Assembly: GCF_012848475.1 (NCBI RefSeq)
Contig: NZ_CP051666.1
Coordinates: forward strand, 457,501 to 521,500
DNA: 64,000 bases
Reading direction: 5' to 3'
Source: Marinobacterium sp. LSUCC0821
Lineage (GTDB): Bacteria; Pseudomonadota; Gammaproteobacteria; Pseudomonadales; Balneatricaceae
In this document: positions 1-64,000 of the stretch, piece by piece
Position numbering within the stretch: position 1 is the stretch's first letter
Layout of the letters: each line of letters begins with the position of its first letter
Translations under genes and position numbers: made by a program
The notes under the pieces: model-generated
What the model saw: the letters and a program-made list of their open reading frames with translations, nothing else
What the model was told of the DNA's origin: nothing
The model's database searches: none

Positions 1-333
1 GATCTGATGAGAGATGGTGAACTAGTAGCTAGCGATTGTAGCGGTCAGCAGCTTCTAGAGTTGATTGGTTCTGCGCCTTTCAAAGTGGTTATTACCCCAA
101 TCGGTGGTCAGGGCCATCTACTGGGGCGAGGCAATCAGCAATTAACCCCCGCACTCGTAAAGCAGATAGGCCTTCAAGGGCTCTACGTCGTTGCGACACG
201 CTCTAAGCTGTTGGAGTTAAATGGTAAGCCGTTGGTGGTTGACACTGGCGACCCAGAGTTGGATCGCCAGTTGCAAGGCGTGGTGACTGTTCACACCGGA
301 TATCGCGACGCAGTGTTATACCGCGTCACTTAA
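1..333 (+). CDS. ATP-NAD kinase family protein (COG3199), C-terminal part
   Basis: The reading frame is open from the left edge, so the gene starts outside the window and only about 110 C-terminal residues are present. The run TPIGGQGHLLGRGNQQL followed by a VVATRSKL segment and a VDTGD motif is the C-terminal signature of the COG3199 ATP-NAD/AcoX-type kinases, predicted to phosphorylate NAD. This family is distinct from the canonical NadK at 14500-15381. The N-terminal GGDG motif cannot be checked here. The gene is convergent with htpX, whose stop lies 21 bp away. Family assignment is fairly secure; the substrate is inference. Confidence 0.8.
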   Translation, partial: DLMRDGELVASDCSGQQLLELIGSAPFKVVITPIGGQGHLLGRGNQQLTPALVKQIGLQGLYVVATRSKLLELNGKPLVVDTGDPELDRQLQGVVTVHTGYRDAVLYRVT

Positions 334-353
334 TCATGAGAAGGCGCGCTTAA

Positions 354-1250
354 TTAGCGGCGCGCCTGAAGTGCAGCGATACGCTCATCTAGCGGTGGGT
401 GGCTAGAGAAGAGCTCCATAAAGCCCTGTTTCTTAATGCTGCTAATACCAAACGCAGTTAACTGACCTTCAAGCTCACCCTCTTGGTGCGCCATCGATTC
501 AGCCTTCAAACGCTGGAGTGCGCCAATCATACCCGCAGTACTAGCAAGCGATGCGCCCGCTTCATCTGCACGGAATTCACGGCGACGTGAGAACCAAGCG
601 ACAATAATCGATGCAAGCACACCAAAGATAATCTCAGCTACAAATGTCGCGATGTAGAAACCGATTCCCACACCACCTGAGTTGTTATCGCCACGACGAA
701 GGAAGCTATCTACTGCGTAGCCGACAATACGTGCTAGGAACATGACGAAGGTGTTGATGACGCCTTGAATAAGGGTGAGCGTAATCATATCGCCGTTTGC
801 AACGTGGCCGATCTCGTGCGCTAACACAGCCTTAATCTCTTCTGGCTTAAAGCGAGTAAGTAGACCGGTGCTGACTGCAACGAGTGCGTTGTTTCGGTTC
901 CAACCCGTAGCAAAAGCGTTAGAAGCGTGTGATGGGAATACGCCAACATCAGGCATACCAATGCCCGCTTTGTTAGCGAGTTCTTGAACAGTTTCTACTA
1001 ACCAGCGCTCTTCAGCGGAGCTTGGCTGTTCGATGATTTGAGTTTTCGTCGACATCTTCGCCATCCACTTAGAGAGGAATAGCGAAACGAATGCACCTGC
1101 AAAACCGAAGACCGCACAGAAGGCGAGTAGGGCGTTTAGATCTAGGCCATTCGCGGTGAGGTATGAACCCACACCTAAGATGTTAAGGGTTAAGCTGGCA
1201 ACCAGAATGATTGCAAGGTTAGTTCCCAGGAAAAGCAGAATTCGCATCAT
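354..1250 (-). CDS. htpX: Membrane zinc metalloprotease HtpX
   Basis: HtpX is an M48 inner-membrane protease that degrades misfolded membrane proteins together with FtsH. The 298-residue length is typical. Two hydrophobic N-terminal segments (about residues 3-30 and 38-60) precede the zinc site HEIGH at residues 145-149. The third ligand is probably Glu225 in the EFRADE motif. Two more membrane segments lie at about 155-180 and 195-220. The start is the first of two adjacent ATG codons, with a GAGG sequence 10 nt upstream. The gene stands alone. In relatives it is heat- or envelope-stress induced; no promoter was identified here. Confidence 0.97.
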   Translation of the reverse strand: MMRILLFLGTNLAIILVASLTLNILGVGSYLTANGLDLNALLAFCAVFGFAGAFVSLFLSKWMAKMSTKTQIIEQPSSAEERWLVETVQELANKAGIGMPDVGVFPSHASNAFATGWNRNNALVAVSTGLLTRFKPEEIKAVLAHEIGHVANGDMITLTLIQGVINTFVMFLARIVGYAVDSFLRRGDNNSGGVGIGFYIATFVAEIIFGVLASIIVAWFSRRREFRADEAGASLASTAGMIGALQRLKAESMAHQEGELEGQLTAFGISSIKKQGFMELFSSHPPLDERIAALQARR

Positions 1251-1315
1251 GTAAGAGCGTCCTCAATTATTGATATTACTCTAATAATTGTGGCGCTCTT
1301 AGCTGAATTCAACCT

Positions 1316-1684
1316 TTAAAGATTTACAACGCGTGCTTCGATTGCATCGCGAATTTCGTTGTAAGAGTCTAGGTTTTCAGGGGCGAAGTAGAACTTGTAG
1401 TAAACCTTTTCACGTACGCGGTTAACGCCAGGAACACTATCAGGACCTGATGATGCGTAGGTGTGTGTCATCTGTAGGTGGATGACTAACGTACCCTGAG
1501 GTTGGGTAAACCCACGGCCAGAAAGGTCAACACGCTCGCGTGGATCGTGTTGCGAGTAGAAAGAGATCTCGCCAATGTGTGCCATGTTGATAAGGAAGTT
1601 AGAGGTAACATCAATTACTAACTTCTTATCCATGCCGTTGTGGTTCATCTGAATGCCACGGTCTTTTTTGATCTTAAGAAACAT
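1316..1684 (-). CDS. Hypothetical protein, 122 aa
   Basis: I do not recognise this protein. It is a small soluble protein without signal peptide or membrane segment, rich in beta-type stretches (VYYKFYFAP near the C-terminus) and with a short charged N-terminus. The start ATG has a strong AAGGAG ribosome binding site 5 nt upstream, which supports it as a real gene. It lies downstream of alaA on the same strand but behind alaA's terminator, so it is probably transcribed separately from the 100-bp gap. No function is proposed. Confidence 0.7.
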   Translation of the reverse strand: MFLKIKKDRGIQMNHNGMDKKLVIDVTSNFLINMAHIGEISFYSQHDPRERVDLSGRGFTQPQGTLVIHLQMTHTYASSGPDSVPGVNRVREKVYYKFYFAPENLDSYNEIRDAIEARVVNL

Positions 1685-1756
1685 ATGCTCTCCTTAATGT
1701 TTCGTCAGGCTGTATCTTATGTGCCACCTTAAACAGATTAGGTGACATTAAAACGA

Positions 1757-1782
1757 CAAGCCCCGTCATAGGACAGGGCTTG
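1757..1782 (-). terminator. Rho-independent terminator of alaA
   Basis: Read on the minus strand just after the alaA stop, an 11-bp stem beginning CAAGCCC and closing GGGCTTG, with one G-U pair and a four-base loop, is followed by TCGTTTT. It fits an intrinsic terminator ending the alaA transcript. Confidence 0.85.
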
Positions 1783-1785
1783 AGA

Positions 1786-3003
1786 TTATTTCTGCTTGTA
1801 GGTTTTCAAGAAGGTTGCGATTCTTGAAATTGCCTCTTCCAACATACGCTGTTCTGGAAGGAATACGATGCGGAAGTGTTGGGTATCCGGCAAGTTAAAG
1901 CCACTACCCTGAACAATTAACACCTTCTGCTGCTGTAGAAGATCGAGTGCGAACTTCTCGTCGTTGTGAATTGGATACATCTCTGGGTCCAACTTCACAA
2001 AGCAGTACATTGCTCCTTCTGGTTTAACACAGCTAACGCCAGGAATATCGTTTAGCATCTTCCATGCGAGGTCACGTTGATCACGAAGACGACCGCCTGG
2101 CACGATTAGCTCATTGATACTCTGGTAGCCACCCAGTGCCGTTTGAATCGCATTCTGTGCAGGTACGTTGGCACATAGGCGCATGTTCGCCAGCATATCC
2201 AAACCTTCAACATAATCCTTCGCAGTGTGCTTAGGACCACTTAGACTCATCCAACCAGATCGGAAACCTGCTGCACGGTAGGTTTTTGAGAGGCCGTTAA
2301 AGGTGCAAACCAAAACATCATCTGCAAGCGATGCGATAGAGGTGTGCTGCGCTTCGTCATAGACAATCTTATCGTAGATCTCATCGGCGAAGATGATCAG
2401 CCCGTGCTCACGCGCCAGTTCAATGATCTGCTCAAGCAACTCAACGGGGTATACAGACCCTGTTGGGTTGTTCGGGTTGATCACGACGATACCGCGCGTG
2501 CGATCAGAGATCTTACTGCGGATATCTTCAATGTCTGGGAACCAGCCTTTCTCTTCGTCACAGCGATAGTGCACTGGTGTACCGCCCGCAAGTGAAACAG
2601 CAGCAGTCCATAGTGGATAGTCTGGAGATGGGATAAGCATCTCATCAGTGTCGTTAAGCAGACCCTGCATCGACATGACGATCAATTCAGACACGCCATT
2701 GCCGATGTAGATGTCATCAATACCTACACCACGCACACCTTTACGCTGAGTCTCCTGCATAATCGCTTTACGTGCAGCGAATAGACCTTTTGAGTCACAG
2801 TAACCCTGCGCTGAAGGTAGGTTGTAGATAACGTCCTGTACGATCTCTTCAGGGGCATTGAAGCCCCATGGGGCTGGATTACCGATATTCAGCTTCAGGA
2901 TCTGGTGACCCTCCTCCTCAAGGCGCTTGGCCTCTTGAAGCACAGGTCCACGAATGTCATAACACACATTGTTGAGCTTGCTGGATTTTCTGATTTGAGA
3001 CAT
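1786..3003 (-). CDS. alaA: Alanine transaminase AlaA
   Basis: AlaA is a class I/II PLP aminotransferase that makes alanine from pyruvate and glutamate. The 405-residue product begins MSQIRKSSKLNNVCYDIRG, closely resembling the E. coli AlaA N-terminus as I recall it, so the ATG at 3003 is preferred over an in-frame TTG five codons earlier. The PLP-binding lysine is K240 in NGLSKTYR. NPNNPTG (about 176-182) and FADEIYD (about 205-211) are the expected fold-type I motifs. It is monocistronic, with a terminator directly after the stop, and divergent from msrB across about 180 bp. Confidence 0.95.
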   Translation of the reverse strand: MSQIRKSSKLNNVCYDIRGPVLQEAKRLEEEGHQILKLNIGNPAPWGFNAPEEIVQDVIYNLPSAQGYCDSKGLFAARKAIMQETQRKGVRGVGIDDIYIGNGVSELIVMSMQGLLNDTDEMLIPSPDYPLWTAAVSLAGGTPVHYRCDEEKGWFPDIEDIRSKISDRTRGIVVINPNNPTGSVYPVELLEQIIELAREHGLIIFADEIYDKIVYDEAQHTSIASLADDVLVCTFNGLSKTYRAAGFRSGWMSLSGPKHTAKDYVEGLDMLANMRLCANVPAQNAIQTALGGYQSINELIVPGGRLRDQRDLAWKMLNDIPGVSCVKPEGAMYCFVKLDPEMYPIHNDEKFALDLLQQQKVLIVQGSGFNLPDTQHFRIVFLPEQRMLEEAISRIATFLKTYKQK

Positions 3004-3182
3004 CGGTAATTTCTTCAAGCGAGATCGCTTATTAGTTTAAGGGTGATTGTTGCTAGTAATCAGAGCAACGAATCGATAAATTCTTTTAGAAATGATCTAA
3101 AACCCTTCAATCATACGTTTTTACTAGGGGTCGGTATAGATGGTGGCCGGGCTTTTCTCATTAATTTTCAAGGATTTTTAGT

Positions 3183-3596
3183 ATGCAAAACGAGAAAAAA
3201 CCTTCTGTGGAGAAGTCAGAAACTGAATGGCGTGAACTCCTATCAGATCACGAGTACTACGTGTGCCGTGAAAAGGGGACTGAACGTGCATTCACGGGCG
3301 CCCTCTATGCGGAGAAACGCGCCGGTATCTACCACTGCCGTTGTTGTGGTGAGGCGCTATTCAATGACAACCTTAAATATGACTCTGGTTGTGGCTGGCC
3401 AAGCTTCTTTGATGAGTTGGGCGAGGGGCGTGTAACCCAGACTCCAGACCATTCACATGGCATGATTCGCACTGAAATTACCTGCACTAACTGCGGCTGT
3501 CACCTAGGACATATTTTCCCGGATGGTCCAGAACCTACTGGCGTGCGCTACTGTGTTAACTCAGCATCACTCACCTTTGAGGCGCAAGAGTCATGA
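3183..3596 (+). CDS. msrB: Peptide-methionine (R)-S-oxide reductase MsrB
   Basis: MsrB reduces the R epimer of methionine sulfoxide in oxidised proteins. The 137-residue protein carries the four structural zinc cysteines (C52/C55 and C101/C104). It also has the CGWPSF motif (70-75) and the RYCVNSASL motif with catalytic C124. An AAGGA ribosome binding site precedes the ATG. The gene overlaps the following glycosylase-like gene by 4 bp (ATGA), so the two are translationally coupled. Together they suggest repair of oxidised protein and damaged DNA, which is inference. Confidence 0.96.
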   Translation: MQNEKKPSVEKSETEWRELLSDHEYYVCREKGTERAFTGALYAEKRAGIYHCRCCGEALFNDNLKYDSGCGWPSFFDELGEGRVTQTPDHSHGMIRTEITCTNCGCHLGHIFPDGPEPTGVRYCVNSASLTFEAQES

Positions 3597-4261
3597 AAAC
3601 CTTTGCTCAACTTTTAGATCAGGCCAAACACTTTCACTCCGATTGGAGTAAGGCTGAGTTACTGGGGCCGCGCGCTGCCAATCGAGCCGAATTAGAGAGT
3701 CTTGCAGATGATCGAGTGCTAAGTTCGATGAGCTGGCGCATTTTTTGTGCGGGTCTCAAGCGATCTTTGGTTGATGCAAAGTGGCCAGCGTTCGAGAAAG
3801 CATTTTTCGGTTTCGATCCGGAAAAAGTGACATTGATGAGTGATGAGCACCTAGAAAAGCTAATGCAGAACCGCGATCTGATTAGACACTTTGGCAAGAT
3901 CAAAGCGACCAGAGTAAATGCGATGATGGTGTTAGATAGCAGTCAAAAGCACGGCTCATTTGGTAAGTTTCTTGCGGATTGGCCGGTTGAACATACGGTT
4001 GGGCTCTGGGCTTTTCTGAAAAAGGAGGGGGCTCAGCTTGGTGGCAACTCAGGTGCCTACGCACTTCGTATTGTCGGGCGAGATAGTCCAGTGCTTACGG
4101 ATGATGTTGTCACTGCACTCAAGGCGCAGGGCGTAATCGATAAACGCCCAACATCACAGCGCGATTTGAAACTGGTTCAACAGGCATTTAACCAGTGGCG
4201 AGCAGAGTCGGGAGCCGATCTCTGTCAAATTAGTCGAGTGTTAGCTCGCTCTATTGGATAG
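3593..4261 (+). CDS. DNA-3-methyladenine glycosylase I (Tag)-like protein
   Basis: The 222-residue protein resembles Tag-family (COG2818) alkylbase DNA glycosylases through a central block: SMSWRIFCAGL, then FDPEKV, then IRHFGKIKATRVNA (about residues 45-110). Unlike E. coli Tag it has no N-terminal Cys and His and no C-terminal HxxxC pair, so the zinc snap is missing. The C-terminus instead reads like a helix-hairpin-helix tail ending in SRVLARS. It is probably a divergent DNA repair glycosylase; base specificity cannot be inferred. It starts within the msrB stop codon, so it shares that transcript. Confidence 0.75.
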   Translation: MKTFAQLLDQAKHFHSDWSKAELLGPRAANRAELESLADDRVLSSMSWRIFCAGLKRSLVDAKWPAFEKAFFGFDPEKVTLMSDEHLEKLMQNRDLIRHFGKIKATRVNAMMVLDSSQKHGSFGKFLADWPVEHTVGLWAFLKKEGAQLGGNSGAYALRIVGRDSPVLTDDVVTALKAQGVIDKRPTSQRDLKLVQQAFNQWRAESGADLCQISRVLARSIG

Positions 4262-4266
4262 GAACC

Positions 4267-4827
4267 CTAGTCGTTAGGGTGGGCAATCGCTGTTAATTGC
4301 GATAGAAAGCTCTCAAGATCATCAGCGATCACTCTAAAGGGCTTTTTGCCAGGCGTCTCTAAAAGCACCTGCCCAGAGTGTAGCTCTACCGAAAATATCT
4401 GCTGACCATCAGGTTCAGTGACTCCGATAAAGAGACTGAGCGGTTGCTTAAGTCTTTTTTTATTCAGGGCGTGGCCGATTAGGTTCTCTCGCAAACGCTC
4501 CATATCCTCTTCGTTCCAAACCTGAATCAAAGAGAGTTGCCCTTCATGGTGTTGCATATACAACGAGAGAGAAAGGTAACGTGTGTAGAAGGTAATGAGA
4601 GCTTCTGGTATCTCTGTCTCTAGTGCCTCACTTAAGCGATCAAACATATCGTTTGAAGTTGCTCGAAGAGTGGGGCGCCAGGCAGCCATCTCATTCTCGG
4701 TATATGGCTGAATCAAACAGGGGCTAAGCCAGTCGGATTCAACAAGCGTCGTTGGCCAGCCAATAGCAGTTTGGATATCTTCATACTCACGAACGAGTCG
4801 ATCTAATTGTTGTGCAACGCTGGTCAT
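4267..4827 (-). CDS. syd: SecY-interacting protein Syd
   Basis: Syd is a small cytosolic protein that binds SecY and is thought to check assembly of the SecYEG translocon. The 186-residue length matches the family. The conserved core RENLIGHALNKKRLKQPLSL (about residues 112-131) aligns with the E. coli QENLIGHLVTQKRLK region, and an SPCLI motif near residue 35 is also shared. A GAGGGGA ribosome binding site lies a few bases before the ATG. It converges on the Tag-like gene with a 5-bp gap. Confidence 0.9.
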   Translation of the reverse strand: MTSVAQQLDRLVREYEDIQTAIGWPTTLVESDWLSPCLIQPYTENEMAAWRPTLRATSNDMFDRLSEALETEIPEALITFYTRYLSLSLYMQHHEGQLSLIQVWNEEDMERLRENLIGHALNKKRLKQPLSLFIGVTEPDGQQIFSVELHSGQVLLETPGKKPFRVIADDLESFLSQLTAIAHPND

Positions 4828-4961
4828 GTTGTCCCCTCTAAGAAATGGAATCTTAGCATGGAGAGAAGGGGAGATCTGATCGCTTTTTAGCCACTTTGGT
4901 TATTTGTTCGCCACACTTTTAAAAAAAGCGTCTTAAAAACGTAAAAAAGTTCGTTAAGGGT

Positions 4962-4989
4962 TTGACACGGATCGAAAAGCCATTAAAAT
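4962..4989 (+). promoter_or_regulatory. Sigma70-type promoter of the tRNA operon
   Basis: A perfect TTGACA (4962-4967) is separated by 16 bp from TAAAAT (4984-4989), followed by a GC-containing discriminator. It lies 37 bp upstream of the first tRNA. This arrangement is typical of strong, growth-rate-controlled stable RNA promoters. Confidence 0.8.
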
Positions 4990-5026
4990 TCGCACCCTGT
5001 TCTGAGACGTTGTCACGGATCAAAAC

Positions 5027-5103
5027 GGAGCGGTAGTTCAGTTGGTTAGAATACCTGCCTGTCACGCAGGGGGTCGCGGGTTCGAGTCCCGTCCGTTCCG
5101 CCA
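5027..5103 (+). tRNA. tRNA-Asp(GTC), copy 1
   Basis: A 77-nt cloverleaf with a 7-bp acceptor stem, GTC anticodon and encoded CCA. It is the first of three Asp-Val pairs. The 51-nt spacer to the next tRNA contains a hairpin directly after the CCA. Confidence 0.97.
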
Positions 5104-5154
5104 CTTTCTTAAATCGGCAAGAAAGTGAGTAGTCGCAAGACAAGCCACCGTTTT

Positions 5155-5230
5155 GGGCGAATAGCTCAGCTGGGAGAGCATCTGCCTTACAAGCAGAGGG
5201 TCGGGGGTTCGAACCCCTCTTCGCCCACCA
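5155..5230 (+). tRNA. tRNA-Val(TAC), copy 1
   Basis: A 76-nt cloverleaf with anticodon loop CTTACAA (anticodon TAC) and encoded CCA. Only 4 nt (AAAC) separate it from the next tRNA-Asp. Confidence 0.97.
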
Positions 5231-5234
5231 AAAC

Positions 5235-5311
5235 GGAGCGGTAGTTCAGTTGGTTAGAATACCTGCCTGTCACGCAGGGGGTCGCGGGTTCGAGTCCCGT
5301 CCGTTCCGCCA
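5235..5311 (+). tRNA. tRNA-Asp(GTC), copy 2
   Basis: Identical in sequence to copy 1, with encoded CCA. The array appears to have grown by tandem duplication of an Asp-Val unit of about 208 bp. Confidence 0.97.
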
Positions 5312-5363
5312 TTTTCTTAAATCGGCAAGAAAATGTTGAAGTCGAAAGACAAGCCACCGTTTT

Positions 5364-5439
5364 GGGCGAATAGCTCAGCTGGGAGAGCATCTGCCTTACA
5401 AGCAGAGGGTCGGGGGTTCGAACCCCTCTTCGCCCACCA
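5364..5439 (+). tRNA. tRNA-Val(TAC), copy 2
   Basis: Identical to copy 1. The upstream Asp-Val spacer keeps the hairpin of unit 1 with compensating base changes. The downstream spacer is again AAAC. Confidence 0.97.
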
Positions 5440-5443
5440 AAAC

Positions 5444-5520
5444 GGAGCGGTAGTTCAGTTGGTTAGAATACCTGCCTGTCACGCAGGGGGTCGCGGGTTC
5501 GAGTCCCGTCCGTTCCGCCA
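5444..5520 (+). tRNA. tRNA-Asp(GTC), copy 3
   Basis: Same mature sequence as the other two copies. The spacer that follows differs in sequence from units 1 and 2 but can still form a hairpin. Confidence 0.97.
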
Positions 5521-5572
5521 CTTACTCTTACGAGGAGTGGCAGATTTCTAAACAACATCGCCACATCGATAT

Positions 5573-5648
5573 GGGCGAATAGCTCAGCTGGGAGAGCATC
5601 TGCCTTACAAGCAGAGGGTCGGGGGTTCGAACCCCTCTTCGCCCACCA
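5573..5648 (+). tRNA. tRNA-Val(TAC), copy 3
   Basis: Last tRNA of the array, identical to the other Val copies, with encoded CCA. No terminator follows; a protein gene starts 16 nt downstream. Confidence 0.97.
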
Positions 5649-5664
5649 TATCGAGTCCTTGTTT

Positions 5665-6573
5665 ATGCAAACAACAAATACCTTCATAGATGATATCGAG
5701 CTGCCAAACGGCCTTAGCTTCGATCTAATGCGTCTGGATCAAACCGACTCACTCATCTCTGGTAATAAGTGGTTTAAATTACTTCCAAATTTATCTGACC
5801 TTCCTAAGGGCTCATGTATCGCCAGTTTTGGTGGACCGCACTCAAACCATATTCATGCGCTTGCCTGGTCAGCAAATCAGATGGGACTTAATTCAGTAGG
5901 TTTTATCCGTGGTGAACCGAAATCCACGCCCACTTTGGATGATGCTTTGTCTTGGGGGATGAAACTCATCTTCATCGATAGAGAGACCTACCGCTCTAAA
6001 CCAACTCAACAACTGGCAGATAAGTATCAGTTAGCTTCGCCAATCTGGATTCCAGAAGGGGGGAGTAACACCAATGCTGTTAGAGGTTGTGCCACTATTT
6101 GGCAGCAAGAGGCTCTTCAAGGGCAAAACTATGATGAACTCTATGTTGCAGTAGGATCTGGCGGAACGCTCGCAGGACTCGTTACAGGCGCTCCTGAAGG
6201 GGTTAGGCTGATAGGTCTCTCAGCTCTTGGTAGCAAAGCAGATTTAGAGGAGCGAGTTTCAGATCTGCTTGAACAAGTATCCCCTAATAGGGAATTTGAT
6301 AATTGGGTTATCGAAGTAGCCCTTGGACAGCGCTACGGTAAAGTGACACCGGAGCTAGCGGCAACACACAAACGAGCAGAGAGTCTTGGTGTAGAACTTG
6401 ACCCAATTTACACACTGCGCGTTTTTCACTACCTAATTCGCAAACAGCTAGCACGCGAACTTGAAGGTAAACGCATCCTGATGATCCACACCGGCGGCCT
6501 CCAAGGCCTGCGCGCCCAGCAAGAGCGAATCAACCGCCTAGCCAACGAATTTGTAGGCCCGCATCCGTTCTAA
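5665..6573 (+). CDS. PLP-dependent D-cysteine desulfhydrase / ACC deaminase family enzyme
   Basis: The 302-residue protein belongs to the fold-type II PLP enzymes of the ACC deaminase/D-cysteine desulfhydrase group. SGNKWFKL near residue 33 carries the presumed PLP lysine. FGGPHSNH (about 57-64) and a glycine-rich GSGGT loop (about residue 166) bind the cofactor phosphate. It may deaminate D-cysteine or another small amino acid; the substrate is uncertain. ATG 5665 is chosen over an in-frame TTG two codons earlier. The gene begins 16 nt after a tRNA with no space for a promoter and no clear ribosome binding site, so expression probably relies on read-through from the tRNA operon. Confidence 0.8.
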   Translation: MQTTNTFIDDIELPNGLSFDLMRLDQTDSLISGNKWFKLLPNLSDLPKGSCIASFGGPHSNHIHALAWSANQMGLNSVGFIRGEPKSTPTLDDALSWGMKLIFIDRETYRSKPTQQLADKYQLASPIWIPEGGSNTNAVRGCATIWQQEALQGQNYDELYVAVGSGGTLAGLVTGAPEGVRLIGLSALGSKADLEERVSDLLEQVSPNREFDNWVIEVALGQRYGKVTPELAATHKRAESLGVELDPIYTLRVFHYLIRKQLARELEGKRILMIHTGGLQGLRAQQERINRLANEFVGPHPF

Positions 6574-6586
6574 ACTATTCTCTTTT

Positions 6587-8767
6587 TCACTCAACGTTTA
6601 ATCTGTTTTCGCGTTTAGATAGAACTATTAACAGAATGATCAAAGCCGCACCGATCAGATTGGCAACAAGGTTAAGTGGCCAGAATGCGCCAATTATGCC
6701 CCCCACTAGAATAGGGTAGTGCCAGATCTTAAGGGGCCCTTCGGAGTAGTTTTGGACTGTGACGTTTAATCCATAAATGCCGAACAATCCAAATAGGCCG
6801 ATTTGGCTAATCTCCAACCAGTTACCGCTAATCAGTGGTGTGTAGGCGAACATAAGTGGAACGACGTACAAACCCTTCGCCAGTTTCCATGCCTGAAATC
6901 CTGTCTCCATCGGTTTTGATTTAGCGATACCTGCCGCGGTGAATGCTGCCAAACAGACTGGAGGGGTTACGTTACTGTCTTGGCTCAACCAGAAGATAAT
7001 GAGGTGTGCGATCAACAAGAACATAGTGAGCTGTTCTGTATCAACTAGCATCGGTCTAAGTGTAATTGCGAGTTCAAAAGGTATTGCTGAAATAAGCTGT
7101 GCAGCTTCTGCAGGTGAGAGTCCGCTACTTATTTTGGCAACTAGGGGGCTATCCACCAGCGAGAACATGGCTAACTGCATAGGGTCTGAAATACCGGCAA
7201 CCAACATATCGACAATGATGGTGTCAGCTAGAATCCCTGCAAGTGCCGGAGCACAAAGAATCGCAAGAATGATGTACGCAGCGGTTACTGGTAAACCCAT
7301 GCCCAGTACGAGAGATGCTAAACCAATCAATACAATGGCCAGAACCACCGAGCCTTGCGCCCACTGAGCAATCATTAGAGAGAAGCCGTTACCAATCCCG
7401 CTGGTAACGATGGCGTTATTCATAATGCCGATAGCAACCAGTAGCACTGCCGTCATGATTGATGCTTGCATACCAAGCATCAACGCACTGGCGATGCGCT
7501 TGGGGTTCATGACATTGTCGGTCAGTCCTTTTTTGCCAGTGACTTTTGCATATAGGTAGGTCAGCCAAGAGACCATAATCAAACTAGCAATAGACCAAGA
7601 AGCGGCATAACTTGGTGTTACCCCGGTCATTAACAGTGCCACCATAACCGAGAGTGGAATGATAAACACGAGTCCACCTGAGATTATTTTTGCCTTATCG
7701 ATGGTCATGTCGATACCTTCACCGACACGATGTTTGACAGCTTCAATTCGCACGATAAAGGCTACAGACAGGAAGTATAGAATTGCCGGCATGATAGAGA
7801 CCGCGACAATCTGTGAATAGGGGATAGCGGTATAACTCGCCATAACAAAAGCGCCTGCTCCCATGATGGGGGGCATTATCTGTCCGCCGGTAGAAGCTGC
7901 TGCTTCGACACCCGCTGCAAAGGCGGGCCTAAAACCGTTCGACTTCATCAATGGGATAGTAATTACGCCTGTAGAAGCAGTATTTGCAACCGCTGAGCCG
8001 CTAATGGTGCCGGTAAGTGCTGATGAGATAACGGCCACGAAACCTGCACCACCACGAATTCGACCGGCAACTACTTTGGATAGTTCAATAACAAAATCAC
8101 TAGCACCTGATGCAACCAAAAAACCACCAAAAATCATAAAGAGCGTAATGCTGGATGAGGATATAAGCGCTAAAACGCCAAACAACCCCTCATCGTTGTA
8201 GAGCGTTCTAAACAGTACATCGCTAGGTGGCAAGCTGGCTGCACGAAAGACACCAGGTAGGTGCTCGCCTAAAAACAGTATGTAAGAGAGACTGAGAATA
8301 ATCAGTATAGGAATGACCCAGCCAGAGACTCTGCGCGATAGATCAATCGCTGCAAAAATGAGAAAGAGTCCTGCTGCCCAGTCAAAGAAATTCAGCTGCC
8401 AAGCCTGGCCTGTTACCGACAGCGTATCGTCATATATACGCCCTTCGGAGGCTGCTACCCAAAAGGCGGCAACAACAATTAGGCAACCGTAGATGAGATC
8501 AAGAAGTAGAGTTTTGCTGTTCGCCTTGCTGCGTTTAAACGCTGAATGGCTGACACTTGCGAGTAGGGCAAAACCACTAAAGTGGATGGCGTTCTGCCAA
8601 AGGGTCTGTTCGTTAATGAATAGGTTGGTTGCGACATGCCACAGCCCGAACAGTATGGCTAAAGCGGCAATTAACCACTCCAGTGGTGCTCTTGGGTCAT
8701 TATCCAGCACCAGCAGGCGCTCACGGCTATTAATGACTTCTACAGCCTTTTCCGGAGTACTATCCAT
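6587..8767 (-). CDS. TRAP transporter fused small/large permease (DctQM type)
   Basis: This 726-residue integral membrane protein is the fused 4TM/12TM permease found with TAXI-type binding proteins. The N-terminal third holds the DctQ-like segments. The rest is the DctM-like transport domain, with glycine-rich stretches such as SSALTGTISGSAVANTASTG and GGQIMPPIMGAGAF (about 250-310) typical of the family. Uptake would be driven by a sodium or proton gradient. The start ATG has an AAGG 8 nt upstream. It lies downstream of the TAXI gene across a hairpin and belongs to the lhgO cluster. Confidence 0.95.
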   Translation of the reverse strand: MDSTPEKAVEVINSRERLLVLDNDPRAPLEWLIAALAILFGLWHVATNLFINEQTLWQNAIHFSGFALLASVSHSAFKRSKANSKTLLLDLIYGCLIVVAAFWVAASEGRIYDDTLSVTGQAWQLNFFDWAAGLFLIFAAIDLSRRVSGWVIPILIILSLSYILFLGEHLPGVFRAASLPPSDVLFRTLYNDEGLFGVLALISSSSITLFMIFGGFLVASGASDFVIELSKVVAGRIRGGAGFVAVISSALTGTISGSAVANTASTGVITIPLMKSNGFRPAFAAGVEAAASTGGQIMPPIMGAGAFVMASYTAIPYSQIVAVSIMPAILYFLSVAFIVRIEAVKHRVGEGIDMTIDKAKIISGGLVFIIPLSVMVALLMTGVTPSYAASWSIASLIMVSWLTYLYAKVTGKKGLTDNVMNPKRIASALMLGMQASIMTAVLLVAIGIMNNAIVTSGIGNGFSLMIAQWAQGSVVLAIVLIGLASLVLGMGLPVTAAYIILAILCAPALAGILADTIIVDMLVAGISDPMQLAMFSLVDSPLVAKISSGLSPAEAAQLISAIPFELAITLRPMLVDTEQLTMFLLIAHLIIFWLSQDSNVTPPVCLAAFTAAGIAKSKPMETGFQAWKLAKGLYVVPLMFAYTPLISGNWLEISQIGLFGLFGIYGLNVTVQNYSEGPLKIWHYPILVGGIIGAFWPLNLVANLIGAALIILLIVLSKRENRLNVE

Positions 8768-8793
8768 ATCACAAACCTTAATCTAAAAAGAGA

Positions 8794-8819
8794 AGCCACC
8801 CTCGAAATCGAAGGTGGCT
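8794..8819 (-). terminator. Intercistronic hairpin between binding protein and permease
   Basis: On the minus strand a 12-bp stem with outer arms AGCCACC/GGTGGCT and one G-U pair is followed by TTCTCTTTTT. It lies between the TAXI gene stop and the permease start. It can act as a partial terminator or an mRNA-stabilising hairpin giving more binding protein than permease, as is common for periplasmic-binding-protein transporters. Confidence 0.7.
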
Positions 8820-8833
8820 ATGGGTATCACTAA

Positions 8834-9835
8834 TTATTTAGCGATTAGACGAGCTGGGATATTAAGTCCCACCTCTTTGTAGTAACGAGCTGCACCTGGG
8901 TGAAGCGGTACTGGCAGACCAGCAATAGCGCTTTCGATCTTCATATCGTTAGTCGCTTCATGGATCGCCTGTAGGAAACCTAAGTTCTCGTACATGGTTT
9001 TAGTTAGTAGGTAGACATCATCTTCAGATACCGATGCGTTTACAGCGAGGAAGTTTGGCTGTGCAATGGTGTTGATATCTTTTGTCTGACCTGGGTAAGT
9101 ACCCGCTGGAATGTTGAAGCGTGTCCATAGATCACGGCCACCGTCCATTTTTGCAAGTTCTGCATCAGTCACATCAAGTACGGTAAATTTACCTTCGTTC
9201 GATGCCATCAGTTTTGTGATTGCACCAGTTGGCACGCCTGAAGGGTAGCCCGCCAAAGTCACCTGGCCGTTAGCTTGTGCATCAGCTGTTGGACCGTAGC
9301 CTGCGTACATTAGCTCGTAATCTTTCTCGATATCGACACCTAGGCCAGCAAGAAGGATCTTGTTCGAACCTAACGTACCTGAGTTCTTACTGCCCATACC
9401 AGCAGTGCTGCCTTTAGCTGCAGCAGCATCGGCCATCGTGCCAGATTTAACTTTGTCATTAGAGATTACGAACTGCTCTACGTTCTGCCACAGCATGCTT
9501 ACAGAGCGTAGGTTAGTTTGTGGTGCAGTAATTGGACCGGTGCCCGTTGCTGCATACGAACCGTAAAGACCCTGTAGGATTGCAAAGTCAGCAGTGCCCG
9601 CGCCCATAGCCTGAATGTTTGCACCTGAACCTGCTGAGTTAACCGCAGTCAAACTGAACTTGTGTTTAGGAAGTAGTTTGATCTTAGTAAGCGTCGAAAT
9701 AGCCGTGCCCACTGGGTGGTAAGTCCCCCCCGTAGAGGCTGTATTCAGAACGTAGTCTCGAGCATCAGCAGCATGTGCGCTAGTGACTGCTGCAGCTAGC
9801 ATGATACCGCTGACAAGTTTTGTTATTTTTTTCAT
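8834..9835 (-). CDS. TAXI family TRAP transporter solute-binding protein
   Basis: This periplasmic ligand-capture subunit is 333 residues. It starts MKKITKLVSGIMLAAAV and has a Sec signal peptide cleaved after AHA (about residue 22). The STGGTYHPVGTAIS segment just after it is the hallmark of the TAXI family. A strong AGAGGA 9 nt upstream of ATG 9835 decides this start over a longer frame at 9859. It lies between lhgO and the permease on one strand. TAXI proteins often bind dicarboxylates or amino acids; the neighbouring oxidase suggests a 2-hydroxy acid, which is inference. Confidence 0.93.
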   Translation of the reverse strand: MKKITKLVSGIMLAAAVTSAHAADARDYVLNTASTGGTYHPVGTAISTLTKIKLLPKHKFSLTAVNSAGSGANIQAMGAGTADFAILQGLYGSYAATGTGPITAPQTNLRSVSMLWQNVEQFVISNDKVKSGTMADAAAAKGSTAGMGSKNSGTLGSNKILLAGLGVDIEKDYELMYAGYGPTADAQANGQVTLAGYPSGVPTGAITKLMASNEGKFTVLDVTDAELAKMDGGRDLWTRFNIPAGTYPGQTKDINTIAQPNFLAVNASVSEDDVYLLTKTMYENLGFLQAIHEATNDMKIESAIAGLPVPLHPGAARYYKEVGLNIPARLIAK

Positions 9836-9932
9836 CTTTGAGTTTCCTCTGTTGGTCACATTTAAACTCCTTGTTAGGGGAGCGCTGTTTCATTCATAAG
9901 TCTCTTGGAGACTATAGATCAAATATTCGCAA

Positions 9933-11150
9933 TTAATCTCTCTTTAGATCCCCAACCTTTTCTACTATCTGTTGCACAATGTGGCGACCGATAGGTATGG
10001 CCGATGTGGCAGCAGGGGATGGAGCATTACATACGTTGAATGTTCTCTCTGTTGCGACGAAAAGAAAATCATCGATCAACTCGCCATTATTGCTTACTGC
10101 CTGGGCTCTAACGCCGGCAGGATAAGCTAATAGATCTTTCTCGCTAATCTGGGGACAATACTTCTGTACCTCTTTGAGATACATAGATTTGAAGAGTGAG
10201 TTTCGCATCTCTCGAATCCCGTTCTTTAAATTCCTCTTCAGCACCTTGAGGACACCTGGGTTAGTTAAGGTCTCTAACGAATCCTTAAGGCTGAGATCTG
10301 TTTTGCTGTAGCCCTCGCGTTTAAATGCCAATACTGCATTAGGCCCCACAGTTAGATCACCGTTGATCATCGGTGTTAGATGGACGCCCAAAAATGGCGT
10401 GGCTGGATCGGGGATAGGGTAGATCATATGTTTCACAATTGAACGCATACTATCTGGGAGCTTGAAGTATTCACCACGGAACGGACAAATAGTGAAATCA
10501 GGTTTTTCGCCAAGCATTCGAACGATTCTATCTGACATTAATCCCGCACAAGAGATCACAAAACCAGCCTCGAATGTGCCGCTTGATGTGGTAAGCGAGA
10601 CGCCCTGATTGCTCTCTTTGATCGCCAAAACCTCAGTCTCAACCAGTACCTCTCCACCTCTGGAGATAAAAAGATCAATCATCTGTTGGGTGATTTTTGT
10701 GTAGCTTACAATGCCACTGGATGGTACGAAGATACCCTCTAGACCGACGATATTAGGTTCGCGCTCAGAAAGTTCTTTTTGATCGACCCAATAGCGTTCA
10801 AGCCCATTAGCCTCTGTTCGCTCCCACAGCGCTTTCATGCGTTCGAGCTCTAACTCGTTGGTTGCGACTAATAGTTTTCCGCACTCGTCGAATGGAATCT
10901 CCCAGTGGTTACAAAACGCTTTGGTCTCGCGGTTACCTTCAATACAAAATTGTGCTTTGAGTGTGCCTGGTTTGTAGTAGACCCCGGCATGGATGACACC
11001 GCTGTTGTGGCCGGTCTGGTGCTGTGCGAATGCAGCCTCTTTCTCGAGCAGAAGAATTTTGGCGTCTGGGTAATGCTCCTGAAGTTGCATCGCCGTCGAT
11101 GCTCCAACAATACCGCCACCGATAATGATGAAATCGTTTAACACTGCCAC
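9933..11150 (-). CDS. lhgO: L-2-hydroxyglutarate oxidase/dehydrogenase LhgO
   Basis: LhgO is an FAD-dependent membrane-associated enzyme that oxidises L-2-hydroxyglutarate to 2-oxoglutarate and passes electrons to quinone. The 405-residue protein has the dinucleotide-binding motif IIGGGIVGASTA (about 8-19) and the HNSGVIHAGVYY motif (about 48-59) characteristic of the LhgO/YgaF family. Start is GTG 11150; an in-frame GTG two codons later is possible. It is the first gene of a minus-strand unit with the TAXI and permease genes, and diverges from a GntR regulator. In E. coli lhgO follows glaH; no glaH homologue is present here. Confidence 0.88.
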   Translation of the reverse strand: MAVLNDFIIIGGGIVGASTAMQLQEHYPDAKILLLEKEAAFAQHQTGHNSGVIHAGVYYKPGTLKAQFCIEGNRETKAFCNHWEIPFDECGKLLVATNELELERMKALWERTEANGLERYWVDQKELSEREPNIVGLEGIFVPSSGIVSYTKITQQMIDLFISRGGEVLVETEVLAIKESNQGVSLTTSSGTFEAGFVISCAGLMSDRIVRMLGEKPDFTICPFRGEYFKLPDSMRSIVKHMIYPIPDPATPFLGVHLTPMINGDLTVGPNAVLAFKREGYSKTDLSLKDSLETLTNPGVLKVLKRNLKNGIREMRNSLFKSMYLKEVQKYCPQISEKDLLAYPAGVRAQAVSNNGELIDDFLFVATERTFNVCNAPSPAATSAIPIGRHIVQQIVEKVGDLKRD

Positions 11151-11193
11151 TCACTTTATTAATTATTTGAATTGAGGTGCGTTGCTTAAAGTT

Positions 11194-11207
11194 GATTATT
11201 AATAATC
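11194..11207. promoter_or_regulatory. Palindromic operator candidate, site 1
   Basis: GATTATTAATAATC is a perfect 14-bp palindrome in the lhgO/gntR divergent intergenic region, about 44 bp upstream of lhgO. With site 2, centred exactly 30 bp away, it is the best candidate binding site for the adjacent GntR regulator. Confidence 0.6.
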
Positions 11208-11223
11208 TTGATTCGAAGTTACT

Positions 11224-11237
11224 TATTATTAATAATC
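11224..11237. promoter_or_regulatory. Palindromic operator candidate, site 2
   Basis: TATTATTAATAATC repeats the 12-bp palindromic core of site 1. It lies 60 bp upstream of the gntR start codon. A dimer at each site would face the same side of the helix (about three turns apart). Confidence 0.6.
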
Positions 11238-11297
11238 CTGTCAACAGAGATGAATCAGATAAAATCTCTCGGCTTAACCCTTCCAAGGGAAAAAAGT

Positions 11298-11936
11298 ATG
11301 AAAGAGAAAGAGATAGTCGAGATGATCGAAGGAAAGATCATATTCGGCGAATACGCACCGGGCTTTAGGCTTGTTGAAGATGATTTGATGTCTTTAACTG
11401 GCTCTAAGCGCTATGCCGTCCGTAAAGCTCTAAAGCAGCTTGAGGAGGGGGGATTAGTTGTTATAGAACGCAACAAAGGTGCATCGGTCAATGCTCTCTC
11501 TAATGATGAGATAGCCAAAATTTACGAGATGCGTTTTCTACTTCAGAAAGCAGCTGTTGATCTGTTTCCCTTTCCCGTTGATCCCTTTTATATCGCGACC
11601 CTCAAGACTATTCATATCGAATACACTAAAGCCTTAACTGAAGGCACAGATGCACGCTTGATCGATACTATTAACGACAAGTTTCACAAAGCATTCTTTT
11701 CATACTGCGATAACGCCTATTTAGCGAATGAGATTACACGGTATGGAAATCGGGTTAGGCTTATTCGTAGTCAGGCAATCACTGATATAACCATGCGCAG
11801 GCTTCTACTTGCCGACCATGAAGCAATGATTGAAGCGCTAGAGCAGGCGAATAGAGACAAATTAAAGTCTCTCTGTATTACACACATGGAACGCGCTCTA
11901 ACAGCATATAGAAACAGAGAGCAAGAGAACGCTTAA
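11298..11936 (+). CDS. GntR family (FCD subfamily) transcriptional regulator
   Basis: The N-terminal winged helix-turn-helix (about residues 5-70) contains the LTGSKRYAVRKALKQLEEGGLV recognition region. The C-terminal all-helical FCD domain (about 75-205) would bind an acid effector, with DKFHKAFF and DHEAMIEALEQAN supplying likely metal ligands. ATG 11298 is preferred: AAGGGA lies just upstream and the 212-residue product matches the family, whereas the longer frame runs into the operator region. It precedes the SDR gene by 20 bp and diverges from lhgO. The effector may be L-2-hydroxyglutarate or a related acid, by context only. Confidence 0.88.
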   Translation: MKEKEIVEMIEGKIIFGEYAPGFRLVEDDLMSLTGSKRYAVRKALKQLEEGGLVVIERNKGASVNALSNDEIAKIYEMRFLLQKAAVDLFPFPVDPFYIATLKTIHIEYTKALTEGTDARLIDTINDKFHKAFFSYCDNAYLANEITRYGNRVRLIRSQAITDITMRRLLLADHEAMIEALEQANRDKLKSLCITHMERALTAYRNREQENA

Positions 11937-11956
11937 ACCAATTAAGGAAGTGGATT

Positions 11957-12745
11957 ATGGATTTAGGTTTAAATGGTCGCACAGCGGTTGTTATGGGAGC
12001 ATCTCAGGGCTTGGGTAAAGCCTCGGCACTTCAGCTCGCGGCTGAGGGGGCGCATGTCGTGCTTGTTGCCCGTAATCCGGAGACGCTGGCCAATGTCAAA
12101 AGTGAAATTGAGCAGGGTGGTGGCACTGCTGATGTTCAAACCTGTGATCTTTTTGATACAAACTCAAGAGCGGCGCTGTGTGAATTTATAAATTCTCTGC
12201 CACGTATTGATGTATTGGTAGGCAACAGTGGTGGTCCAGCCCCTGGTATGGCGCCCGGTATTCAATCTGAGGTTTGGACAAAAGAGTTTGACGCCATGGT
12301 GTTAGGCCTCATCGAGATCATCGATAGTGCAGCAGTAAAAATGAAAGCGGCAGGCTTTGGTCGCATTGTGGTGATTGGTTCCTCCGGCATTGTTCAGCCG
12401 ATTCCAAAATTGGCGATCTCAAATACCCTGCGTTCAGCAGTGGCGGGCTATGTCAAAACCCTATCTGAACAGATGGCACCTCATGGCGTTACTTGTAACA
12501 TGGTTCTGCCAGGCCGAATTGAGACGCCGCGTACGCAAGCAATTGATAAGGGTACTGCAGCAAATTTGGGTATTAGTGTTGAAGAGGCGCGTGCTCAATC
12601 TGCAGCAACAATCCCAGCAGGTCGCTATGGGCGGCCGGAAGAGTTTGGCTCAGTGGTTACCTTCCTAGCAAGTACACAGGCAGCTTACATTACAGGTAGT
12701 CAGGTACGTGTTGATGGTGGCGCAATTAAATCGATTAATGCCTAA
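11957..12745 (+). CDS. Short-chain dehydrogenase/reductase (SDR), atypical active site
   Basis: The 262-residue Rossmann protein starts with a GASQGLGKA cofactor loop (about 14-22), has GNSGGP (about 89-94) and ends with a normal TGSQVRVDGG segment. The catalytic region reads GSSGIVQPIPKLAISNTLRSAVAG. Where classical SDRs have Tyr-x3-Lys this alignment gives Ser and Arg (a SN-x2-R arrangement known in a subset of SDRs annotated as 3-oxoacyl-ACP reductases). Activity is therefore uncertain. It follows the GntR gene by 20 bp and is probably co-transcribed; it may process a product of the TRAP substrate. Confidence 0.85.
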   Translation: MDLGLNGRTAVVMGASQGLGKASALQLAAEGAHVVLVARNPETLANVKSEIEQGGGTADVQTCDLFDTNSRAALCEFINSLPRIDVLVGNSGGPAPGMAPGIQSEVWTKEFDAMVLGLIEIIDSAAVKMKAAGFGRIVVIGSSGIVQPIPKLAISNTLRSAVAGYVKTLSEQMAPHGVTCNMVLPGRIETPRTQAIDKGTAANLGISVEEARAQSAATIPAGRYGRPEEFGSVVTFLASTQAAYITGSQVRVDGGAIKSINA

Positions 12746-12831
12746 AACTATCAAAGCTATTAAGAGGTTTAATTTTCGCTGAAGCACTGAGACATTTATC
12801 GTAGATCCTGTAATCAAACAGGAGAATCGTG

Positions 12832-12903
12832 ATGAGTGATTTCAACGAAAAACTTGAGCAGATCAAACGTGAACACTGTCCAACCTGCATCGTCAAAAAG
12901 TAG
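12832..12903 (+). CDS. Small CPTC-motif protein, 23 aa (putative)
   Basis: A 23-codon frame beginning MSDFNEKLEQIKREHCPTC has a strong AGGAG ribosome binding site 7 nt upstream and ends just before an intrinsic terminator hairpin. The peptide is charged and contains one CPxC pair that could bind metal or be redox active. I do not recognise a family. The ribosome binding site and terminator argue for a real small gene, either as third cistron after the SDR or independent. Confidence 0.5.
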   Translation: MSDFNEKLEQIKREHCPTCIVKK

Positions 12904-12917
12904 GCAGTGAAATAGAA

Positions 12918-12937
12918 AGAGCGCCCTTGGGCGCTCT
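12918..12937. terminator. Bidirectional terminator hairpin
   Basis: AGAGCGCCC and GGGCGCTCT form a perfect 9-bp stem with a minimal loop between the small ORF and the convergent nfeD-like gene. The minus-strand reading is followed by TTTCTATTTC, so it serves the nfeD/qmcA transcript best and probably both directions. Confidence 0.75.
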
Positions 12938-12955
12938 ATTAGTATCCGGTAGTTT

Positions 12956-13231
12956 TTAGTACTGGTTGATGTCTGCATCACTCTTCTTATTGAAGAGCAT
13001 TCTCAGAAGTATCAGTGCAATCACCGAAGTGATACCGACGATAAGAAGCTCATCGATGAGGCCAGCATCCAACATGGTTGGAATCATTCCCACTTTGATA
13101 AGTAGGCCAGTAACGATGGCACCTAGACCGAAGCTGATTGAGATGTAGCCAAGGTTCAGAAGCATCTCAACGATGATCAAAATAAGGCCGAGTATCAGCC
13201 AGCCATTTCCGTTTGTGAAAAAATCAGCCAT
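12956..13231 (-). CDS. NfeD-like short membrane protein, partner of SPFH protein
   Basis: The 91-residue protein begins MADFFTNGNGWLILGLILI and consists of about three transmembrane segments (10-30, 33-52, 63-83) with a short charged tail. It lacks the OB-fold domain of longer NfeD proteins. Such short NfeD (YbbK/YbbJ-type) proteins are encoded beside SPFH proteins and are thought to form membrane microdomain complexes with them. ATG 13231 has AGGA upstream and overlaps the qmcA end by 8 bp; a longer frame from 13273 would overlap 50 bp and is less likely. Confidence 0.8.
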   Translation of the reverse strand: MADFFTNGNGWLILGLILIIVEMLLNLGYISISFGLGAIVTGLLIKVGMIPTMLDAGLIDELLIVGITSVIALILLRMLFNKKSDADINQY

Positions 13232-14147
13232 TGCTTTTGAGTCCTGATCCAACGGTTTCTGCAAGTAACTCAAGTGAACCGATCGCCTTGGTAATATCCG
13301 TTGGCATGATCACGGTTTTCGAGTTGTTTGACGCTGCAACCTGTGAAAGGGCAGTTACCTGTTTCTGAAGTATATCGAAGTTGATCGCAGATTGGCCGCC
13401 ATTGTTGATCGCTTCAGAGATCATGCGGGTCTGCTCTGCGGTTGCCTCAGCCTTAGCTTTGATAGCGTAGGCCTCTGCATCAGCGGCAACACGCACCGCC
13501 TCAGCCTGCTTCTGCGCTTCATAGAGTTTCGCCTCAGCTTTCAGCTCGATAGAGCGCTTTTCACCCTCAGCCTGTGCAACAGCAGCACGGCGTTGGCGTT
13601 CAGCGTTTAACTGCTGGCGCTGCGCCTCTTTAGTCTGCTCATCTACCTGTACATCGGTGATCTCGGTACGAGTGATCTCAATCCCCCAAACTTCAGCAGC
13701 TTTCTGAAGGTTGGTGAGAATCTCCTCATTCATCTGTGCACGAGAAGATTGCAGCTCATCTAGGTCTAACTTACCTGCTGCAGAACGGACAATTGATTCA
13801 GCGGTGGTCTGAATAGCCTGATCGATATTCTGAATTCGGTAGACCGAACGCGCGGCATCGATAATGCGGAAGAAGTTGGTCGCCTCAAGAATCACCTCAA
13901 CGTTATCTCGTGTGATAACGCTAATCTCAAACGCAGGTAACTGGCGCTCCAGAATAGAGATGCGATGGCGCACCTGATCGATCATTGGGATAACAAAGTT
14001 AATACCGGCATTGAGCGTGTTAGAGAACTTACCAAAGCGCTCTACAATAAATACCTGCGACTGCGGTACAACCTTCACAGCTGACCAAGCCATTACTAAG
14101 AAGAAGAATGCGAACACTAAAGTGACAATCATGCCTTCGCTCATCAT
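13224..14147 (-). CDS. qmcA: SPFH/Band 7 membrane protein QmcA
   Basis: The 307-residue protein has an N-terminal membrane anchor (about residues 5-25) and an SPFH domain starting at VKVVPQSQVFIVERFGKF (about 24-41). A long Ala/Glu-rich coiled coil follows (about 185-245). It matches QmcA/paraslipin proteins, scaffolds of lipid-raft-like membrane regions that influence FtsH and other proteases. It is first in a two-gene operon with the nfeD-like gene. The start has AGGA 8-9 nt upstream. Confidence 0.93.
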   Translation of the reverse strand: MMSEGMIVTLVFAFFFLVMAWSAVKVVPQSQVFIVERFGKFSNTLNAGINFVIPMIDQVRHRISILERQLPAFEISVITRDNVEVILEATNFFRIIDAARSVYRIQNIDQAIQTTAESIVRSAAGKLDLDELQSSRAQMNEEILTNLQKAAEVWGIEITRTEITDVQVDEQTKEAQRQQLNAERQRRAAVAQAEGEKRSIELKAEAKLYEAQKQAEAVRVAADAEAYAIKAKAEATAEQTRMISEAINNGGQSAINFDILQKQVTALSQVAASNNSKTVIMPTDITKAIGSLELLAETVGSGLKSNG

Positions 14148-14247
14148 GTGAGATTCCTGTATTGATTGAGTGATTAATTAATCATAGACCATAAGGGTCA
14201 TTTAAGGATTAATTGTTGGACAAATTTGTTAATCAATTAGATCTAAA

Positions 14248-14275
14248 ACAAAAAGCCCCGCTAATAGCGAGGCTT
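14248..14275 (-). terminator. Terminator of tRNA-Val(GAC)
   Basis: On the minus strand a 10-bp stem (AAGCCTCGCT paired with AGCGGGGCTT, one G-U) with a three-base loop is followed by TTTGTTTT. It starts 7 nt after the tRNA CCA. Confidence 0.88.
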
Positions 14276-14282
14276 GTATGTG

Positions 14283-14359
14283 TGGTACGGATGTCCAGAT
14301 TTGAACTGGAGACCTTCACGATGTCAACGTGACGCTCTAACCAACTGAGCTACACCCGT
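14283..14359 (-). tRNA. tRNA-Val(GAC)
   Basis: A 77-nt cloverleaf on the minus strand with acceptor ACGGGTG/CATCCGT, anticodon loop TTGACAT (anticodon GAC) and encoded CCA. It is a single-gene unit with its own terminator and complements the three TAC-reading Val tRNAs at 5.1-5.6 kb. Confidence 0.95.
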
Positions 14360-14499
14360 ATTGTGGGTGGGATTATAGCTCTGCAATGCTTCTGGTCAAT
14401 CGGTTATCTAGATTATCCCTTGGTTGGCTAACTTTATTGATCTATTGCCTCTATAATCAAACCTTTAGAACTGCTTAGCATGGAGTGAAAGGGCAGGGT

Positions 14500-15381
14500 A
14501 TGGATCAATTTCGTAGCGTTGGGCTGATCGGGCGTCTTGGTAGTAAGAGTGTTATTGATACGCTCAAGCAGATGATTCGTTTCTTGGAGTCGCGCAATCT
14601 TAATATCGTGATCGATAGTAAGGTGGCCGATCTGATTCCAGGGCATGGCCAACAGGTGAGCTCCCAGAAGATGATGGGAGAGATTGTCGATTTAGTGATT
14701 GTGGTCGGTGGTGATGGATCACTGCTCGGTGCTGCGCGCTCTTTGGCAACTTCGAATGTCCCTGTGCTCGGTGTGAACCGCGGTAACCTTGGCTTCCTGA
14801 CGGATATTTCACCCGATGACTTTGAGAAGCAGGTCGCAGATGTTTTGGAAGGTCGCTACGTTGTTGATAAGCGCTTCCTGCTTGATGTGATTGTGAAGCG
14901 TGGTGGCTCGCCGATTGCTGAAGCTACTGCATTGAACGATACAGTGCTTCACCCTGGTAAAGCGACCCGTATGATCGAGTTTGAACTCTGGATCGAGGGG
15001 CAATATGTCTACACCCAGCGTTCCGATGGATTGATTGTCTCTACGCCTACAGGTTCTACAGCCTATGCACTCTCAGCAGGTGGCCCTTTGATGCATCCGA
15101 AGCTGGATGCGTTGGTACTGGTGCCGATGTTCCCGCACACACTCTCTAGCCGCCCGATTGTGGTTGAGGGTAACTCCGAATTGAAACTGGTGATCTCGGA
15201 GAACAACGAGACCTACCCATCGATCTCCTGCGACGGCCAGACCAGTATTACTCTGGCGCCAGGCGACACGATTACGATTCATAAAAAGCCGCAAAAACTC
15301 CGCCTTTTGCATCCACTCGACTACGATTTCTATGGCACCTGTCGAACTAAGCTCGGCTGGAGCTCGAAACCAGGGGAGTAG
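14500..15381 (+). CDS. nadK: NAD kinase
   Basis: NadK phosphorylates NAD to NADP using ATP or polyphosphate. The 293-residue protein contains the GGDGSLLGAAR motif (about residues 68-78), NRGNLGFLTD (about 94-103) and the STPTGSTAYALSAGGP nucleotide site (about 178-193). ATG 14500 is chosen, giving the usual length; an in-frame GTG five codons upstream is less likely. The next gene's ribosome binding site overlaps the nadK stop, so nadK heads a tightly packed operon running to at least glpG. Confidence 0.96.
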   Translation: MDQFRSVGLIGRLGSKSVIDTLKQMIRFLESRNLNIVIDSKVADLIPGHGQQVSSQKMMGEIVDLVIVVGGDGSLLGAARSLATSNVPVLGVNRGNLGFLTDISPDDFEKQVADVLEGRYVVDKRFLLDVIVKRGGSPIAEATALNDTVLHPGKATRMIEFELWIEGQYVYTQRSDGLIVSTPTGSTAYALSAGGPLMHPKLDALVLVPMFPHTLSSRPIVVEGNSELKLVISENNETYPSISCDGQTSITLAPGDTITIHKKPQKLRLLHPLDYDFYGTCRTKLGWSSKPGE

Positions 15382-15384
15382 AGT

Positions 15385-16356
15385 TTGGCTTTTAAGGGTT
15401 ATGACCTTATCGGCGATATTCATGGTTGTTCTGAAACGCTTCGAATACTGCTAGATAGGTTAGGTTATCGATTAGAGCGGGGCGTATATCGTCACCCGCA
15501 GCGCCGTGTCATCTTCTTGGGTGATATAGTCGACCGTGGGCCTCATATCCGTGAGACCTATGAGATTGTGCGCGCGATGGTTGAGGCGGGTGAAGCTGAA
15601 ATCGTTATCGGTAACCATGAGTATAACTACCTCTGTTACCGCACAGAGAATCCAGATAAGCCTGGTACTTTTCTTCGTGAACATACACCTCGTCACCAGC
15701 GCATAGTGCAGGAGACGCTAGATCAGTTCGCCAACTATCAAAACGATGAGCGCGACATGCTGAGCTGGATTATGGATATGCCGCTGTTCATTGAGAAAGA
15801 TGATCTGCGCGTTGTGCATGCTTGCTGGCACAGTACTCTGATTAAGCGTCTGCAGACGCAGGTGCCGAGTTGCCCGCGTATTACCAAAGAGTTTCTCTAC
15901 AAATCCGCTGTGCCGAATAGCTTTGAGTTTTTGGTGATGGATCGCCTAACCCGCGGTACCCATCTACGCTTGCCTAATAACGAGGTGATGGTGAGTAAAG
16001 ATGGCTTCAGACGCCACTTCTTCCGGACCAAGTTCTGGTCGCGTGAACCGCAGTTTATGGGGGATGTGGTATTCCAGCCCGATCCGCTACCAGAGCATAT
16101 TGCCCGTACCGAACTTACTCCGGCTGACCATATCGATCTGCAGCACTACGGCCCTGAAGAGCGGGCGCTCTTTATTGGCCACTACTGGTGTGAGGGTGAG
16201 CCTAAACCGGTTGCCGATAATATCGCCTGTCTAGACTACAGCGCCGTGAAATATGGCAAGTTAGTGGCCTATCGTTTTGATGGTGAGCGTGAACTCGATA
16301 GCAGCAAGTTTGTCTGGGTCGACGTCAACGCTGAATTCCCAAGGATGCCTCTGTGA
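15385..16356 (+). CDS. Metallophosphoesterase (calcineurin-like)
   Basis: The 323-residue protein has the di-metal phosphoesterase motifs GDIHG (about residues 11-15), GDIVDRG (about 46-52) and GNHE (about 76-79), as in serine/threonine phosphatases and diadenosine tetraphosphatases. The substrate is unknown. The start codon is TTG at 15385; a GGGGAG site six nucleotides upstream, overlapping the nadK stop, fixes it. The stop overlaps the glpG start by 4 bp. I recall the same neighbours (nadK, glpG) in Pseudomonas. Confidence 0.9.
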   Translation: MAFKGYDLIGDIHGCSETLRILLDRLGYRLERGVYRHPQRRVIFLGDIVDRGPHIRETYEIVRAMVEAGEAEIVIGNHEYNYLCYRTENPDKPGTFLREHTPRHQRIVQETLDQFANYQNDERDMLSWIMDMPLFIEKDDLRVVHACWHSTLIKRLQTQVPSCPRITKEFLYKSAVPNSFEFLVMDRLTRGTHLRLPNNEVMVSKDGFRRHFFRTKFWSREPQFMGDVVFQPDPLPEHIARTELTPADHIDLQHYGPEERALFIGHYWCEGEPKPVADNIACLDYSAVKYGKLVAYRFDGERELDSSKFVWVDVNAEFPRMPL

Positions 16357-17204
16357 CACCGGTTCTTCAGGTTGGGCTTGAGGTTGATTTAACCGAGTTC
16401 ACCCAGTTCTTGTGGGCGCATAAGGTGCCGCACCGTGTGACTGAAGAGGGGCAGTCGCAAACCCTTTGGATAGCGCCTCATATCAATGCTGAACGTATTC
16501 GTGAACTCTTTGGTTACTGGCAGGGTGGCGGTGAACTGAACAAGGTTGATGTGGTTGTTCATAACCCTAAATTTGCCAATTCACTCTCTATCACTGAGCT
16601 GAAGCGACTTCCTGTAACTGCGCTGGTCATTGGCCTAACTGCGCTTATCACGCTGTTGATCGAATTTGGTGCCAACTCCTCTTGGATGATTCACTTCACC
16701 TTCACCGACTTTGTCATATCCGGTGATAAGGTGAGCTACCAAACGCTGAAAACCATGCTCGCATCAGGTGAGTTATGGCGTATCTGGTCACCCATGTTTA
16801 TGCACTTCAGTATGGTGCATGTCCTCTTTAACCTGCTTTGGATCTGGATGATTGGCGGGGCGATAGAGCGCAAACAGGGCCACAGCCATTTCCTTCTTTT
16901 GGTGCTCTTCTCTGGCGCAATAGCGAACCTTGCGCAGTTTTGGATTTCTGGTCCGCTGTTTGGTGGGCTATCGGGTGTGGTATTTGCAGTGTTGGGTTAC
17001 ACCTGGCTGTGGGACCGTATCGCAAAACAGCCGGTGTTTAGATTGCCGCAGGCGCTATTTGGTTTCATGATCTTCTGGTTGGCGCTGGGTTACAGCGGTG
17101 CGCTGGAGTTTATCGGTCTTGGTGCTATTGCTAACACTGCCCATTTGGCTGGCTTGGTCTCTGGTTTAGCCTTTGCACTTATCTCTAAAATCTGGCGCGT
17201 TTGA
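16353..17204 (+). CDS. glpG: Rhomboid intramembrane serine protease GlpG
   Basis: GlpG cleaves membrane protein segments inside the inner membrane. The 283-residue protein has a cytosolic N-terminal domain (1-85) and about six transmembrane helices. Catalytic Ser207 is in GGLSG and His264 in NTAHLAG; H156 and N160 in HVLFN form the oxyanion site. E. coli GlpG has GASG where this has GLSG. The start is GTG, overlapping the previous stop (GTGA). Confidence 0.95.
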   Translation: MTPVLQVGLEVDLTEFTQFLWAHKVPHRVTEEGQSQTLWIAPHINAERIRELFGYWQGGGELNKVDVVVHNPKFANSLSITELKRLPVTALVIGLTALITLLIEFGANSSWMIHFTFTDFVISGDKVSYQTLKTMLASGELWRIWSPMFMHFSMVHVLFNLLWIWMIGGAIERKQGHSHFLLLVLFSGAIANLAQFWISGPLFGGLSGVVFAVLGYTWLWDRIAKQPVFRLPQALFGFMIFWLALGYSGALEFIGLGAIANTAHLAGLVSGLAFALISKIWRV

Positions 17205-17273
17205 TCGTCCGTAAACCTTATTAATTGTGTTATCCTGTTTGCCTCTTTTAGGACTCTTTTAAGGTGTTCAACC

Positions 17274-17543
17274 GTGAACTATGACCAGATGATTGAGGCG
17301 ATGACGCCTGAGATCTATGAATCACTTAAACGTGCTGTTGAGCTGGGTAAATGGCCCAACGGTGAGCGACTAAAACCGGAACAGCGTGAGACCAGTCTGC
17401 GTGCTGTTATCGCCTATGAGATGGCGCGTGAAGTGCCGGAAAACCAGCGTGTTGGTTTTATCGATCGTACCCGTCCAGATGGCAAACAACATGGTCAGGA
17501 TCCACTACAACCCGACGTGTTAAGAATCCTTACTAATGACTGA
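17274..17543 (+). CDS. yeaC: DUF1315 family protein YeaC
   Basis: An 89-residue soluble protein of the DUF1315/YeaC family, function unknown. The conserved opening, M-N-x-D-x-x-I-x-x-MTPE-x-Y, followed by AVELGKWPNG (about 21-30), supports the GTG start at 17274, which also has AAGGTG 7 nt upstream. It overlaps the DUF2797 gene by 8 bp, indicating translational coupling. Confidence 0.9.
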   Translation: MNYDQMIEAMTPEIYESLKRAVELGKWPNGERLKPEQRETSLRAVIAYEMAREVPENQRVGFIDRTRPDGKQHGQDPLQPDVLRILTND

Positions 17544-18372
17544 TCAACCGCTAGTATCTGGTGTGCTGCGCAAGATGCGCGTGCACCTAGAGTCACCTGT
17601 TCGTTATGAGTTGGCACTGGATGATAGCGGCTCGGGCCCAATCCTAAATGACTTTCTAGGTCAGCATGTAAAACTTGAGTACACCGGTGTTATTAACTGT
17701 TTAGAGTGTGGACGCAAGTCGAACAAGAGCTTTAACCAGGGATTCTGTTACCCCTGTTTCACCAAGTTACCGGGCTGTGATACCTGTATTGTTAAGCCAG
17801 AGACCTGCCACTTTGCAGAGGGTACCTGCCGTGACGAGAGCTGGGGCCTAAAGAACTGTTTTGCACCGCATGTGGTTTATCTTGCCAACTCATCCGGAGT
17901 GAAGGTGGGTATTACCCGTCGCACTCAGGTACCTACGCGTTGGATTGACCAGGGTGCTATACAGGCGCTGCCAATATTTGAGGTGGATAACCGTCTTCAA
18001 TCTGGCTTGGTTGAAACACTTTTGGCGACCGAGGTGGCCGATAAAACCAACTGGCGCACAATGTTGAAAGGTGCAGTTGATCCAATTGACCTCTACCAAG
18101 CACGTGATGAGCTATTGGCTAAGTGCCAGGCGCAACTGACGGCGCTAAGTGATGCGCAATCGGGTGATGCTATTCGTCTCTTGGATGAGAAGATCGTCGA
18201 TATCAACTACCCCGTGCTTAACTACCCAACCAAAGTTGCGAGCCTAAACTTTGATAAAACCCCAGTTGTTGAGGGTGTTTTACAAGGGATAAAAGGGCAA
18301 TACTTAATTCTCGATACTGGCGTTATCAATCTTCGTAAGTTTGGCGCCTACAACATCAATTTTTACGCGTAA
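17536..18372 (+). CDS. DUF2797 family cysteine-rich protein
   Basis: The 278-residue protein of the DUF2797 family has unknown function. Residues about 55-105 contain a cluster of Cys residues (CLECG, CYPC, GCDTC, CHFAEGTC) that probably bind zinc. They are followed by VVYLANSSGVKVGITRRTQ, which looks like the core of a GIY-YIG-type fold: Tyr, then a KVGIT strand and an arginine. A nucleic acid role is possible but not shown. It overlaps yeaC and precedes pepN by 14 bp. Confidence 0.85.
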   Translation: MTDQPLVSGVLRKMRVHLESPVRYELALDDSGSGPILNDFLGQHVKLEYTGVINCLECGRKSNKSFNQGFCYPCFTKLPGCDTCIVKPETCHFAEGTCRDESWGLKNCFAPHVVYLANSSGVKVGITRRTQVPTRWIDQGAIQALPIFEVDNRLQSGLVETLLATEVADKTNWRTMLKGAVDPIDLYQARDELLAKCQAQLTALSDAQSGDAIRLLDEKIVDINYPVLNYPTKVASLNFDKTPVVEGVLQGIKGQYLILDTGVINLRKFGAYNINFYA

Positions 18373-18386
18373 CTGGAGCCCCATTC

Positions 18387-20990
18387 GTGAGCGATCAGCA
18401 GCCTAATACCATCTACCTGAAAGATTACCGTGTACCTGATTTTCTTATCGACTCTGTCGCGTTGCGATTTGAACTCGATGAAGAGGAGACCCTCGTCAAG
18501 GCGACACTCTCAATGCGTCGCAATCCAGAGTCGAATCTGCGTAACGCGCCACTGGTACTGCATGGTGATAAAAGCTTAGAGCTAAAGCGTATCTGCATGA
18601 ATGGACAGGCAGTGCCAGAGAGCGAGTATCGAGTAACGGATGACTCCCTCACCATTGATGTTGTGCCAGATAGTTTTGAATTAGGCACCTTGGTGCGTAT
18701 TCAGCCGCAGTTGAATACCGCATTAGAAGGGCTCTATAAATCGGGTGGGGCATTTTGTACCCAGTGTGAAGCGGAAGGGTTCCGTCGTATTACCTACTAC
18801 CTTGACCGTCCAGATGTGATGTCGCTATTCACCACGACCATTGTGGCTGACCCTGCTCGTTATCCTGTGCTGCTCTCTAACGGCAACCTGATTGACGTGG
18901 GTGTGACTGAAGATGGCCGTAAGGTTGTGACCTGGGAAGATCCTTTCAAGAAGCCTGCCTATCTTTTTGCGCTAGTGGCGGGTGATTTGAGCAGCATTAC
19001 CGATACCTTTACGACCGCCTCTGGCCGTGATGTGAAGCTTGAGATCTATGCTGATGCAAAAGATCACGACAAACTGAGCTACGCGATGGATTCGCTTAAG
19101 CGCTCGATGCGTTGGGATGAAGAGGTCTATGGCCGTGAGTACGATCTTGATATCTACATGATCGTTGCGGTCGACTTCTTCAACATGGGCGCTATGGAGA
19201 ACAAGGGGCTTAATATCTTCAATACCAGCTGTGTATTAGCGAGCCAGAAGACCTCTACCGACCTAGCGTTCCAGCGAGTTGAAGCGGTCGTTGCGCATGA
19301 ATACTTCCACAACTGGTCGGGTAACCGTGTCACCTGTCGTGATTGGTTCCAGCTTAGCCTCAAAGAGGGTTTCACAGTTTTCCGTGATGCCGAGTTCTCG
19401 GCTGATATGAACTCGCGTACGGTGAAACGTATTGAGGATGTTGCACTCTTGCGTACTGCACAATTTGCAGAAGATGCAGGCCCTATGTCCCATGCTGTGC
19501 GCCCGGAGTCGTTTATCGAGATCTCTAACTTCTACACCCTCACTGTCTATGAGAAGGGTGCAGAGGTTGTGCGTATGATCCATACCCTGTTGGGTGCCGA
19601 GTTGTTCCGTAAAGGGACCGATCTCTACTTTGATCGCCATGACGGCCAAGCTGTGACTACAGATGATTTCTTAGCAGCCATGGAGGCAGCATCCGGCCGT
19701 GACCTAAGCCAATTCAAACGTTGGTACTCGCAGGCGGGTACACCCGTTGTGCATGTGAATGATAGCTGGGATGAGAGTCAGGGAGTTTATACAATTCACT
19801 TCAAACAGAGTTGTCCTGCTACTCCAGGGCAGACCGAGAAGCTACCCTTCCATATGCCAATAGTTTACGGATTGCTTGATGAAACTGGCGAGGAGCTGCG
19901 CAATGGACTGTTTGAGTTAACTGAATCTGAGCAGAGTCTCACGTTTGAAGGTTTAACCTCACGTCCTGTGCCATCCCTTCTTCGTGGTTTCTCAGCGCCT
20001 GTGAAACTTCGCTTTGATTATAGTGATGCTCAGTTGCTGCTAATGATGGAGCACGATACAGACGGCTTTAACCGCTGGGAAGCAGGACAGCGCTATCTGA
20101 TGAATAAACTGCAAGCGGGTATTGCAGGTGAGCAAGTTGCGCCAAGTGATGCATTGATCTCGGCTTGGCAGTCACTGATGAGCGATACCAGCCTAGATGA
20201 GGCGATGCTTGCTAAGTTGCTTACTCTGCCTACAGAAGCCTACCTCAGTGAAGAGGCGAGTGTGATCGATGTCGATGCGATTCATAACACTCGTCGTGGT
20301 TTTGTCCAGGCGCTAGGCCGTGCTTTAGCACCCTCTTGGCAGGCGGTTTATATGCGCTGTCAGGCAACTGAAGCCTATGCACCTTCCGCCGAACAGGTGG
20401 CGCGCCGCTCATTGAAGAACTTGGCGCTTAGTTACCTTGTCGCTGCTGAGGTTGATGGCGCTGTTGAACTGGCACAGCATCAGTTTAACAATGCCGATAA
20501 TATGACCGATCAGCAGGCTGCACTGACTATTCTTGTGCACTCATCCGATAAGGGTGCGGCAGCAGATGCGCTCGCATCCTTCCGATCGCAGTGGCAGGAT
20601 GAGGCGCTGGTTATCAATAACTGGTTGGCGATTCAGGCAGGTGACCCAACTGAGGGTGCGCTTGACCGTGTTAAAGCACTTGAGAGCGATCCTCTGTTTG
20701 ATGCTAAAAACCCGAACAAACTGCGCAGTCTCGTGGGCGCTTTCGCTGGCGCTAACCCGATTCAGTTCCACGCGATGGATGGCAGTGGTTATCGCTACCT
20801 TGCTGATTGGATCATTACCCTCAACACGCAAAACCCGCAAATTGCGGCACGTATGTTGGCGCCATTAACACGCTGGAAACGCTACCCAGAGTCGCGACAG
20901 GTGATGATGCGCGCTGAACTTGAGCGTATTATGGCAGTTGAAACGCTATCACCGGATGTTTATGAAGTGGTAAGTAAGAGTTTGGTGTAA
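18387..20990 (+). CDS. pepN: Aminopeptidase N
   Basis: PepN is the main cytosolic M1 zinc aminopeptidase, releasing N-terminal residues from peptides. The 867-residue length matches gammaproteobacterial PepN. The GAMEN substrate motif lies at about residues 268-272 and the zinc site HEYFH at 304-308, with the third ligand Glu in SLKEG about 19 residues later. The start is GTG with a GGAG site upstream. It follows DUF2797 closely and may be co-transcribed with the two small downstream genes. Confidence 0.97.
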   Translation: MSDQQPNTIYLKDYRVPDFLIDSVALRFELDEEETLVKATLSMRRNPESNLRNAPLVLHGDKSLELKRICMNGQAVPESEYRVTDDSLTIDVVPDSFELGTLVRIQPQLNTALEGLYKSGGAFCTQCEAEGFRRITYYLDRPDVMSLFTTTIVADPARYPVLLSNGNLIDVGVTEDGRKVVTWEDPFKKPAYLFALVAGDLSSITDTFTTASGRDVKLEIYADAKDHDKLSYAMDSLKRSMRWDEEVYGREYDLDIYMIVAVDFFNMGAMENKGLNIFNTSCVLASQKTSTDLAFQRVEAVVAHEYFHNWSGNRVTCRDWFQLSLKEGFTVFRDAEFSADMNSRTVKRIEDVALLRTAQFAEDAGPMSHAVRPESFIEISNFYTLTVYEKGAEVVRMIHTLLGAELFRKGTDLYFDRHDGQAVTTDDFLAAMEAASGRDLSQFKRWYSQAGTPVVHVNDSWDESQGVYTIHFKQSCPATPGQTEKLPFHMPIVYGLLDETGEELRNGLFELTESEQSLTFEGLTSRPVPSLLRGFSAPVKLRFDYSDAQLLLMMEHDTDGFNRWEAGQRYLMNKLQAGIAGEQVAPSDALISAWQSLMSDTSLDEAMLAKLLTLPTEAYLSEEASVIDVDAIHNTRRGFVQALGRALAPSWQAVYMRCQATEAYAPSAEQVARRSLKNLALSYLVAAEVDGAVELAQHQFNNADNMTDQQAALTILVHSSDKGAAADALASFRSQWQDEALVINNWLAIQAGDPTEGALDRVKALESDPLFDAKNPNKLRSLVGAFAGANPIQFHAMDGSGYRYLADWIITLNTQNPQIAARMLAPLTRWKRYPESRQVMMRAELERIMAVETLSPDVYEVVSKSLV

Positions 20991-21011
20991 GGGAAGTTTA
21001 AGGAGAGTTAT

Positions 21012-21398
21012 ATGGCTGTATCTATCGATCCATCACTGCAGTTTGACCTGCAACAGAACTATCGCCGTTACCTGAAGTATCTTGATCAATATGGTGTTGA
21101 GAATGACCAACTGAAGCTGGCTCGCGGCTCTAAGGTCTGGATGGTTGCGTTAGTTCTGCTGGTATTCGCGTTAGCGTCTGACTTCTTCTTAGGTGCAAGT
21201 GCGGCACTCTTTGGTATCTTCTTCTACCGTGTTGCGATGGCATGGCTTGAGGTGAGCAAAGCCGAAGAGGGGCGTGAGCAGGCGGAACGTTGGTTCCAAA
21301 ATAAAGGGTTTAAACTTGAAGGTCGCGTACTGTTTGAGAGTAGTGACGAGATGTTGGAAAACCCAATTGATCCTTTTGATGAGCGCATCTACCGCTAA
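21012..21398 (+). CDS. Hypothetical membrane protein, 128 aa
   Basis: Not recognised. The protein has a soluble N-terminal 40 residues, two adjacent hydrophobic segments (about 43-60 and 62-78) forming a membrane hairpin, and a charged C-terminal half. An AAGGAG ribosome binding site precedes the ATG. It lies 21 bp after pepN and 17 bp before the next small gene, so it is probably part of the pepN transcript. Confidence 0.75.
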   Translation: MAVSIDPSLQFDLQQNYRRYLKYLDQYGVENDQLKLARGSKVWMVALVLLVFALASDFFLGASAALFGIFFYRVAMAWLEVSKAEEGREQAERWFQNKGFKLEGRVLFESSDEMLENPIDPFDERIYR

Positions 21399-21415
21399 GA
21401 GACACAAGAGACTGC

Positions 21416-21787
21416 ATGGATAAGCTAACCGCGATTAAAGAGGCAAAATTAATAAAAGATTTTGCCGATGGACGTATCTTCTACTTTTGGGAGTTCCAAA
21501 ATGGAGAGGCGGCGAGTGACTCGTTAACGAGTTACGAGGATGCTGTTGAGTGGTGGCGCCATGCAGTTTTTGATGCCTATGAAGGGCCAGAGCGCCGTAC
21601 AAGTTACGTCGATCGTCGCGCCAATGATGTTGCCCGTATCCAACAGGCACCGCGTGGTCAAATGCCGCCTATGCAATCACACGGTGGTCGAAGAGCCACT
21701 GATAAACTGCCTGAGATTGCAGAAGATCGCTCTATCGAGAAGATAAAGGCCTTTAAGATGGCCTTTATCAAGTCAAAAGCGGAATAG
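21416..21787 (+). CDS. Hypothetical protein with Arg-Arg motifs, 123 aa
   Basis: Not recognised. A soluble, highly charged protein. The first 60 residues include an aromatic-rich FYFWEFQNG segment. The second half has repeated Arg-Arg motifs (GPERRTSYVDRR and GGRRATD) of a kind often seen in short linkers of membrane-associated or regulatory proteins. An AAGAGA site precedes the ATG. It ends 3 bp before the convergent GMC oxidoreductase gene. Confidence 0.7.
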   Translation: MDKLTAIKEAKLIKDFADGRIFYFWEFQNGEAASDSLTSYEDAVEWWRHAVFDAYEGPERRTSYVDRRANDVARIQQAPRGQMPPMQSHGGRRATDKLPEIAEDRSIEKIKAFKMAFIKSKAE

Positions 21788-21790
21788 CTT

Positions 21791-23404
21791 TTAGGCGTTA
21801 TCCGCAAGAATCATATCTGACGCTTTCTCAGCGATCATCGTGATCGGAGCGTGAGTGTTACCTGACGTAAGGGTCGGCATGATCGATCCATCCACCACAC
21901 GAATCCCCTCTAAACCATGTACACGCAAACGTGTATCGACAACGGCCATAGGGTCGTTACCCATTTTAGCAGTTCCGACTGGGTGGAAGATGGTGGTACC
22001 TACATCACCCGCCGCTTTGGCTAGTTCTGCATCTGACTGTAGTTGCGCACCCGGCTTAAGTTCAACAGGGTTGAATTCCTGCAAACGTTGCGTCGCCATC
22101 AAGCGGCGGGCATGACGTAGGCTGTCCGCAGCTACTTTACGGTCCCCATCTGTTGATAGGTAGTTAGGTTTAATCGCTGGCGGTACCTTTGGATCGGTCG
22201 ATTGAATGTGACAGGTGCCTCGGCTCTCTGGACGCAGGTTACACACTGATACAGTAATAGCAGGGAACTCATGTAGATCTTCACCGAACTTCTCAAGTGA
22301 GAGCGGCTGCACATGGTATTCGATGTTGGCTGTTTCGTGCTGTTTTGCCGATTTGGTGAAGATACCCAGCTGACTAGGTGCCATCGACATGGGGCCAGAG
22401 CGTTTCAAGAAGTATTCAGCCGCGATTTGCGCTTTGCCAAGAAGGGTTGATTGCCACTCATTCAGGGTTTTGGTGTTCTGAACGGTAAAGATAGTACGAA
22501 GCTGTAGGTGGTCTTGTAGGTTTTCACCAACGCCAGGAAGCTCGTGCACCATATCGATATTGTGCTCAGCTAACACATGCGCAGGGCCTATGCCTGAGAG
22601 CTGTAGGATCTGTGGTGAGTTCACGGCACCTGCGCTTAGGAGTAACTCTTTATTAGTCGCAACAGTCGCTGCATGGCCGTTGATCTCAAGATCAGCACCA
22701 ATCACTCGCTTACCATCAAGACAAAGCTTGGTCACCCGAGCATGCGTCATAATCGTTAGGTTAGGGCGTGCTTTTACTGGGTTGATAAAGGCTTTGCGTG
22801 AGTTCCAACGCACACCATCCTTCTGGTTAACAGGGAAGTAGCCGGAACCCTCGTTATCACCCCGGTTAAAGTCGTTGGTACGATCAATACCCATCTCTTC
22901 AGCAGCATCACGCACCGCTTCTAGAATTGGCCAGCTTAGACGCTGTTTCTGAACATAGAGCTCGCCCTGATCGCTGTGGAAATCATCTGCAGGTTCGTAG
23001 TGGCGCTCCGACTTTTTGAAGTAGGGGAGAACATCTTTCCAGCTCCAACCATCGTTACCTAGCGATGCCCACTCATCATAGTCGCGCTCTTGGCCACGCA
23101 TGTAGATCATGCCGTTGATTGATGAACAACCGCCCAATACTTTACCGCGTGGGTAGATTAGGGAACGACCGTTAAGGCCAGCGTCTGGTTCAGTTGAGAA
23201 GCACCAGTCAGTTTTAGGGTTGCCGATACAGTAGAGATAGCCAACAGGGACATGTACCCAGAACTGGTTGTCACTGCCACCCGCTTCGAGGAGTAGCACT
23301 TTGGTGTTTGGATTTTCGCTGAGGCGATTGGCAAGCACGCAGCCTGCAGAACCTGCACCAACGATAACGTAATCGTAACTTCCTAAATCCTTAACCTGTG
23401 CCAT
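21791..23404 (-). CDS. GMC family FAD oxidoreductase (choline dehydrogenase-like)
   Basis: The 537-residue protein has the FAD-binding YVIVGAGSAGCVLANRLSE (about 11-29), the GMC signatures GGCSSINGMIYMRG (about 90-103) and GAVNSPQILQLSGIG (about 255-269), and the C-terminal HPVGTAKMG and GNTHAPI active-site region. It would oxidise an alcohol, perhaps of the choline, aliphatic or polyethylene glycol class; the substrate cannot be fixed. No betaine genes are nearby, so I do not call it BetA. A divergent LysR gene 96 bp away is its likely regulator. Confidence 0.92.
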   Translation of the reverse strand: MAQVKDLGSYDYVIVGAGSAGCVLANRLSENPNTKVLLLEAGGSDNQFWVHVPVGYLYCIGNPKTDWCFSTEPDAGLNGRSLIYPRGKVLGGCSSINGMIYMRGQERDYDEWASLGNDGWSWKDVLPYFKKSERHYEPADDFHSDQGELYVQKQRLSWPILEAVRDAAEEMGIDRTNDFNRGDNEGSGYFPVNQKDGVRWNSRKAFINPVKARPNLTIMTHARVTKLCLDGKRVIGADLEINGHAATVATNKELLLSAGAVNSPQILQLSGIGPAHVLAEHNIDMVHELPGVGENLQDHLQLRTIFTVQNTKTLNEWQSTLLGKAQIAAEYFLKRSGPMSMAPSQLGIFTKSAKQHETANIEYHVQPLSLEKFGEDLHEFPAITVSVCNLRPESRGTCHIQSTDPKVPPAIKPNYLSTDGDRKVAADSLRHARRLMATQRLQEFNPVELKPGAQLQSDAELAKAAGDVGTTIFHPVGTAKMGNDPMAVVDTRLRVHGLEGIRVVDGSIMPTLTSGNTHAPITMIAEKASDMILADNA

Positions 23405-23500
23405 AGAGAACCCCGAATTATTGTTAATAAACCCTATCTTATGATTATTTGTGTGTAATTAAATGCTTAAAAAGACTTATTGCTGTGCTAAATTGCACAT

Positions 23501-24430
23501 ATGAAATCTGAAGATCTGAACTGGAATGACCTACGCTACTTTCTTGAAGTTGCACGAACTGGTCGCTATTTAACTGCTGCCAAGCGGTTAGGGGTAACGC
23601 ACACAACTGTCTCGCGTCGTATTGCTGCACTGGAAGAGGCGTTACAGGCACGTCTTTTTGATAGTGATGAGCGCGGACTGCATCTCACTGCGTTGGGTGA
23701 GAGTATCTTGCCGTTAGCGCAGCAGTTTGAGGATGTAGCGACTCTTACGCAAGAGGTGGCTACGGGTAGCGATCGAGCACTGGTAGGTAATCTTCGAATA
23801 GGTGCGCCTGATGGTATCGGTAACCTATTTATCGCAAATCAGTTAACGGACTACATGCACCGCAATCCAGATCTGAATATCCGCCTGGTTCCAGTCCCAC
23901 AGAGTCTGAATCTGATTAAGCGCGAAGTGGATATCGCGATTAGTTTGGAGCCCTCGACGCGTAAAGATATCGATTGTCGTAAACTGACTGACTACAAGCT
24001 CTTTCTCTACGGTTCACGTGCATACATAGATAAGCATCAGGTTGATATTCAAGATATTGAGGCGGTTAAGAGGCATCCATTTGCTGGCTATATCCCAGAT
24101 ATTCTCTACACCGACCAGCTCAACTTTAACCACCTGATTGCACCAGGTCTTAGGGAGAGCTTTCAAGGCGCAACCGTTATGTCGCAATTTGAGTTCATTG
24201 CCAACGGCGGGGGGTTTGGTGTTTTACCGCACTTTATGGTGCAGGATGACCCGCGGTTTGTGGCGATATTACCTGAACAGATTCTGTTCGAACGCAGCTA
24301 CTGGCTATTAACCCCAATCGAGCTGCGCCGTCGTGCCAATGTTAGATCAATAGAGCATGAGTTAGAGCGGCTTGTCTCGGCTCAGCAGCGCCGCTTCTAT
24401 CCGCGATTTCCTCTAGATCCTTCAGCGTGA
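23501..24430 (+). CDS. LysR family transcriptional regulator
   Basis: The 309-residue protein has an N-terminal helix-turn-helix (about residues 8-66: WNDLRYFLEVARTGRY and VTHTTVSRRIAALEEAL) and a periplasmic-binding-like effector domain from about 95 to 295. Its position, divergent from the GMC oxidoreductase gene, suggests it controls that gene in response to the alcohol substrate or product. No clear ribosome binding site is visible before the ATG. Its stop codon lies inside a 19-bp tandem repeat shared with the end of ribE. Confidence 0.93.
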   Translation: MKSEDLNWNDLRYFLEVARTGRYLTAAKRLGVTHTTVSRRIAALEEALQARLFDSDERGLHLTALGESILPLAQQFEDVATLTQEVATGSDRALVGNLRIGAPDGIGNLFIANQLTDYMHRNPDLNIRLVPVPQSLNLIKREVDIAISLEPSTRKDIDCRKLTDYKLFLYGSRAYIDKHQVDIQDIEAVKRHPFAGYIPDILYTDQLNFNHLIAPGLRESFQGATVMSQFEFIANGGGFGVLPHFMVQDDPRFVAILPEQILFERSYWLLTPIELRRRANVRSIEHELERLVSAQQRRFYPRFPLDPSA

Positions 24431-24480
24431 GGAAGAGCCCTTAGCGTGAAGAAAAGCCCTCAGCGTGAAGACAAATAGCG
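24424..24480. repeat. Three tandem 19-bp repeats at convergent gene ends
   Basis: Units start at 24424, 24443 and 24462, each opening AGCGTGA. The first two are nearly identical (AGCGTGARGAARAGCCCTY) and the third diverges at its 3' end. The array spans the LysR stop codon (24428-24430) and the last codons and stop of ribE, suggesting local duplication of the ribE 3' end. Confidence 0.8.
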
Positions 24481-25065
24481 CTCCACTGTATCCACTATCG
24501 CTTGAGTCTGTGGATCTATCTCAAGGTTGATAGTGTCTCCCACCTTGGCAGTGCCAAACAGGGTGCGCTCTAGCGTCTCAGGGATCAACCATACAGAGAA
24601 ACTATCATCGGTGATGTTGGTCATGGTGAGGCTGCAGCCGTTTAGGCCAACAAATCCCTTGTCGAGTAGGTAGCGAGCCCAGTTGGCAGGGCGCTCAAAT
24701 TCGATACGACAGTTGGTCTCGGTCCGTTCAATCGCTCGAATCTTGATCTGGTCACAGATGTGGCCAGACATCAGATGTCCGCCAATTTCGTCGCCAATAC
24801 GTGCTGCGCGTTCAAAGTTGACCTTGCTGCCGACGGTTAACTGGCCAAGGTTGGTGATAGCAAGGGTCGATTTAATCGCATCAAAACGTGCACGCTGCCC
24901 TTCAAAACCGGTAATCGTTAGGCAGGTACCATTGAGGGCTACACTCGCTCCAATAGAGAAGTTTTCACAGTTCGCAGCAGGAAACTCCAGCTCAAGCGAG
25001 ATGAACTCCTCTTTCGCTGTTAATGCAGTGACGGTTGCTATGCCTTGTACAATTCCGGTAAACAT
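24460..25065 (-). CDS. ribE: Riboflavin synthase alpha subunit
   Basis: This enzyme makes riboflavin by dismutation of two 6,7-dimethyl-8-ribityllumazine molecules. The 201-residue protein starts with the invariant MFTGIV and contains two lumazine-binding repeats (about 1-95 and 96-190), each with a GxxVALNGTCLT- or GFVGLNGCSLT-type motif. It is monocistronic and away from other rib genes. No FMN riboswitch was recognised upstream. In the E. coli naming it is ribC/ribE. Confidence 0.95.
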   Translation of the reverse strand: MFTGIVQGIATVTALTAKEEFISLELEFPAANCENFSIGASVALNGTCLTITGFEGQRARFDAIKSTLAITNLGQLTVGSKVNFERAARIGDEIGGHLMSGHICDQIKIRAIERTETNCRIEFERPANWARYLLDKGFVGLNGCSLTMTNITDDSFSVWLIPETLERTLFGTAKVGDTINLEIDPQTQAIVDTVERYLSSR

Positions 25066-25151
25066 AATCTGTCTCTATACTTTGTGTAGGAAGTCTGAAT
25101 AAGCTAACTATACGTAACTCTAAGCAAAAGATATCACTTCGGGGTGTTCAG

Positions 25152-26027
25152 ATGCATATTCTCTTAACCGGTGGCACAGGTTTTATTGGTAAAAGCTTAA
25201 CTGATGCGCTGTTAAAGCGCGGTGATAAGGTCAGTGTCTGGGTGCATAAGCATCGGCCAACACACTCTGGTGTCAATGTCATCGAGAGACTAGAAGATGC
25301 AAAAGATGTCGATGCGGTTGTTAATCTAGCTGGCCTACCCATAGCAGACAGGCCTTGGAGTCACTCACGTAAAGTTGCGTTACTCGCCAGCCGAATGGGC
25401 CCAACGGGTCAGTTGGTTAAGTGGATGCAGAGCCTCGAAACACCGCCTGCAGTTTTGGTGAGTGGTTCAGCTATTGGCTATTACGGTGCGACGCGAGCTA
25501 GCAGGTCGATCACTGAGGCTGATGCACCTCTTGTTAAGGATTTCTCATCCCAGCTTTGCCAAGAGTGGGAAGATACCGCGCAGGAGGCGTCTAAAATGGG
25601 TGTCCGTGTCTGCCTTATTAGAACCGGGATAGTTCTTGGTAAGGGCGGGGCGCTTAAGAAGATGTTGCCGGCATTCAAACTAGGTTTGGGTGGTCCGATT
25701 GTCGATGCGAAGCAGATGATGCCTTGGATACATATCGATGATGAGGTACGCGCTATTCTGCACCTGATTGACCAGCCAGTGTTAAGTGGAGCATTTAACC
25801 TAACAGCCCCGAACCCAGTTGATAATCAAACGTTCACTAAAACATTGGGTACTGTGCTGAATCGCCCTACATTTCTGCCTATGCCTAAGCTAATGGTACA
25901 ACTGATGTTGGGTAAAGAGGGTGCGGCACTTCTTACAGAGGGTTTAAAGGTTGTTCCTGAGCGGTTACAGAACTCAGGATTTACCTTTAAATATGATTCG
26001 CTAGAGGATGCGTTGAGAGCTATCTAG
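25152..26027 (+). CDS. TIGR01777 family NAD(P)-dependent epimerase
   Basis: The 291-residue protein is an extended SDR of the YfcH/SulA-like TIGR01777 group. It has the N-terminal LTGGTGFIGKSL nucleotide loop (about 4-15), SGSAIGYYG (about 104-112) in place of a classical Tyr-x3-Lys, RTGIVLG (about 157-163) and the C-terminal DUF1731-like tail ending in GFTFKY. Substrate unknown. It diverges from ribE by 86 bp and converges with the channel gene, overlapping its end by 4 bp. Confidence 0.9.
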   Translation: MHILLTGGTGFIGKSLTDALLKRGDKVSVWVHKHRPTHSGVNVIERLEDAKDVDAVVNLAGLPIADRPWSHSRKVALLASRMGPTGQLVKWMQSLETPPAVLVSGSAIGYYGATRASRSITEADAPLVKDFSSQLCQEWEDTAQEASKMGVRVCLIRTGIVLGKGGALKKMLPAFKLGLGGPIVDAKQMMPWIHIDDEVRAILHLIDQPVLSGAFNLTAPNPVDNQTFTKTLGTVLNRPTFLPMPKLMVQLMLGKEGAALLTEGLKVVPERLQNSGFTFKYDSLEDALRAI

Positions 26028-26899
26028 CCCTTTTCATCTTCGGGCTGACTCGATTCCGGTTGGCGACGATTCGCTTCTAGTGTCTGGATTTGCTCGAGTG
26101 AAGCGACAGCTTTGGTTAGGTTCGCTTCTATGCGTTCGAGTCGTGCTTCAACGAGTGTCATGCGGCGAATGATGGTCTCTTCACGTTCTGTCTTTTGCTG
26201 CTCATCTTTTTCGATAAAAAACACAGAGAAGCTGGCGGTCAGCATTGAGAATATCGCGATGCCGACCAAGATCAGTAGCATGCCTACGATGCGTCCTTCG
26301 ATGGTGGTCGGTACCAGGTCGCCGTAGCCTACTGTCGTCATAGTGACCCAAGCCCACCAAAACCCATCGATTGGATTCTCGAATGCTGGATCAAGGCCGG
26401 AGATCAAGAAGGCGGCAAGAATCAAAAAACCAAAGGCAACCGCAAGGGTAATACCCAAGTTATGTCGCCCTAAAACAGAGCGAAGGTCGCTTGAAAGACG
26501 TGCAAAGATGCTAACGAATAGCAGTAGTCGAAGTGATCTGAGAGCGCCGCTTTGAAGGCCTAGTATCTCAAAAACTAAAGGCGCGCCGGTGATAACAATC
26601 ACAAGACTCATCCAGTTACCTTTTAGGTAGCGCCAACGGTTATCAACAAGAACGAGCATCGCTGCTAGATCGAGGGTAAATATTGCCCAGATAACCCAGT
26701 CGCTTAACTGAATGACGTTAAGTTCGCCTCGGTGGTCGGTGGTTTGAAGGTACCAGTCGATCAAAATCCAGAAAGCGAGAAACAGGAGTGGCCATTCAAA
26801 AGCGCGGCCCCAGCGTCTGGCGTTACGATTTTCCCTTGGATCTACGCCTCGAACACCGAGAAGACGCATAAAGCGTAGATGATTGTCGTACTGTGCCAT
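26024..26899 (-). CDS. Voltage-gated-type potassium channel
   Basis: The 291-residue protein has six hydrophobic segments between about residues 30 and 230. The last two flank the pore loop TMTTVGYGDLVP (about 187-198), the K+ selectivity filter. The S4-like stretch SLRLLLFVSIFARLSSDLR (about 122-140) has several arginines but is not densely charged. A C-terminal coiled coil (about 230-275) would mediate tetramer assembly. Gating and physiological role are inferred. Confidence 0.88.
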   Translation of the reverse strand: MAQYDNHLRFMRLLGVRGVDPRENRNARRWGRAFEWPLLFLAFWILIDWYLQTTDHRGELNVIQLSDWVIWAIFTLDLAAMLVLVDNRWRYLKGNWMSLVIVITGAPLVFEILGLQSGALRSLRLLLFVSIFARLSSDLRSVLGRHNLGITLAVAFGFLILAAFLISGLDPAFENPIDGFWWAWVTMTTVGYGDLVPTTIEGRIVGMLLILVGIAIFSMLTASFSVFFIEKDEQQKTEREETIIRRMTLVEARLERIEANLTKAVASLEQIQTLEANRRQPESSQPEDEKG

Positions 26900-27034
26900 T
26901 TTCCACTCCGGTTAAACTTATTCCCTCATTATTGGTAGAGAGCGTCATCGAGTAAAGGGCTTTGCAGTCGCAGATGTTTTTTGCAGGTGCGTTAGGATAT
27001 AATTTGCGCACTTAAAAACCATGGTTGGAAATCG

Positions 27035-28072
27035 ATGCTTTACGATATCGCGCGTTCACTTATGTTTCGTCTTGATGCTGAGAAGTCGCATGACCTTGCC
27101 CTTAGCAGTATGAACCTCGCTGCAGATTTAGGTCTGCCTGGTCTTTTGGGCGCACGTCGTGTTGAGGCTCCAACAGAGGTGATGGGCATTCGCTTTCCAA
27201 ACCCTGTAGGTTTGGCTGCGGGTCTTGATAAAAATGCTGGTGCTATCGATGGTTTGGCAGCAATGGGCTTTGGCTTTGTTGAGGTAGGTACTGTTACACC
27301 ACGCCCACAGCCAGGTAACCCTAAGCCACGTCTATTTCGTATTCCAGAGCACAGCGCGATCATCAACCGTATGGGTTTCAATAACCTAGGTGTCGATCGT
27401 CTTATTGAGAATGTTGAAGCCTCTAACTACAAAGGTGTGTTGGGAATCAACATTGGTAAAAACAAGGATACGCCAAACGAGCAGGCAGCTGATGATTACC
27501 TCATCTGTCTTCGTAAGGTTTACCCATACGCTACCTACATTGCGGTTAACATCTCGTCACCTAACACTCCGGGTCTGCGTGATCTGCAGCAGGGTGATAG
27601 CCTAAACCAGCTGTTGGATATGCTTAAGAACGAGCAGGCACGCCTCGCGGGTATTCACGGTAAGTATGTTCCAATAGCGATTAAGATTGCACCTGACATG
27701 AGTGAAGAGGCATTTGTCTCTACAGCTAACCTACTTAAGACCTATGAGATGGATGGCGTTATTGCGACTAACACTACCATTGAGCGTGCTGGTGTTGAGA
27801 GCTCTCCGTTTGCTCAAGAGTCGGGCGGTTTGAGTGGTGCGCCTGTGCGTAACCTATCAACGCGGGCAATCCAGATTCTGGCGCGTGAGTTGGATGGCTC
27901 GCTGCCAATTATTGGTGTAGGTGGTATTACCGAAGGGTTTGATGCGGTTGAGAAGATCGAAGCGGGTGCAAGTTTGGTTCAGGTCTACACAGGCTTTATC
28001 TACCGTGGGCCGAAACTTGTTACTGAAGCGGTTGAAGCGATTCGCGATCGTCGATTGCTACAGCAGAGCTAA
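27035..28072 (+). CDS. pyrD: Dihydroorotate dehydrogenase (quinone), class 2
   Basis: PyrD oxidises dihydroorotate to orotate in pyrimidine synthesis and feeds electrons to quinone at the inner membrane. The 345-residue protein has the membrane-associating N-terminal helices of class 2 enzymes (1-40). It also has [15 protein letters not shown] (about 59-73) and the [14 protein letters not shown] motif with the catalytic serine (about 177-190). A TATAAT at 26998-27003 may be its -10 box. A strong terminator follows the stop. pyrD, rmf and rlmKL are neighbours in Pseudomonas as I recall. Confidence 0.97.
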
Positions 28073-28088
28073 GCTGGATTGAAACTAA

Positions 28089-28112
28089 AAACGGCTCCCA
28101 AGGGAGCCGTTT
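28089..28112. terminator. Terminator between pyrD and rmf
   Basis: AAACGGCTCCC and GGGAGCCGTTT form a perfect 11-bp stem with a two-base loop, and A/T runs at the ends of the stem serve both directions. It separates the convergent pyrD and rmf genes. Confidence 0.88.
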
Positions 28113-28126
28113 CTCATAAGTCTATG

Positions 28127-28333
28127 TTAATGAAGTCCAGGTGTTGCTTGGATTGCTGAGACACCTGACATACCGTCCCAGTGTGCTTCACGACCCTCGC
28201 GCCATCCTGTCATCCAGTGGCTGCGGAGATCTGTTGATTGTACCGGACAATCTGACTGTGATTTTCCCTCTAGTCCGGCTGTAAAACCGCGTTTGTAAAG
28301 AGTGCTAGTACGTTCTCGTTTCTGTCTTCTCAT
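28127..28333 (-). CDS. rmf: Ribosome modulation factor RMF
   Basis: RMF converts 70S ribosomes to inactive 100S dimers in stationary phase. The 68-residue product starts MRRQKRERTSTLYKRGFTAG and keeps the family's basic N-terminus, CP motif and SHWMTGWREGR (about 41-51). ATG 28333 has GAGG 8 nt upstream and gives the normal RMF start; the longer frame to 28402 is rejected. In E. coli the gene is induced by ppGpp and cAMP; the long upstream gap leaves room for such control. Confidence 0.94.
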   Translation of the reverse strand: MRRQKRERTSTLYKRGFTAGLEGKSQSDCPVQSTDLRSHWMTGWREGREAHWDGMSGVSAIQATPGLH

Positions 28334-28604
28334 ATATACGCCTCGTATTGAATGAGTGAGTAGTGCAAGATCTAGTCTTGTACTCGGATTTGGCGACAAC
28401 AACTCGTAGTCACACTTATATGTTTAATGCAAAATTGTGAAAACGCGTAATTTAAATAAGCTATGTGAAATAAAGGTGTAATAAATTTGCCCTTAGTGCA
28501 CTAGCAAAAAACCTGTGGTTATCATGGGTTTAACCGATGAAATTCGATATAGAATTGCTGAGTGAAAAATATTCATACAGCTAAATAAGTTTAGTGAGCA
28601 TCAG

Positions 28605-30788
28605 ATGAAACTATTTGTAACCTGCCCCAAAGGACTTGAGTCCCTCCTGCTCGAGGAGATTCGCTCGTTGGGTTTAGAGCAAGCCAAAGAGACCCAAGCA
28701 GGGGTGCAACTTGAGGCTGAACTTGCTGATGCTTATCGAATCTGTCTCTGGTCGCGTCTAGCTAACCGTGTTCTCTTATTGGTAGCAGAGGTTGACGCAA
28801 CAACTACTGATGCTCTGTATGAGGGTATCAAAGCGATTGATTGGTTAGATCACCTGCGCCCAGAGGGTACGCTGACAGTCGACTTTAATGGTCGTAACGA
28901 AGCGATTAATAATACTCACTTCGGTGCGATGAAGGTTAAGGATGCGATAGTCGACCAGGTGCGTGATGCAACAGGTCGCCGTCCCTCGGTGGCTAAAAAC
29001 CAGCCAGATTTGCGTATCAATGTTCACTTGCGTCGCACCAGTGCGCAAATAGCTATCGACCTTTCGGGTGAGTCACTCCACCGTCGCGGCTATCGTCTTC
29101 AGACTGGTGCAGCTCCGATGAAGGAGAACCTTGCCGCCGGTCTATTGTTGCGCTGTGGTTGGGGTGCAAATTCAGAGTTTAAACAGCTAGTAGACCCAAT
29201 GTGTGGTGCGGGTACCCTGATTACCGAAGCGGCAATGATTGCAGCAGATATTGCTCCAGGTTTACTTCGTCGCCGTTGGGGTTTTGATCGCTGGTGTGGC
29301 CACCAGCCAAGTGTTTGGACTCCTATCTATCAGGAAGCGCAGGAGCGCCGTGTTGCTGGATTGGCTATATCACAGGTACCAATGCGTGGTTTTGATGCGG
29401 ACAAACTGGCTGTAGATCGTGCGCTTGCCAACGCGGATGCCCTAGGTGTCTCAGATCTTGTTGAATTTACTCGTTGTGATTTGGCGAGCCTTGTTTTGCC
29501 AAACGCAGAGGAGAGTGGTCTTCTAATTAGTAACCCGCCTTATGGTGAGCGCTTGGGTGAACAGTCTAGCCTGCGTTTTCTCTACAGCCAGTTGGGTGAT
29601 TTCCTAAAAGCTCAAACTGTGGGTTGGCGCTCTGCGATTTTCACCTCTAACCCTGAACTTGGCAAAGTGATGGGATTACGCGCTGATAAGCTATACCGCC
29701 TCTTTAACGGCCCATTACCAAGTCAGCTGTTGCTCTTTACTGTCTACCCGCAAGAGGGGCGTGAGAGTTCCCAGGCTGCTACTGCTGGCGATACAGGCTT
29801 GACTGGCGACCAGTCAAATAAAACGCACCAAGTTGGTGCACTATCGGATGGGGCTCAGATGTTTGAGAACCGTCTCCGTAAAAATTTGAAGCAATTGAGT
29901 CGTTGGGTTAAGCGAGAAGAGATCGAAGCTTACCGCGCTTATGATGCTGATCTACCTGAATATGCCGTTGCTATCGACTGTTATGCCGATCAGGTCGTGA
30001 TTCAAGAGTATGCTCCGCCAGCGAAGGTTGACCCTGTTAAATCATTCAAGCGCCTCCAAGAGGTGGTAGCAGTGGCGGGTCGTGTATTTGAGATGAGCAC
30101 CGACAAGATCACTCTAAAGCAGCGTAAACGCCAAGCGGGTAGTGACCAGTACGAGCGTGAAGATAGCCAAGGTCAGACCTTTGTTGTCACAGAGTATGGT
30201 TGTAAATTTGAGGTTAACCTTCGAGATTACTTGGATACTGGGCTGTTCCTCGATCACCGCCCCGTGCGCAAGAAGATTCAGGGGTTGGCTAAAGATAAGC
30301 GAGTGCTTAACCTCTTCTGTTACACAGCAACTGCAAGCGTGCATGCTGCAGTGGGTGGGGCTAAAGAGACGACCAGCGTCGATATGTCAGCAACTTACCT
30401 AGATTGGGCACGTCGCAACTTTGATTTGAACAAGATCCCAGCGAATAAGGCAAAATTGATTCAGGCTGATTGTATTCAGTGGTTGGATCGTCCTCGTACA
30501 GAGACCTTTGATCTGATCTTCATGGATCCACCGACCTTCTCAAACTCTAAACGTATGAGCGACATTCTCGATGTCCAGCGTGACCATGTCATGTTGGTCG
30601 AGCGCGCCATGGCACTGCTAGAGCAGGGTGGGCTACTGATCTTCTCTAACAACTACCGTCGCTTTAAGCTCGACTATGAAGCGCTCTCTGCGTTTGATAT
30701 TAAAGAGACTACTCCTAAGACGATCGATCAAGATTTTAAACGCAATGAGAAGATTCATTGCTGCTTTGAAATTCGTCATCGCTCCTGA
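28605..30788 (+). CDS. rlmL: Bifunctional 23S rRNA methyltransferase RlmKL
   Basis: The 727-residue protein is a fusion of two methyltransferases acting on 23S rRNA. The N-terminal part has a THUMP domain (about 45-155) and the RlmL domain (m2G2445), with DPMCGAGT (about 198-205) and SNPPYGERLG (about 309-318). The C-terminal RlmK domain (m7G2069) has LNLFCYTATASVHAA (about 568-582) and MDPPTFSNSK (about 641-650). Full-length fusions are typical of gammaproteobacteria. It stands alone with a 270-bp upstream gap shared with rmf. Confidence 0.96.
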   Translation: MKLFVTCPKGLESLLLEEIRSLGLEQAKETQAGVQLEAELADAYRICLWSRLANRVLLLVAEVDATTTDALYEGIKAIDWLDHLRPEGTLTVDFNGRNEAINNTHFGAMKVKDAIVDQVRDATGRRPSVAKNQPDLRINVHLRRTSAQIAIDLSGESLHRRGYRLQTGAAPMKENLAAGLLLRCGWGANSEFKQLVDPMCGAGTLITEAAMIAADIAPGLLRRRWGFDRWCGHQPSVWTPIYQEAQERRVAGLAISQVPMRGFDADKLAVDRALANADALGVSDLVEFTRCDLASLVLPNAEESGLLISNPPYGERLGEQSSLRFLYSQLGDFLKAQTVGWRSAIFTSNPELGKVMGLRADKLYRLFNGPLPSQLLLFTVYPQEGRESSQAATAGDTGLTGDQSNKTHQVGALSDGAQMFENRLRKNLKQLSRWVKREEIEAYRAYDADLPEYAVAIDCYADQVVIQEYAPPAKVDPVKSFKRLQEVVAVAGRVFEMSTDKITLKQRKRQAGSDQYEREDSQGQTFVVTEYGCKFEVNLRDYLDTGLFLDHRPVRKKIQGLAKDKRVLNLFCYTATASVHAAVGGAKETTSVDMSATYLDWARRNFDLNKIPANKAKLIQADCIQWLDRPRTETFDLIFMDPPTFSNSKRMSDILDVQRDHVMLVERAMALLEQGGLLIFSNNYRRFKLDYEALSAFDIKETTPKTIDQDFKRNEKIHCCFEIRHRS

Positions 30789-30803
30789 TCTGTGCATTTG
30801 TGA

Positions 30804-30830
30804 GGAGTGTGCCCAAAGTTGGTACGCTCC
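30804..30830 (+). terminator. Possible terminator of rlmKL
   Basis: GGAGTGTGCC and GGTACGCTCC can pair over 10 bp (two G-U pairs) with a seven-base loop, 16 nt after the stop codon. The following T-tract is weak, so this may be only an mRNA 3' hairpin. Confidence 0.4.
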
Positions 30831-30971
30831 TTGCAAACTACTAGGCAACTGTTTTTAGCTAACGCTGCTTTTAACTTTAATAAAGCTTAATAAAACTTTG
30901 ATTATAATGTGGTTTTTGTGATCATTTTATCTAATCTTGCTTTGTTTTAGATGGCTATAACTAGATCTAAA

Positions 30972-30988
30972 TGCACCAAAAAGGTGCG
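30972..30988. promoter_or_regulatory. NtrC-like binding site 1 upstream of amt
   Basis: TGCACC-AAAAA-GGTGCG matches the NtrC consensus TGCAC-N7-GTGCA at all but the last base. It is centred 59 bp upstream of the amt start codon. Nitrogen limitation control of an ammonium transporter is expected from known biology. Confidence 0.65.
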
Positions 30989-31001
30989 TAAATTTTGTTG
31001 A

Positions 31002-31018
31002 TGCACATCCATTGTGCA
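31002..31018. promoter_or_regulatory. NtrC-like binding site 2 upstream of amt
   Basis: TGCACA-TCCAT-TGTGCA matches TGCAC-N7-GTGCA exactly. Its centre is 30 bp from site 1, and it ends only 20 bp before the start codon, an unusually downstream place for an NtrC activator site. No sigma54 -24/-12 element was found nearby. Confidence 0.6.
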
Positions 31019-31038
31019 AAAACTTTAGGAGAAAATTG

Positions 31039-32250
31039 GTGGAATCAATTAATAGTGCAGTAGAGACTCTAGTCCAGAGCTCTAATACATTGTTCATCCT
31101 CTTGGGTGCGATCATGGTGTTTGCGATGCATGCCGGCTTTGCATTCTTAGAAGTGGGTACAGTCCGTCGTAAAAACCAGGTGAACGCACTTGTTAAGATC
31201 ATGACCGACTTCGGTTTTTCGGCAGTCGTCTACTTCTTCGTAGGTTACTGGATTGCGTATGACGTAACTTTCTTCTCTGACGCAGCTACGCTTGCACAGG
31301 GTAACGGCTACGACCTAGTGAAGTTCTTCTTCCTAATGACCTTCGCTGCGGCTATTCCAGCAATCATCTCTGGTGGTGTTGCTGAGCGTGCGCGCTTCTA
31401 CCCAATGCTTATCGCAGCAGCACTCTGTGTAGCGTTTGTTTACCCATTTTTCGAAGGTATCATCTGGAACGGTAACTACGGCTTCCAGGGCTGGTTAGAG
31501 AGCAGCTTCGGTGCTGGTTTCCATGACTTTGCAGGTTCTGTCGTTGTTCATGCAGTAGGCGGCTGGTTAGGTCTTGCAGCTGTGCTCGTACTCGGTGCAC
31601 GTAAAGGTCGCTACCGTAATGATCGTGTACAGGCTTTCCCACCATCAAACATTCCATTCCTAGCATTGGGTGCTTGGATTCTCTGTATTGGCTGGTTTGG
31701 TTTCAACGTGATGTCTGCGCAGACTCTTGATGGAATCTCAGGTCTAGTTGCTGTTAACAGCTTGATGGCTATGGTTGGCGGTATTATCGCTGCAACTCTG
31801 GTTGGCAAAAATGACCCTGGCTTCATCCATAACGGTCCTCTAGCTGGTCTTGTTGCTATCTGTGCAGGTTCTGACTTGCTACACCCAATCGGGGCGCTAG
31901 TGGTTGGTGGTGTCGCTGGTGCGCTTTTTGTTTGGTTGTTCACCCTTGCTCAGAACAAGTGGAAGATCGACGACGTACTGGGTGTGTGGCCGCTACACGG
32001 CCTATGTGGTGCTTGGGGCGGTATCGCTGCAGGTATCTTCGGTTCTGAAGCCCTCGGTGGTCTTGGTGGCGTAAGTCTAGCTTCTCAGGTTATTGGTACG
32101 CTTGCAGGTATTCTTGTAGCACTAGTCGGTGGCTTTATCGTCTATGGTGTTGTGAAAGCTGTTGCAGGTATCCGTATGGATGAAGAGCAGGAGTTCCGTG
32201 GTGCTGACTTGACCTTCCACCACATCGAAGCGACCTCTGAAGATCGTTAA
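31039..32250 (+). CDS. amt: Ammonium transporter (Amt/MEP/Rh family)
   Basis: The 403-residue inner membrane channel conducts ammonium and has about eleven transmembrane helices. It has AMHAGFAFLEVGTVRRKN (about 30-47), one pore histidine in VVHAVGGWLG (about 174) and the second in WPLHGLCGAWGG (about 322). It has no signal peptide. GTG 31039 is chosen because AGGAG lies 7 nt upstream. No glnK is adjacent, unlike the E. coli glnK-amtB operon. NtrC-like sites lie just upstream and a strong terminator follows. Confidence 0.94.
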   Translation: MESINSAVETLVQSSNTLFILLGAIMVFAMHAGFAFLEVGTVRRKNQVNALVKIMTDFGFSAVVYFFVGYWIAYDVTFFSDAATLAQGNGYDLVKFFFLMTFAAAIPAIISGGVAERARFYPMLIAAALCVAFVYPFFEGIIWNGNYGFQGWLESSFGAGFHDFAGSVVVHAVGGWLGLAAVLVLGARKGRYRNDRVQAFPPSNIPFLALGAWILCIGWFGFNVMSAQTLDGISGLVAVNSLMAMVGGIIAATLVGKNDPGFIHNGPLAGLVAICAGSDLLHPIGALVVGGVAGALFVWLFTLAQNKWKIDDVLGVWPLHGLCGAWGGIAAGIFGSEALGGLGGVSLASQVIGTLAGILVALVGGFIVYGVVKAVAGIRMDEEQEFRGADLTFHHIEATSEDR

Positions 32251-32266
32251 TCGATACTCTACATAC

Positions 32267-32297
32267 AAAAATGCCGAGCACTAAGCTCGGCATTTTT
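32267..32297. terminator. Bidirectional terminator between amt and slyD
   Basis: AAAAATGCCGAGC and GCTCGGCATTTTT form a perfect 13-bp stem with a five-base loop, with A- and T-runs suited to both directions. Confidence 0.9.
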
Positions 32298-32318
32298 ATA
32301 TCAACTTAGCACTAGTGC

Positions 32319-32801
32319 TTAATGATGGTGGCCGCCTGCACCGTGTACGTGACCGTGCTCAACTTCTTCAGTTGTAGCTTCACGAACTTCAACTACTTCA
32401 ACGTCGAAGTTTAGTGTTTCGCCAGCAAGTGGGTGGTTGCCATCTAGAGTAACCATCTCGCCTTCAACTTTGATAACAGTCACTGGCTGCTCGCCCCATG
32501 GAGTTTGTGCCATGAACTGCATGCCAACATCGATCTCATCAACGCCCTGGAATGCGCTGCGATCAACTTCTTGGATAAGCTCTTCACGAATCTCACCGTA
32601 ACCTTCAGCTGGCTCTACAGTTACCTGAAGTGAATCGCCAACAGTTTTACCTACAAGCGCCGCTTCAAGGCCTGCGATGATGTTTTGCGCACCCTGAAGG
32701 TAGACAAGTGGCTCCTGGCCTACAGAACTATCGATAGTCTCGCCAAGCACGTTAGTTAGGGTGTAGTGAATTGAAACAACAGATTTGTCAGCGATTTGCA
32801 T
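32319..32801 (-). CDS. slyD: FKBP-type peptidyl-prolyl isomerase SlyD
   Basis: SlyD is a cytosolic prolyl isomerase, chaperone and metal-binding protein that helps nickel insertion. The 160-residue protein starts MQIADKSVVSIHYTL. It has the FKBP half (1-70 and 120-145) with an inserted chaperone flap, and ends in a short His-rich tail with several HGH/HHH groups, shorter than the E. coli tail. ATG 32801 has AGGAG 6 nt upstream; the longer frame to 32882 is rejected. Confidence 0.94.
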   Translation of the reverse strand: MQIADKSVVSIHYTLTNVLGETIDSSVGQEPLVYLQGAQNIIAGLEAALVGKTVGDSLQVTVEPAEGYGEIREELIQEVDRSAFQGVDEIDVGMQFMAQTPWGEQPVTVIKVEGEMVTLDGNHPLAGETLNFDVEVVEVREATTEEVEHGHVHGAGGHHH

Positions 32802-32913
32802 CTTTTTCTCCTGTAAATGGAGATGCGATTTCTGGTGAAGATGCAGCGCTCCGTGAATTGAGGTCACTATGCTAACAAACACATGCTGCAGTGCAAGTTT
32901 GCTGGCACTTTAT

Positions 32914-32949
32914 TGGGGTCAGAGTCATCTGAAGATGACTCTGACCCCA
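32914..32949. repeat. Palindromic repeat, family A copy 1
   Basis: A perfect 17-bp inverted repeat with arm TGGGGTCAGAGTCATCT and a two-base centre. A second copy is at 44927-44960. As I recall, the core GGGGTCAGAGTCA is often seen around REP-associated tyrosine transposase genes in proteobacteria. No transposase is in the window. Confidence 0.85.
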
Positions 32950-32989
32950 GTATCTGTGAACCCGATGTCTGGAAGTCGCTGAGATAGCG

Positions 32990-33014
32990 GATGACTGGCT
33001 AAAGGCCAGTCATC
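32990..33014. repeat. Inverted repeat in slyD-GPx intergenic region (1)
   Basis: GATGACTGGC and its complement form a 10-bp stem with a five-base loop. It is one of three palindromes in the 257-bp gap 32883-33139, and shares GATGACT/AGTCATC with the family A repeat. Confidence 0.65.
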
Positions 33015-33040
33015 GGTGCACTGAACTAGCTACAATGTTA

Positions 33041-33068
33041 CCGTGACAGGCCTTCAGCCTGTCATCGG
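33041..33068. repeat. Inverted repeat in slyD-GPx intergenic region (2)
   Basis: TGACAGGC and GCCTGTCA form an 8-bp stem with a five-base loop, and flanking CCG/CGG extend it imperfectly. Together with the two preceding palindromes it fills much of a gap with no gene. Confidence 0.6.
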
Positions 33069-33139
33069 CTCTTTCAGTCATCTGAAATCTAGAAAGTCAC
33101 GTACATATAGCCAACTAAATATTTGAATCGAGGCATACA

Positions 33140-33709
33140 ATGAAGCTTATGCGAATCTTAACAATGCTAGCCGCTTTAGTCGGTTTTAAAACAGCCTCTG
33201 CAGATAGCTGTATGAATGTCTTGGACCATACAGTGCGCGAGCTTGCAGGTGAGAAGCAGGTTAACCTCTGTGAGGCATACAAGGGACAGGTTCTGCTGAT
33301 TGTCAATACTGCCAGCAAGTGTGCATTTACTGGTCAGTATGAAGGGCTTGAGGCGATGCACGCTAAGTATCAAGATCAGGGTTTCTCGGTACTGGGTTTT
33401 CCGTCGGGTGATTTTGCCGATCAAGAGTATAACCAAGAGAACAAAATCCAGGAGTTTTGCCGTCTAACCTACGGCGTTAAATTCCCAATGTTTGAGAAGT
33501 CGCATGTACGTGGCGATTATGCCAATCCAGTATTTAGTGATCTGATTAAAGCCACTGGAGTGTCACCGAAATGGAACTTCTACAAGTATCTTGTTGGACG
33601 TGATGGCAAGGTGATTGATGTCTATTCAAGTATGACATCGCCAGAGAGTTCCGGTTTAGTAAAACAGTTAGAGGCCGCGCTGGCCGTTCCGATGGATAAG
33701 GATAGTTGA
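33140..33709 (+). CDS. Glutathione peroxidase family protein, exported
   Basis: The 189-residue protein reduces peroxides by a thiol mechanism. A Sec signal peptide ends near residue 21 (TASA/DS), so it is probably periplasmic. The active-site segment NTASKCAFTGQYEGLE (about 56-71) has the peroxidatic cysteine, and WNFYKYLVG (about 153-161) has the catalytic Asn/Trp pair. Most bacterial members are cytosolic, so export is notable. It overlaps the renalase-like gene by 1 bp (TGATG). Confidence 0.92.
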   Translation: MKLMRILTMLAALVGFKTASADSCMNVLDHTVRELAGEKQVNLCEAYKGQVLLIVNTASKCAFTGQYEGLEAMHAKYQDQGFSVLGFPSGDFADQEYNQENKIQEFCRLTYGVKFPMFEKSHVRGDYANPVFSDLIKATGVSPKWNFYKYLVGRDGKVIDVYSSMTSPESSGLVKQLEAALAVPMDKDS

Positions 33710-34680
33710 TGCAACGTGTAGCGATTGTTGGTGCGGGTATAGCAGGGGCAACCCTTGCACGTCGTTTAACCGACGCGGGTATGAGTGTCGAGGTATTTGA
33801 AAAGAGTCGTGGCACGGGTGGGCGTCTAGCTGCAGCGCGCTTAGGTGAAGCATCCCTTGATTTGGGTGCGCCAATTATCGAGGCGCACTCTGCTGAGTTT
33901 AATGAATGGCTCACGATGCTTGAGCGTAAGGGGAGTGCACTTCATTGGCCAGCCAAAGTACAGCAAGGTCTGAATGGATCAGCCAGCATTCAAAATCAGT
34001 GGTTAGGGGTGGGGCGCAACTCTGCGTTAACTCGTGCACTTCTCGATGGAGTTACACTTCACACTGAGAAACGTGTAGGCGTGCTTTGGAGTGATGCCAG
34101 TGGCGCGTTAGTTCGTGATGAACATGGCGATCTCCTTGGCTATTTCGATGCTGTTGTTTCAGCTGCTCCTGCACCTCAAGCAGAGCCTTTATTGGAGGTG
34201 GTTAGCCGCTTCGCTAAGCGTGCCCGTGTAGCGACCACAACGGCGAGTTGGGTAGCACTGTTTCAGTTGGCACGCTTGCCTAAGGTGCTTGAGAACTCAG
34301 ACATCGTCAATTTGGCGGATAGCCCAATCTCGCGCATTGTGGTTGAGAGTCATAAACCCGCTCGCTCCGGTGCGCTGCTTCATGTGGAGATGTCACAAGC
34401 CTGGAGTGAACAGTGCATTGAGGACAATAGAGATGCTGTGCTGTCTGATGTGCAAAAGGTTCTCGAAGAGGCTGTTAATGACGCTTTAGAGATTGAAAAT
34501 GCACGACTGCATCGCTGGCTCTACTCTCGCTCCCATTCAGCAGGCAAAGGTGAGCTCGCGCTTTGGGATAGTGAGTTGAAGGTAGGTGCCTGCGGTGATT
34601 GGATTGGTGCGCCAGGAATTGAGGGAGCATGGACCTCAGCAAACGCATTAGCTGATATGATACTCGCATCTCAGGAATAG
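33709..34680 (+). CDS. Renalase-like NAD(P)/FAD-dependent oxidoreductase
   Basis: The 323-residue protein has an N-terminal FAD motif VAIVGAGIAGATLARRL (about 4-20) and the ERSRGTGGR-like FEKSRGTGGRLAAAR (about 29-43) typical of the renalase/amine-oxidase COG3380 group. The C-terminus has GDWIGAPGIEGAWTSANALA, the second FAD contact. Bacterial renalases oxidise isomeric forms of dihydropyridine nucleotides; that activity is plausible but not shown. ATG 33709 overlaps the previous stop, so the genes are coupled. Confidence 0.85.
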   Translation: MQRVAIVGAGIAGATLARRLTDAGMSVEVFEKSRGTGGRLAAARLGEASLDLGAPIIEAHSAEFNEWLTMLERKGSALHWPAKVQQGLNGSASIQNQWLGVGRNSALTRALLDGVTLHTEKRVGVLWSDASGALVRDEHGDLLGYFDAVVSAAPAPQAEPLLEVVSRFAKRARVATTTASWVALFQLARLPKVLENSDIVNLADSPISRIVVESHKPARSGALLHVEMSQAWSEQCIEDNRDAVLSDVQKVLEEAVNDALEIENARLHRWLYSRSHSAGKGELALWDSELKVGACGDWIGAPGIEGAWTSANALADMILASQE

Positions 34681-34692
34681 CGATGATCATGC

Positions 34693-35382
34693 ATGCCACA
34701 GGAAGTTGAATTCAGTTATCGAATAGAGCGATCAGCACGGCGTCGTCGTATGGCTATCCATATCGATAACGCCGAAGTAGTTGTTCGAGTTCCTAGCTAT
34801 GTGGCAGAGACTGAAGTACTCGCTTGGCTCCTTGAAAAACAGTCTTGGATTAAGCCTAGGTTGGCCAAGCAAGCTGCAGCGTTATCTGAGCACTATATCG
34901 ATCATGAAGGAAGTACACTGCCACTTTTGGGACGTCCCTTTAATTTGTGCTATTCACTGAGTGCAAAAAGATCACAAGTTGATTTGGCTGCCAATACCAT
35001 CACAGTTGCTGTAACAGGAAAAGCAACCGCTCGATCCAAGGAACGACTTTTAAAGCAACTCTTAAATGAATTTGCTGAGGCTCACCTAAGCGAGCGCACA
35101 GCTCAACTCTCAAACTTTACTGGACTTACTCCGTTGAGCGTTGCAACTGCCAACTACAAGCGGAAGTGGGGACAGTGTAGTAGTCGCAAAGAGGTCACTT
35201 TAAATTGGCGTTTGGTGCATCTGAATCAGCAATTACAGGACTACGTGATTATTCATGAGTTGTGTCACCTTAGGGAGATGAACCACAGTGCCCGATTTTG
35301 GGGATTGGTTGCTGAGTTCTTTCCTGACTATCAATTGGCTCGCCAAGAGATGAAAGGGTGTTTTAGCTATCTAAACTGGTGA
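34693..35382 (+). CDS. YgjP/WLM-like zinc metallopeptidase family protein (DUF45)
   Basis: The 229-residue protein matches the COG1451 (YgjP) group. The zinc motif HELCHLREMNHSARFW (about 190-205) has an HExxH and a following His. KRKWGQCSSRKEVTLNWRL (about 155-173) is the other conserved block. Members are annotated as metal-dependent hydrolases; the substrate is unclear. It lies 12 bp after the renalase-like gene, probably in the same operon. No good ribosome binding site is visible. Confidence 0.88.
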   Translation: MPQEVEFSYRIERSARRRRMAIHIDNAEVVVRVPSYVAETEVLAWLLEKQSWIKPRLAKQAAALSEHYIDHEGSTLPLLGRPFNLCYSLSAKRSQVDLAANTITVAVTGKATARSKERLLKQLLNEFAEAHLSERTAQLSNFTGLTPLSVATANYKRKWGQCSSRKEVTLNWRLVHLNQQLQDYVIIHELCHLREMNHSARFWGLVAEFFPDYQLARQEMKGCFSYLNW

Positions 35383-35434
35383 GTCTTCCACGCTAAGTTG
35401 TTACACTCAGGTTTTTCAAGCTTGGAGTCTGGGT

Positions 35435-35635
35435 GTGCAATCCTTTCTATTCTCGACAGAAGACGATCGCGGTGGCGTAATTCTATGTGATATAGATTCG
35501 CTGGAAGAGGTTGTGCCTTATCTTCAGGCACGCTTTAAAGGCGTTGTGCGTGTCGAGCAGGGTTTGAAGGCTTGGACCAAAGAGGGTGGGATCGCAGATT
35601 TTACTCCGCGCCCCATCTCAGAGATCGATATCTGA
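35435..35635 (+). CDS. Hypothetical protein, 66 aa
   Basis: Not recognised. A small acidic soluble protein with alternating beta and alpha-like segments. It starts at GTG 35435 with GGAG 7 nt upstream. It is 52 bp downstream of the YgjP-like gene and converges with a small membrane protein gene. Conservation could not be judged. Confidence 0.55.
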   Translation: MQSFLFSTEDDRGGVILCDIDSLEEVVPYLQARFKGVVRVEQGLKAWTKEGGIADFTPRPISEIDI

Positions 35636-35642
35636 AATTGAA

Positions 35643-35807
35643 TTAGCGCTTGATGCGCTGTTTCTCTTCATCTTCAATACGAATAGGCTGAAGAGCTACT
35701 TTGTCCGCTTCAGCTTTCGCTTTAATTTGTGATGCTAGGTAACCGATAACAGCCAGTGTCGCTAAACTTGCAAGTACTACACTCATCATCTCAATTCCCA
35801 TATTCAT
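35643..35807 (-). CDS. Small single-span membrane protein, 54 aa
   Basis: A 54-codon minus-strand frame begins MNMGIEMMSVVLASLATLAV. It has one transmembrane segment (about 8-27) and a charged tail rich in Lys/Glu ending KQRIKR. A GAAGAGA site precedes the ATG; the third codon ATG is an alternative start. The amino acid composition (membrane span then amphipathic charged tail) looks like a real small protein. Function unknown. Confidence 0.6.
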   Translation of the reverse strand: MNMGIEMMSVVLASLATLAVIGYLASQIKAKAEADKVALQPIRIEDEEKQRIKR

Positions 35808-35847
35808 TCTCTTCGCTTAGTTTGTTTGTAATTACTACTTGGTTCTA

Positions 35848-36423
35848 TTAGAACCATTCGCTTTGTCTCTTCTTACGGCGTGGAAGGTTGGAAACGATCA
35901 CTCCAATAATTAAGCCGCCCAGGGCAATTAATCCGCCGTGTGTTAGCCAACGCATGAGGTTTGATTGATCCATGCTGGCTACCTGAAATTCTAGCTCTCT
36001 AATGCGTTTGTCACGCTCTAAAACTTCCGCATCACGATTGGATGTTTCAGCACGAAAGTTTGTGAGCTGGGTCTGAACAGTCTGAAGTTGCTCTTCACGA
36101 TGAGTCAGTTCAGCACGCAAGTTATCCACTTCGCTACGCAGGGTAGGGAGTTCGCTCTGAAGCGATTTAAGCTGACTCTCTCCCTCGGCAATATAACGGG
36201 TTAAAACCCAGCCCTCTTTGCCAGACTCGGTTTTAATCTTGGTGTAGTCGCCACTCGCCTTATCGATAGTAATGCTATCGCCGCTGCGCACGCGACCAAC
36301 AATACGGAACTCATATGAGGGGCCGCTGTGCATAAATAGCTGCACATCATCGGCAATATGGTTCTGTGCAGCGAATGCTGAGACAGTGAAAATAGCAGGT
36401 ACAACAGAAATAAACTTCAACAT
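35848..36423 (-). CDS. TIGR04211 family SH3/coiled-coil membrane protein (YgiM-like)
   Basis: The 191-residue protein has an N-terminal signal peptide (MLKFISVVPAIFTVSAFAA) and a bacterial SH3 domain (about 25-80, with GPSYEFRIVGRVRSGD and GWVLTRYI). A coiled coil follows (about 85-155), then a C-terminal transmembrane segment (about 163-182) and basic end. This layout matches YgiM-like TIGR04211 proteins, thought to act at the cell envelope. ATG 36423 gives a clean signal peptide, though its ribosome binding site is poor. Confidence 0.87.
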   Translation of the reverse strand: MLKFISVVPAIFTVSAFAAQNHIADDVQLFMHSGPSYEFRIVGRVRSGDSITIDKASGDYTKIKTESGKEGWVLTRYIAEGESQLKSLQSELPTLRSEVDNLRAELTHREEQLQTVQTQLTNFRAETSNRDAEVLERDKRIRELEFQVASMDQSNLMRWLTHGGLIALGGLIIGVIVSNLPRRKKRQSEWF

Positions 36424-36531
36424 CTTCTTGGAAACTCGAATACCTGAGTTATAGTACTTAATAGGGTTGTATTCTAACGTTTTCAACCTTTCTTAAACCT
36501 TAAGATAGAACAGTTTTTAGGATCTGCACAC

Positions 36532-37344
36532 ATGCCTGATACACAGCTTATTATTGATACCTATATCACCCCCTGGTCGATCAATATCGCCTCAGCGCTT
36601 GCGATATTCATCATCGGTCGTTGGTTTGTTGGTCTGCTGGCGAAGGGGCTTGATAAAGTTCTGACTAAAACCGGCATGGATACGATGTTGGTTAATTTTA
36701 TCCGCTCGGTTGCCCATATCGCCTTGATTCTGTTTGTCGTTGTAGCGGCGCTAGGGCAATTAGGGGTAGATACCACGTCGCTGATTGCGTTGGTGGGTGC
36801 CGCTGGTTTAGCGATTGGCTTGGCGCTGCAAGATTCGTTAAAGAACTTTGCTGCTGGCGTCCTGCTAATCTTCTTTAGACCGTTTAAAGAGGGTGATTTT
36901 GTTGAGGTAGCTGGTGTTTCTGGTGTTGCGGAACAGATTACGATCTTTAATACGGTGATGCGTACTGGTGATAACCGCGAGGTCATTGTCCCAAATGGTG
37001 CGATCTACTCCGATATCATCACAAACTATAACCGTCGTCCTACACGTCGTATCGATATGATTGTGGGGATCTCTTACGATTCCGATATCCGTCTTGCCAA
37101 GCAAATTTTGGCTGAGATATTAGCTGCAGATGAGCGCGTGCTAGAGGATCCTGCACCCAAGATTGCCGTGGCAGAGTTAGCCGATAGCAGTGTGAATTTT
37201 GTCTGTCGCCCCTGGGTTAAAACAGATGACTACTGGGATACTAAGTGGGCTATTACCGAGCAGATTAAGCTTCGTTTCGATGAGGCGGGTATCGGTATTC
37301 CATTCCCGCAGATGGATATCCATCTAAAACGTGAGGATGCTTAA
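36532..37344 (+). CDS. mscS: Small-conductance mechanosensitive channel MscS
   Basis: The 270-residue channel opens under membrane tension and releases solutes on osmotic downshock. Three transmembrane helices lie within residues 15-110. The pore-lining third helix reads ALVGAAGLAIGLALQDSLKNFAAGVLLIFFRPF (given in outline), with the Ala-Gly packing expected. The cytosolic vestibule domain follows, including VIVPNGAIYSDIITNYNRRP (about 154-173). It is convergent with the SLC5-STAC gene with a 10-bp gap. Confidence 0.95.
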   Translation: MPDTQLIIDTYITPWSINIASALAIFIIGRWFVGLLAKGLDKVLTKTGMDTMLVNFIRSVAHIALILFVVVAALGQLGVDTTSLIALVGAAGLAIGLALQDSLKNFAAGVLLIFFRPFKEGDFVEVAGVSGVAEQITIFNTVMRTGDNREVIVPNGAIYSDIITNYNRRPTRRIDMIVGISYDSDIRLAKQILAEILAADERVLEDPAPKIAVAELADSSVNFVCRPWVKTDDYWDTKWAITEQIKLRFDEAGIGIPFPQMDIHLKREDA

Positions 37345-37354
37345 GGCGTCCTGA

Positions 37355-39559
37355 TTAAGACTCCTTAGCATCACCCTCGATGGCACGGCTACCTATCTCT
37401 AGTGTTAGCTGTGCCTTTAGAGCCTCATTCTCCATATTCAAACGCTGGGCTTCTAAGCGGTATTTGAATATCTCTTGATACTGTCTATCCAGTTTCTCAT
37501 CGAGCACCTTATTGGCATTGCGCAGTTGAGCAATCTCATTGTTCAGCATCTCGTTGCCTTTCTGCAGATCCCTAAAGAACTGAGAACCCTCTCCAGAGAC
37601 GATCTGCTGCCCGCGCCCATCTGACTGACTCAGCTTAAGTTCGCTAGCAAGGTGACTGAATAGGGCGCGAAGGTCTGCCGATTCTCGGTCGCTGTAACTA
37701 ATTGAGTCCTCTATGGCAGAGTGTGCTCCTGCTGCACCGATGGAGCCCGCAAGGCGATGCTCGATCATGCGATGGAACTCCATCAGCTCAACGACGGTCA
37801 GATGGCTGCGGCTTCCGAGTTGAAGATCATTCAATATCGAACCCAACATCTCTTCTGCTTTCTCATCAGAGAGGTAGCGGTTTAGGAGTTTCTCGGCCTC
37901 TTGAATCTTCGGTTCACGTTCGATGTAGGCTTCAAGTCCGGTCGGGCGAGCGTTTCTATAACGATCGCTCATCTCTTCTCGCATTGCATTAAACAGCTCG
38001 GCTGTTAAGGCGCGCTCAACTTTGCGCGGACGGTAGAGTTTACTGCCTAGCCAGTAGAAACCGAGGTTAAAGAGTAGCGACCAGAATACCCCGTGAGCGA
38101 GCGGTGGGAGGAAGTCAAAGCCAAACATCGCTTGTGGGCGCAGCCAGCTGTAACCCATAAATCCGTGGGTCATGATGCTCTGATCAATCCACCCCTCACC
38201 GACCATCGGTGGAACGACAAGCGTGAAATACCAAACCAGGTAGCCAATCAGAAGACCAAGTGCTGCACCCAGACTGTTGCCTGTTTTCCAGAATAGGCCG
38301 ATGAGACCTGCAGGCGCTAACTGCAGCACAGCAGCAAAGGAGATAAGTCCAAGCGAAACAAGTATGTAGGGAGCCTGTAACTGCTCAGCGGCGGTGAATG
38401 CCAACAAAAGAATGATGACAATTAACCCCCAACGAATCTGCAGTAGGGATGCAGCTAGTTGAGTATCAGGACGAATACGACGCCAGATAGGGATAACTAG
38501 ATGGTTAGAGGCCATGGTCGCCAAGGTAAGTGTGGTGACTATGATCATGCCCGTTGCTGCAGCAAAGCCGCCTATGAAAGCGATTAGGGTCAACGCTGGG
38601 CTTCCGCTCATCTGTGGGATAAGGAGGACAAACTGATCGCCTGCCGATGCGGGTAGGCCTAGTAGGAGGCCTGCAGCTGCAACGGGAATAACAAATAGAT
38701 TGATTGCAATGGTGTAGATCGGGAAGAGGCGAATAGCACTCTTTAGATGTTTGGAGTCAGCGTTTTCAACTACAGTGACGTGAAACTGGCGAGGCAGCAT
38801 CAAGATTGCAGCAGCGCCCAGAATAATTAGAGCAACCCAGGTATAGCCGCTACCTTCCTGCCCAGCAGAGTAGAGGTATTCAAGGTTGGCAGTTTGAATA
38901 TTTTGATGTAGGTCTTGGAAACCATCGAAAAGTCCGTAGGTGACGAAAAGGCCTACAGCAATAAACGCGAGTAACTTGATAAGACTCTCTGCCGCTAGTA
39001 CGGCAATAATTCCTTGGTGACGCTCTGTGGGGTCAACACGGCGCGCGCCAAACATGATGGTCAGTAGCGCCATGAGCAGGGTTACGACTAAGCCATTGCC
39101 GCTGCTGCTTGGCTCTCCAGTGAGTACCTCAAAAGCTCCATAAATCGCACGAAGTTGGAGAACGATGTAGGGTGCTAAGCCGATCATGGCAAGAATTGAG
39201 ACGAGTGCAGCGAGGCGCTGAGAACGTCGGTATCGAGTCGAAATTAGATCTGCGATTGAGGTGAGGCGAAAACTCTCTTTTGCCAAAATCATGCGTTTAA
39301 GAGCACCGGCCCCTAAAATGAGTCCCACAATAGCACCGACGTAAATGGCAAAAAATTGTGCACCGTTGGCGATGGCAAATCCCACGCTGCCGTAGAATGT
39401 CCAAGAGGTGAAAAAAACAGCTAGAGAAAGGGCATAAATAGCGCCTTGCCAGCGAAGCCCCGAACGTTTACGAGCGTAGCGTTCAACTAATACGGCAAGC
39501 GCAAACAGCATGCCCATATAGACGATTACAATGGCTGATAGTGATCCGGCCGAAAACAT
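37355..39559 (-). CDS. SLC5-type transporter with STAC domain and coiled coil, no kinase
   Basis: The 734-residue protein has an N-terminal SLC5/sodium:solute symporter-like region of about 13 helices (residues 1-525). A STAC-like domain follows (about 590-650, including MEFHRMIEHRLAGSIGAAGAHS), then a coiled coil (about 670-725). This is the N-terminal architecture of CbrA/CrbS-type sensor kinases, but the PAS, HisKA and ATPase domains are absent. It may transport a substrate, sense it, or signal through a separate partner; no kinase is adjacent. ATG 39559 has AAGGAG 8 nt upstream and overlaps the yidD stop by one base. Confidence 0.8.
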   Translation of the reverse strand: MFSAGSLSAIVIVYMGMLFALAVLVERYARKRSGLRWQGAIYALSLAVFFTSWTFYGSVGFAIANGAQFFAIYVGAIVGLILGAGALKRMILAKESFRLTSIADLISTRYRRSQRLAALVSILAMIGLAPYIVLQLRAIYGAFEVLTGEPSSSGNGLVVTLLMALLTIMFGARRVDPTERHQGIIAVLAAESLIKLLAFIAVGLFVTYGLFDGFQDLHQNIQTANLEYLYSAGQEGSGYTWVALIILGAAAILMLPRQFHVTVVENADSKHLKSAIRLFPIYTIAINLFVIPVAAAGLLLGLPASAGDQFVLLIPQMSGSPALTLIAFIGGFAAATGMIIVTTLTLATMASNHLVIPIWRRIRPDTQLAASLLQIRWGLIVIILLLAFTAAEQLQAPYILVSLGLISFAAVLQLAPAGLIGLFWKTGNSLGAALGLLIGYLVWYFTLVVPPMVGEGWIDQSIMTHGFMGYSWLRPQAMFGFDFLPPLAHGVFWSLLFNLGFYWLGSKLYRPRKVERALTAELFNAMREEMSDRYRNARPTGLEAYIEREPKIQEAEKLLNRYLSDEKAEEMLGSILNDLQLGSRSHLTVVELMEFHRMIEHRLAGSIGAAGAHSAIEDSISYSDRESADLRALFSHLASELKLSQSDGRGQQIVSGEGSQFFRDLQKGNEMLNNEIAQLRNANKVLDEKLDRQYQEIFKYRLEAQRLNMENEALKAQLTLEIGSRAIEGDAKES

Positions 39560-39867
39560 TAGGGTTGCTCCTTCGACGCACCGCAGCCGCACTTGGCTGC
39601 CTCTTCTGCTAGCTCTTGCTGGTAGCTCATCTCAAGTTCGCTACCCGGGACTGGGTCTATGCCGCCGTCTGAACCTGGATGGCAGCGACCAATCCGTTTC
39701 ATACCTATCCAAAACCCTTGAACTGGTCCATGCAGTGATACCGCCTCGATCATGTAGCTAGAACACGATGGATAGAAACGGCATCTCGGCCCAAGAATAG
39801 GGCTGATGAAAAGCTGGTAAAAGCGAACCACCAAAATGATGATTCGCTGGAAAAGACCTTTGATCAA
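39559..39867 (-). CDS. yidD: Membrane protein insertion efficiency factor YidD
   Basis: The 102-residue protein has the YidD signature [29 protein letters not shown] (in outline, about 15-43) and [12 protein letters not shown] (about 63-74). It helps YidC-dependent insertion of inner membrane proteins. It is normally encoded between rnpA and yidC; here it is coupled to the SLC5-STAC gene instead. A C-terminal extension with KCGCG is unusual. Placement beside a 13-helix membrane protein may be chance. Confidence 0.93.
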
Positions 39868-39924
39868 AACGGCACTCCTTAAGAGCGTCTATGTTAGCCC
39901 TAGGGGAGGGGTAATGCCACTTTA

Positions 39925-41430
39925 TCAGGCTGCTTCTGACTCTGACTCTTGGTCTAGTAGAAGCGTGTTGAGTGTGTGACTGCGAACCTTCTCAAGAAGT
40001 TCGCTATTGGTCGCAAGTGATTCACCGTATGATGGAATCATCTCTTTGAATTTTGCTTTCCAATCAGCACTTTGCGCGCGCTCTTTGAAACAAGTTTCAA
40101 TGATACAAACCATCGTGTTAGTGGCAGTAGATGCACCTGGTGATGCACCAAGTAGTGCAGCTAACGAGCCGTCTGCCGCGGAAATTACTTCAGTTCCGAA
40201 CTCCAATTTACCTTTGGTCTCGTTACCTGGTTTGATGATCTGAACACGCTGACCAGCGTAGGAAAGTTCCCAATCATTCTCCTCAGCATCAGGGAAGAAA
40301 TTGCGCAGCGATTCAACACGTGAACCGTGCGTCTGCATCACTTCACTGATGAGATATTTGGTGAGGTCCATGTTGTTTTTAGCAACAGACATCATAGGGA
40401 TAAGGTTGTCTGGGCTTAACGACATAGGTAGGTCCATAAGTGAACCATTCTTCAGGAACTTAGTGGAGAAGCCAGCAAAAGGTCCAAATAGAAGTGCTTT
40501 TTTGCCATTAATGATTCGTGTATCCAAATGCGGAACCGACATCGGCGGAGCACCTAGAGGTGCCATGCCGTAAACCTTGGCATGATGGCGTTCGATTACG
40601 GCAGGGTTTTTACAGATCAACCACTGGCCGCTCACTGGGAAACCACCGTAGCCATCACCTTCAGGGATGCCAGATTTCTGAAGAAGTGGAAGTGCACCAC
40701 CGCCTGCACCAAGGAAGACAAACTTAGCGTTAACCTTGTAAGTATCTGGCTTAGCAGAGTGTTTAAGTTTCACACTCCAGCTGCCGTCCTCTTTCTGTTT
40801 AAGGTCGGTAACGACACGAGAGAGGGCAAGCTCAAAGTTCTCGCTCATCTCAAGGAAATTGACCATGTAACGCGCTAGCTCACCAAAGTTTACATCTGAT
40901 CCGTAGCGAACACGGGTGGCAGCAATGGGTTGGTTTGGATCACGGTTATTCATTACCAGCGGCATCCACTCTTTGATGACTGCTGGATCTTCGCTGTACT
41001 CCATGGCACTGAATAGTGGGTGTTGTGTCAGTGCTGAGTGACGCTTGCGAAGGAAGTCGACATTCTCTTCACCCCAGACAAAGCTGCAGTGTGGAGAGGT
41101 GTTTATAAACTTTTTAGGATGAGGTAGTGCACCTTTGTTCACAAGGTACGACCAGAACTGTAGGCTGATTTCGAAACTCTCGTTGATCGAAAATGCTTTG
41201 CTACAGTTGATTGAGCCATCAGCCTGTTTAGGTGTGTAGTTCAATTCACAGTAAGCGGCGTGACCTGTACCGGCATTGTTAAGACCATCGGTACTTTCAC
41301 TAGCTACATGTCCCAAACGCTCAACCATTAAGATTTTTAGGTTTGGATCAAGTTCCTGGAGCATCACGCCTAGAGTTGTACTCATTGCGCCTGCGCCAAC
41401 TAATAACACGTCTACTTTCTGCGTATCCAT
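39925..41430 (-). CDS. mqo: Malate:quinone oxidoreductase
   Basis: Mqo is a peripheral membrane FAD enzyme that oxidises malate to oxaloacetate and reduces quinone. The 501-residue protein starts MDTQKVDVLLVGAGAMSTTL with the FAD motif (about 7-17). It has ESTDGLNNAGTGHAAYCELN (about 44-63) and GASPGAST (about 440-447), all typical of Mqo. ATG 41430 is chosen over a longer frame with a Cys-rich extension; a GGTGG sequence lies upstream. It is preceded by nearly 500 bp without a gene. Confidence 0.95.
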   Translation of the reverse strand: MDTQKVDVLLVGAGAMSTTLGVMLQELDPNLKILMVERLGHVASESTDGLNNAGTGHAAYCELNYTPKQADGSINCSKAFSINESFEISLQFWSYLVNKGALPHPKKFINTSPHCSFVWGEENVDFLRKRHSALTQHPLFSAMEYSEDPAVIKEWMPLVMNNRDPNQPIAATRVRYGSDVNFGELARYMVNFLEMSENFELALSRVVTDLKQKEDGSWSVKLKHSAKPDTYKVNAKFVFLGAGGGALPLLQKSGIPEGDGYGGFPVSGQWLICKNPAVIERHHAKVYGMAPLGAPPMSVPHLDTRIINGKKALLFGPFAGFSTKFLKNGSLMDLPMSLSPDNLIPMMSVAKNNMDLTKYLISEVMQTHGSRVESLRNFFPDAEENDWELSYAGQRVQIIKPGNETKGKLEFGTEVISAADGSLAALLGASPGASTATNTMVCIIETCFKERAQSADWKAKFKEMIPSYGESLATNSELLEKVRSHTLNTLLLDQESESEAA

Positions 41431-41960
41431 AACACCACCACATCTGCAATTTGAACAAATGGGTCTGCAGTAACTCAATGTTAGGCTTTTGGCCGAATAG
41501 AGGTTAGTTGCAAACCTAGGGATTTAACGAAAGTTTCTCGTCGGTATCCATTGTTGCCATACATGCTTTGTATGACATCCCTATTACTTGATGCTGATTA
41601 TATTGCGCTGCACCATAATGTAATCACCTTTCTAAGTGAATTTTTCGTTATAGCTGTATAGCAAATTCTGATAAGTCAGTTTCTATGCGGCCTAGCGCCA
41701 AGTTGCTTAAAAATTGATCAGACTAATGTTGAAGATTGAATCTGTTGGTTAAGCACTAAAAAATAGACGAAACCGCGTCGTTATTGGGATTCACGGATAC
41801 ATTGTGCGGACATTTTTCGCTTAAATCTTCTTAATAGATCTTTTTAATTGGTTTGTTATTAGAGTGGCTTTCGCTAATTAAACCCGAGACTGGTTAGTGT
41901 GAATTCCAAATAGAATTGAACGTTCGATAAGGTGTTGTAGATAGGGTTATTGCTGCAATT
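41431..41960. other. Long intergenic region upstream of mqo
   Basis: About 530 bp without a supported gene. A 32-codon frame from ATG 41572 has no ribosome binding site. AT-rich tracts and one half-site (TGCACCATAATG near 41610) are present. No riboswitch or tRNA was recognised. It probably holds the mqo promoter and regulatory sites. Confidence 0.6.
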
Positions 41961-41965
41961 GCAAA

Positions 41966-41991
41966 ATAAAAGGCGGCTCGATGGCCGCCTT
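41966..41991 (-). terminator. Terminator of the PhoH-family gene
   Basis: On the minus strand AAGGCGGC and GCCGCCTT form an 8-bp stem followed by TTATTTTG, 19 nt after the stop codon of the PIN-PhoH gene. Confidence 0.85.
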
Positions 41992-42009
41992 GTTGTGTCG
42001 CTTAGACTA

Positions 42010-43398
42010 TTAGAGATGCTCTTCAGCGTATTCTGCCAATTTCGAGCGGAAGATCCCTTCAAAGTGAACAGATGCACAGCCCTCATAATCGCGGAAGCGC
42101 TCTGCGATATAGGTAAGACCTGAGGTAAGTGCTGTGAGGTAGTTTGAGTCGATCTGAGCAAGGTTACCCAAGCAGACCATCTTGGTGTTCTTACCACAGC
42201 GGGTCAGAATGGTTTTTAATTGTTGTGGCGTAAGGTTCTGCGCCTCATCAATCAACACAATCGCATTTTGAATGCTACGGCCACGAATAAAGTTCAGTGA
42301 CTTGAACTGAATATTGGCCTTCTCAATCGCATATTTAACACTGCTTTGTGGGCGTTCATCATGCTCATGCATCGCTTCAAGGTTGTCGTTAATTGCGCTC
42401 AACCAAGGTGTCATCTTCTCCTCCTCGGTACCTGGTAGGAAACCGATATCCTCTGCGACAGGTGGAGTAGAGCGGGTAACGATAATCTTATTATAACGCT
42501 GTTGCTCAATGACCAGCTCCAGTGCGCTTGCTAGGGCTATCAAGGTTTTACCTGAACCTGCAGAGCCTAAAAGAATGGCAAGGTCGATATCTGGATCGAG
42601 CATGGCATTCATTGCAAAGGCTTGCTGGATATTGATTGGGCTAATGCCCCAGCAGTTTTGCTGCATCAATTTCTGGTAGCCAAGATCGCGAAGAATGACC
42701 TTATCTCCCTCAGTGCGCATAGTCCGTGCAGCGAAATCTTGAGAGTCATCATAGATGTACTCGTTGGCGTAGGTCTCCGGAAGGACCTCACGTGCAACAC
42801 GATGGTAGGTGTGCTCTGCATCGTGGTAGCTCTCTACCTCGTCAACGCCTTCCCAGAATGGCGTTTCAAGGTGCGTATGGCCAGCAGGGAGTAGATCGAT
42901 ATCTGAAACTAACTGGTCAGTACGGTAGTCCTCAACACGTTTTAGGCCTGCACCCATCGCCTTGAGGCGCATGTTGAGATCTTTAGTAACAAGGATAATC
43001 TGACGCTTCGGCATCGTCGCTTGGAGATGCAGCGCACAGTTGATAATACGGTTGTCTTTGTTGGTTTCAGCCGGGAGGAAACCTTTCTCTTTGCCAAGTT
43101 CGTGGTCTGGATAGATGGAGAGCTTACCAAGAACAGTTTCGCGATCTTTACCCTCAAGCTTGATCTGTACGCCACTATGAATCTCTGAAGGGCTAGTAGC
43201 CCCACTTAGGATCTTATCGATCTCTCGAATCGCAGCACGCGCTTCAGCAGCGACGTTCTTTTTGCGATCTTTAATATCATCTAACTCTTCAAGCACGGTC
43301 ATCGGTATAGCGATATCTTGCTCTTTAAACTCAACAAGACATTTCGGATCGTGCAGGAGAACGTTTGTATCGAGGATATAGAGTTTGGATGCGCTCAT
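42010..43398 (-). CDS. PIN domain/PhoH-type ATPase (PhoH2-like)
   Basis: The 462-residue protein joins an N-terminal PIN ribonuclease domain (YILDTNVLLHDP, about 7-18; acidic residues to about 150) to a C-terminal PhoH ATPase domain. The ATPase part has Walker A GSAGSGKT (about 277-284) and Walker B-like VLIDEAQN (about 376-383). Such PhoH2 proteins unwind and cleave RNA. The start ATG 43398 has AAGGAA 6 nt upstream; two earlier in-frame starts are less likely. It is monocistronic with its own terminator. Confidence 0.93.
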   Translation of the reverse strand: MSASKLYILDTNVLLHDPKCLVEFKEQDIAIPMTVLEELDDIKDRKKNVAAEARAAIREIDKILSGATSPSEIHSGVQIKLEGKDRETVLGKLSIYPDHELGKEKGFLPAETNKDNRIINCALHLQATMPKRQIILVTKDLNMRLKAMGAGLKRVEDYRTDQLVSDIDLLPAGHTHLETPFWEGVDEVESYHDAEHTYHRVAREVLPETYANEYIYDDSQDFAARTMRTEGDKVILRDLGYQKLMQQNCWGISPINIQQAFAMNAMLDPDIDLAILLGSAGSGKTLIALASALELVIEQQRYNKIIVTRSTPPVAEDIGFLPGTEEEKMTPWLSAINDNLEAMHEHDERPQSSVKYAIEKANIQFKSLNFIRGRSIQNAIVLIDEAQNLTPQQLKTILTRCGKNTKMVCLGNLAQIDSNYLTALTSGLTYIAERFRDYEGCASVHFEGIFRSKLAEYAEEHL

Positions 43399-43545
43399 TG
43401 GCATTTCCTTATCGGTCACGAAAGAGGATAGTGAACATTGTGCCCACCACTCAAAGCTAAACTAAGAGTGCTGGTTTAGCAAATGTCATCTATGCTTAAT
43501 CTAACTGCGTAATAATTACAGAGCCATTACGCTGAGGAGTTATTT

Positions 43546-44913
43546 ATGAGTAGTCAGTCTGTATCAGCCAGTGTTCGTCCTCTAGAAAGTTTAGACATGC
43601 TCTCACCGCATGAGGTAGAGCGAATTAGAGATCGCAGTGAGGCAGGTCTCTATCCGTTGTTTCGCAAGTGTGCTTTGGCCGTCCTGAACTGTGGAAGTGA
43701 GATGGATAGCACTCATGAGGTACTAAAGCTTCACAAAGATTTTGATGTTCATATTGGTACCAAGCACCGTGGCGTGCAGTTGGAGCTTGAGAATGCGCCA
43801 GCTTCAGCTTTTGTTGATGGCGAACTTATTCAGGGTATTCGCGAACATCTCTTTTCAGTATTACGTGACCTTGTTTATGTCGTTGATGAGGTAGCTCATG
43901 TAGGAAGGGGTTTGAGTGACTCCGAGAAGATCACCCATAAGGTGTTTCATATTCTGCGACATGCTGAGGCGTTGCAGCCACATGTGAAACCCAATATTGC
44001 TGTTTGTTGGGGTGGCCACTCAATCGCGCGTCCTGAATATAACTACACCAAAAAAGTGGGTTATGAGTTGGGGTTGCGGGGAATCAATATCTGTACCGGT
44101 TGTGGACCGGGTGCCATGAAGGGGCCTATGAAAGGGGCGACCATCGCTCACGCTAAACAACGTATCAGTGATGCGCGTTATATCGGTATTACTGAGCCAG
44201 GCATTATCGCGGCCGAGAGTCCTAATCCGATCGTATCTGAACTCATCATCATGCCTGATATTGAAAAACGCTTAGAGGCGTTTGTTCGTCTTGGTCACGG
44301 CATTGTGGTTTTCCCTGGTGGTGCAGGTACTGCCGAGGAGATTCTCTACATGCTCGGCATTCTTCTGCGAGAAGAGAACCGCGACGTTGAGTTTCCATTT
44401 ATCTTCACAGGCCCAGAGGGTAGTGAAGCCTACTTTGAACAGATCGATAAGTTTATCGGTGCAACTCTAGGTGAGCGTGCCCAGTCCTTATACAAGGTTA
44501 TTGTGAACGATCCAGCAGCAGTAGCAGCTGAGATGAAACGAGGTTTTGACGCGGCTACTGAACATCGTAAAGAGGCGGGCGAAGCTTACCACTACAATTG
44601 GGACCTCTTTATTCCTTATGAGCTACAGAAACCTTTTGATCCAACGCACGATAATATGGCAAAACTCGATCTGCATTTAGATCAGCCAGACTATATGCTT
44701 GCGGCTGAATTGCGAAGGGCGCTTTCTGGAATTGTTGCGGGTAACGTTAAAGAGCAAGCGGTTCAGGCAGTTGAGACGCATGGTGCCTTTAAACTATGCG
44801 GTGATCAGGTGGTGATTGATGCATTATCCGAGTTATTGCAGGGCTTCATTGAGCAGCGTCGGATGAAGATTGATTACGCTTCATATACTCCTTGTTTTGA
44901 GTTGGCTTGTTAA
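43546..44913 (+). CDS. ppnN: Pyrimidine/purine nucleotide 5'-monophosphate nucleosidase PpnN
   Basis: PpnN (YgdH) cleaves nucleoside monophosphates to base and ribose 5-phosphate and is bound by (p)ppGpp in E. coli. The 455-residue length matches. The LOG/lysine decarboxylase-like core contains CTGCGPGAMKGPMKG (about 184-198) and the PGGAGTAEEILYML motif (about 260-273). GAGGAGT lies 6 nt before the ATG. A palindromic repeat follows the stop. Confidence 0.94.
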   Translation: MSSQSVSASVRPLESLDMLSPHEVERIRDRSEAGLYPLFRKCALAVLNCGSEMDSTHEVLKLHKDFDVHIGTKHRGVQLELENAPASAFVDGELIQGIREHLFSVLRDLVYVVDEVAHVGRGLSDSEKITHKVFHILRHAEALQPHVKPNIAVCWGGHSIARPEYNYTKKVGYELGLRGINICTGCGPGAMKGPMKGATIAHAKQRISDARYIGITEPGIIAAESPNPIVSELIIMPDIEKRLEAFVRLGHGIVVFPGGAGTAEEILYMLGILLREENRDVEFPFIFTGPEGSEAYFEQIDKFIGATLGERAQSLYKVIVNDPAAVAAEMKRGFDAATEHRKEAGEAYHYNWDLFIPYELQKPFDPTHDNMAKLDLHLDQPDYMLAAELRRALSGIVAGNVKEQAVQAVETHGAFKLCGDQVVIDALSELLQGFIEQRRMKIDYASYTPCFELAC

Positions 44914-44926
44914 TGGCAACGTTATG

Positions 44927-44960
44927 GGGGGCAGAGTCATCCTAGGATGACTCTGACCCC
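44927..44960. repeat. Palindromic repeat, family A copy 2
   Basis: A 16-bp inverted repeat (arm GGATGACTCTGACCCC, one mismatch) with a two-base centre, 13 bp after the ppnN stop. It shares its GACTCTGACCCC half with copy 1 at 32914-32949. It could also serve as an mRNA 3' hairpin. Confidence 0.8.
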
Positions 44961-45011
44961 GTTCGTTTAATCGTATATACTGGCTCAAACTAAACTGACA
45001 GGGAGTCGATG

Positions 45012-45791
45012 ATGTGTGAGCTTTTGGGTATGAGCGCGAATGTACCCACGGATATCTGTTTCAGTTTTGCAGGTCTTATGCAGCGTGGGGGTGGTACAGG
45101 CCCGCACCGAGATGGTTGGGGTATAGGGTTTTATGAAGGCAAAGCGCTGCGCGCGTTTCACGATCCTGAACCAAGCGTCAACTCGCCTATCGCAGAGCTG
45201 GTATGCCAATATCCGATTAAAAGCTGCACCGTCATTAGTCATATTCGCCAAGCCAATGTTGGCCAAGTAAACCTTGAGAATACCCATCCATTCAGTCGTG
45301 AACTATGGGGCTTCACCTGGACCTTTGCGCACAATGGGCAGTTAGATAAATCGCTGTTTGAGAAAGAGCTTCACTTCTACCAACCAGTCGGTACCACCGA
45401 TTCTGAGTACGCATTCTGTTGGCTTCTCGGTCAGATCAGAAAAGCTTTCCCGCAGCCGCCAGCCAATAACCGAGAGCTCTTTGAGCTTATTCGCTACTGT
45501 AGTGATCAGCTACGGGCTCTGGGTGTATTCAATATGCTGCTGAGTAATTCAGAGTTTCTATACTGCTACTGTACGACAAAACTTAACTATCTCACCCGAC
45601 GTGCTCCTTTTGGAGAGGCGCAATTGCGTGACTTTGATTTGAGTATCGATTTTAGAGGTGAGACCAATCCAAATGATGTCGTCACTGTTATAGCAACTGA
45701 ACCACTGACCGATAATGAACCTTGGCTGCAAATTGAATCGGGAGAAGCGATTGTGTTTGCTCAGGGGGAGGTGTGCTATCAACAGCGATAG
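45012..45791 (+). CDS. yafJ: Class II glutamine amidotransferase YafJ
   Basis: The 259-residue Ntn-hydrolase uses the N-terminal cysteine exposed after Met removal, so the second of two adjacent ATGs (MCELLGM) must be the start; GGGAG precedes it. HIRQANVG (about 78-85) and FAHNGQLD (about 107-114) are class II amidotransferase motifs. The acceptor substrate is unknown. The next gene, an acyl-CoA ligase, overlaps its 3' end. Confidence 0.93.
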
Positions 45792-47391
45792 TCGACTTGG
45801 CTTCTACCTTCGTGGCTTAGAGAGTCTCTCTGGGCTGGCGACCTTTTTAGCGGAACGTCATGAACACAAGGTGGCGGTGCGTGTAGATCGTGATCAACTC
45901 ACCTTTGGCGATATAGAGCGCTACTCTATGTCGGTTGCGAACTGGATGATTGATCGTCTAGCGATAGCTCCAGGGACTCGCATTATTATTCATCTCCCCA
46001 ACTCTGTTCACTATCCTGTGGCTCTAATGGCGGCTTGGCGAACCGGCATGATTCCCGTTTGTCTATCGCCATCTGCAGGAGTTGAAGAGATAGATCGGGC
46101 TGCTAAAAGCAGTGGTGCTAGTGTCATCATCACTGAAGCTAAAAGTCCTGTTTTACTAGACCTCTCTCGTCGTCGCAAAAAAACGCTGCAGACAATTAGC
46201 TGTTCTGAAGAGGATTTTAGTTACTGGTTCCTGAGACCTGTTAAGCGATTCTTTCGTCACATGAAGACCCCGCGTCGTCGTTTGGCTGAGTTTAAGTTTC
46301 GTGATGGTTTGGACTACCGAGCTCTTAATGTACGTCGTATAGCGCAAACTCCTATAAATGATGTAGCGCTTGTTCAATCAACTAGTGGCACCACTGGCAC
46401 TCCTAAAGGGGTAAAACTGACTCACGGTAATCTTCTTGCAAACATGCGTCAGCTCTCTGTTTCACTGGAGATGATGGGGTTGGAAGGTCGACAACGACTG
46501 CTTCAGCCGCTGCCCATATATCACAGTTATCCGATGATGATGTGTCTAACGACTTGGGCGCAGGGTGGTTCTGTTGAGATGCTGAGCGATGTTAAGGATA
46601 TCAATCAGATAGCTGAACTGTTCGATAGGGTAAGACCTACGCTGTTCGCCGGTATCAGTCCGGTTTTTATTGGTTTGATGCAGCATCCACTATTTTCGCA
46701 GCTCGACTTTAGTGCCCTGAAATGCACGCTTTCGGGTGGCGCCCCCCTCAAACAGTACATTGCGGATAGATGGCAGAGTATTACAGGCAATGTGATCTCA
46801 CAGGGGTATGGTTTAACAGAGTGTTCACCTGTAGTTACCTTGGATACTAGCGGCCAATTTCGCGATGGCATTGTCGGTGCACCTTTACCACTCACCGAGA
46901 TTGAAATTCGTGATGTTGATGGCAATGCTTTACCTATCGGAAGTGCAGGGCAGATTTATGTTCGTGGTCCTCAGGTGATGCGGGGATACTGTAGCTATGT
47001 AGAGCAAAGTGCTGAGATTTCATCGGATGCTTGGCTCGCTACCGGTGATATAGGCCGCTTTGAAGAGCAGGGTGTTCTACGCATGATTGAGCGGCAATCC
47101 GACGTTATTCATATCGGTGGTTTTAAAGTCTATCCATCAGCGATTGAGGCTCTGGTAGCAGAACATCCAGATATTCTAGATGTTGCGGTGAGCGCTTATG
47201 AGGAGGAGGGTGAGACCAAATTGCGGCTTTATGCTGTAACTAACAACCGTCGCTTAACGCAAAAGATGATTCGAGAGTACTGTCGCCAGCGCCTCACATC
47301 ATACAAGGTCCCGGAGCGTATTGAGCTGCGCCAAAGCCTGCCTCATACCCCTGTGGGCAAGGTGTTACGCAACGAACTGAGCGAGGCCTGA
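45751..47391 (+). CDS. AMP-binding acyl-CoA synthetase
   Basis: The protein of about 545 residues activates a carboxylic acid as acyl-AMP and then acyl-CoA. It has the ATP-binding [19 protein letters not shown] loop (about 206-224), [10 protein letters not shown] (about 351-360) and ATGDIG (about 430-435), and a C-terminal lysine in [10 protein letters not shown]. Likely medium- or long-chain fatty acid specific. The start is unclear: TTG 45751 has GGGAG 6 nt upstream. A very strong GGGGGAG lies 7 nt before an in-frame ATC at 45778, and the homologous region begins only after that point. No ATG or GTG is in frame there. Confidence 0.85.
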
Positions 47392-47405
47392 AACCTCCTC
47401 GATTT

Positions 47406-47428
47406 AGAAACCGAAATGGTTTCTTTAA
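47406..47428 (+). terminator. Possible weak terminator after acyl-CoA ligase
   Basis: AGAAACC and GGTTTCT form a 7-bp stem with a five-base loop followed by TTAAG. AT-rich and short, so only a weak candidate. Confidence 0.35.
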
Positions 47429-47482
47429 GCTGCTACGACTCTTCGTTAAAATGCCCGACTTAATTGCATTTTTGGACCTCCA

Positions 47483-50400
47483 GTGACCGATACCCAACCT
47501 ACAATTGAACAGCTTCGTAATCGACTCTCGCGTTGTTTGATTCGGGATAGATTTCCGATTAAACAGCAGATAGAGCGTGTTGCTGCGCAGGGTTCGGATA
47601 TCGCGACATCGGCTGAGCTGCTTGCGAAGATTATCGAACGTATCGAAGCTTCTGAGGTTATTGTAAGCAAGCGCACTGAGCTGGCGCTGCAAACAATTGA
47701 CTATCCGGATCTTCCCGTCACAGGTGCCAAGGATAAAATCCTAGAGGCAGTACGTGATAACCAAGTCGTAGTCATAGCAGGTGAGACGGGGTCTGGTAAA
47801 ACCACGCAGTTGCCTAAAATTTGTCTAGAACTTGGCTTGGGTTGCCGTGGTCTGATCGGTCACACTCAGCCGCGTCGATTGGCAGCTCGTACAGTCGCCA
47901 ATCGTATAGCTGAAGAGCTTAAGTCACCCCTGGGTGAGCGTGTCGGTTATCAGGTACGTTTCCATGATCAGGTCGGGGAAAGCACCCAGATCAAGTTGAT
48001 GACTGATGGTATCTTGTTGGCAGAAACTCAGCACGATCGATACCTCAATAATTACGAAGTTATCATCATCGATGAGGCACATGAGCGAAGCCTCAATATC
48101 GATTTTATTCTGGGCTATCTAAAGCGTATTTTGCCTAAGCGTCCAGATCTCAAAGTGATCATTACATCGGCAACTATCGATGTAGACCGCTTCTCTAAAC
48201 ATTTTAATGAAGCACCGGTTATCGAAGTATCTGGCCGAACTTTTCCAGTTGAGATGCTCTACCGTCCTTTAAACGAAGGGAGCGAAGAGCAGGAAGCCAC
48301 GGGTGATTATCAAACGGCGATTCTTGCTGCTGTCGATGAGATAACAGCGATAGATCGTGCCAAGGGCAATAGTGGGCCTAGTGACATATTGATTTTCCTC
48401 CCCGGTGAGAGAGAGATACGAGATAGCGCCGAGACACTGCGTAGAGCAGACCTACGTGATACCGAAATTATGCCACTCTATGCACGTTTGTCTCTGGCCG
48501 AGCAGAATAGAGTCTTTACCGGTGGTCGAGCGGCCGGGCGGCGTATTGTCCTGGCAACTAACGTTGCTGAAACCTCGGTTACTGTTCCGGGTATTGGCTA
48601 TGTGATTGATCCAGGCTTAGTGCGCATGTCGCGCTACAGTTATCGCTCTAAGGTGCAGCGTCTACCTATAGAGGCTGTCTCCCAAGCGAGCGCAAATCAA
48701 CGCGCCGGTCGTTGTGGTCGTATCGCGCCTGGTACCTGTATCCGTCTCTACTCTGAGGAGGATTTTAAGTCTCGCCCTGAGTTTACTGATGCAGAGATTC
48801 GCCGCACTAACCTGGCATCGGTTATTTTGCAGATGCTGCAACTGCGTTTGGGTGATATTCATGCATTTCCTTTTATTGACCCACCTGACAAACGCTTCAT
48901 CAACGACGGTTTTAAGCTGCTAGAAGAGCTACAGGCGGTTGATGGAAAAAGGAATATAACCAACCTAGGTAAACAGCTGGCGCGTCTACCTGTCGATCCA
49001 CGTATTGCTCGTATTATTGTCGAGGGGCATAGGCAGCAAGCGCTCTCTGAAATTCTGACCATAACCAGTGCTTTGAGTATTCAGGATCCACGTGAGCGTC
49101 CGCAGAATAAACGCCAGGCCTCTGATGAGAAACACAAACTTTTCCAAGATGAGAAGTCAGACTTCATAACGCTACTCAACCTCTGGAATGCCTTTGAAGA
49201 GCAACGCCTTGAACTTAGCCAAAATCAGCTGCGTAAGTGGTGTGAAAAGCACTATCTAAGTTATTTGCGTATGCGTGAATGGCGCGATTTGCATCGTCAG
49301 TTACACCTGAGTATCAAGGCTATAGACCTTAAAGAGAACAAGAGTGGCGCGAGCTATGAACAGGTTCACAAAGCGCTAATCTCAGGGTTTTTAGGCCAGC
49401 TTGGTTTTAAGCAGGAGCGGGGCGAATATCTAGGTGCGCGTAATCGCAAGTTTAAAATATTCCCTGGTTCCGGTGTCTTTAAACAGTCCCCTAAGTGGCT
49501 AGTGGCTGCTGAGCTGATCGAAACCAGTCAGTTGTTTGCCCATACTGTGGCGGAGATAGATCCCGAGTGGGTAGAGCCTCTGGCTAAGCACTTGGTTAAG
49601 CGAAGCTATTTAGAACCTCACTGGGAGAAGAAGCGAGCGCAGGTTGTTGCTATCGAGCAGGTGCAACTCTACGGTTTGATTATTGTGCCTAAGCATCGTG
49701 TGCACTATGGGCCAATCGATCCAGTTATTTCTCACGAAATCTTCATTCGCAGTGCCCTTGTTGAGGGTGAATTTGTTACCAAAGGTAGCTTCTTTGCACA
49801 TAACCGTTCACTGCTAGAATCCGTTGCAGCTTTGGAAGATAAGTCGCGTCGACGCGATCTTTTGGTAGACGAAGAGACACTCTATCAATTTTACCTAGAG
49901 CGCCTAGCAGAGCAGGGCGGTAGCGGTATCATCAATGGTGCTGGGTTTGAAGCTTGGCGCAAACAGAGCGAGCAGAAAGCACCGAAGCTACTCTACTTAA
50001 CCGAAAAAGATGTATTGCAACGCTCTGCAGAACATGTGGGTGAGAGCAGCTATCCAGAAACTCTACTTCTGGACGGAGCACCGCTGCGTCTACACTACCG
50101 CTTTGACCCGAGTGCAGTGGATGATGGATTAAGCATCGATTGTCCACTGCCGCTGATTTCTCGTATGGGTAGCGAGCGACTCGACTGGCTAGTGCCTGGC
50201 ATGTTGGCTGCAAAACTAGAAGCGCTTCTGCGAGGTCTACCTAAAGCTGAGCGAAAACAGTTTGTGCCTATACCAAACTATGTCGCAGAGTTGATTACAA
50301 ATCTGAAGTTTGCAGAAGGGGATCTGTTTGAAGCGGTCTCTTTGCAGCTACTGCGCTTAACGGGCCATCGTGTGAAGGTTGAGCTGTTACGTGAGGTCGT

Positions 50401-51412
50401 TTTGGAGCCCGTGCATCAGATCAATATTCGCTTGTTAGGGGATAAGGGTGAGCTGCTTGGTCAAAGTCGAGATTGGACCGCGCTTCAGAAAAAATTTGGT
50501 GATGCGGCTCAAACAGCGATTCAGCAGGCGCCTAAGCAGAGCTGGGGTGAAACTGAACTTACCGAGTGGAGTTTTGGCAACCTTCCAAAAGAGAAGCGGG
50601 TTAAGCATGCTGGTGGTATAGAGGTTGAAGCCTACCCCGCGCTAATCGATAAGGGTGAAACGGTTGAGCTTACTCTGTTAAGTCAGCCGCTTGATGCTAT
50701 TCGTGCATCCCATAAGGGCGTTGCTCGTCTGGTGTTGCTATCACTGCAATCTCAAGTTCGCGATGCACGAAAAGCGATACCTAATTTAGCTCAAGCGATT
50801 CTCCAAGCGGGCAAAAAATATAATGAGCGCTATCTGCAAGATCAGATCATCATGGCAGCGGCCCTTCGTCTGATAGATGCCTCTCATCTTCCTAGAGATG
50901 AAGAAGGGTTCGCGAAGTGCCGTGATGCTGTTCGCTCTGAACTTCATCAAAGCACATTGAGTGTGGCAAAGTTTGTTATCGATCTGCATCAGCGAGTTCA
51001 TCGAATATCCAAGGCTCTTAACGGCAAGGTGAATCTTGAAACTGTGCCTGTTTTGAATGATCTAAGGGCGCAGTTGGATAGGCTTATCTCGAAGACATAT
51101 CTCACCGATACTCCACCAGAGTGGTTGAACCATCTACCACGTTATCTCAACGCGATAGAGATCCGACTCGAGAAGTATCAGCGTAACCTTCGCCAGCAAG
51201 TACTATGGTCGGATGAGTTGCAGAAGTGGCAAAAACAGTACGAATCAGCACTCAGTAAGGCGCAGGATACCGGTGTGGTATCAAGTGAGTTGCTGGATCT
51301 GCAGTGGTGGTTAGAGGAGTATCGTGTCTCACTTTTCGCTCAGGAACTTGGTACAGAATTTAAGATTTCTGAGAAGCGCCTTAAGCAGAGGTTCACAGAA
51401 GTTGGGGCATAA
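47483..51412 (+). CDS. hrpA: DEAH-box ATP-dependent RNA helicase HrpA
   Basis: HrpA is a 3'-5' DEAH helicase that rescues stalled ribosomes. The 1309-residue protein is the full length seen in gammaproteobacteria. Walker A GETGSGKTTQLPK lies at about 99-111 and IIIDEAHERSLN at about 195-206; SATID (about 233), NVAETSVTVPG and QRAGRCGR (about 410) complete the helicase motifs. The long C-terminal DUF3418 region follows. It starts at GTG. No operon partner is evident. Confidence 0.97.
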   Translation: MTDTQPTIEQLRNRLSRCLIRDRFPIKQQIERVAAQGSDIATSAELLAKIIERIEASEVIVSKRTELALQTIDYPDLPVTGAKDKILEAVRDNQVVVIAGETGSGKTTQLPKICLELGLGCRGLIGHTQPRRLAARTVANRIAEELKSPLGERVGYQVRFHDQVGESTQIKLMTDGILLAETQHDRYLNNYEVIIIDEAHERSLNIDFILGYLKRILPKRPDLKVIITSATIDVDRFSKHFNEAPVIEVSGRTFPVEMLYRPLNEGSEEQEATGDYQTAILAAVDEITAIDRAKGNSGPSDILIFLPGEREIRDSAETLRRADLRDTEIMPLYARLSLAEQNRVFTGGRAAGRRIVLATNVAETSVTVPGIGYVIDPGLVRMSRYSYRSKVQRLPIEAVSQASANQRAGRCGRIAPGTCIRLYSEEDFKSRPEFTDAEIRRTNLASVILQMLQLRLGDIHAFPFIDPPDKRFINDGFKLLEELQAVDGKRNITNLGKQLARLPVDPRIARIIVEGHRQQALSEILTITSALSIQDPRERPQNKRQASDEKHKLFQDEKSDFITLLNLWNAFEEQRLELSQNQLRKWCEKHYLSYLRMREWRDLHRQLHLSIKAIDLKENKSGASYEQVHKALISGFLGQLGFKQERGEYLGARNRKFKIFPGSGVFKQSPKWLVAAELIETSQLFAHTVAEIDPEWVEPLAKHLVKRSYLEPHWEKKRAQVVAIEQVQLYGLIIVPKHRVHYGPIDPVISHEIFIRSALVEGEFVTKGSFFAHNRSLLESVAALEDKSRRRDLLVDEETLYQFYLERLAEQGGSGIINGAGFEAWRKQSEQKAPKLLYLTEKDVLQRSAEHVGESSYPETLLLDGAPLRLHYRFDPSAVDDGLSIDCPLPLISRMGSERLDWLVPGMLAAKLEALLRGLPKAERKQFVPIPNYVAELITNLKFAEGDLFEAVSLQLLRLTGHRVKVELLREVVLEPVHQINIRLLGDKGELLGQSRDWTALQKKFGDAAQTAIQQAPKQSWGETELTEWSFGNLPKEKRVKHAGGIEVEAYPALIDKGETVELTLLSQPLDAIRASHKGVARLVLLSLQSQVRDARKAIPNLAQAILQAGKKYNERYLQDQIIMAAALRLIDASHLPRDEEGFAKCRDAVRSELHQSTLSVAKFVIDLHQRVHRISKALNGKVNLETVPVLNDLRAQLDRLISKTYLTDTPPEWLNHLPRYLNAIEIRLEKYQRNLRQQVLWSDELQKWQKQYESALSKAQDTGVVSSELLDLQWWLEEYRVSLFAQELGTEFKISEKRLKQRFTEVGA

Positions 51413-51500
51413 TCCGTTTTAAATTGGCGCTATTTGATTTTGGCGTCTACACTTTTGGCTCAAGATTGATAGATTAAATCTTTAGCGTTTTGGAATGCAT

Positions 51501-52202
51501 ATGAAGTTATTTAAACAGTTATCACAGTTAATTTTACTCAGTTTCACCCTTGCATCAGTGCCTGCCTTCGCAGAGAGCGAGCAGCAGTCTGACCCATGGG
51601 AGGGTTTTAACCGTGCTATGTTCAATTTTAATGATGCATTGGACAGAGCTATTTTAAAACCAGTTGCTCAAGGCTACCGCTTTGTAATGCCAGATATTGC
51701 AGAGCGCGGTGTGCATAACTTTTTCGAAAACCTAGGTGACGTTGTCACTATGGTGAACAACCTGCTTCAGTTGAAACCTGTCGAAGCCGTGCAAGATCTC
51801 TCTCGTGTGGTGATTAATACCACGATTGGTATCGGTGGTTTGATTGATGTCGCATCGGCGATGGATATCCCTAAACACGACGAAGATTTTGGTCAAACCT
51901 TGGGTGCATGGGGAGTAGATTCAGGCCCTTACCTAGTGCTTCCTCTTCTTGGACCATCTTCACTTCGTGATGGTGTTGGTCGAATCCCAGATACCATGAT
52001 CGATCCACTAAACCAGGTAGCAGACGATGAGACACGAACAGCACTTTGGGTGGGTAAGGTGATCGATAAGCGTGCTGATCTTCTTAAGCGTGAAAGTGTG
52101 ATTACCGGTGATCGTTACATATTCATTCGCGATGCGTATCTGCAGAAGCGTGAGTTTGATGTAAACGATGGTCGCATTCCGTTCAATTCTAGCGACTTCT
52201 AA
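51501..52202 (+). CDS. mlaA: Phospholipid-transport protein MlaA (VacJ), without lipobox
   Basis: MlaA removes misplaced phospholipids from the outer leaflet of the outer membrane. The 233-residue protein has the family motifs DPWEGFNRAMFNFND (about 31-45), GIGGLIDVA (about 112-120) and GPYLVLPLLGPSSLRDGVG (about 139-157). The signal peptide ends SVPAFA and contains no cysteine, so it is not a typical lipoprotein; some Pseudomonas homologues are similar as I recall. ATG 51501 is preferred to ATG 51495 because GGA lies at the right distance. Confidence 0.93.
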   Translation: MKLFKQLSQLILLSFTLASVPAFAESEQQSDPWEGFNRAMFNFNDALDRAILKPVAQGYRFVMPDIAERGVHNFFENLGDVVTMVNNLLQLKPVEAVQDLSRVVINTTIGIGGLIDVASAMDIPKHDEDFGQTLGAWGVDSGPYLVLPLLGPSSLRDGVGRIPDTMIDPLNQVADDETRTALWVGKVIDKRADLLKRESVITGDRYIFIRDAYLQKREFDVNDGRIPFNSSDF

Positions 52203-52270
52203 TCGCTAAGCTGTTTACTTCGATTCGGTGCAAGAGTAGTCTGATCTAAACTTTGTAACCGAATCGATCC

Positions 52271-53440
52271 ATGGAAACTCACGAATCCATAATACTCATC
52301 TACTCGTCAGATACTGAGACGATCGATTCTATTTTTGATTTTTGTGAACTGAGTCAAACCAAGTCGCTTAGATTAGTCACCTGTCCTAATGAAGAGGCAT
52401 TGGATGATCATCTTGATCATCACGAATGTTCTCTCGTGTTTATCGACCTAAAATCGTTTCCTGATGGCAACCAGCTAGATGCAATCGCGCAACGCGTGAG
52501 TCCTAAGCCTACTATTGCGATACTCCCAGAACTGGATCAACACCTCCTCATTCGCGCCCTGCGTAATGGTGCAGACAGTGTCTTCACGCAGACCGAGATG
52601 CGTAGCGATCCGCTTGAGTTGGTGCGCTGTCTAGATCGCCAACTGCAGCGAGCACATGCCATTGAAGAGACGCGTTATCTGCGTGATACGCTAAGTAAAT
52701 CGTTAGAAGAGTTGAAAGCGGACCAGGATGCAGCTGCGCAGATTCAACAGCGCCTTTTGCCTCCAGCAGAGCAGACACTCGATGATGGTCTGCACTGTGA
52801 GTATATTCTGCGTCCTTCAATGTTATTGAGCGGTGATTTTATCGATTTGATAAATCTTCACGATAACAAACATCTCTTCTATCTAGCGGATGTCTCCGGT
52901 CATGGTGCCTCATCTGCGATGGTTACAGTTCTTTTGAAGAACATGACCAACCGACTTGGTCGCCTATACAATCGCGGAGATAGCAAAACTCTTGAAAGCC
53001 CAATGGCGCTCTTGAAGCATTTTAATAGAGAGATACTGCTGACAAGCCTCGGTAAGCATATGACGATGCTGGTTGGTGTGATCGATCTCAATAACTCTAC
53101 ACTCACCTACAGCATAGGTGGTCATCACCCAAGCCCACTGTTAACTCAGGGCGGAAAGACTGTGTTTTTAGAGGGTAGAGGGATGCCGGTTGGCCTCTTT
53201 GAGGAGCCAATCTATGAAGAGCACTGCATCGATCTAGATGAGCAGTTTTCAATCGCGCTCTTCTCAGATGGTATTCTCGAAATTTTAGAGGGTGACAACA
53301 GCGACGAGAAGGAGCAAAATCTGCGCCTTCAGTGTCAGGATTTTGATCTCACCCCTGAGCAGTTATTAAAACGCTTGGTGAACAGTGAAACCGAAATGCC
53401 TGACGATGTAGCAATTATGATGGTTTCGCGTCGATGTTAA
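52271..53440 (+). CDS. Response-regulator-like SpoIIE/PP2C phosphatase
   Basis: The 389-residue protein has an N-terminal receiver-like domain (1-125), a linker coiled coil (about 130-160) and a SpoIIE-type PPM phosphatase (about 165-387; GDFID, LADVSGHG, LFSDGILE). In the receiver the β3 aspartate (VFIDLKS) is present. The β1 acidic pair, the β4 Thr/Ser and the β5 lysine are replaced, so it is probably degenerate. It would dephosphorylate a STAS antagonist. The next gene encodes one and overlaps by 7 bp. The pair resembles HsbR-HsbA, and I recall a similar pair near vacJ in Pseudomonas. Confidence 0.88.
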   Translation: METHESIILIYSSDTETIDSIFDFCELSQTKSLRLVTCPNEEALDDHLDHHECSLVFIDLKSFPDGNQLDAIAQRVSPKPTIAILPELDQHLLIRALRNGADSVFTQTEMRSDPLELVRCLDRQLQRAHAIEETRYLRDTLSKSLEELKADQDAAAQIQQRLLPPAEQTLDDGLHCEYILRPSMLLSGDFIDLINLHDNKHLFYLADVSGHGASSAMVTVLLKNMTNRLGRLYNRGDSKTLESPMALLKHFNREILLTSLGKHMTMLVGVIDLNNSTLTYSIGGHHPSPLLTQGGKTVFLEGRGMPVGLFEEPIYEEHCIDLDEQFSIALFSDGILEILEGDNSDEKEQNLRLQCQDFDLTPEQLLKRLVNSETEMPDDVAIMMVSRRC

Positions 53441-53925
53441 CGACTGATGGCGACATACTTTACGCCTTTCAAGACGGTCACTACGTTTTAAAATTTATCG
53501 GGGATGTCCGATTAACGCTCTGTTCAACTATTGATCAGCATCTGCGTGACATTCTAGAACGTGATGATGTGACTGATACTCTGGTAGATCTTACCGAAAC
53601 AGTGAATATCGATAGCACTTCATTGGGATTAATCGGCAAGTTGGCTGTTAAGAGCGCCAAGTTTGATATGCCCAAACCCACCATCGTATCGACCAATCCA
53701 GATGTAACCAAAATCCTTATGGCTATGGGATTTGATCAAGTTTTTCTACTGCTTGATGAGATGCCAACCAACCGCCAAGATCTCGCTAAAGTTCCCTTCG
53801 TACAAGAGTCTGATGACCAGGTGAAAGCACGTATTATCGATGCTCACCGTGTTCTTATTGATCTAAACGAACAGAACCGCGACGAGTTTAAAGATCTCCT
53901 CACTGCGTTAGAGTGTAATTCTTAG
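53434..53925 (+). CDS. STAS domain anti-sigma factor antagonist
   Basis: The 163-residue protein has a STAS domain (about 5-105) with the phosphorylatable serine region NIDSTSLGLIG (about 51-61), and a C-terminal extension with helices. In partner switching such proteins bind an anti-sigma factor when unphosphorylated. It overlaps the phosphatase gene by 7 bp. No anti-sigma kinase or sigma factor is in the window, so the target lies elsewhere. Confidence 0.87.
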   Translation: MLTTDGDILYAFQDGHYVLKFIGDVRLTLCSTIDQHLRDILERDDVTDTLVDLTETVNIDSTSLGLIGKLAVKSAKFDMPKPTIVSTNPDVTKILMAMGFDQVFLLLDEMPTNRQDLAKVPFVQESDDQVKARIIDAHRVLIDLNEQNRDEFKDLLTALECNS

Positions 53926-53927
53926 AT

Positions 53928-54764
53928 TTATTGACTATCAGGGCGCCACGTCTTGAGAATCTCGTTTCTTCTTTTGCTCTTCTCGCTGTTCGGTAAACGC
54001 CAATTATCCTCATAAAGTTTACTTTCCCATTCTCCATACATGGGGTTAGGTAAGAGGATAAATCTGTCTCCAAAGAGTTTGCGGTTCTTCACCACAGCTG
54101 CATCGGTTTCTGCAAAGGTTTCTGTATCAAAATCTGAGCTAAAGTCATTTAAGTTATCACCCATGAGTAAGGCGATTTCAAAATTGCTAGCGATAGATCT
54201 TCGATGATCTTCTTTATCTGAAGTTTTAGATTTTGTTAGAAGATGATCATTGTCCGAAAAAGGGAAATTGAGTTCAGATAGATTACGAAGAGTGCCCTCA
54301 CGAGTATCATCTTTTCGGTTAGTAACGTAGAAGACCTCCCCACCATGCCCCTGAACATAGTTTAGAAACTCAACTGCACCAGGAAGTGCGGGGGCAATAG
54401 CAGCATCTGCCCATAGTTTTTGACGTTTGCCTGAGTGAAAAATACCGTCTGCGATTAACCAAGCCTCATAACGGGCATTACTGATAATGGTTTCATCCAC
54501 ATCAACAATAACAGCAAAAGGTGTCTCCTTTTTATGACCTTCTAGAAAATCATTTAAACGATATTTAGCTAGGTTGAATGACTGGTAAGAGAGAGCCTTA
54601 AACTCACTTGATGCTTCAACCCAAACAGTAGCCATAAGCATCTGCTGATTTAATGCATAAGTAGAAAACTTCTCCTCCTCTTCAGCTGAAGCGAATTGGG
54701 CAGTCGCTAGAGTAGAAATCAAAATTGAAGTGGTTACGGCTGAGAAGATTTTAGTTTTAAACAT
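53928..54764 (-). CDS. 5'-nucleotidase/acid phosphatase of the e(P4) family, periplasmic
   Basis: The 278-residue HAD-type phosphatase has VIVDVDETIISN (about 71-82) and the later acid motifs, including GDNLND (about 190-195), typical of lipoprotein e(P4)/class C acid phosphatases that dephosphorylate nucleotides outside the inner membrane. A Sec signal peptide ends at ASA (about residue 27), but no lipobox cysteine is present. ATG 54764 gives this signal peptide; its ribosome binding site is weak, and a longer frame to 54860 is unlikely. Confidence 0.88.
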   Translation of the reverse strand: MFKTKIFSAVTTSILISTLATAQFASAEEEEKFSTYALNQQMLMATVWVEASSEFKALSYQSFNLAKYRLNDFLEGHKKETPFAVIVDVDETIISNARYEAWLIADGIFHSGKRQKLWADAAIAPALPGAVEFLNYVQGHGGEVFYVTNRKDDTREGTLRNLSELNFPFSDNDHLLTKSKTSDKEDHRRSIASNFEIALLMGDNLNDFSSDFDTETFAETDAAVVKNRKLFGDRFILLPNPMYGEWESKLYEDNWRLPNSEKSKRRNEILKTWRPDSQ

Positions 54765-54913
54765 GACATTTGCTTTTGTGATTGATCTTTTGAGTTTAGT
54801 TGAAAATTCATTGAATAGATATTTAGTAAGTATCTTGCGAAAAGTACTTTGATTGATCATCGCAGCTATGGGTCGGTGTCTCTATCTATGTCGGCGTCTC
54901 GTTGGGAAGCCTC

Positions 54914-55849
54914 CTACAGGGGGAGTGTTTTCGGGATTCGTAACAGCTGATGCCGCAAACGGCGTTGAGCTAACTCCAAAGAGATCGGATAGAGGGTGAC
55001 CTTGGTTCCCGGTAGGGCTTGGGCCAGTTGGGATAGGTCAGCTCGGCAAATTGAGCCAATCTTCATATAGCCACCAATGGTTTGGTGGTCATTTAGCATG
55101 ATGATTGGGCAGCCGTCGGCTGGCAGTTGCACTGCACCCAGAGTAACCCCTTCCGATCGAATGCCATCAATAGGCGGTTTGATGGGGGTATCGGTCGTTA
55201 AACGGTATCCCATGCGATCTGCATGTGGAGAGACATTAAATCGAGTTGTAAAAAAGCGTTGTTGCTGCTGCCAATCAAACAGGTAGTGCTGAAAACCCCT
55301 CACTAAACCCAGAGCGATATGGCGTTTGAACTGCGGGATCTGATCATTTGAGAGGCGCTTTCTCTCAACTAATTTGGGTGCAAGTAGAGCGATCTCTTCG
55401 CCCACTTTAAGAGCTGCACCTATCCCTTCACGTATACAGACTGATTGGCTGTTAAACCAAGTTGGAGTGTCCATTCCTCCAGCCACGGCTAGGTAGACTC
55501 TGGCTCCAGATGATAGGGATTTAATCTCAACCTGATCGCCACTGTTCAGGTTAATTGTTTGATACTGTTCCGCTATCTCACCATTAACTAAGAGATCAGA
55601 TTTAGCACCGGTCGATGCGATAGAGATGGGCACGGTTGTAGTGAGGGCAAAGCCACCGAGAGTAATCTCTATAACTGCGTCAGAATCATCATTTTCGACC
55701 AGTGCATTTGCACATCGCATAGACCATTTATCTGCGGCACCCGATTCAGTGATTCCCAAGTGTGCATAGCCAGATCGCCCCATATCCTGAATGCAGGCAA
55801 GGCCAAGGGCTTTTTCAATTCTAAATTTAGAGGCAGTTGAATTAGACAC
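54914..55849 (-). CDS. pxpC: 5-oxoprolinase subunit PxpC
   Basis: PxpC is the biotin-carboxylase-like (KipA/carboxyltransferase C-terminal) subunit of bacterial 5-oxoprolinase, which converts 5-oxoproline to glutamate using ATP. The 311-residue protein carries IQDMGRSGYAHLGITESGAAD (about 20-40) and SPHADRMGYRL (about 207-217). Its start overlaps pxpB by 8 bp. It is the last gene of the pxpABC unit. Confidence 0.93.
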   Translation of the reverse strand: MSNSTASKFRIEKALGLACIQDMGRSGYAHLGITESGAADKWSMRCANALVENDDSDAVIEITLGGFALTTTVPISIASTGAKSDLLVNGEIAEQYQTINLNSGDQVEIKSLSSGARVYLAVAGGMDTPTWFNSQSVCIREGIGAALKVGEEIALLAPKLVERKRLSNDQIPQFKRHIALGLVRGFQHYLFDWQQQQRFFTTRFNVSPHADRMGYRLTTDTPIKPPIDGIRSEGVTLGAVQLPADGCPIIMLNDHQTIGGYMKIGSICRADLSQLAQALPGTKVTLYPISLELAQRRLRHQLLRIPKTLPL

Positions 55850-56564
55850 AGCACCCCTCCAGAAGATTCCAGCTGTTGGGGGCAGCTTTAAGTGCCTTAA
55901 ATGTATTCTGATCTATGGCGATAAATTGCACCTGGTCTGTAGGTTGGATCAGAGAATAGGGTGCTCGGTTTTGATCAAAGAGCTCAATAGGGCATTGTCC
56001 AATAAGGTTCCAGCCACCGGGTGACTCAGCAGGGTAGACCGCTGTCTGGCGGTCTGCTATTGCTACAGATCCTTTGGGTACACGGGTTCTTGGTGTGGCA
56101 AGTCGTGGTGTAGCAATACGGCTATCGACCTGGCCAAGATAGGCAAAGCCAGGGGCAAAGCCCAAAGCAAAGGCGCTATAGATTGTGGATGAGTGAATCT
56201 CGATCACTTCCTCTATCGAGATAGATGCCTTCTGTGCGACCCGCTCTAGATCTTCGCCCGTCTCAATCGAGTAGTAGACTGGAAAGTAGAGTCGTTTTGT
56301 TTGTGTTTCAGAGGTGAGCGATAGCGGCTCATCCTGTAGTGATTTCAGCGCTCGTTGCATATCAGTAGCACTGATTTTAGTGATGTCGTAACACAACAGA
56401 ATGGAGCTGTAGGATGGCACCGCATCGATGAGAACCGGGGCTAGCCTTTCATTGATCAACTTGGATAGTGTCGATAACTGTTGATTAAGCTGAGTATCAA
56501 TTGCGCCATCGATATAGAGGATAAATGCGCACTCCGATGCCGTTTCAAAACGCCAACGAATCAC
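55842..56564 (-). CDS. pxpB: 5-oxoprolinase subunit PxpB
   Basis: The 240-residue KipI-like subunit has the carboxyltransferase N-terminal fold. Its conserved block FALGFAPGFAYLGQVDSRIATPR (in outline, about 131-153) is followed by VPKGSVAI and ESPGGWNLIG (about 184-193). It acts with PxpA and PxpC. The reading frame overlaps pxpA by 4 bp and pxpC by 8 bp, so translation is coupled. Confidence 0.94.
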   Translation of the reverse strand: MIRWRFETASECAFILYIDGAIDTQLNQQLSTLSKLINERLAPVLIDAVPSYSSILLCYDITKISATDMQRALKSLQDEPLSLTSETQTKRLYFPVYYSIETGEDLERVAQKASISIEEVIEIHSSTIYSAFALGFAPGFAYLGQVDSRIATPRLATPRTRVPKGSVAIADRQTAVYPAESPGGWNLIGQCPIELFDQNRAPYSLIQPTDQVQFIAIDQNTFKALKAAPNSWNLLEGCCV

Positions 56565-57286
56565 AATATCTCCTTGCGAATTCTGGCAACCATAATTAGG
56601 GCTTCAGGATTATCGCCGTGGACACAGAGGCTTTCGACAGGGAAGGTTAATGCTTTGCCCGATTCGCTAATGATTTGACCCTGAGAGAGCAGATGTTTGA
56701 CCTGCTCGACTGCAGCCGACTCATTTAAAACTGCATTGGCTTGGCTGCGAGCAACAAGTTTTCCGTCGTTGGTATAGGCGCGATCAGCGAATGCTTCGTA
56801 TATGAGGGAGACTTTGTGTCTATCGGCTATTTCACGGTACCTATCGTGATCTCTATTGGCGAGTATCATTAATTGAAGAGGTAGCGGGATTTGCGCAACC
56901 ACTTTAACGACCGTCTCAAAGAGAGAAAGATCTGCCATCATGTCGTTGTAAAGCGCCCCATGAGGTTTCACATAGCTTAATGGGTAGACCTCTTCAATCG
57001 AGATCCGAAGCAGCATGAGTATTTGATCTAGCAGCGTCTCGCTCAAAGCTTCAGGGGTGATCGACATGGATGAGCGGCCAAAGTTGTCGGGATCCGGGTA
57101 AGAGGGGTGAGCGCCAATTTCAACCCCAGTTGCTTTAGCAAGGAGTATCGTTTCGCGCATGGTTTTAGGGTCGCCTGCATGCATACCACAAGCGATATTA
57201 GCTTGGTCCAGCATGGGCATCAGATCTGCATCCATCCCCATCAACTTGCCATTAACGCGCTCGCCTAAATCTGCATTTAATTTCAT
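56561..57286 (-). CDS. pxpA: 5-oxoprolinase subunit PxpA
   Basis: The 241-residue LamB/YcsF-family subunit opens with MKLNADLGE (1-9) and has NIACGMHAGDP (about 30-40) and VKPHGALYND (about 106-115), the family's conserved catalytic blocks. It is first in the pxpABC operon, which removes 5-oxoproline, a damage product of glutamine and glutamate. The operon is divergent from the OsmC-YcaO gene by about 100 bp. Confidence 0.95.
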   Translation of the reverse strand: MKLNADLGERVNGKLMGMDADLMPMLDQANIACGMHAGDPKTMRETILLAKATGVEIGAHPSYPDPDNFGRSSMSITPEALSETLLDQILMLLRISIEEVYPLSYVKPHGALYNDMMADLSLFETVVKVVAQIPLPLQLMILANRDHDRYREIADRHKVSLIYEAFADRAYTNDGKLVARSQANAVLNESAAVEQVKHLLSQGQIISESGKALTFPVESLCVHGDNPEALIMVARIRKEIL

Positions 57287-57385
57287 TTCACACCCCTAAG
57301 AACGACTATACGTAAATCTAAGCTACATGCAACGCTGACGCCTTTCCCCTATAATCGCACCAACCAAAAACAGGGAAGGTGTGTG

Positions 57386-59563
57386 ATGGAGATTAAGGTA
57401 AATTTTTTAGAGAACTTGCGCTTAGAGGCTAAGTTCGATGACTTTACGGTCATTACCGATCAACCCATCCGCTACAAGGGGGATGGTTCTGCACCTGCAC
57501 CCTTTGACTACTTCCTCGCCTCATCCGCACTCTGTGCTGCCTACTTTGTTCGTGTCTACTGTTTAGCGCGTGATATACCGACTGAGAATATTCGCCTGTC
57601 GCAAAACAACATTGTTGATCCGGAGAATCGTTATAACCAGATCTTTAAGATCCAGGTTGAGCTTCCAGAGGATATTTCGGATAAAGATCGTGAAGGCATT
57701 CTGCGCGCAATTGATCGCTGTACCGTTAAGAAGGTCGTTCAGCAGGGGCCAGATTTTCAGATTGAGCTGGTCGATAGTCTAGATTCAGATTCGCAGGCTC
57801 TGTTGATGGAGGAGAGTGCGCTTAATAGTGAAACCTTTATTGAGGGTAAGGATCTTCCGCTCGAGCAGACAATCAAGAATATGACCAAGATTCTGTCGGA
57901 TCTGGGTATGAAGATTGAGGTCGCCTCTTGGCGCAATATTGTGCCTAATGTCTGGTCGCTACACATACGTGATGCGGCATCGCCCATGTGTTTTACCAAC
58001 GGCAAAGGCGCTACAAAAGAGAGTGCACTCTGTTCTGCACTAGGGGAATTTATCGAGCGCCTCTCGTGTAACTTCTTCTACAACGACCAGTTCTTTGGTC
58101 CAGAGATCGGTAACGCTGATTTCGTTCACTACCCAAATGAGCGCTGGTTCCAGCCAGGTCCTGATGATGCGCTACCTGCTGAGATCTTGGATGAGTACTG
58201 TTTAGAGATATATAACCCTGATGGTGAGCTGTTTGGCTCAAATCTGTTTGACACCAACTCAGGGAATCCAGAGCGAGGAATCTGCTCAATTCCGTTTACT
58301 CGTCACTCTGATGGTGAAACGGTCTACTTCCCATCGAATCTCATAGAGAACCTCTTCCTAAGTAACGGCATGAGTGCCGGTAATACGCTTGAAGAGGCTC
58401 AGGTGCAGTGTCTCTCTGAGATCTTTGAACGTGCTGTTAAACGCCAGATCCTAGAAGAGGAGTTGGCGCTACCGGATGTTCCGACTGAAGTGCTAGCGCG
58501 CTACCCATCGATAGTGGCGGGGATTCAAGGATTGGAAGAGCAGGGGTTCCCTGTTCTTGTTAAGGATGCATCGCTTGGTGGTCAATTCCCAGTTGCTTGC
58601 GTGACGTTGATGAACCCCAGAACAGGCGGTGTATTCGCCTCCTTTGGTGCCCACCCTAACTTTGAAGTGGCGATTGAGCGTAGCTTAACTGAGCTACTTC
58701 AGGGGCGTAGCTTCGAGATGTTGAATGACCTGCAAAAGCCTACATTCAACTCTATGGCGGTGACTGAGCCAAATAACTTTGTAGAGCACTTTATCGACTC
58801 TACCGGCGTTGTCTCTTGGCGTTTCTTCAGTGCTAAATCAGATTTCCAATTTGTTGATTGGGACTTCTCAGGTACCAACAGTGAAGAGGCTGAAACCCTG
58901 TTTGGTATCCTCGCTGAAATGGGTAAAGAGGTTTATACCGCGGCCTTTGATCATCTCGCTCCGGCTTGCCGTATTCTTGTGCCGGGCTACTCTGAGGTCT
59001 ACCCAATTGAGGATCTAGTCTGGGATAACACCAATAAGTCGCTGCAGTTCCGTGAGGCGATTTTGAATCTGCACGACCTAGATCAGGATGAGTTGGTTGA
59101 CCTAGTTGAAGCGCTTGAAGAGTGTGAGGTCGATGTTTACAGCGACATTATCACCCTGATAGGTGTCGAGTTTGATGAGAATACTCCTTGGGGTCAGCTG
59201 ACCATTCTTGAACTAAAACTCCTGATTTACCTGGCGCTAGGTGAGCATGAGGCTGCTCTTGAACTCGTTGATGCGTATCTGCAGTTTAACGATAACACCG
59301 TTGAGCGCGGACTCTTCTATCAAGCACTCAGTGCAGTGTTGGAAGTGACCTTGGATGATGAGCTCAACCTAGATGATTTCCTACCTAACTTTACTCGTAT
59401 GTTCGGCAAAGAGCGTATGGATGCGGTTGTCGGATCTGTTGAAGGGACTGTTCGTTTCTACGGTCTAACCCCAACCAATTCAAACCTCGAAGGCCTAGAT
59501 AAGCATCTTCGCCTGATTGAGAGCTACAAAAAGCTGCATGCTTGGCGCGCGAAATTTAAATAA
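57386..59563 (+). CDS. ycaO: OsmC-like/YcaO domain fusion protein
   Basis: The 725-residue protein joins an N-terminal OsmC/Ohr-like domain (about 1-140, with a conserved-type Cys pair region SSALCAAYF and RCTVKKVV) to a full YcaO domain closely like E. coli YcaO, which acts with RimO in beta-methylthiolation of ribosomal protein S12. CFTNGKGATKESALCSALGEFIERL (in outline, about 197-221) and SEIFERAVK (about 346-354) are YcaO ATP-site motifs. AGGGAAGG lies 6 nt before ATG 57386. E. coli YcaO lacks the OsmC part, though I recall such fusions in other gammaproteobacteria. Confidence 0.93.
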   Translation: MEIKVNFLENLRLEAKFDDFTVITDQPIRYKGDGSAPAPFDYFLASSALCAAYFVRVYCLARDIPTENIRLSQNNIVDPENRYNQIFKIQVELPEDISDKDREGILRAIDRCTVKKVVQQGPDFQIELVDSLDSDSQALLMEESALNSETFIEGKDLPLEQTIKNMTKILSDLGMKIEVASWRNIVPNVWSLHIRDAASPMCFTNGKGATKESALCSALGEFIERLSCNFFYNDQFFGPEIGNADFVHYPNERWFQPGPDDALPAEILDEYCLEIYNPDGELFGSNLFDTNSGNPERGICSIPFTRHSDGETVYFPSNLIENLFLSNGMSAGNTLEEAQVQCLSEIFERAVKRQILEEELALPDVPTEVLARYPSIVAGIQGLEEQGFPVLVKDASLGGQFPVACVTLMNPRTGGVFASFGAHPNFEVAIERSLTELLQGRSFEMLNDLQKPTFNSMAVTEPNNFVEHFIDSTGVVSWRFFSAKSDFQFVDWDFSGTNSEEAETLFGILAEMGKEVYTAAFDHLAPACRILVPGYSEVYPIEDLVWDNTNKSLQFREAILNLHDLDQDELVDLVEALEECEVDVYSDIITLIGVEFDENTPWGQLTILELKLLIYLALGEHEAALELVDAYLQFNDNTVERGLFYQALSAVLEVTLDDELNLDDFLPNFTRMFGKERMDAVVGSVEGTVRFYGLTPTNSNLEGLDKHLRLIESYKKLHAWRAKFK

Positions 59564-59569
59564 AACGCT

Positions 59570-59655
59570 TCGCGGCTTCGCCTCTGGCGAATGCGCTCCT
59601 ACGTAACCCTGGAATAACACCGTACGAGCGCATTCCCGCTTGCGGGAAGCCGCGA
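59570..59655. repeat. REPIN-like pair of inverted REP elements
   Basis: Two about 34-bp elements in inverted orientation (59570-59603 and 59621-59655) flank a 17-bp spacer. Both share TCGCGGCTTC and GAATGCGCTC outer parts, as in REP sequences. Their internal hairpins differ with compensating changes. No REP-associated transposase is in the window. Confidence 0.85.
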
Positions 59656-59756
59656 CCAAGGGAAAATTAAAAACCTGCGTTTCATCAATTCCACACCCAT
59701 CTCACTCCGCTATACTGATTAAGGTTCCTAGATAAAAGTCAGAAAAGGGTGATGCA

Positions 59757-60137
59757 ATGAAAAGTGCTATGGATTTAGTGATGGCTGCTAAAGCTAAGAT
59801 CAAAGAGGTTGGGGTTGCTGAGGCTGCTGCGGCGATCTCTGATGCTGAGGTCTTGATCGATGTGCGTGAACCTGATGAGTACCGTGCGGGGCATTTGCAG
59901 GGCGCTATTAATATTCCGCGTGGTCTATTGGAGTTCAAGATGGGCGGAGACCCTTCACTTGAGAAGCGTGACCGCAAAATTGTGATCTATTGCAAAACCA
60001 GTGGGCGTGCGGCGCTGGCTGCAGCCTCTCTGCAGGAGATGGGCTACATCAATATCACATCAATTGCTGGTGGCTTTGATGGTTGGGTTGCTGAGGGTAA
60101 ACCAGTCACTGAGCGGGCTATGCCAGAGTTCGGTTAA
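59757..60137 (+). CDS. Rhodanese-like domain protein
   Basis: The 126-residue single-domain sulfurtransferase has VLIDVREPDEYRAGHLQGAINIPRG (in outline, about 36-61) and the active loop CKTSGRA (about 80-86) with a catalytic cysteine. It may carry a persulfide sulfur or handle cyanide; the role is unknown. A strong terminator follows. It lies behind the YcaO gene, separated by the REPIN, so a shared transcript is uncertain. Confidence 0.93.
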   Translation: MKSAMDLVMAAKAKIKEVGVAEAAAAISDAEVLIDVREPDEYRAGHLQGAINIPRGLLEFKMGGDPSLEKRDRKIVIYCKTSGRAALAAASLQEMGYINITSIAGGFDGWVAEGKPVTERAMPEFG

Positions 60138-60149
60138 CGAATGAAAATA

Positions 60150-60178
60150 AAATGGGGGCAGCAAGCCCCCATTTTTTT
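60150..60178 (+). terminator. Terminator after the rhodanese gene
   Basis: ATGGGGGC and GCCCCCAT form an 8-bp stem (extended by A-T pairs) with a five-base loop and a run of seven Ts. Confidence 0.92.
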
Positions 60179-60200
60179 GTCTGTTTTTCTTATCGGTTAC

Positions 60201-61445
60201 TTAAACTAAGTAATGACCGACGAAGTAACTTCCGATGAAGCCCGAGATGAAAGCAATCGTCAGGAAAAGCACGTAGCGAGCGTAGGTACCGAAGGTGAGA
60301 ATCTCAACTTTAGACATAGCCACAATGCCGGCAGCCGAACCGATGACCAACAGCGAACCACCCACACCAACGGAGTAGGTGAGTGATAGCCAGTCACCCG
60401 TGGACATCTGTACGCCTGATTTCAATAGCGCAGCTGTAAGCGGAACGTTATCGACTAGTGCAGAGAAAACACCCATGGTTAGGTTGGCAGCAGCGACAGG
60501 CATCATCTGATAGATACCGACCAGCGAATCCAGTACCCCAATCTCTTTCATCATACCGACGAGCAGAAGGATACCTAAGAAGAACATTAGGGTATCGAAC
60601 TCGATACGACGTACGTAGTCCAATAGGTTCTCACGTTGGTCATCGTGGTACATGAAACGTCCCAGAAGGAACATCATTGAAAGACCGAATAGGAAAGTCA
60701 GTACCGGTGGGATACCTGCAATCACGTTCAGAACGATGGTTGAAAGAATCGTCAGTAGGAATACAAAAGCGATAATCTTACCCACACGGTCATCTTTGCG
60801 TGGTGTCGGAATGATCTCCGCAACACCGTTTAGAGGACGAGAAAGTAGGGTCGCGAGTAGCATTGTGCTTAGTAACGACGGGATCGATAGGAACAGTAGG
60901 TCCTGAATATGCACCTTACCCGCCATAAATATCATGAGCGTAGTTACGTCACCGGTGATCAGTGAGACACCGCCTGAGTTCACTGCAAAGACCACAAGTA
61001 CAGCGAATCGAAGAGTTTTACGTCTATCCAGACGAAGTGACAATACCAGCGCAATACAGACTAGCGTTGCCGTGATGTTATCGGCAAGTGACGAGAACGC
61101 GAATGAGAAGATCGCGACCAGATAGATCAGTTTGCGCTCGGATATGCGTCTCGGCAGTAGTTTATAGATTAAGGTTTCAATCAAACCCTGATGGTTTAGA
61201 AATGCAACGAAGGTCATTGCCGCCATCAAGAAGAGCCAAAGGCCTGCAATCTCAAGCAAGTTCTCATCCAACTGCTCGCGCAGCATCTCATGAGTGACAC
61301 CTGGTTCTGGGAAGAGAAAGATAAGAATCCACGATAGCGTCCCTAAGAATAGAGTCGATTTGGCTTTGTTTACGTGGATTACCTCTTCAAGCACAATGGA
61401 GAGGAGGGCAAGTAGTGCAAGCGATAATAGAAAGCCGTGCAGCAT
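60201..61445 (-). CDS. nhaD: Sodium:proton antiporter NhaD
   Basis: The 414-residue inner membrane protein has about 11-12 transmembrane helices and the NhaD-family blocks SSLADNITATLVCIALVLS (about 117-135), NSGGVSLITGDVTT (about 155-168) and SALVDNVPLTAALLKSG (about 311-327). It exchanges sodium or lithium for protons, mostly at alkaline pH. NhaD is common in marine and halophilic gammaproteobacteria. It is a single-gene unit convergent with the rhodanese gene. Confidence 0.93.
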   Translation of the reverse strand: MLHGFLLSLALLALLSIVLEEVIHVNKAKSTLFLGTLSWILIFLFPEPGVTHEMLREQLDENLLEIAGLWLFLMAAMTFVAFLNHQGLIETLIYKLLPRRISERKLIYLVAIFSFAFSSLADNITATLVCIALVLSLRLDRRKTLRFAVLVVFAVNSGGVSLITGDVTTLMIFMAGKVHIQDLLFLSIPSLLSTMLLATLLSRPLNGVAEIIPTPRKDDRVGKIIAFVFLLTILSTIVLNVIAGIPPVLTFLFGLSMMFLLGRFMYHDDQRENLLDYVRRIEFDTLMFFLGILLLVGMMKEIGVLDSLVGIYQMMPVAAANLTMGVFSALVDNVPLTAALLKSGVQMSTGDWLSLTYSVGVGGSLLVIGSAAGIVAMSKVEILTFGTYARYVLFLTIAFISGFIGSYFVGHYLV

Positions 61446-61613
61446 TTGGACATCCTTGTGGGTTTCCTGAAAGTATCTATTCAGGCCTAAAAAATTTGCG
61501 TCATTTTACTACTTTTGTCGAACTTCCTCTGGCCTCAATTGAATAAAAAGAGATATTTTTAGTAATTATTTTTCATAAGCTTAATTCGTTGGATTTTAAG
61601 AGGGGTTACCCGT

Positions 61614-61880
61614 TTGGATAAGTGTTCGAATTGGTTTGTCTATCTATTGAGGTGTGCAGATGATTCGCTCTATACAGGAATCACGACAGACACTGTTCGC
61701 AGAGTAAGGCAGCACAATGGTGAGTTAGTCGGTGGTGCACGTTACACACGTCCAAGACGACCGGTTGAGTTGGTTTGGCAGGAGCAACATGCAGATCGTT
61801 CATCTGCTTCGAAACGAGAGTGTGCGATTAAAGCTTTGTCTCTTAAAGAGAAACGACGATTGATTGGCAGTAAAGACTGA
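61614..61880 (+). CDS. GIY-YIG domain protein (YhbQ-like)
   Basis: The 88-residue single-domain protein has the GIY-YIG core FVYLLRCADDSLYTGITTD (about 8-26) with the conserved RRVRQHN (about 29-35). YhbQ-type members are predicted DNA-structure nucleases of uncertain function. The start is TTG 61614, with AGAGGGG 7-8 nt upstream. Confidence 0.88.
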   Translation: MDKCSNWFVYLLRCADDSLYTGITTDTVRRVRQHNGELVGGARYTRPRRPVELVWQEQHADRSSASKRECAIKALSLKEKRRLIGSKD

Positions 61881-61924
61881 GAATTTTAGTTGGTTAAAAA
61901 ATGAACAATTTTCAGTTTTCATCC

Positions 61925-62054
61925 AATTTAGTTGGAGTAAACTAAATTAAAAGTTATTCATTGAATAACTTACCTGGCCCGGGTTTGAGGGTAAGACGAA
62001 CCGGGATCTTTCCGGTAAATAGCGGGCGACAACCTTAGGGTGTCGCCCGTTTTC
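61925..62054 (+). ncRNA. Candidate structured RNA ending in an intrinsic terminator
   Basis: Four hairpins follow one another on the plus strand: 61925-61948 (9-bp stem, AATTTAGTT arm), 61951-61971 (AAGTTATTCA palindrome), 61978-62005 (CCCGG/CCGGG) and 62023-62049 (9-bp CGGGCGACA/TGTCGCCCG stem followed by TTTTCG). An alternative stem (62001-62015) competes with the third. It may be an independent small RNA, or the structured 3' end of the GIY-YIG mRNA. No promoter was identified and no known RNA family was recognised. Confidence 0.4.
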
Positions 62055-62091
62055 GTTAGGAGTCCTTTGATTAAAGGCTCCCTAGCAAGGA

Positions 62092-63936
62092 TTAGTCGCG
62101 ATCTTTGCGCGGCGCTTTACGAGGAGCTCCTTTGTCCTTTGATGGTGCTTTTGAGCGTGGTGCGCCTTTGTCACTTCGAGGAGCGCGTCTCTCACCACGT
62201 GGTGCAGAGTCCTTATCGCGAGCAGGGCGCTTGCGTGGTGCGCCGCGTGATGGAGCTTCATCACTCCAAGGACGAAGACCAAGTTCACGACCACATACAC
62301 GTGCTGCAGCGATCTTCTTGATCTGCACATCGTGCAAGTTACTTGGCAGATCAATTGTTGAGAAGTTCTCGCTGATACTGATACGGCCGATCTGTGCGCT
62401 GCTTACCCCACCTTCGTTCGCTACTGCGCCAACGATGTTGCTTGGTTTAACACCATCTAGATGACCAACGCTAATCCAGTAGCGTGTCTTATCGCCATCT
62501 GGACCTGAGTTATCACGGTCACGACGTGGACGATCACCGCGCTCTGGACGGTCGCCACGCTCTGGGCGTTCACGACGCTCACGCTTCGGACGCTCTGTGA
62601 ATTTAGGCTCATTCTCATCTAGGTAGAATGGTTTGTTACCGTAGATCATCTGAAGTGCAGCTGCAGCTAGCGCGCTAGAGGTGATGCCGCTTTCTGCAGT
62701 TAACTCTGTAATCAGTTTGTGGAACTCAGCTGTCTGGCTGCCATCAACGGCATCAACCAACTGCTGCTTAAGGCGTTGTGAACGGCGAACGTTCAGCGCT
62801 TTAGCATCTGGAAGTTCTAGTGTCTCAAGAGTTGAGCGAGTGTGCTTCTCGATCTGGCGAAGTAGGTGGCGCTCACGGTGAGTCACGAATAGAACTGCAT
62901 CACCCTGGCGACCGGCACGACCAGTACGACCGATACGGTGTACGTAAGACTCAACATCGTAAGGGATGTCGTAGTTGATTACATGGCTGATACGCTCAAC
63001 GTCTAGACCACGTGCCACAACGTCTGTTGCGATAACAACATCAAGTTGGCCGCGCTTAAGACGCTCTACAACACGCTCACGTTGAGACTGCTGAATATCG
63101 CCGTGCAGCGCTGTTGCTGCAAAGCCTGAATTTGTAAGCTGTTCTGCAAGCTCTTCTGTCGCTGTTTTGGTGCGAACAAAGATAAGGGCTGCATCGTGTT
63201 CATGCATCTCTAGAAGACGCGTTAGAGCCTGTAGTTTGCTTAGGCCACGAACTTCCCAAACGCGCTGGCGAATGGTGCTAGCTGTTTCGGTTTTGCTCTG
63301 AATTTTTACGTGAACTGGATCGTTCAGGTAGCGCTCTGTAATCGCTTTAATTTCGCGAGGCATGGTCGCAGAGAAAAGGGCGATCTGACGAGTTGGTGGT
63401 GTATGCTGAAGAATCCACTCTACATCGTCGATAAAGCCCATGCGTAGCATCTCATCCGCTTCGTCGAGTACAAGACACTGAAGTTTATCAAGGCTTAGGG
63501 TGCCACGGCGCACGTGGTCCATCACACGACCTGGTGTACCGATAATAACCTGAACGCCTTTGCGAAGTGCGCGTAGTTGAGTGTCGTAGCCCTGGCCGCC
63601 GTAGATAGCGAGTGAGCGAAGACCGTTAAGGTGTTTTGAGTACTTTTCACAAGCTTCAGCAACCTGGATTGCAAGTTCACGCGTTGGTGCAAGAACCAAT
63701 AGCTGAGGGTGAAGTTGAGTCGTATCTACGCGCTGCAAAAGTGGTAGTGCAAAGGCTGCGGTTTTACCGGTACCTGTTTGCGCCTGGCCAAGAATGTCGC
63801 GGCCTTCAAGTAGGGCTGGGATAGCGCCTGCTTGGATTGGAGATGGAGTCTCGTAGCCAACATCTGAAAGTGCTTCGAGAATAGGTGTGCATAGGCCTAG
63901 ATCAGCAAATGTGATCGCCTGGTCAATATCTGACAT
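62092..63936 (-). CDS. deaD: DEAD-box RNA helicase DeaD (CsdA)
   Basis: DeaD unwinds RNA in cold-shock ribosome assembly and mRNA turnover. The 614-residue protein has the Q motif region, AQTGTGKT (about 50-57), DEAD in VLDEADEML (about 156-164), SATMP (about 186) and HRIGRTGRAGR (about 331-341). A DbpA-like RNA-binding domain follows (about 465-545), then a basic Arg/Lys/Pro tail. ATG 63936 has AGGA 8 nt upstream, giving a normal N-terminus; an extension to 63981 is unlikely. The promoter region runs off the right edge. Confidence 0.95.
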   Translation of the reverse strand: MSDIDQAITFADLGLCTPILEALSDVGYETPSPIQAGAIPALLEGRDILGQAQTGTGKTAAFALPLLQRVDTTQLHPQLLVLAPTRELAIQVAEACEKYSKHLNGLRSLAIYGGQGYDTQLRALRKGVQVIIGTPGRVMDHVRRGTLSLDKLQCLVLDEADEMLRMGFIDDVEWILQHTPPTRQIALFSATMPREIKAITERYLNDPVHVKIQSKTETASTIRQRVWEVRGLSKLQALTRLLEMHEHDAALIFVRTKTATEELAEQLTNSGFAATALHGDIQQSQRERVVERLKRGQLDVVIATDVVARGLDVERISHVINYDIPYDVESYVHRIGRTGRAGRQGDAVLFVTHRERHLLRQIEKHTRSTLETLELPDAKALNVRRSQRLKQQLVDAVDGSQTAEFHKLITELTAESGITSSALAAAALQMIYGNKPFYLDENEPKFTERPKRERRERPERGDRPERGDRPRRDRDNSGPDGDKTRYWISVGHLDGVKPSNIVGAVANEGGVSSAQIGRISISENFSTIDLPSNLHDVQIKKIAAARVCGRELGLRPWSDEAPSRGAPRKRPARDKDSAPRGERRAPRSDKGAPRSKAPSKDKGAPRKAPRKDRD

Positions 63937-64000
63937 CGATTTTTCCTGCTTGTTAATGAGACCCTTTACCCGCGAGCCCATTCGTAAAGCAGGTGTTGGA

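Follow-up and report, generated by a model that had tools for sequence, protein, structure and literature searches.

Evidence from sequence for a conserved branch of CbrA/CrbS-type proteins without a kinase in Marinobacterium and related genera

The STAC domain is described, in the available part of PMC4834066, as almost invariably joining SLC5 to two-component signaling domains, and two studies of STAC deletion differ, one seeing no visible phenotype and the other a lowered target expression (as told in the accessible text of PMC7918813). A gene in the window (the whole stretch of 64,000 nucleotides of Marinobacterium sp. LSUCC0821 that was analyzed) raises the question of what this domain does when no kinase follows it. 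A clade with a conserved STAC and no kinase separates the two roles, and STAC becomes testable on transport alone. Among the papers listed by literature searches, no title or abstract opening describes a kinase-less SLC5-STAC family. Proteins of this sort may already figure in the founding STAC paper (Korycinski 2015).

Gene and domain architecture

The mechanical open reading frame ran from 37355 to 39592 on the minus strand, with a GTG start (745 aa). The boundaries given in the first-pass annotation of this DNA proved right (Table 1), and ATG 39559 is the likelier start since MF were the first two residues in 23 of the 30 proteins of set A2 and the ATG has an AAGGAG 8 nt in front of it. Besides the window protein, set A2 comprised 28 kinase-less relatives and L126, a kinase-free relative of the GAF type; the partial L103 (477 aa) was excluded.

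Table 1. Coordinates of the gene, its parts and its neighbors in the window.
Feature	Position	Strand	Basis
Kinase-less SLC5-STAC-coiled-coil protein, 734 aa from ATG 39559	37355..39559	-	ORF list, homology, alignment, model, Pfam
SLC5 (LeuT-fold) transporter domain, residues ~1-510	38030..39559	-	phmmer to CbrA 10ed; model and fold matches
Lys195, at the position of the Na2-site Lys196 of CbrA	38975..38977	-	Position counted on 10ed alignment
STAC domain, residues 541-645	37625..37939	-	Profile-profile match; four helices in model
LAGSIGAAGAH, residues 603-613, junction of STAC helices 3 and 4	37721..37753	-	Invariant positions; model helix ends
C-terminal coiled-coil helix, residues 658-728 (71 residues), no kinase beyond	37376..37588	-	Model, alignment
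AAGGAG, putative ribosome-binding site 8 nt 5' of ATG 39559, within yidD	39568..39573	-	Read from sequence
yidD, sole copy found in this genome; TAA overlaps SLC5-STAC ATG by one base	39559..39867	-	
mscS-like gene, convergent; end ~10 bases from SLC5-STAC stop	36532..37344	+	
mqo, malate:quinone oxidoreductase, upstream of yidD on the same strand	39925..41478	-	

The protein had been annotated as a CbrA/CrbS-like SLC5-STAC front ending in a coiled coil, with neither HisKA nor ATPase, and each part of this description held. Among PDB sequences searched with phmmer, the best solved relative was CbrA (10ed_A, E 2.3e-65, residues 13-463 of the 745-aa form), and when the CbrA-like relative L043 was used the match likewise ended at the carrier. 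An AlphaFold2 model of the window protein, built from 30 sequences (pLDDT 84.3, pTM 0.79), matched SLC5-fold structures with a top Z of 32.8 and an rmsd of 3.6 over 465 residues (CHT1, 9bim); 10ed was absent among the fold matches listed for it. Pfam SSF (PF00474) matched nine of the 30 A2 members, the window protein not being one of them, which says little on SLC5/SSS membership because the kinase-bearing relatives match weakly or not at all. By its LeuT-fold domain, the window protein is a member of the SLC5/SSS family.

The Na2-site lysine position was K in all 58 of the 58 aligned relatives; according to the available part of PMC13022988, K196 of CbrA occupies this site and is proposed to serve proton coupling of transport. 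Two residues of the CbrA pocket, W55 and F406, were retained in all 26 main-clade rows (figures that exclude seven of the 33 kinase-less rows: L033, L034, L036, L037, L109, L115 and L121), and in the same 26 rows S53 was changed to T, A56 to T and F248 to G or S, with Y51 changed to F in eight, the window protein included. Alignment A4 was made without the named loci L100, L102, L103, L108, L113 and L114. Given the changes of F248 to G or S and of Y51 to F in the window protein, histidine may not be the substrate. The changes at S53, A56 and F248 do not single out the kinase-less clade, since most of the 25 rows outside it also differ from CbrA at these positions. In seven paralogue rows the residue corresponding to CbrA Y75 was D (five) or E (two).

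Failure of a STAC match by HMM had been named beforehand as a ground for abandoning the annotation. A match was detected by profile-profile comparison: a profile of 28 STAC regions without a kinase, aligned by hhalign to one of 18 such regions in kinase-bearing relatives, gave 99.8%, E 7.3e-28, over 104 columns; Pfam found HATPase and HisKA in all 18 of these relatives (HisKA below the cut-off in two). The solved STACs (the 10ed STAC and 5a1q) were not listed for either the kinase-less or the kinase-bearing profile, and a profile that took in the coil gave coiled-coil matches. In the AlphaFold2 model the carrier is followed by predicted helices at 548-562, 565-578, 589-607 and 609-619 (with 624-645), and then by the long helix of the coil; a model of STAC and coil built without an alignment was poor (pLDDT 61.7). 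The stretch that the first-pass annotation had singled out, RLAGSIGAAGAHS, lies in the model at the junction of STAC helices 3 and 4. Few parts of STAC vary as little in A2 as this junction, with L603, G605, I607, G608, A610 and H613 identical in 30 of 30. The STAC of CbrA reaches with the tips of its helices 3 and 4 into a pocket on the underside of the carrier (PMC13022988, available part). The coil also has fixed positions, namely R701 and Q705 (29 of the 30 each), L714 (28) and F698 (27). When a profile of the coil was searched in eight genomes, nothing better than E 0.003 was obtained apart from the window-type protein itself.

HisKA and HATPase were matched by none of the 30 A2 members at E 0.01 (Pfam), and five kinase parts used as tblastn probes at E 1e-4 had no match in the window. 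By domain content, with no HisKA/DHp and no HATPase, the window protein is not an SLC5/STAC histidine kinase. The probe search also took in 29 named kinase-less loci and two GAF-type loci, and the flanks (up to 7 kb per side) of 26 of the 29 contained no match to the five probes. Kinase-like stretches were found in the other three: L115 (3.5 kb upstream, same strand), L120 (1.9 kb upstream, opposite strand) and L119 (4.4 kb downstream, opposite strand), the last being 60% identical to the kinase of the GAF-type L039.

Spread, age and constraint of the kinase-less form

A first scan of genome contigs with the single window protein as query returned no match. In the family scan of 60 genomes (G000-G059), the orthologues with the same truncation that the first-pass annotation had envisaged were found at full length in at least 46, as open frames of 725-821 aa, with 46-71% identity to the window protein in the other 45. 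The family is Oceanospirillaceae, going by the named relatives, which belong to Marinobacterium, Neptuniibacter, Nitrincola, Pontibacterium, Neptunomonas, Amphritea and Motiliproteus. No kinase-less form was among the matches listed for 13 of the 60 genomes, and G005 had only a piece at a contig end. At least six genomes carry a second kinase-less copy, 42-44% identical, and the G008 copy (L115) falls with this type in the tree. The second copies L033-L038 (in G059, G037, G023, G011, G025 and G049) have no yidD beside them. In the scan that gave the named relatives, the other 13 loci (L123-L135) were more distant, 12 of them with a kinase by Pfam and one, L126, without.

Beyond the family, 369 class genomes were searched with the C-terminal profile, and at E 1e-5 no genome but the own one gave a match. 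The SLC5+STAC query at E 1e-15 matched 43 places in a set of 185 class genomes and 113 in a set of 200 phylum genomes, samples that overlap in some genomes and in which many matches are carrier-only and a long frame alone is not proof of a kinase. Just two frames in these samples fall short of 893 aa: that of the window (758) and a 551-aa frame in G532, cut off by the contig end. The class and phylum figures are hand counts of the listings, checked against the per-genome numbers.

In a tree of 58 SLC5+STAC rows, the kinase-less proteins formed one clade of 35 rows (support 100/99), whose sister was a GAF-type Motiliproteus clade, with 100/99 for both together. The next branches were kinases of Thermodesulfobacteriota, of a Deltaproteobacteria MAG, of an unplaced proteobacterium and of Azoarcus, and the midpoint root fell between those branches and the CbrA/CrbS types. 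The tree was made without L103, L133-L135, L049 and the unnamed main-clade loci, for which the named loci were used instead. The GAF-type relatives differ from the window protein by a longer C-terminus; Pfam found GAF in L039, L041 and L128 and nothing in L126 at E 0.01; L039 and L128 (1328 aa) have the kinase, and L041 and L126 do not. These two kinase-free members, L041:7075-9702 (875 aa) and L126:5357-8119 (920 aa), come from Motiliproteus-type genomes, and L039 and L041 have neighbors in common. On this midpoint-rooted tree, one old kinase loss plus a separate loss in the GAF clade would be the simplest reading. A recent truncation with the kinase elsewhere in frame was the other outcome set beforehand as decisive against the annotation; the relatives show an old, clade-wide absence instead. 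As far as these comparisons go, the proteins make up a conserved branch of the CbrA/CrbS kind that has no kinase.

Conservation was compared with that of CrbS in the same 20 genomes (190 pairs). Mean identity of the kinase-less protein was 61.5% for STAC and 59.3% for SLC5, and the corresponding CrbS values were 76.4 and 70.6%. Without a kinase, STAC is thus just as well conserved as the carrier. An extra constraint on STAC was not borne out, its excess over the carrier being smaller than in CrbS (0.023 vs 0.058) and higher in the kinase-less protein for only 68 of the 190 pairs. Two pairs sharing one member had measurable dS throughout (in four of six pairs dS was saturated in at least one region) and gave dN/dS values of 0.035 and 0.039 for SLC5, 0.024 and 0.006 for STAC, and 0.131 and 0.115 for the coil. 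The coil is therefore under looser constraint than STAC, yet it has fixed positions.

Transport or signaling

With CbrA of Pseudomonas (SLC5-STAC-PAS-DHp-CA, 10ed) the window protein has in common the SLC5 fold, the Na2-site lysine and a STAC after the carrier, but it lacks PAS, DHp and CA, ends in the coil and is changed at F248 of the histidine pocket. With CrbS/MxtR (SLC5-STAC-PAS-HisKA-HATPase-REC) it shares the SLC5-STAC front half, without the kinase or the receiver. A CrbS-like hybrid kinase is encoded in the same genome (L047, 1307 aa, with two PAS, HisKA, HATPase and REC by Pfam), adjoining an SSF permease and a DUF4212 gene; it is 39% identical to the window protein and its coil differs. 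A third likeness is to the system of a HAMP receptor and a separate STAC protein, where, as here, an effector-free receptor-type membrane protein is coupled to STAC; unlike that system, the window protein is an SLC5-STAC fusion. Two CbrA-like kinases of ~930 aa (L044:3945-6357 and L043:9428-11843) come after genes for a single-domain response regulator and for a PAS-exonuclease protein, known by clustering and, for the L044 pair, by Pfam.

The reading that we prefer, tentatively and at a little under an even chance, is that of a stand-alone, probably proton-coupled carrier with STAC as a docking lid and the coil as a dimerizer. It builds on the architecture, homology, kinase absence, age, conservation and Na2-site lysine, which are established directly. 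A CbrA-type transceptor would have lost its kinase in the ancestor of part of the Oceanospirillaceae, and the protein would then have been kept as a stand-alone small-molecule carrier, probably coupled to protons. As seen in the structure of CbrA, STAC would dock beneath the transporter through the junction of its helices 3 and 4, and it may act as a regulatory lid or a stabilizing part of the transport cycle, while the coil may join two subunits, as the pre-kinase coil is thought to do in relatives.

The carrier reading is favored because the SLC5 part of CbrA, the nearest solved relative, imports L-histidine, apparently driven by protons, even without the kinase domains (PMC7096432, available part). 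The lysine fixed in the Na2 site, the retention of STAC on a par with the carrier and the absence of matches to the five kinase probes at 26 of the 29 loci argue in the same direction, and docking is favored because the junction that matches the docking tips of CbrA belongs to the least variable parts of STAC. Against this count the uptake rate of CbrA, termed relatively low, yet within the range of other histidine systems, in the accessible text of PMC7096432, and the finding that the SLC5-STAC part of CbrA alone did not restore growth on histidine (PMC13022988, as far as its available part goes). In addition, the fixed positions of the coil have no obvious use in a pure carrier, STAC is less conserved relative to the carrier here than in CrbS, histidine may not be the substrate given the pocket changes, and the neighbors point to no consistent substrate. 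As to the latter, genes such as LamB_YcsF/CT_A_B, speA, cysK and cydAB vary by genus with no consistent theme, and a substrate could not be assigned from them. The LamB_YcsF/CT_A_B genes we take to be 5-oxoprolinase subunits. In Nitrincola lacisaponensis (L098:3513-9469), one strand carries, in this order, yidD, a gene that looks phoH-like by eye, the SLC5-STAC gene and speA.

The main rival is a split transceptor that signals in trans through the coil: SLC5 would sense the substrate, and STAC and coil would relay this to an effector of its own gene elsewhere in the genome, be it a soluble kinase or some other protein. The first-pass annotation had put forward a stand-alone transporter and a kinase partner reached through the coil as its two alternatives. 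The fixed positions of the coil and the strong constraint on STAC speak for it, and the own genome holds 32 GHKL-domain matches, some of them not kinases, so a partner in trans is possible; by a crude count several lie in proteins without a hydrophobic segment. We consider this reading rather unlikely nonetheless, as a kinase-like stretch lies near only three of the 29 named loci by the five probes and the coil profile finds no other protein better than E 0.003 in the eight genomes. Co-occurrence identified no partner kinase among the candidates scored (up to 23 per genome). The candidate soluble kinase L143 was rejected, having no match at E 1e-40 in the protein-bearing genomes G007, G039 and G048 in that same scoring. 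In a form of the split transceptor that we would grant a modest chance at best, STAC would itself be the signaling or gating element: STAC and a specific coil would have outlived the kinase and report the transport state in trans to a kinase, or else to an effector of another kind, with production tied to YidD where CbrA has CbrX.

It is quite improbable that the protein is instead a modulator of a full-length SLC5-STAC kinase of the same cell, pairing with the CrbS-like protein via SLC5, STAC or coil and altering its output. The 1307-aa CrbS-like kinase of the own genome would be available for this, and long relatives (frames of ~1309-1391 aa) are among the matches listed in many genomes with the kinase-less form. 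However, the 39% identity and differing coils of the two proteins argue against pairing, and such kinases are also found in family genomes with no kinase-less form among the matches listed, for example G009 and G018.

Linkage to yidD and immediate surroundings

Of 21 neighborhoods, 20 had a yidD gene upstream and in the same orientation (16 by clustering, three by eye and one separately), as did 24 of the 29 named loci, with phoH or LamB_YcsF/CT_A_B genes in between in some loci. The five named loci without it were L100 (at a contig end), L109, L115 and L121 (which cluster with the second-copy paralogues) and L118. The pair persists in L055, L069 and L070, where most other neighbors differ, although L055 retains the SH3 gene. 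A genus without the kinase-less form among the matches listed (g11) was used as a control: yidD lies between mqo and mscS, opposed to mqo, in three of its four yidD loci (L087, L089 and L090), and the fourth has mqo only. Shared synteny may thus account for some of the linkage. The gene that overlaps cbrA upstream in Pseudomonas is cbrX, and its product binds the carrier and is dispensable for growth on histidine (PMC13022988, available part). A small overlapping upstream gene is thus common to CbrA and the window protein, and by analogy this suggests that yidD may stand in place of cbrX. The yidD linkage and the full-length CrbS-like kinase elsewhere in the genome go beyond the first-pass annotation.

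That the protein is no transporter and serves as a scaffold or membrane-biogenesis helper tied to YidD would agree with this linkage, above all with the persistence of the pair in L055, L069 and L070. We regard it as very improbable, since yidD keeps its place between mqo and mscS in the g11 loci, the second-copy loci lack yidD, and the carrier domain retains the Na2-site lysine.

The seven scanned neighbors in the window were mscS, yidD, an SH3-anchor gene, mqo, phoH, a glutathione peroxidase and ppnN, and no adjacent cognate response regulator was among them. Promoter-like and terminator-like sites around the gene were not more numerous than in shuffled sequence. The mscS-like gene ends so close to the SLC5-STAC stop that no space is left for a kinase remnant. 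That the gene is a CbrA-type kinase recently truncated or decaying as a pseudogene, a view with the missing kinase as its sole point, is refuted as far as sequence can show by the open frames in at least 46 of the 60 family genomes, the single supported clade of 35 rows, the low dN/dS of the two measurable pairs and the lack of any kinase remnant in the window. A DcuR-like regulator lies near the paralogue L034, and three tandem tRNA-Asp(gtc)/tRNA-Val(tac) pairs, spaced at ~209 bp, occupy positions 5027-5648 of the window.
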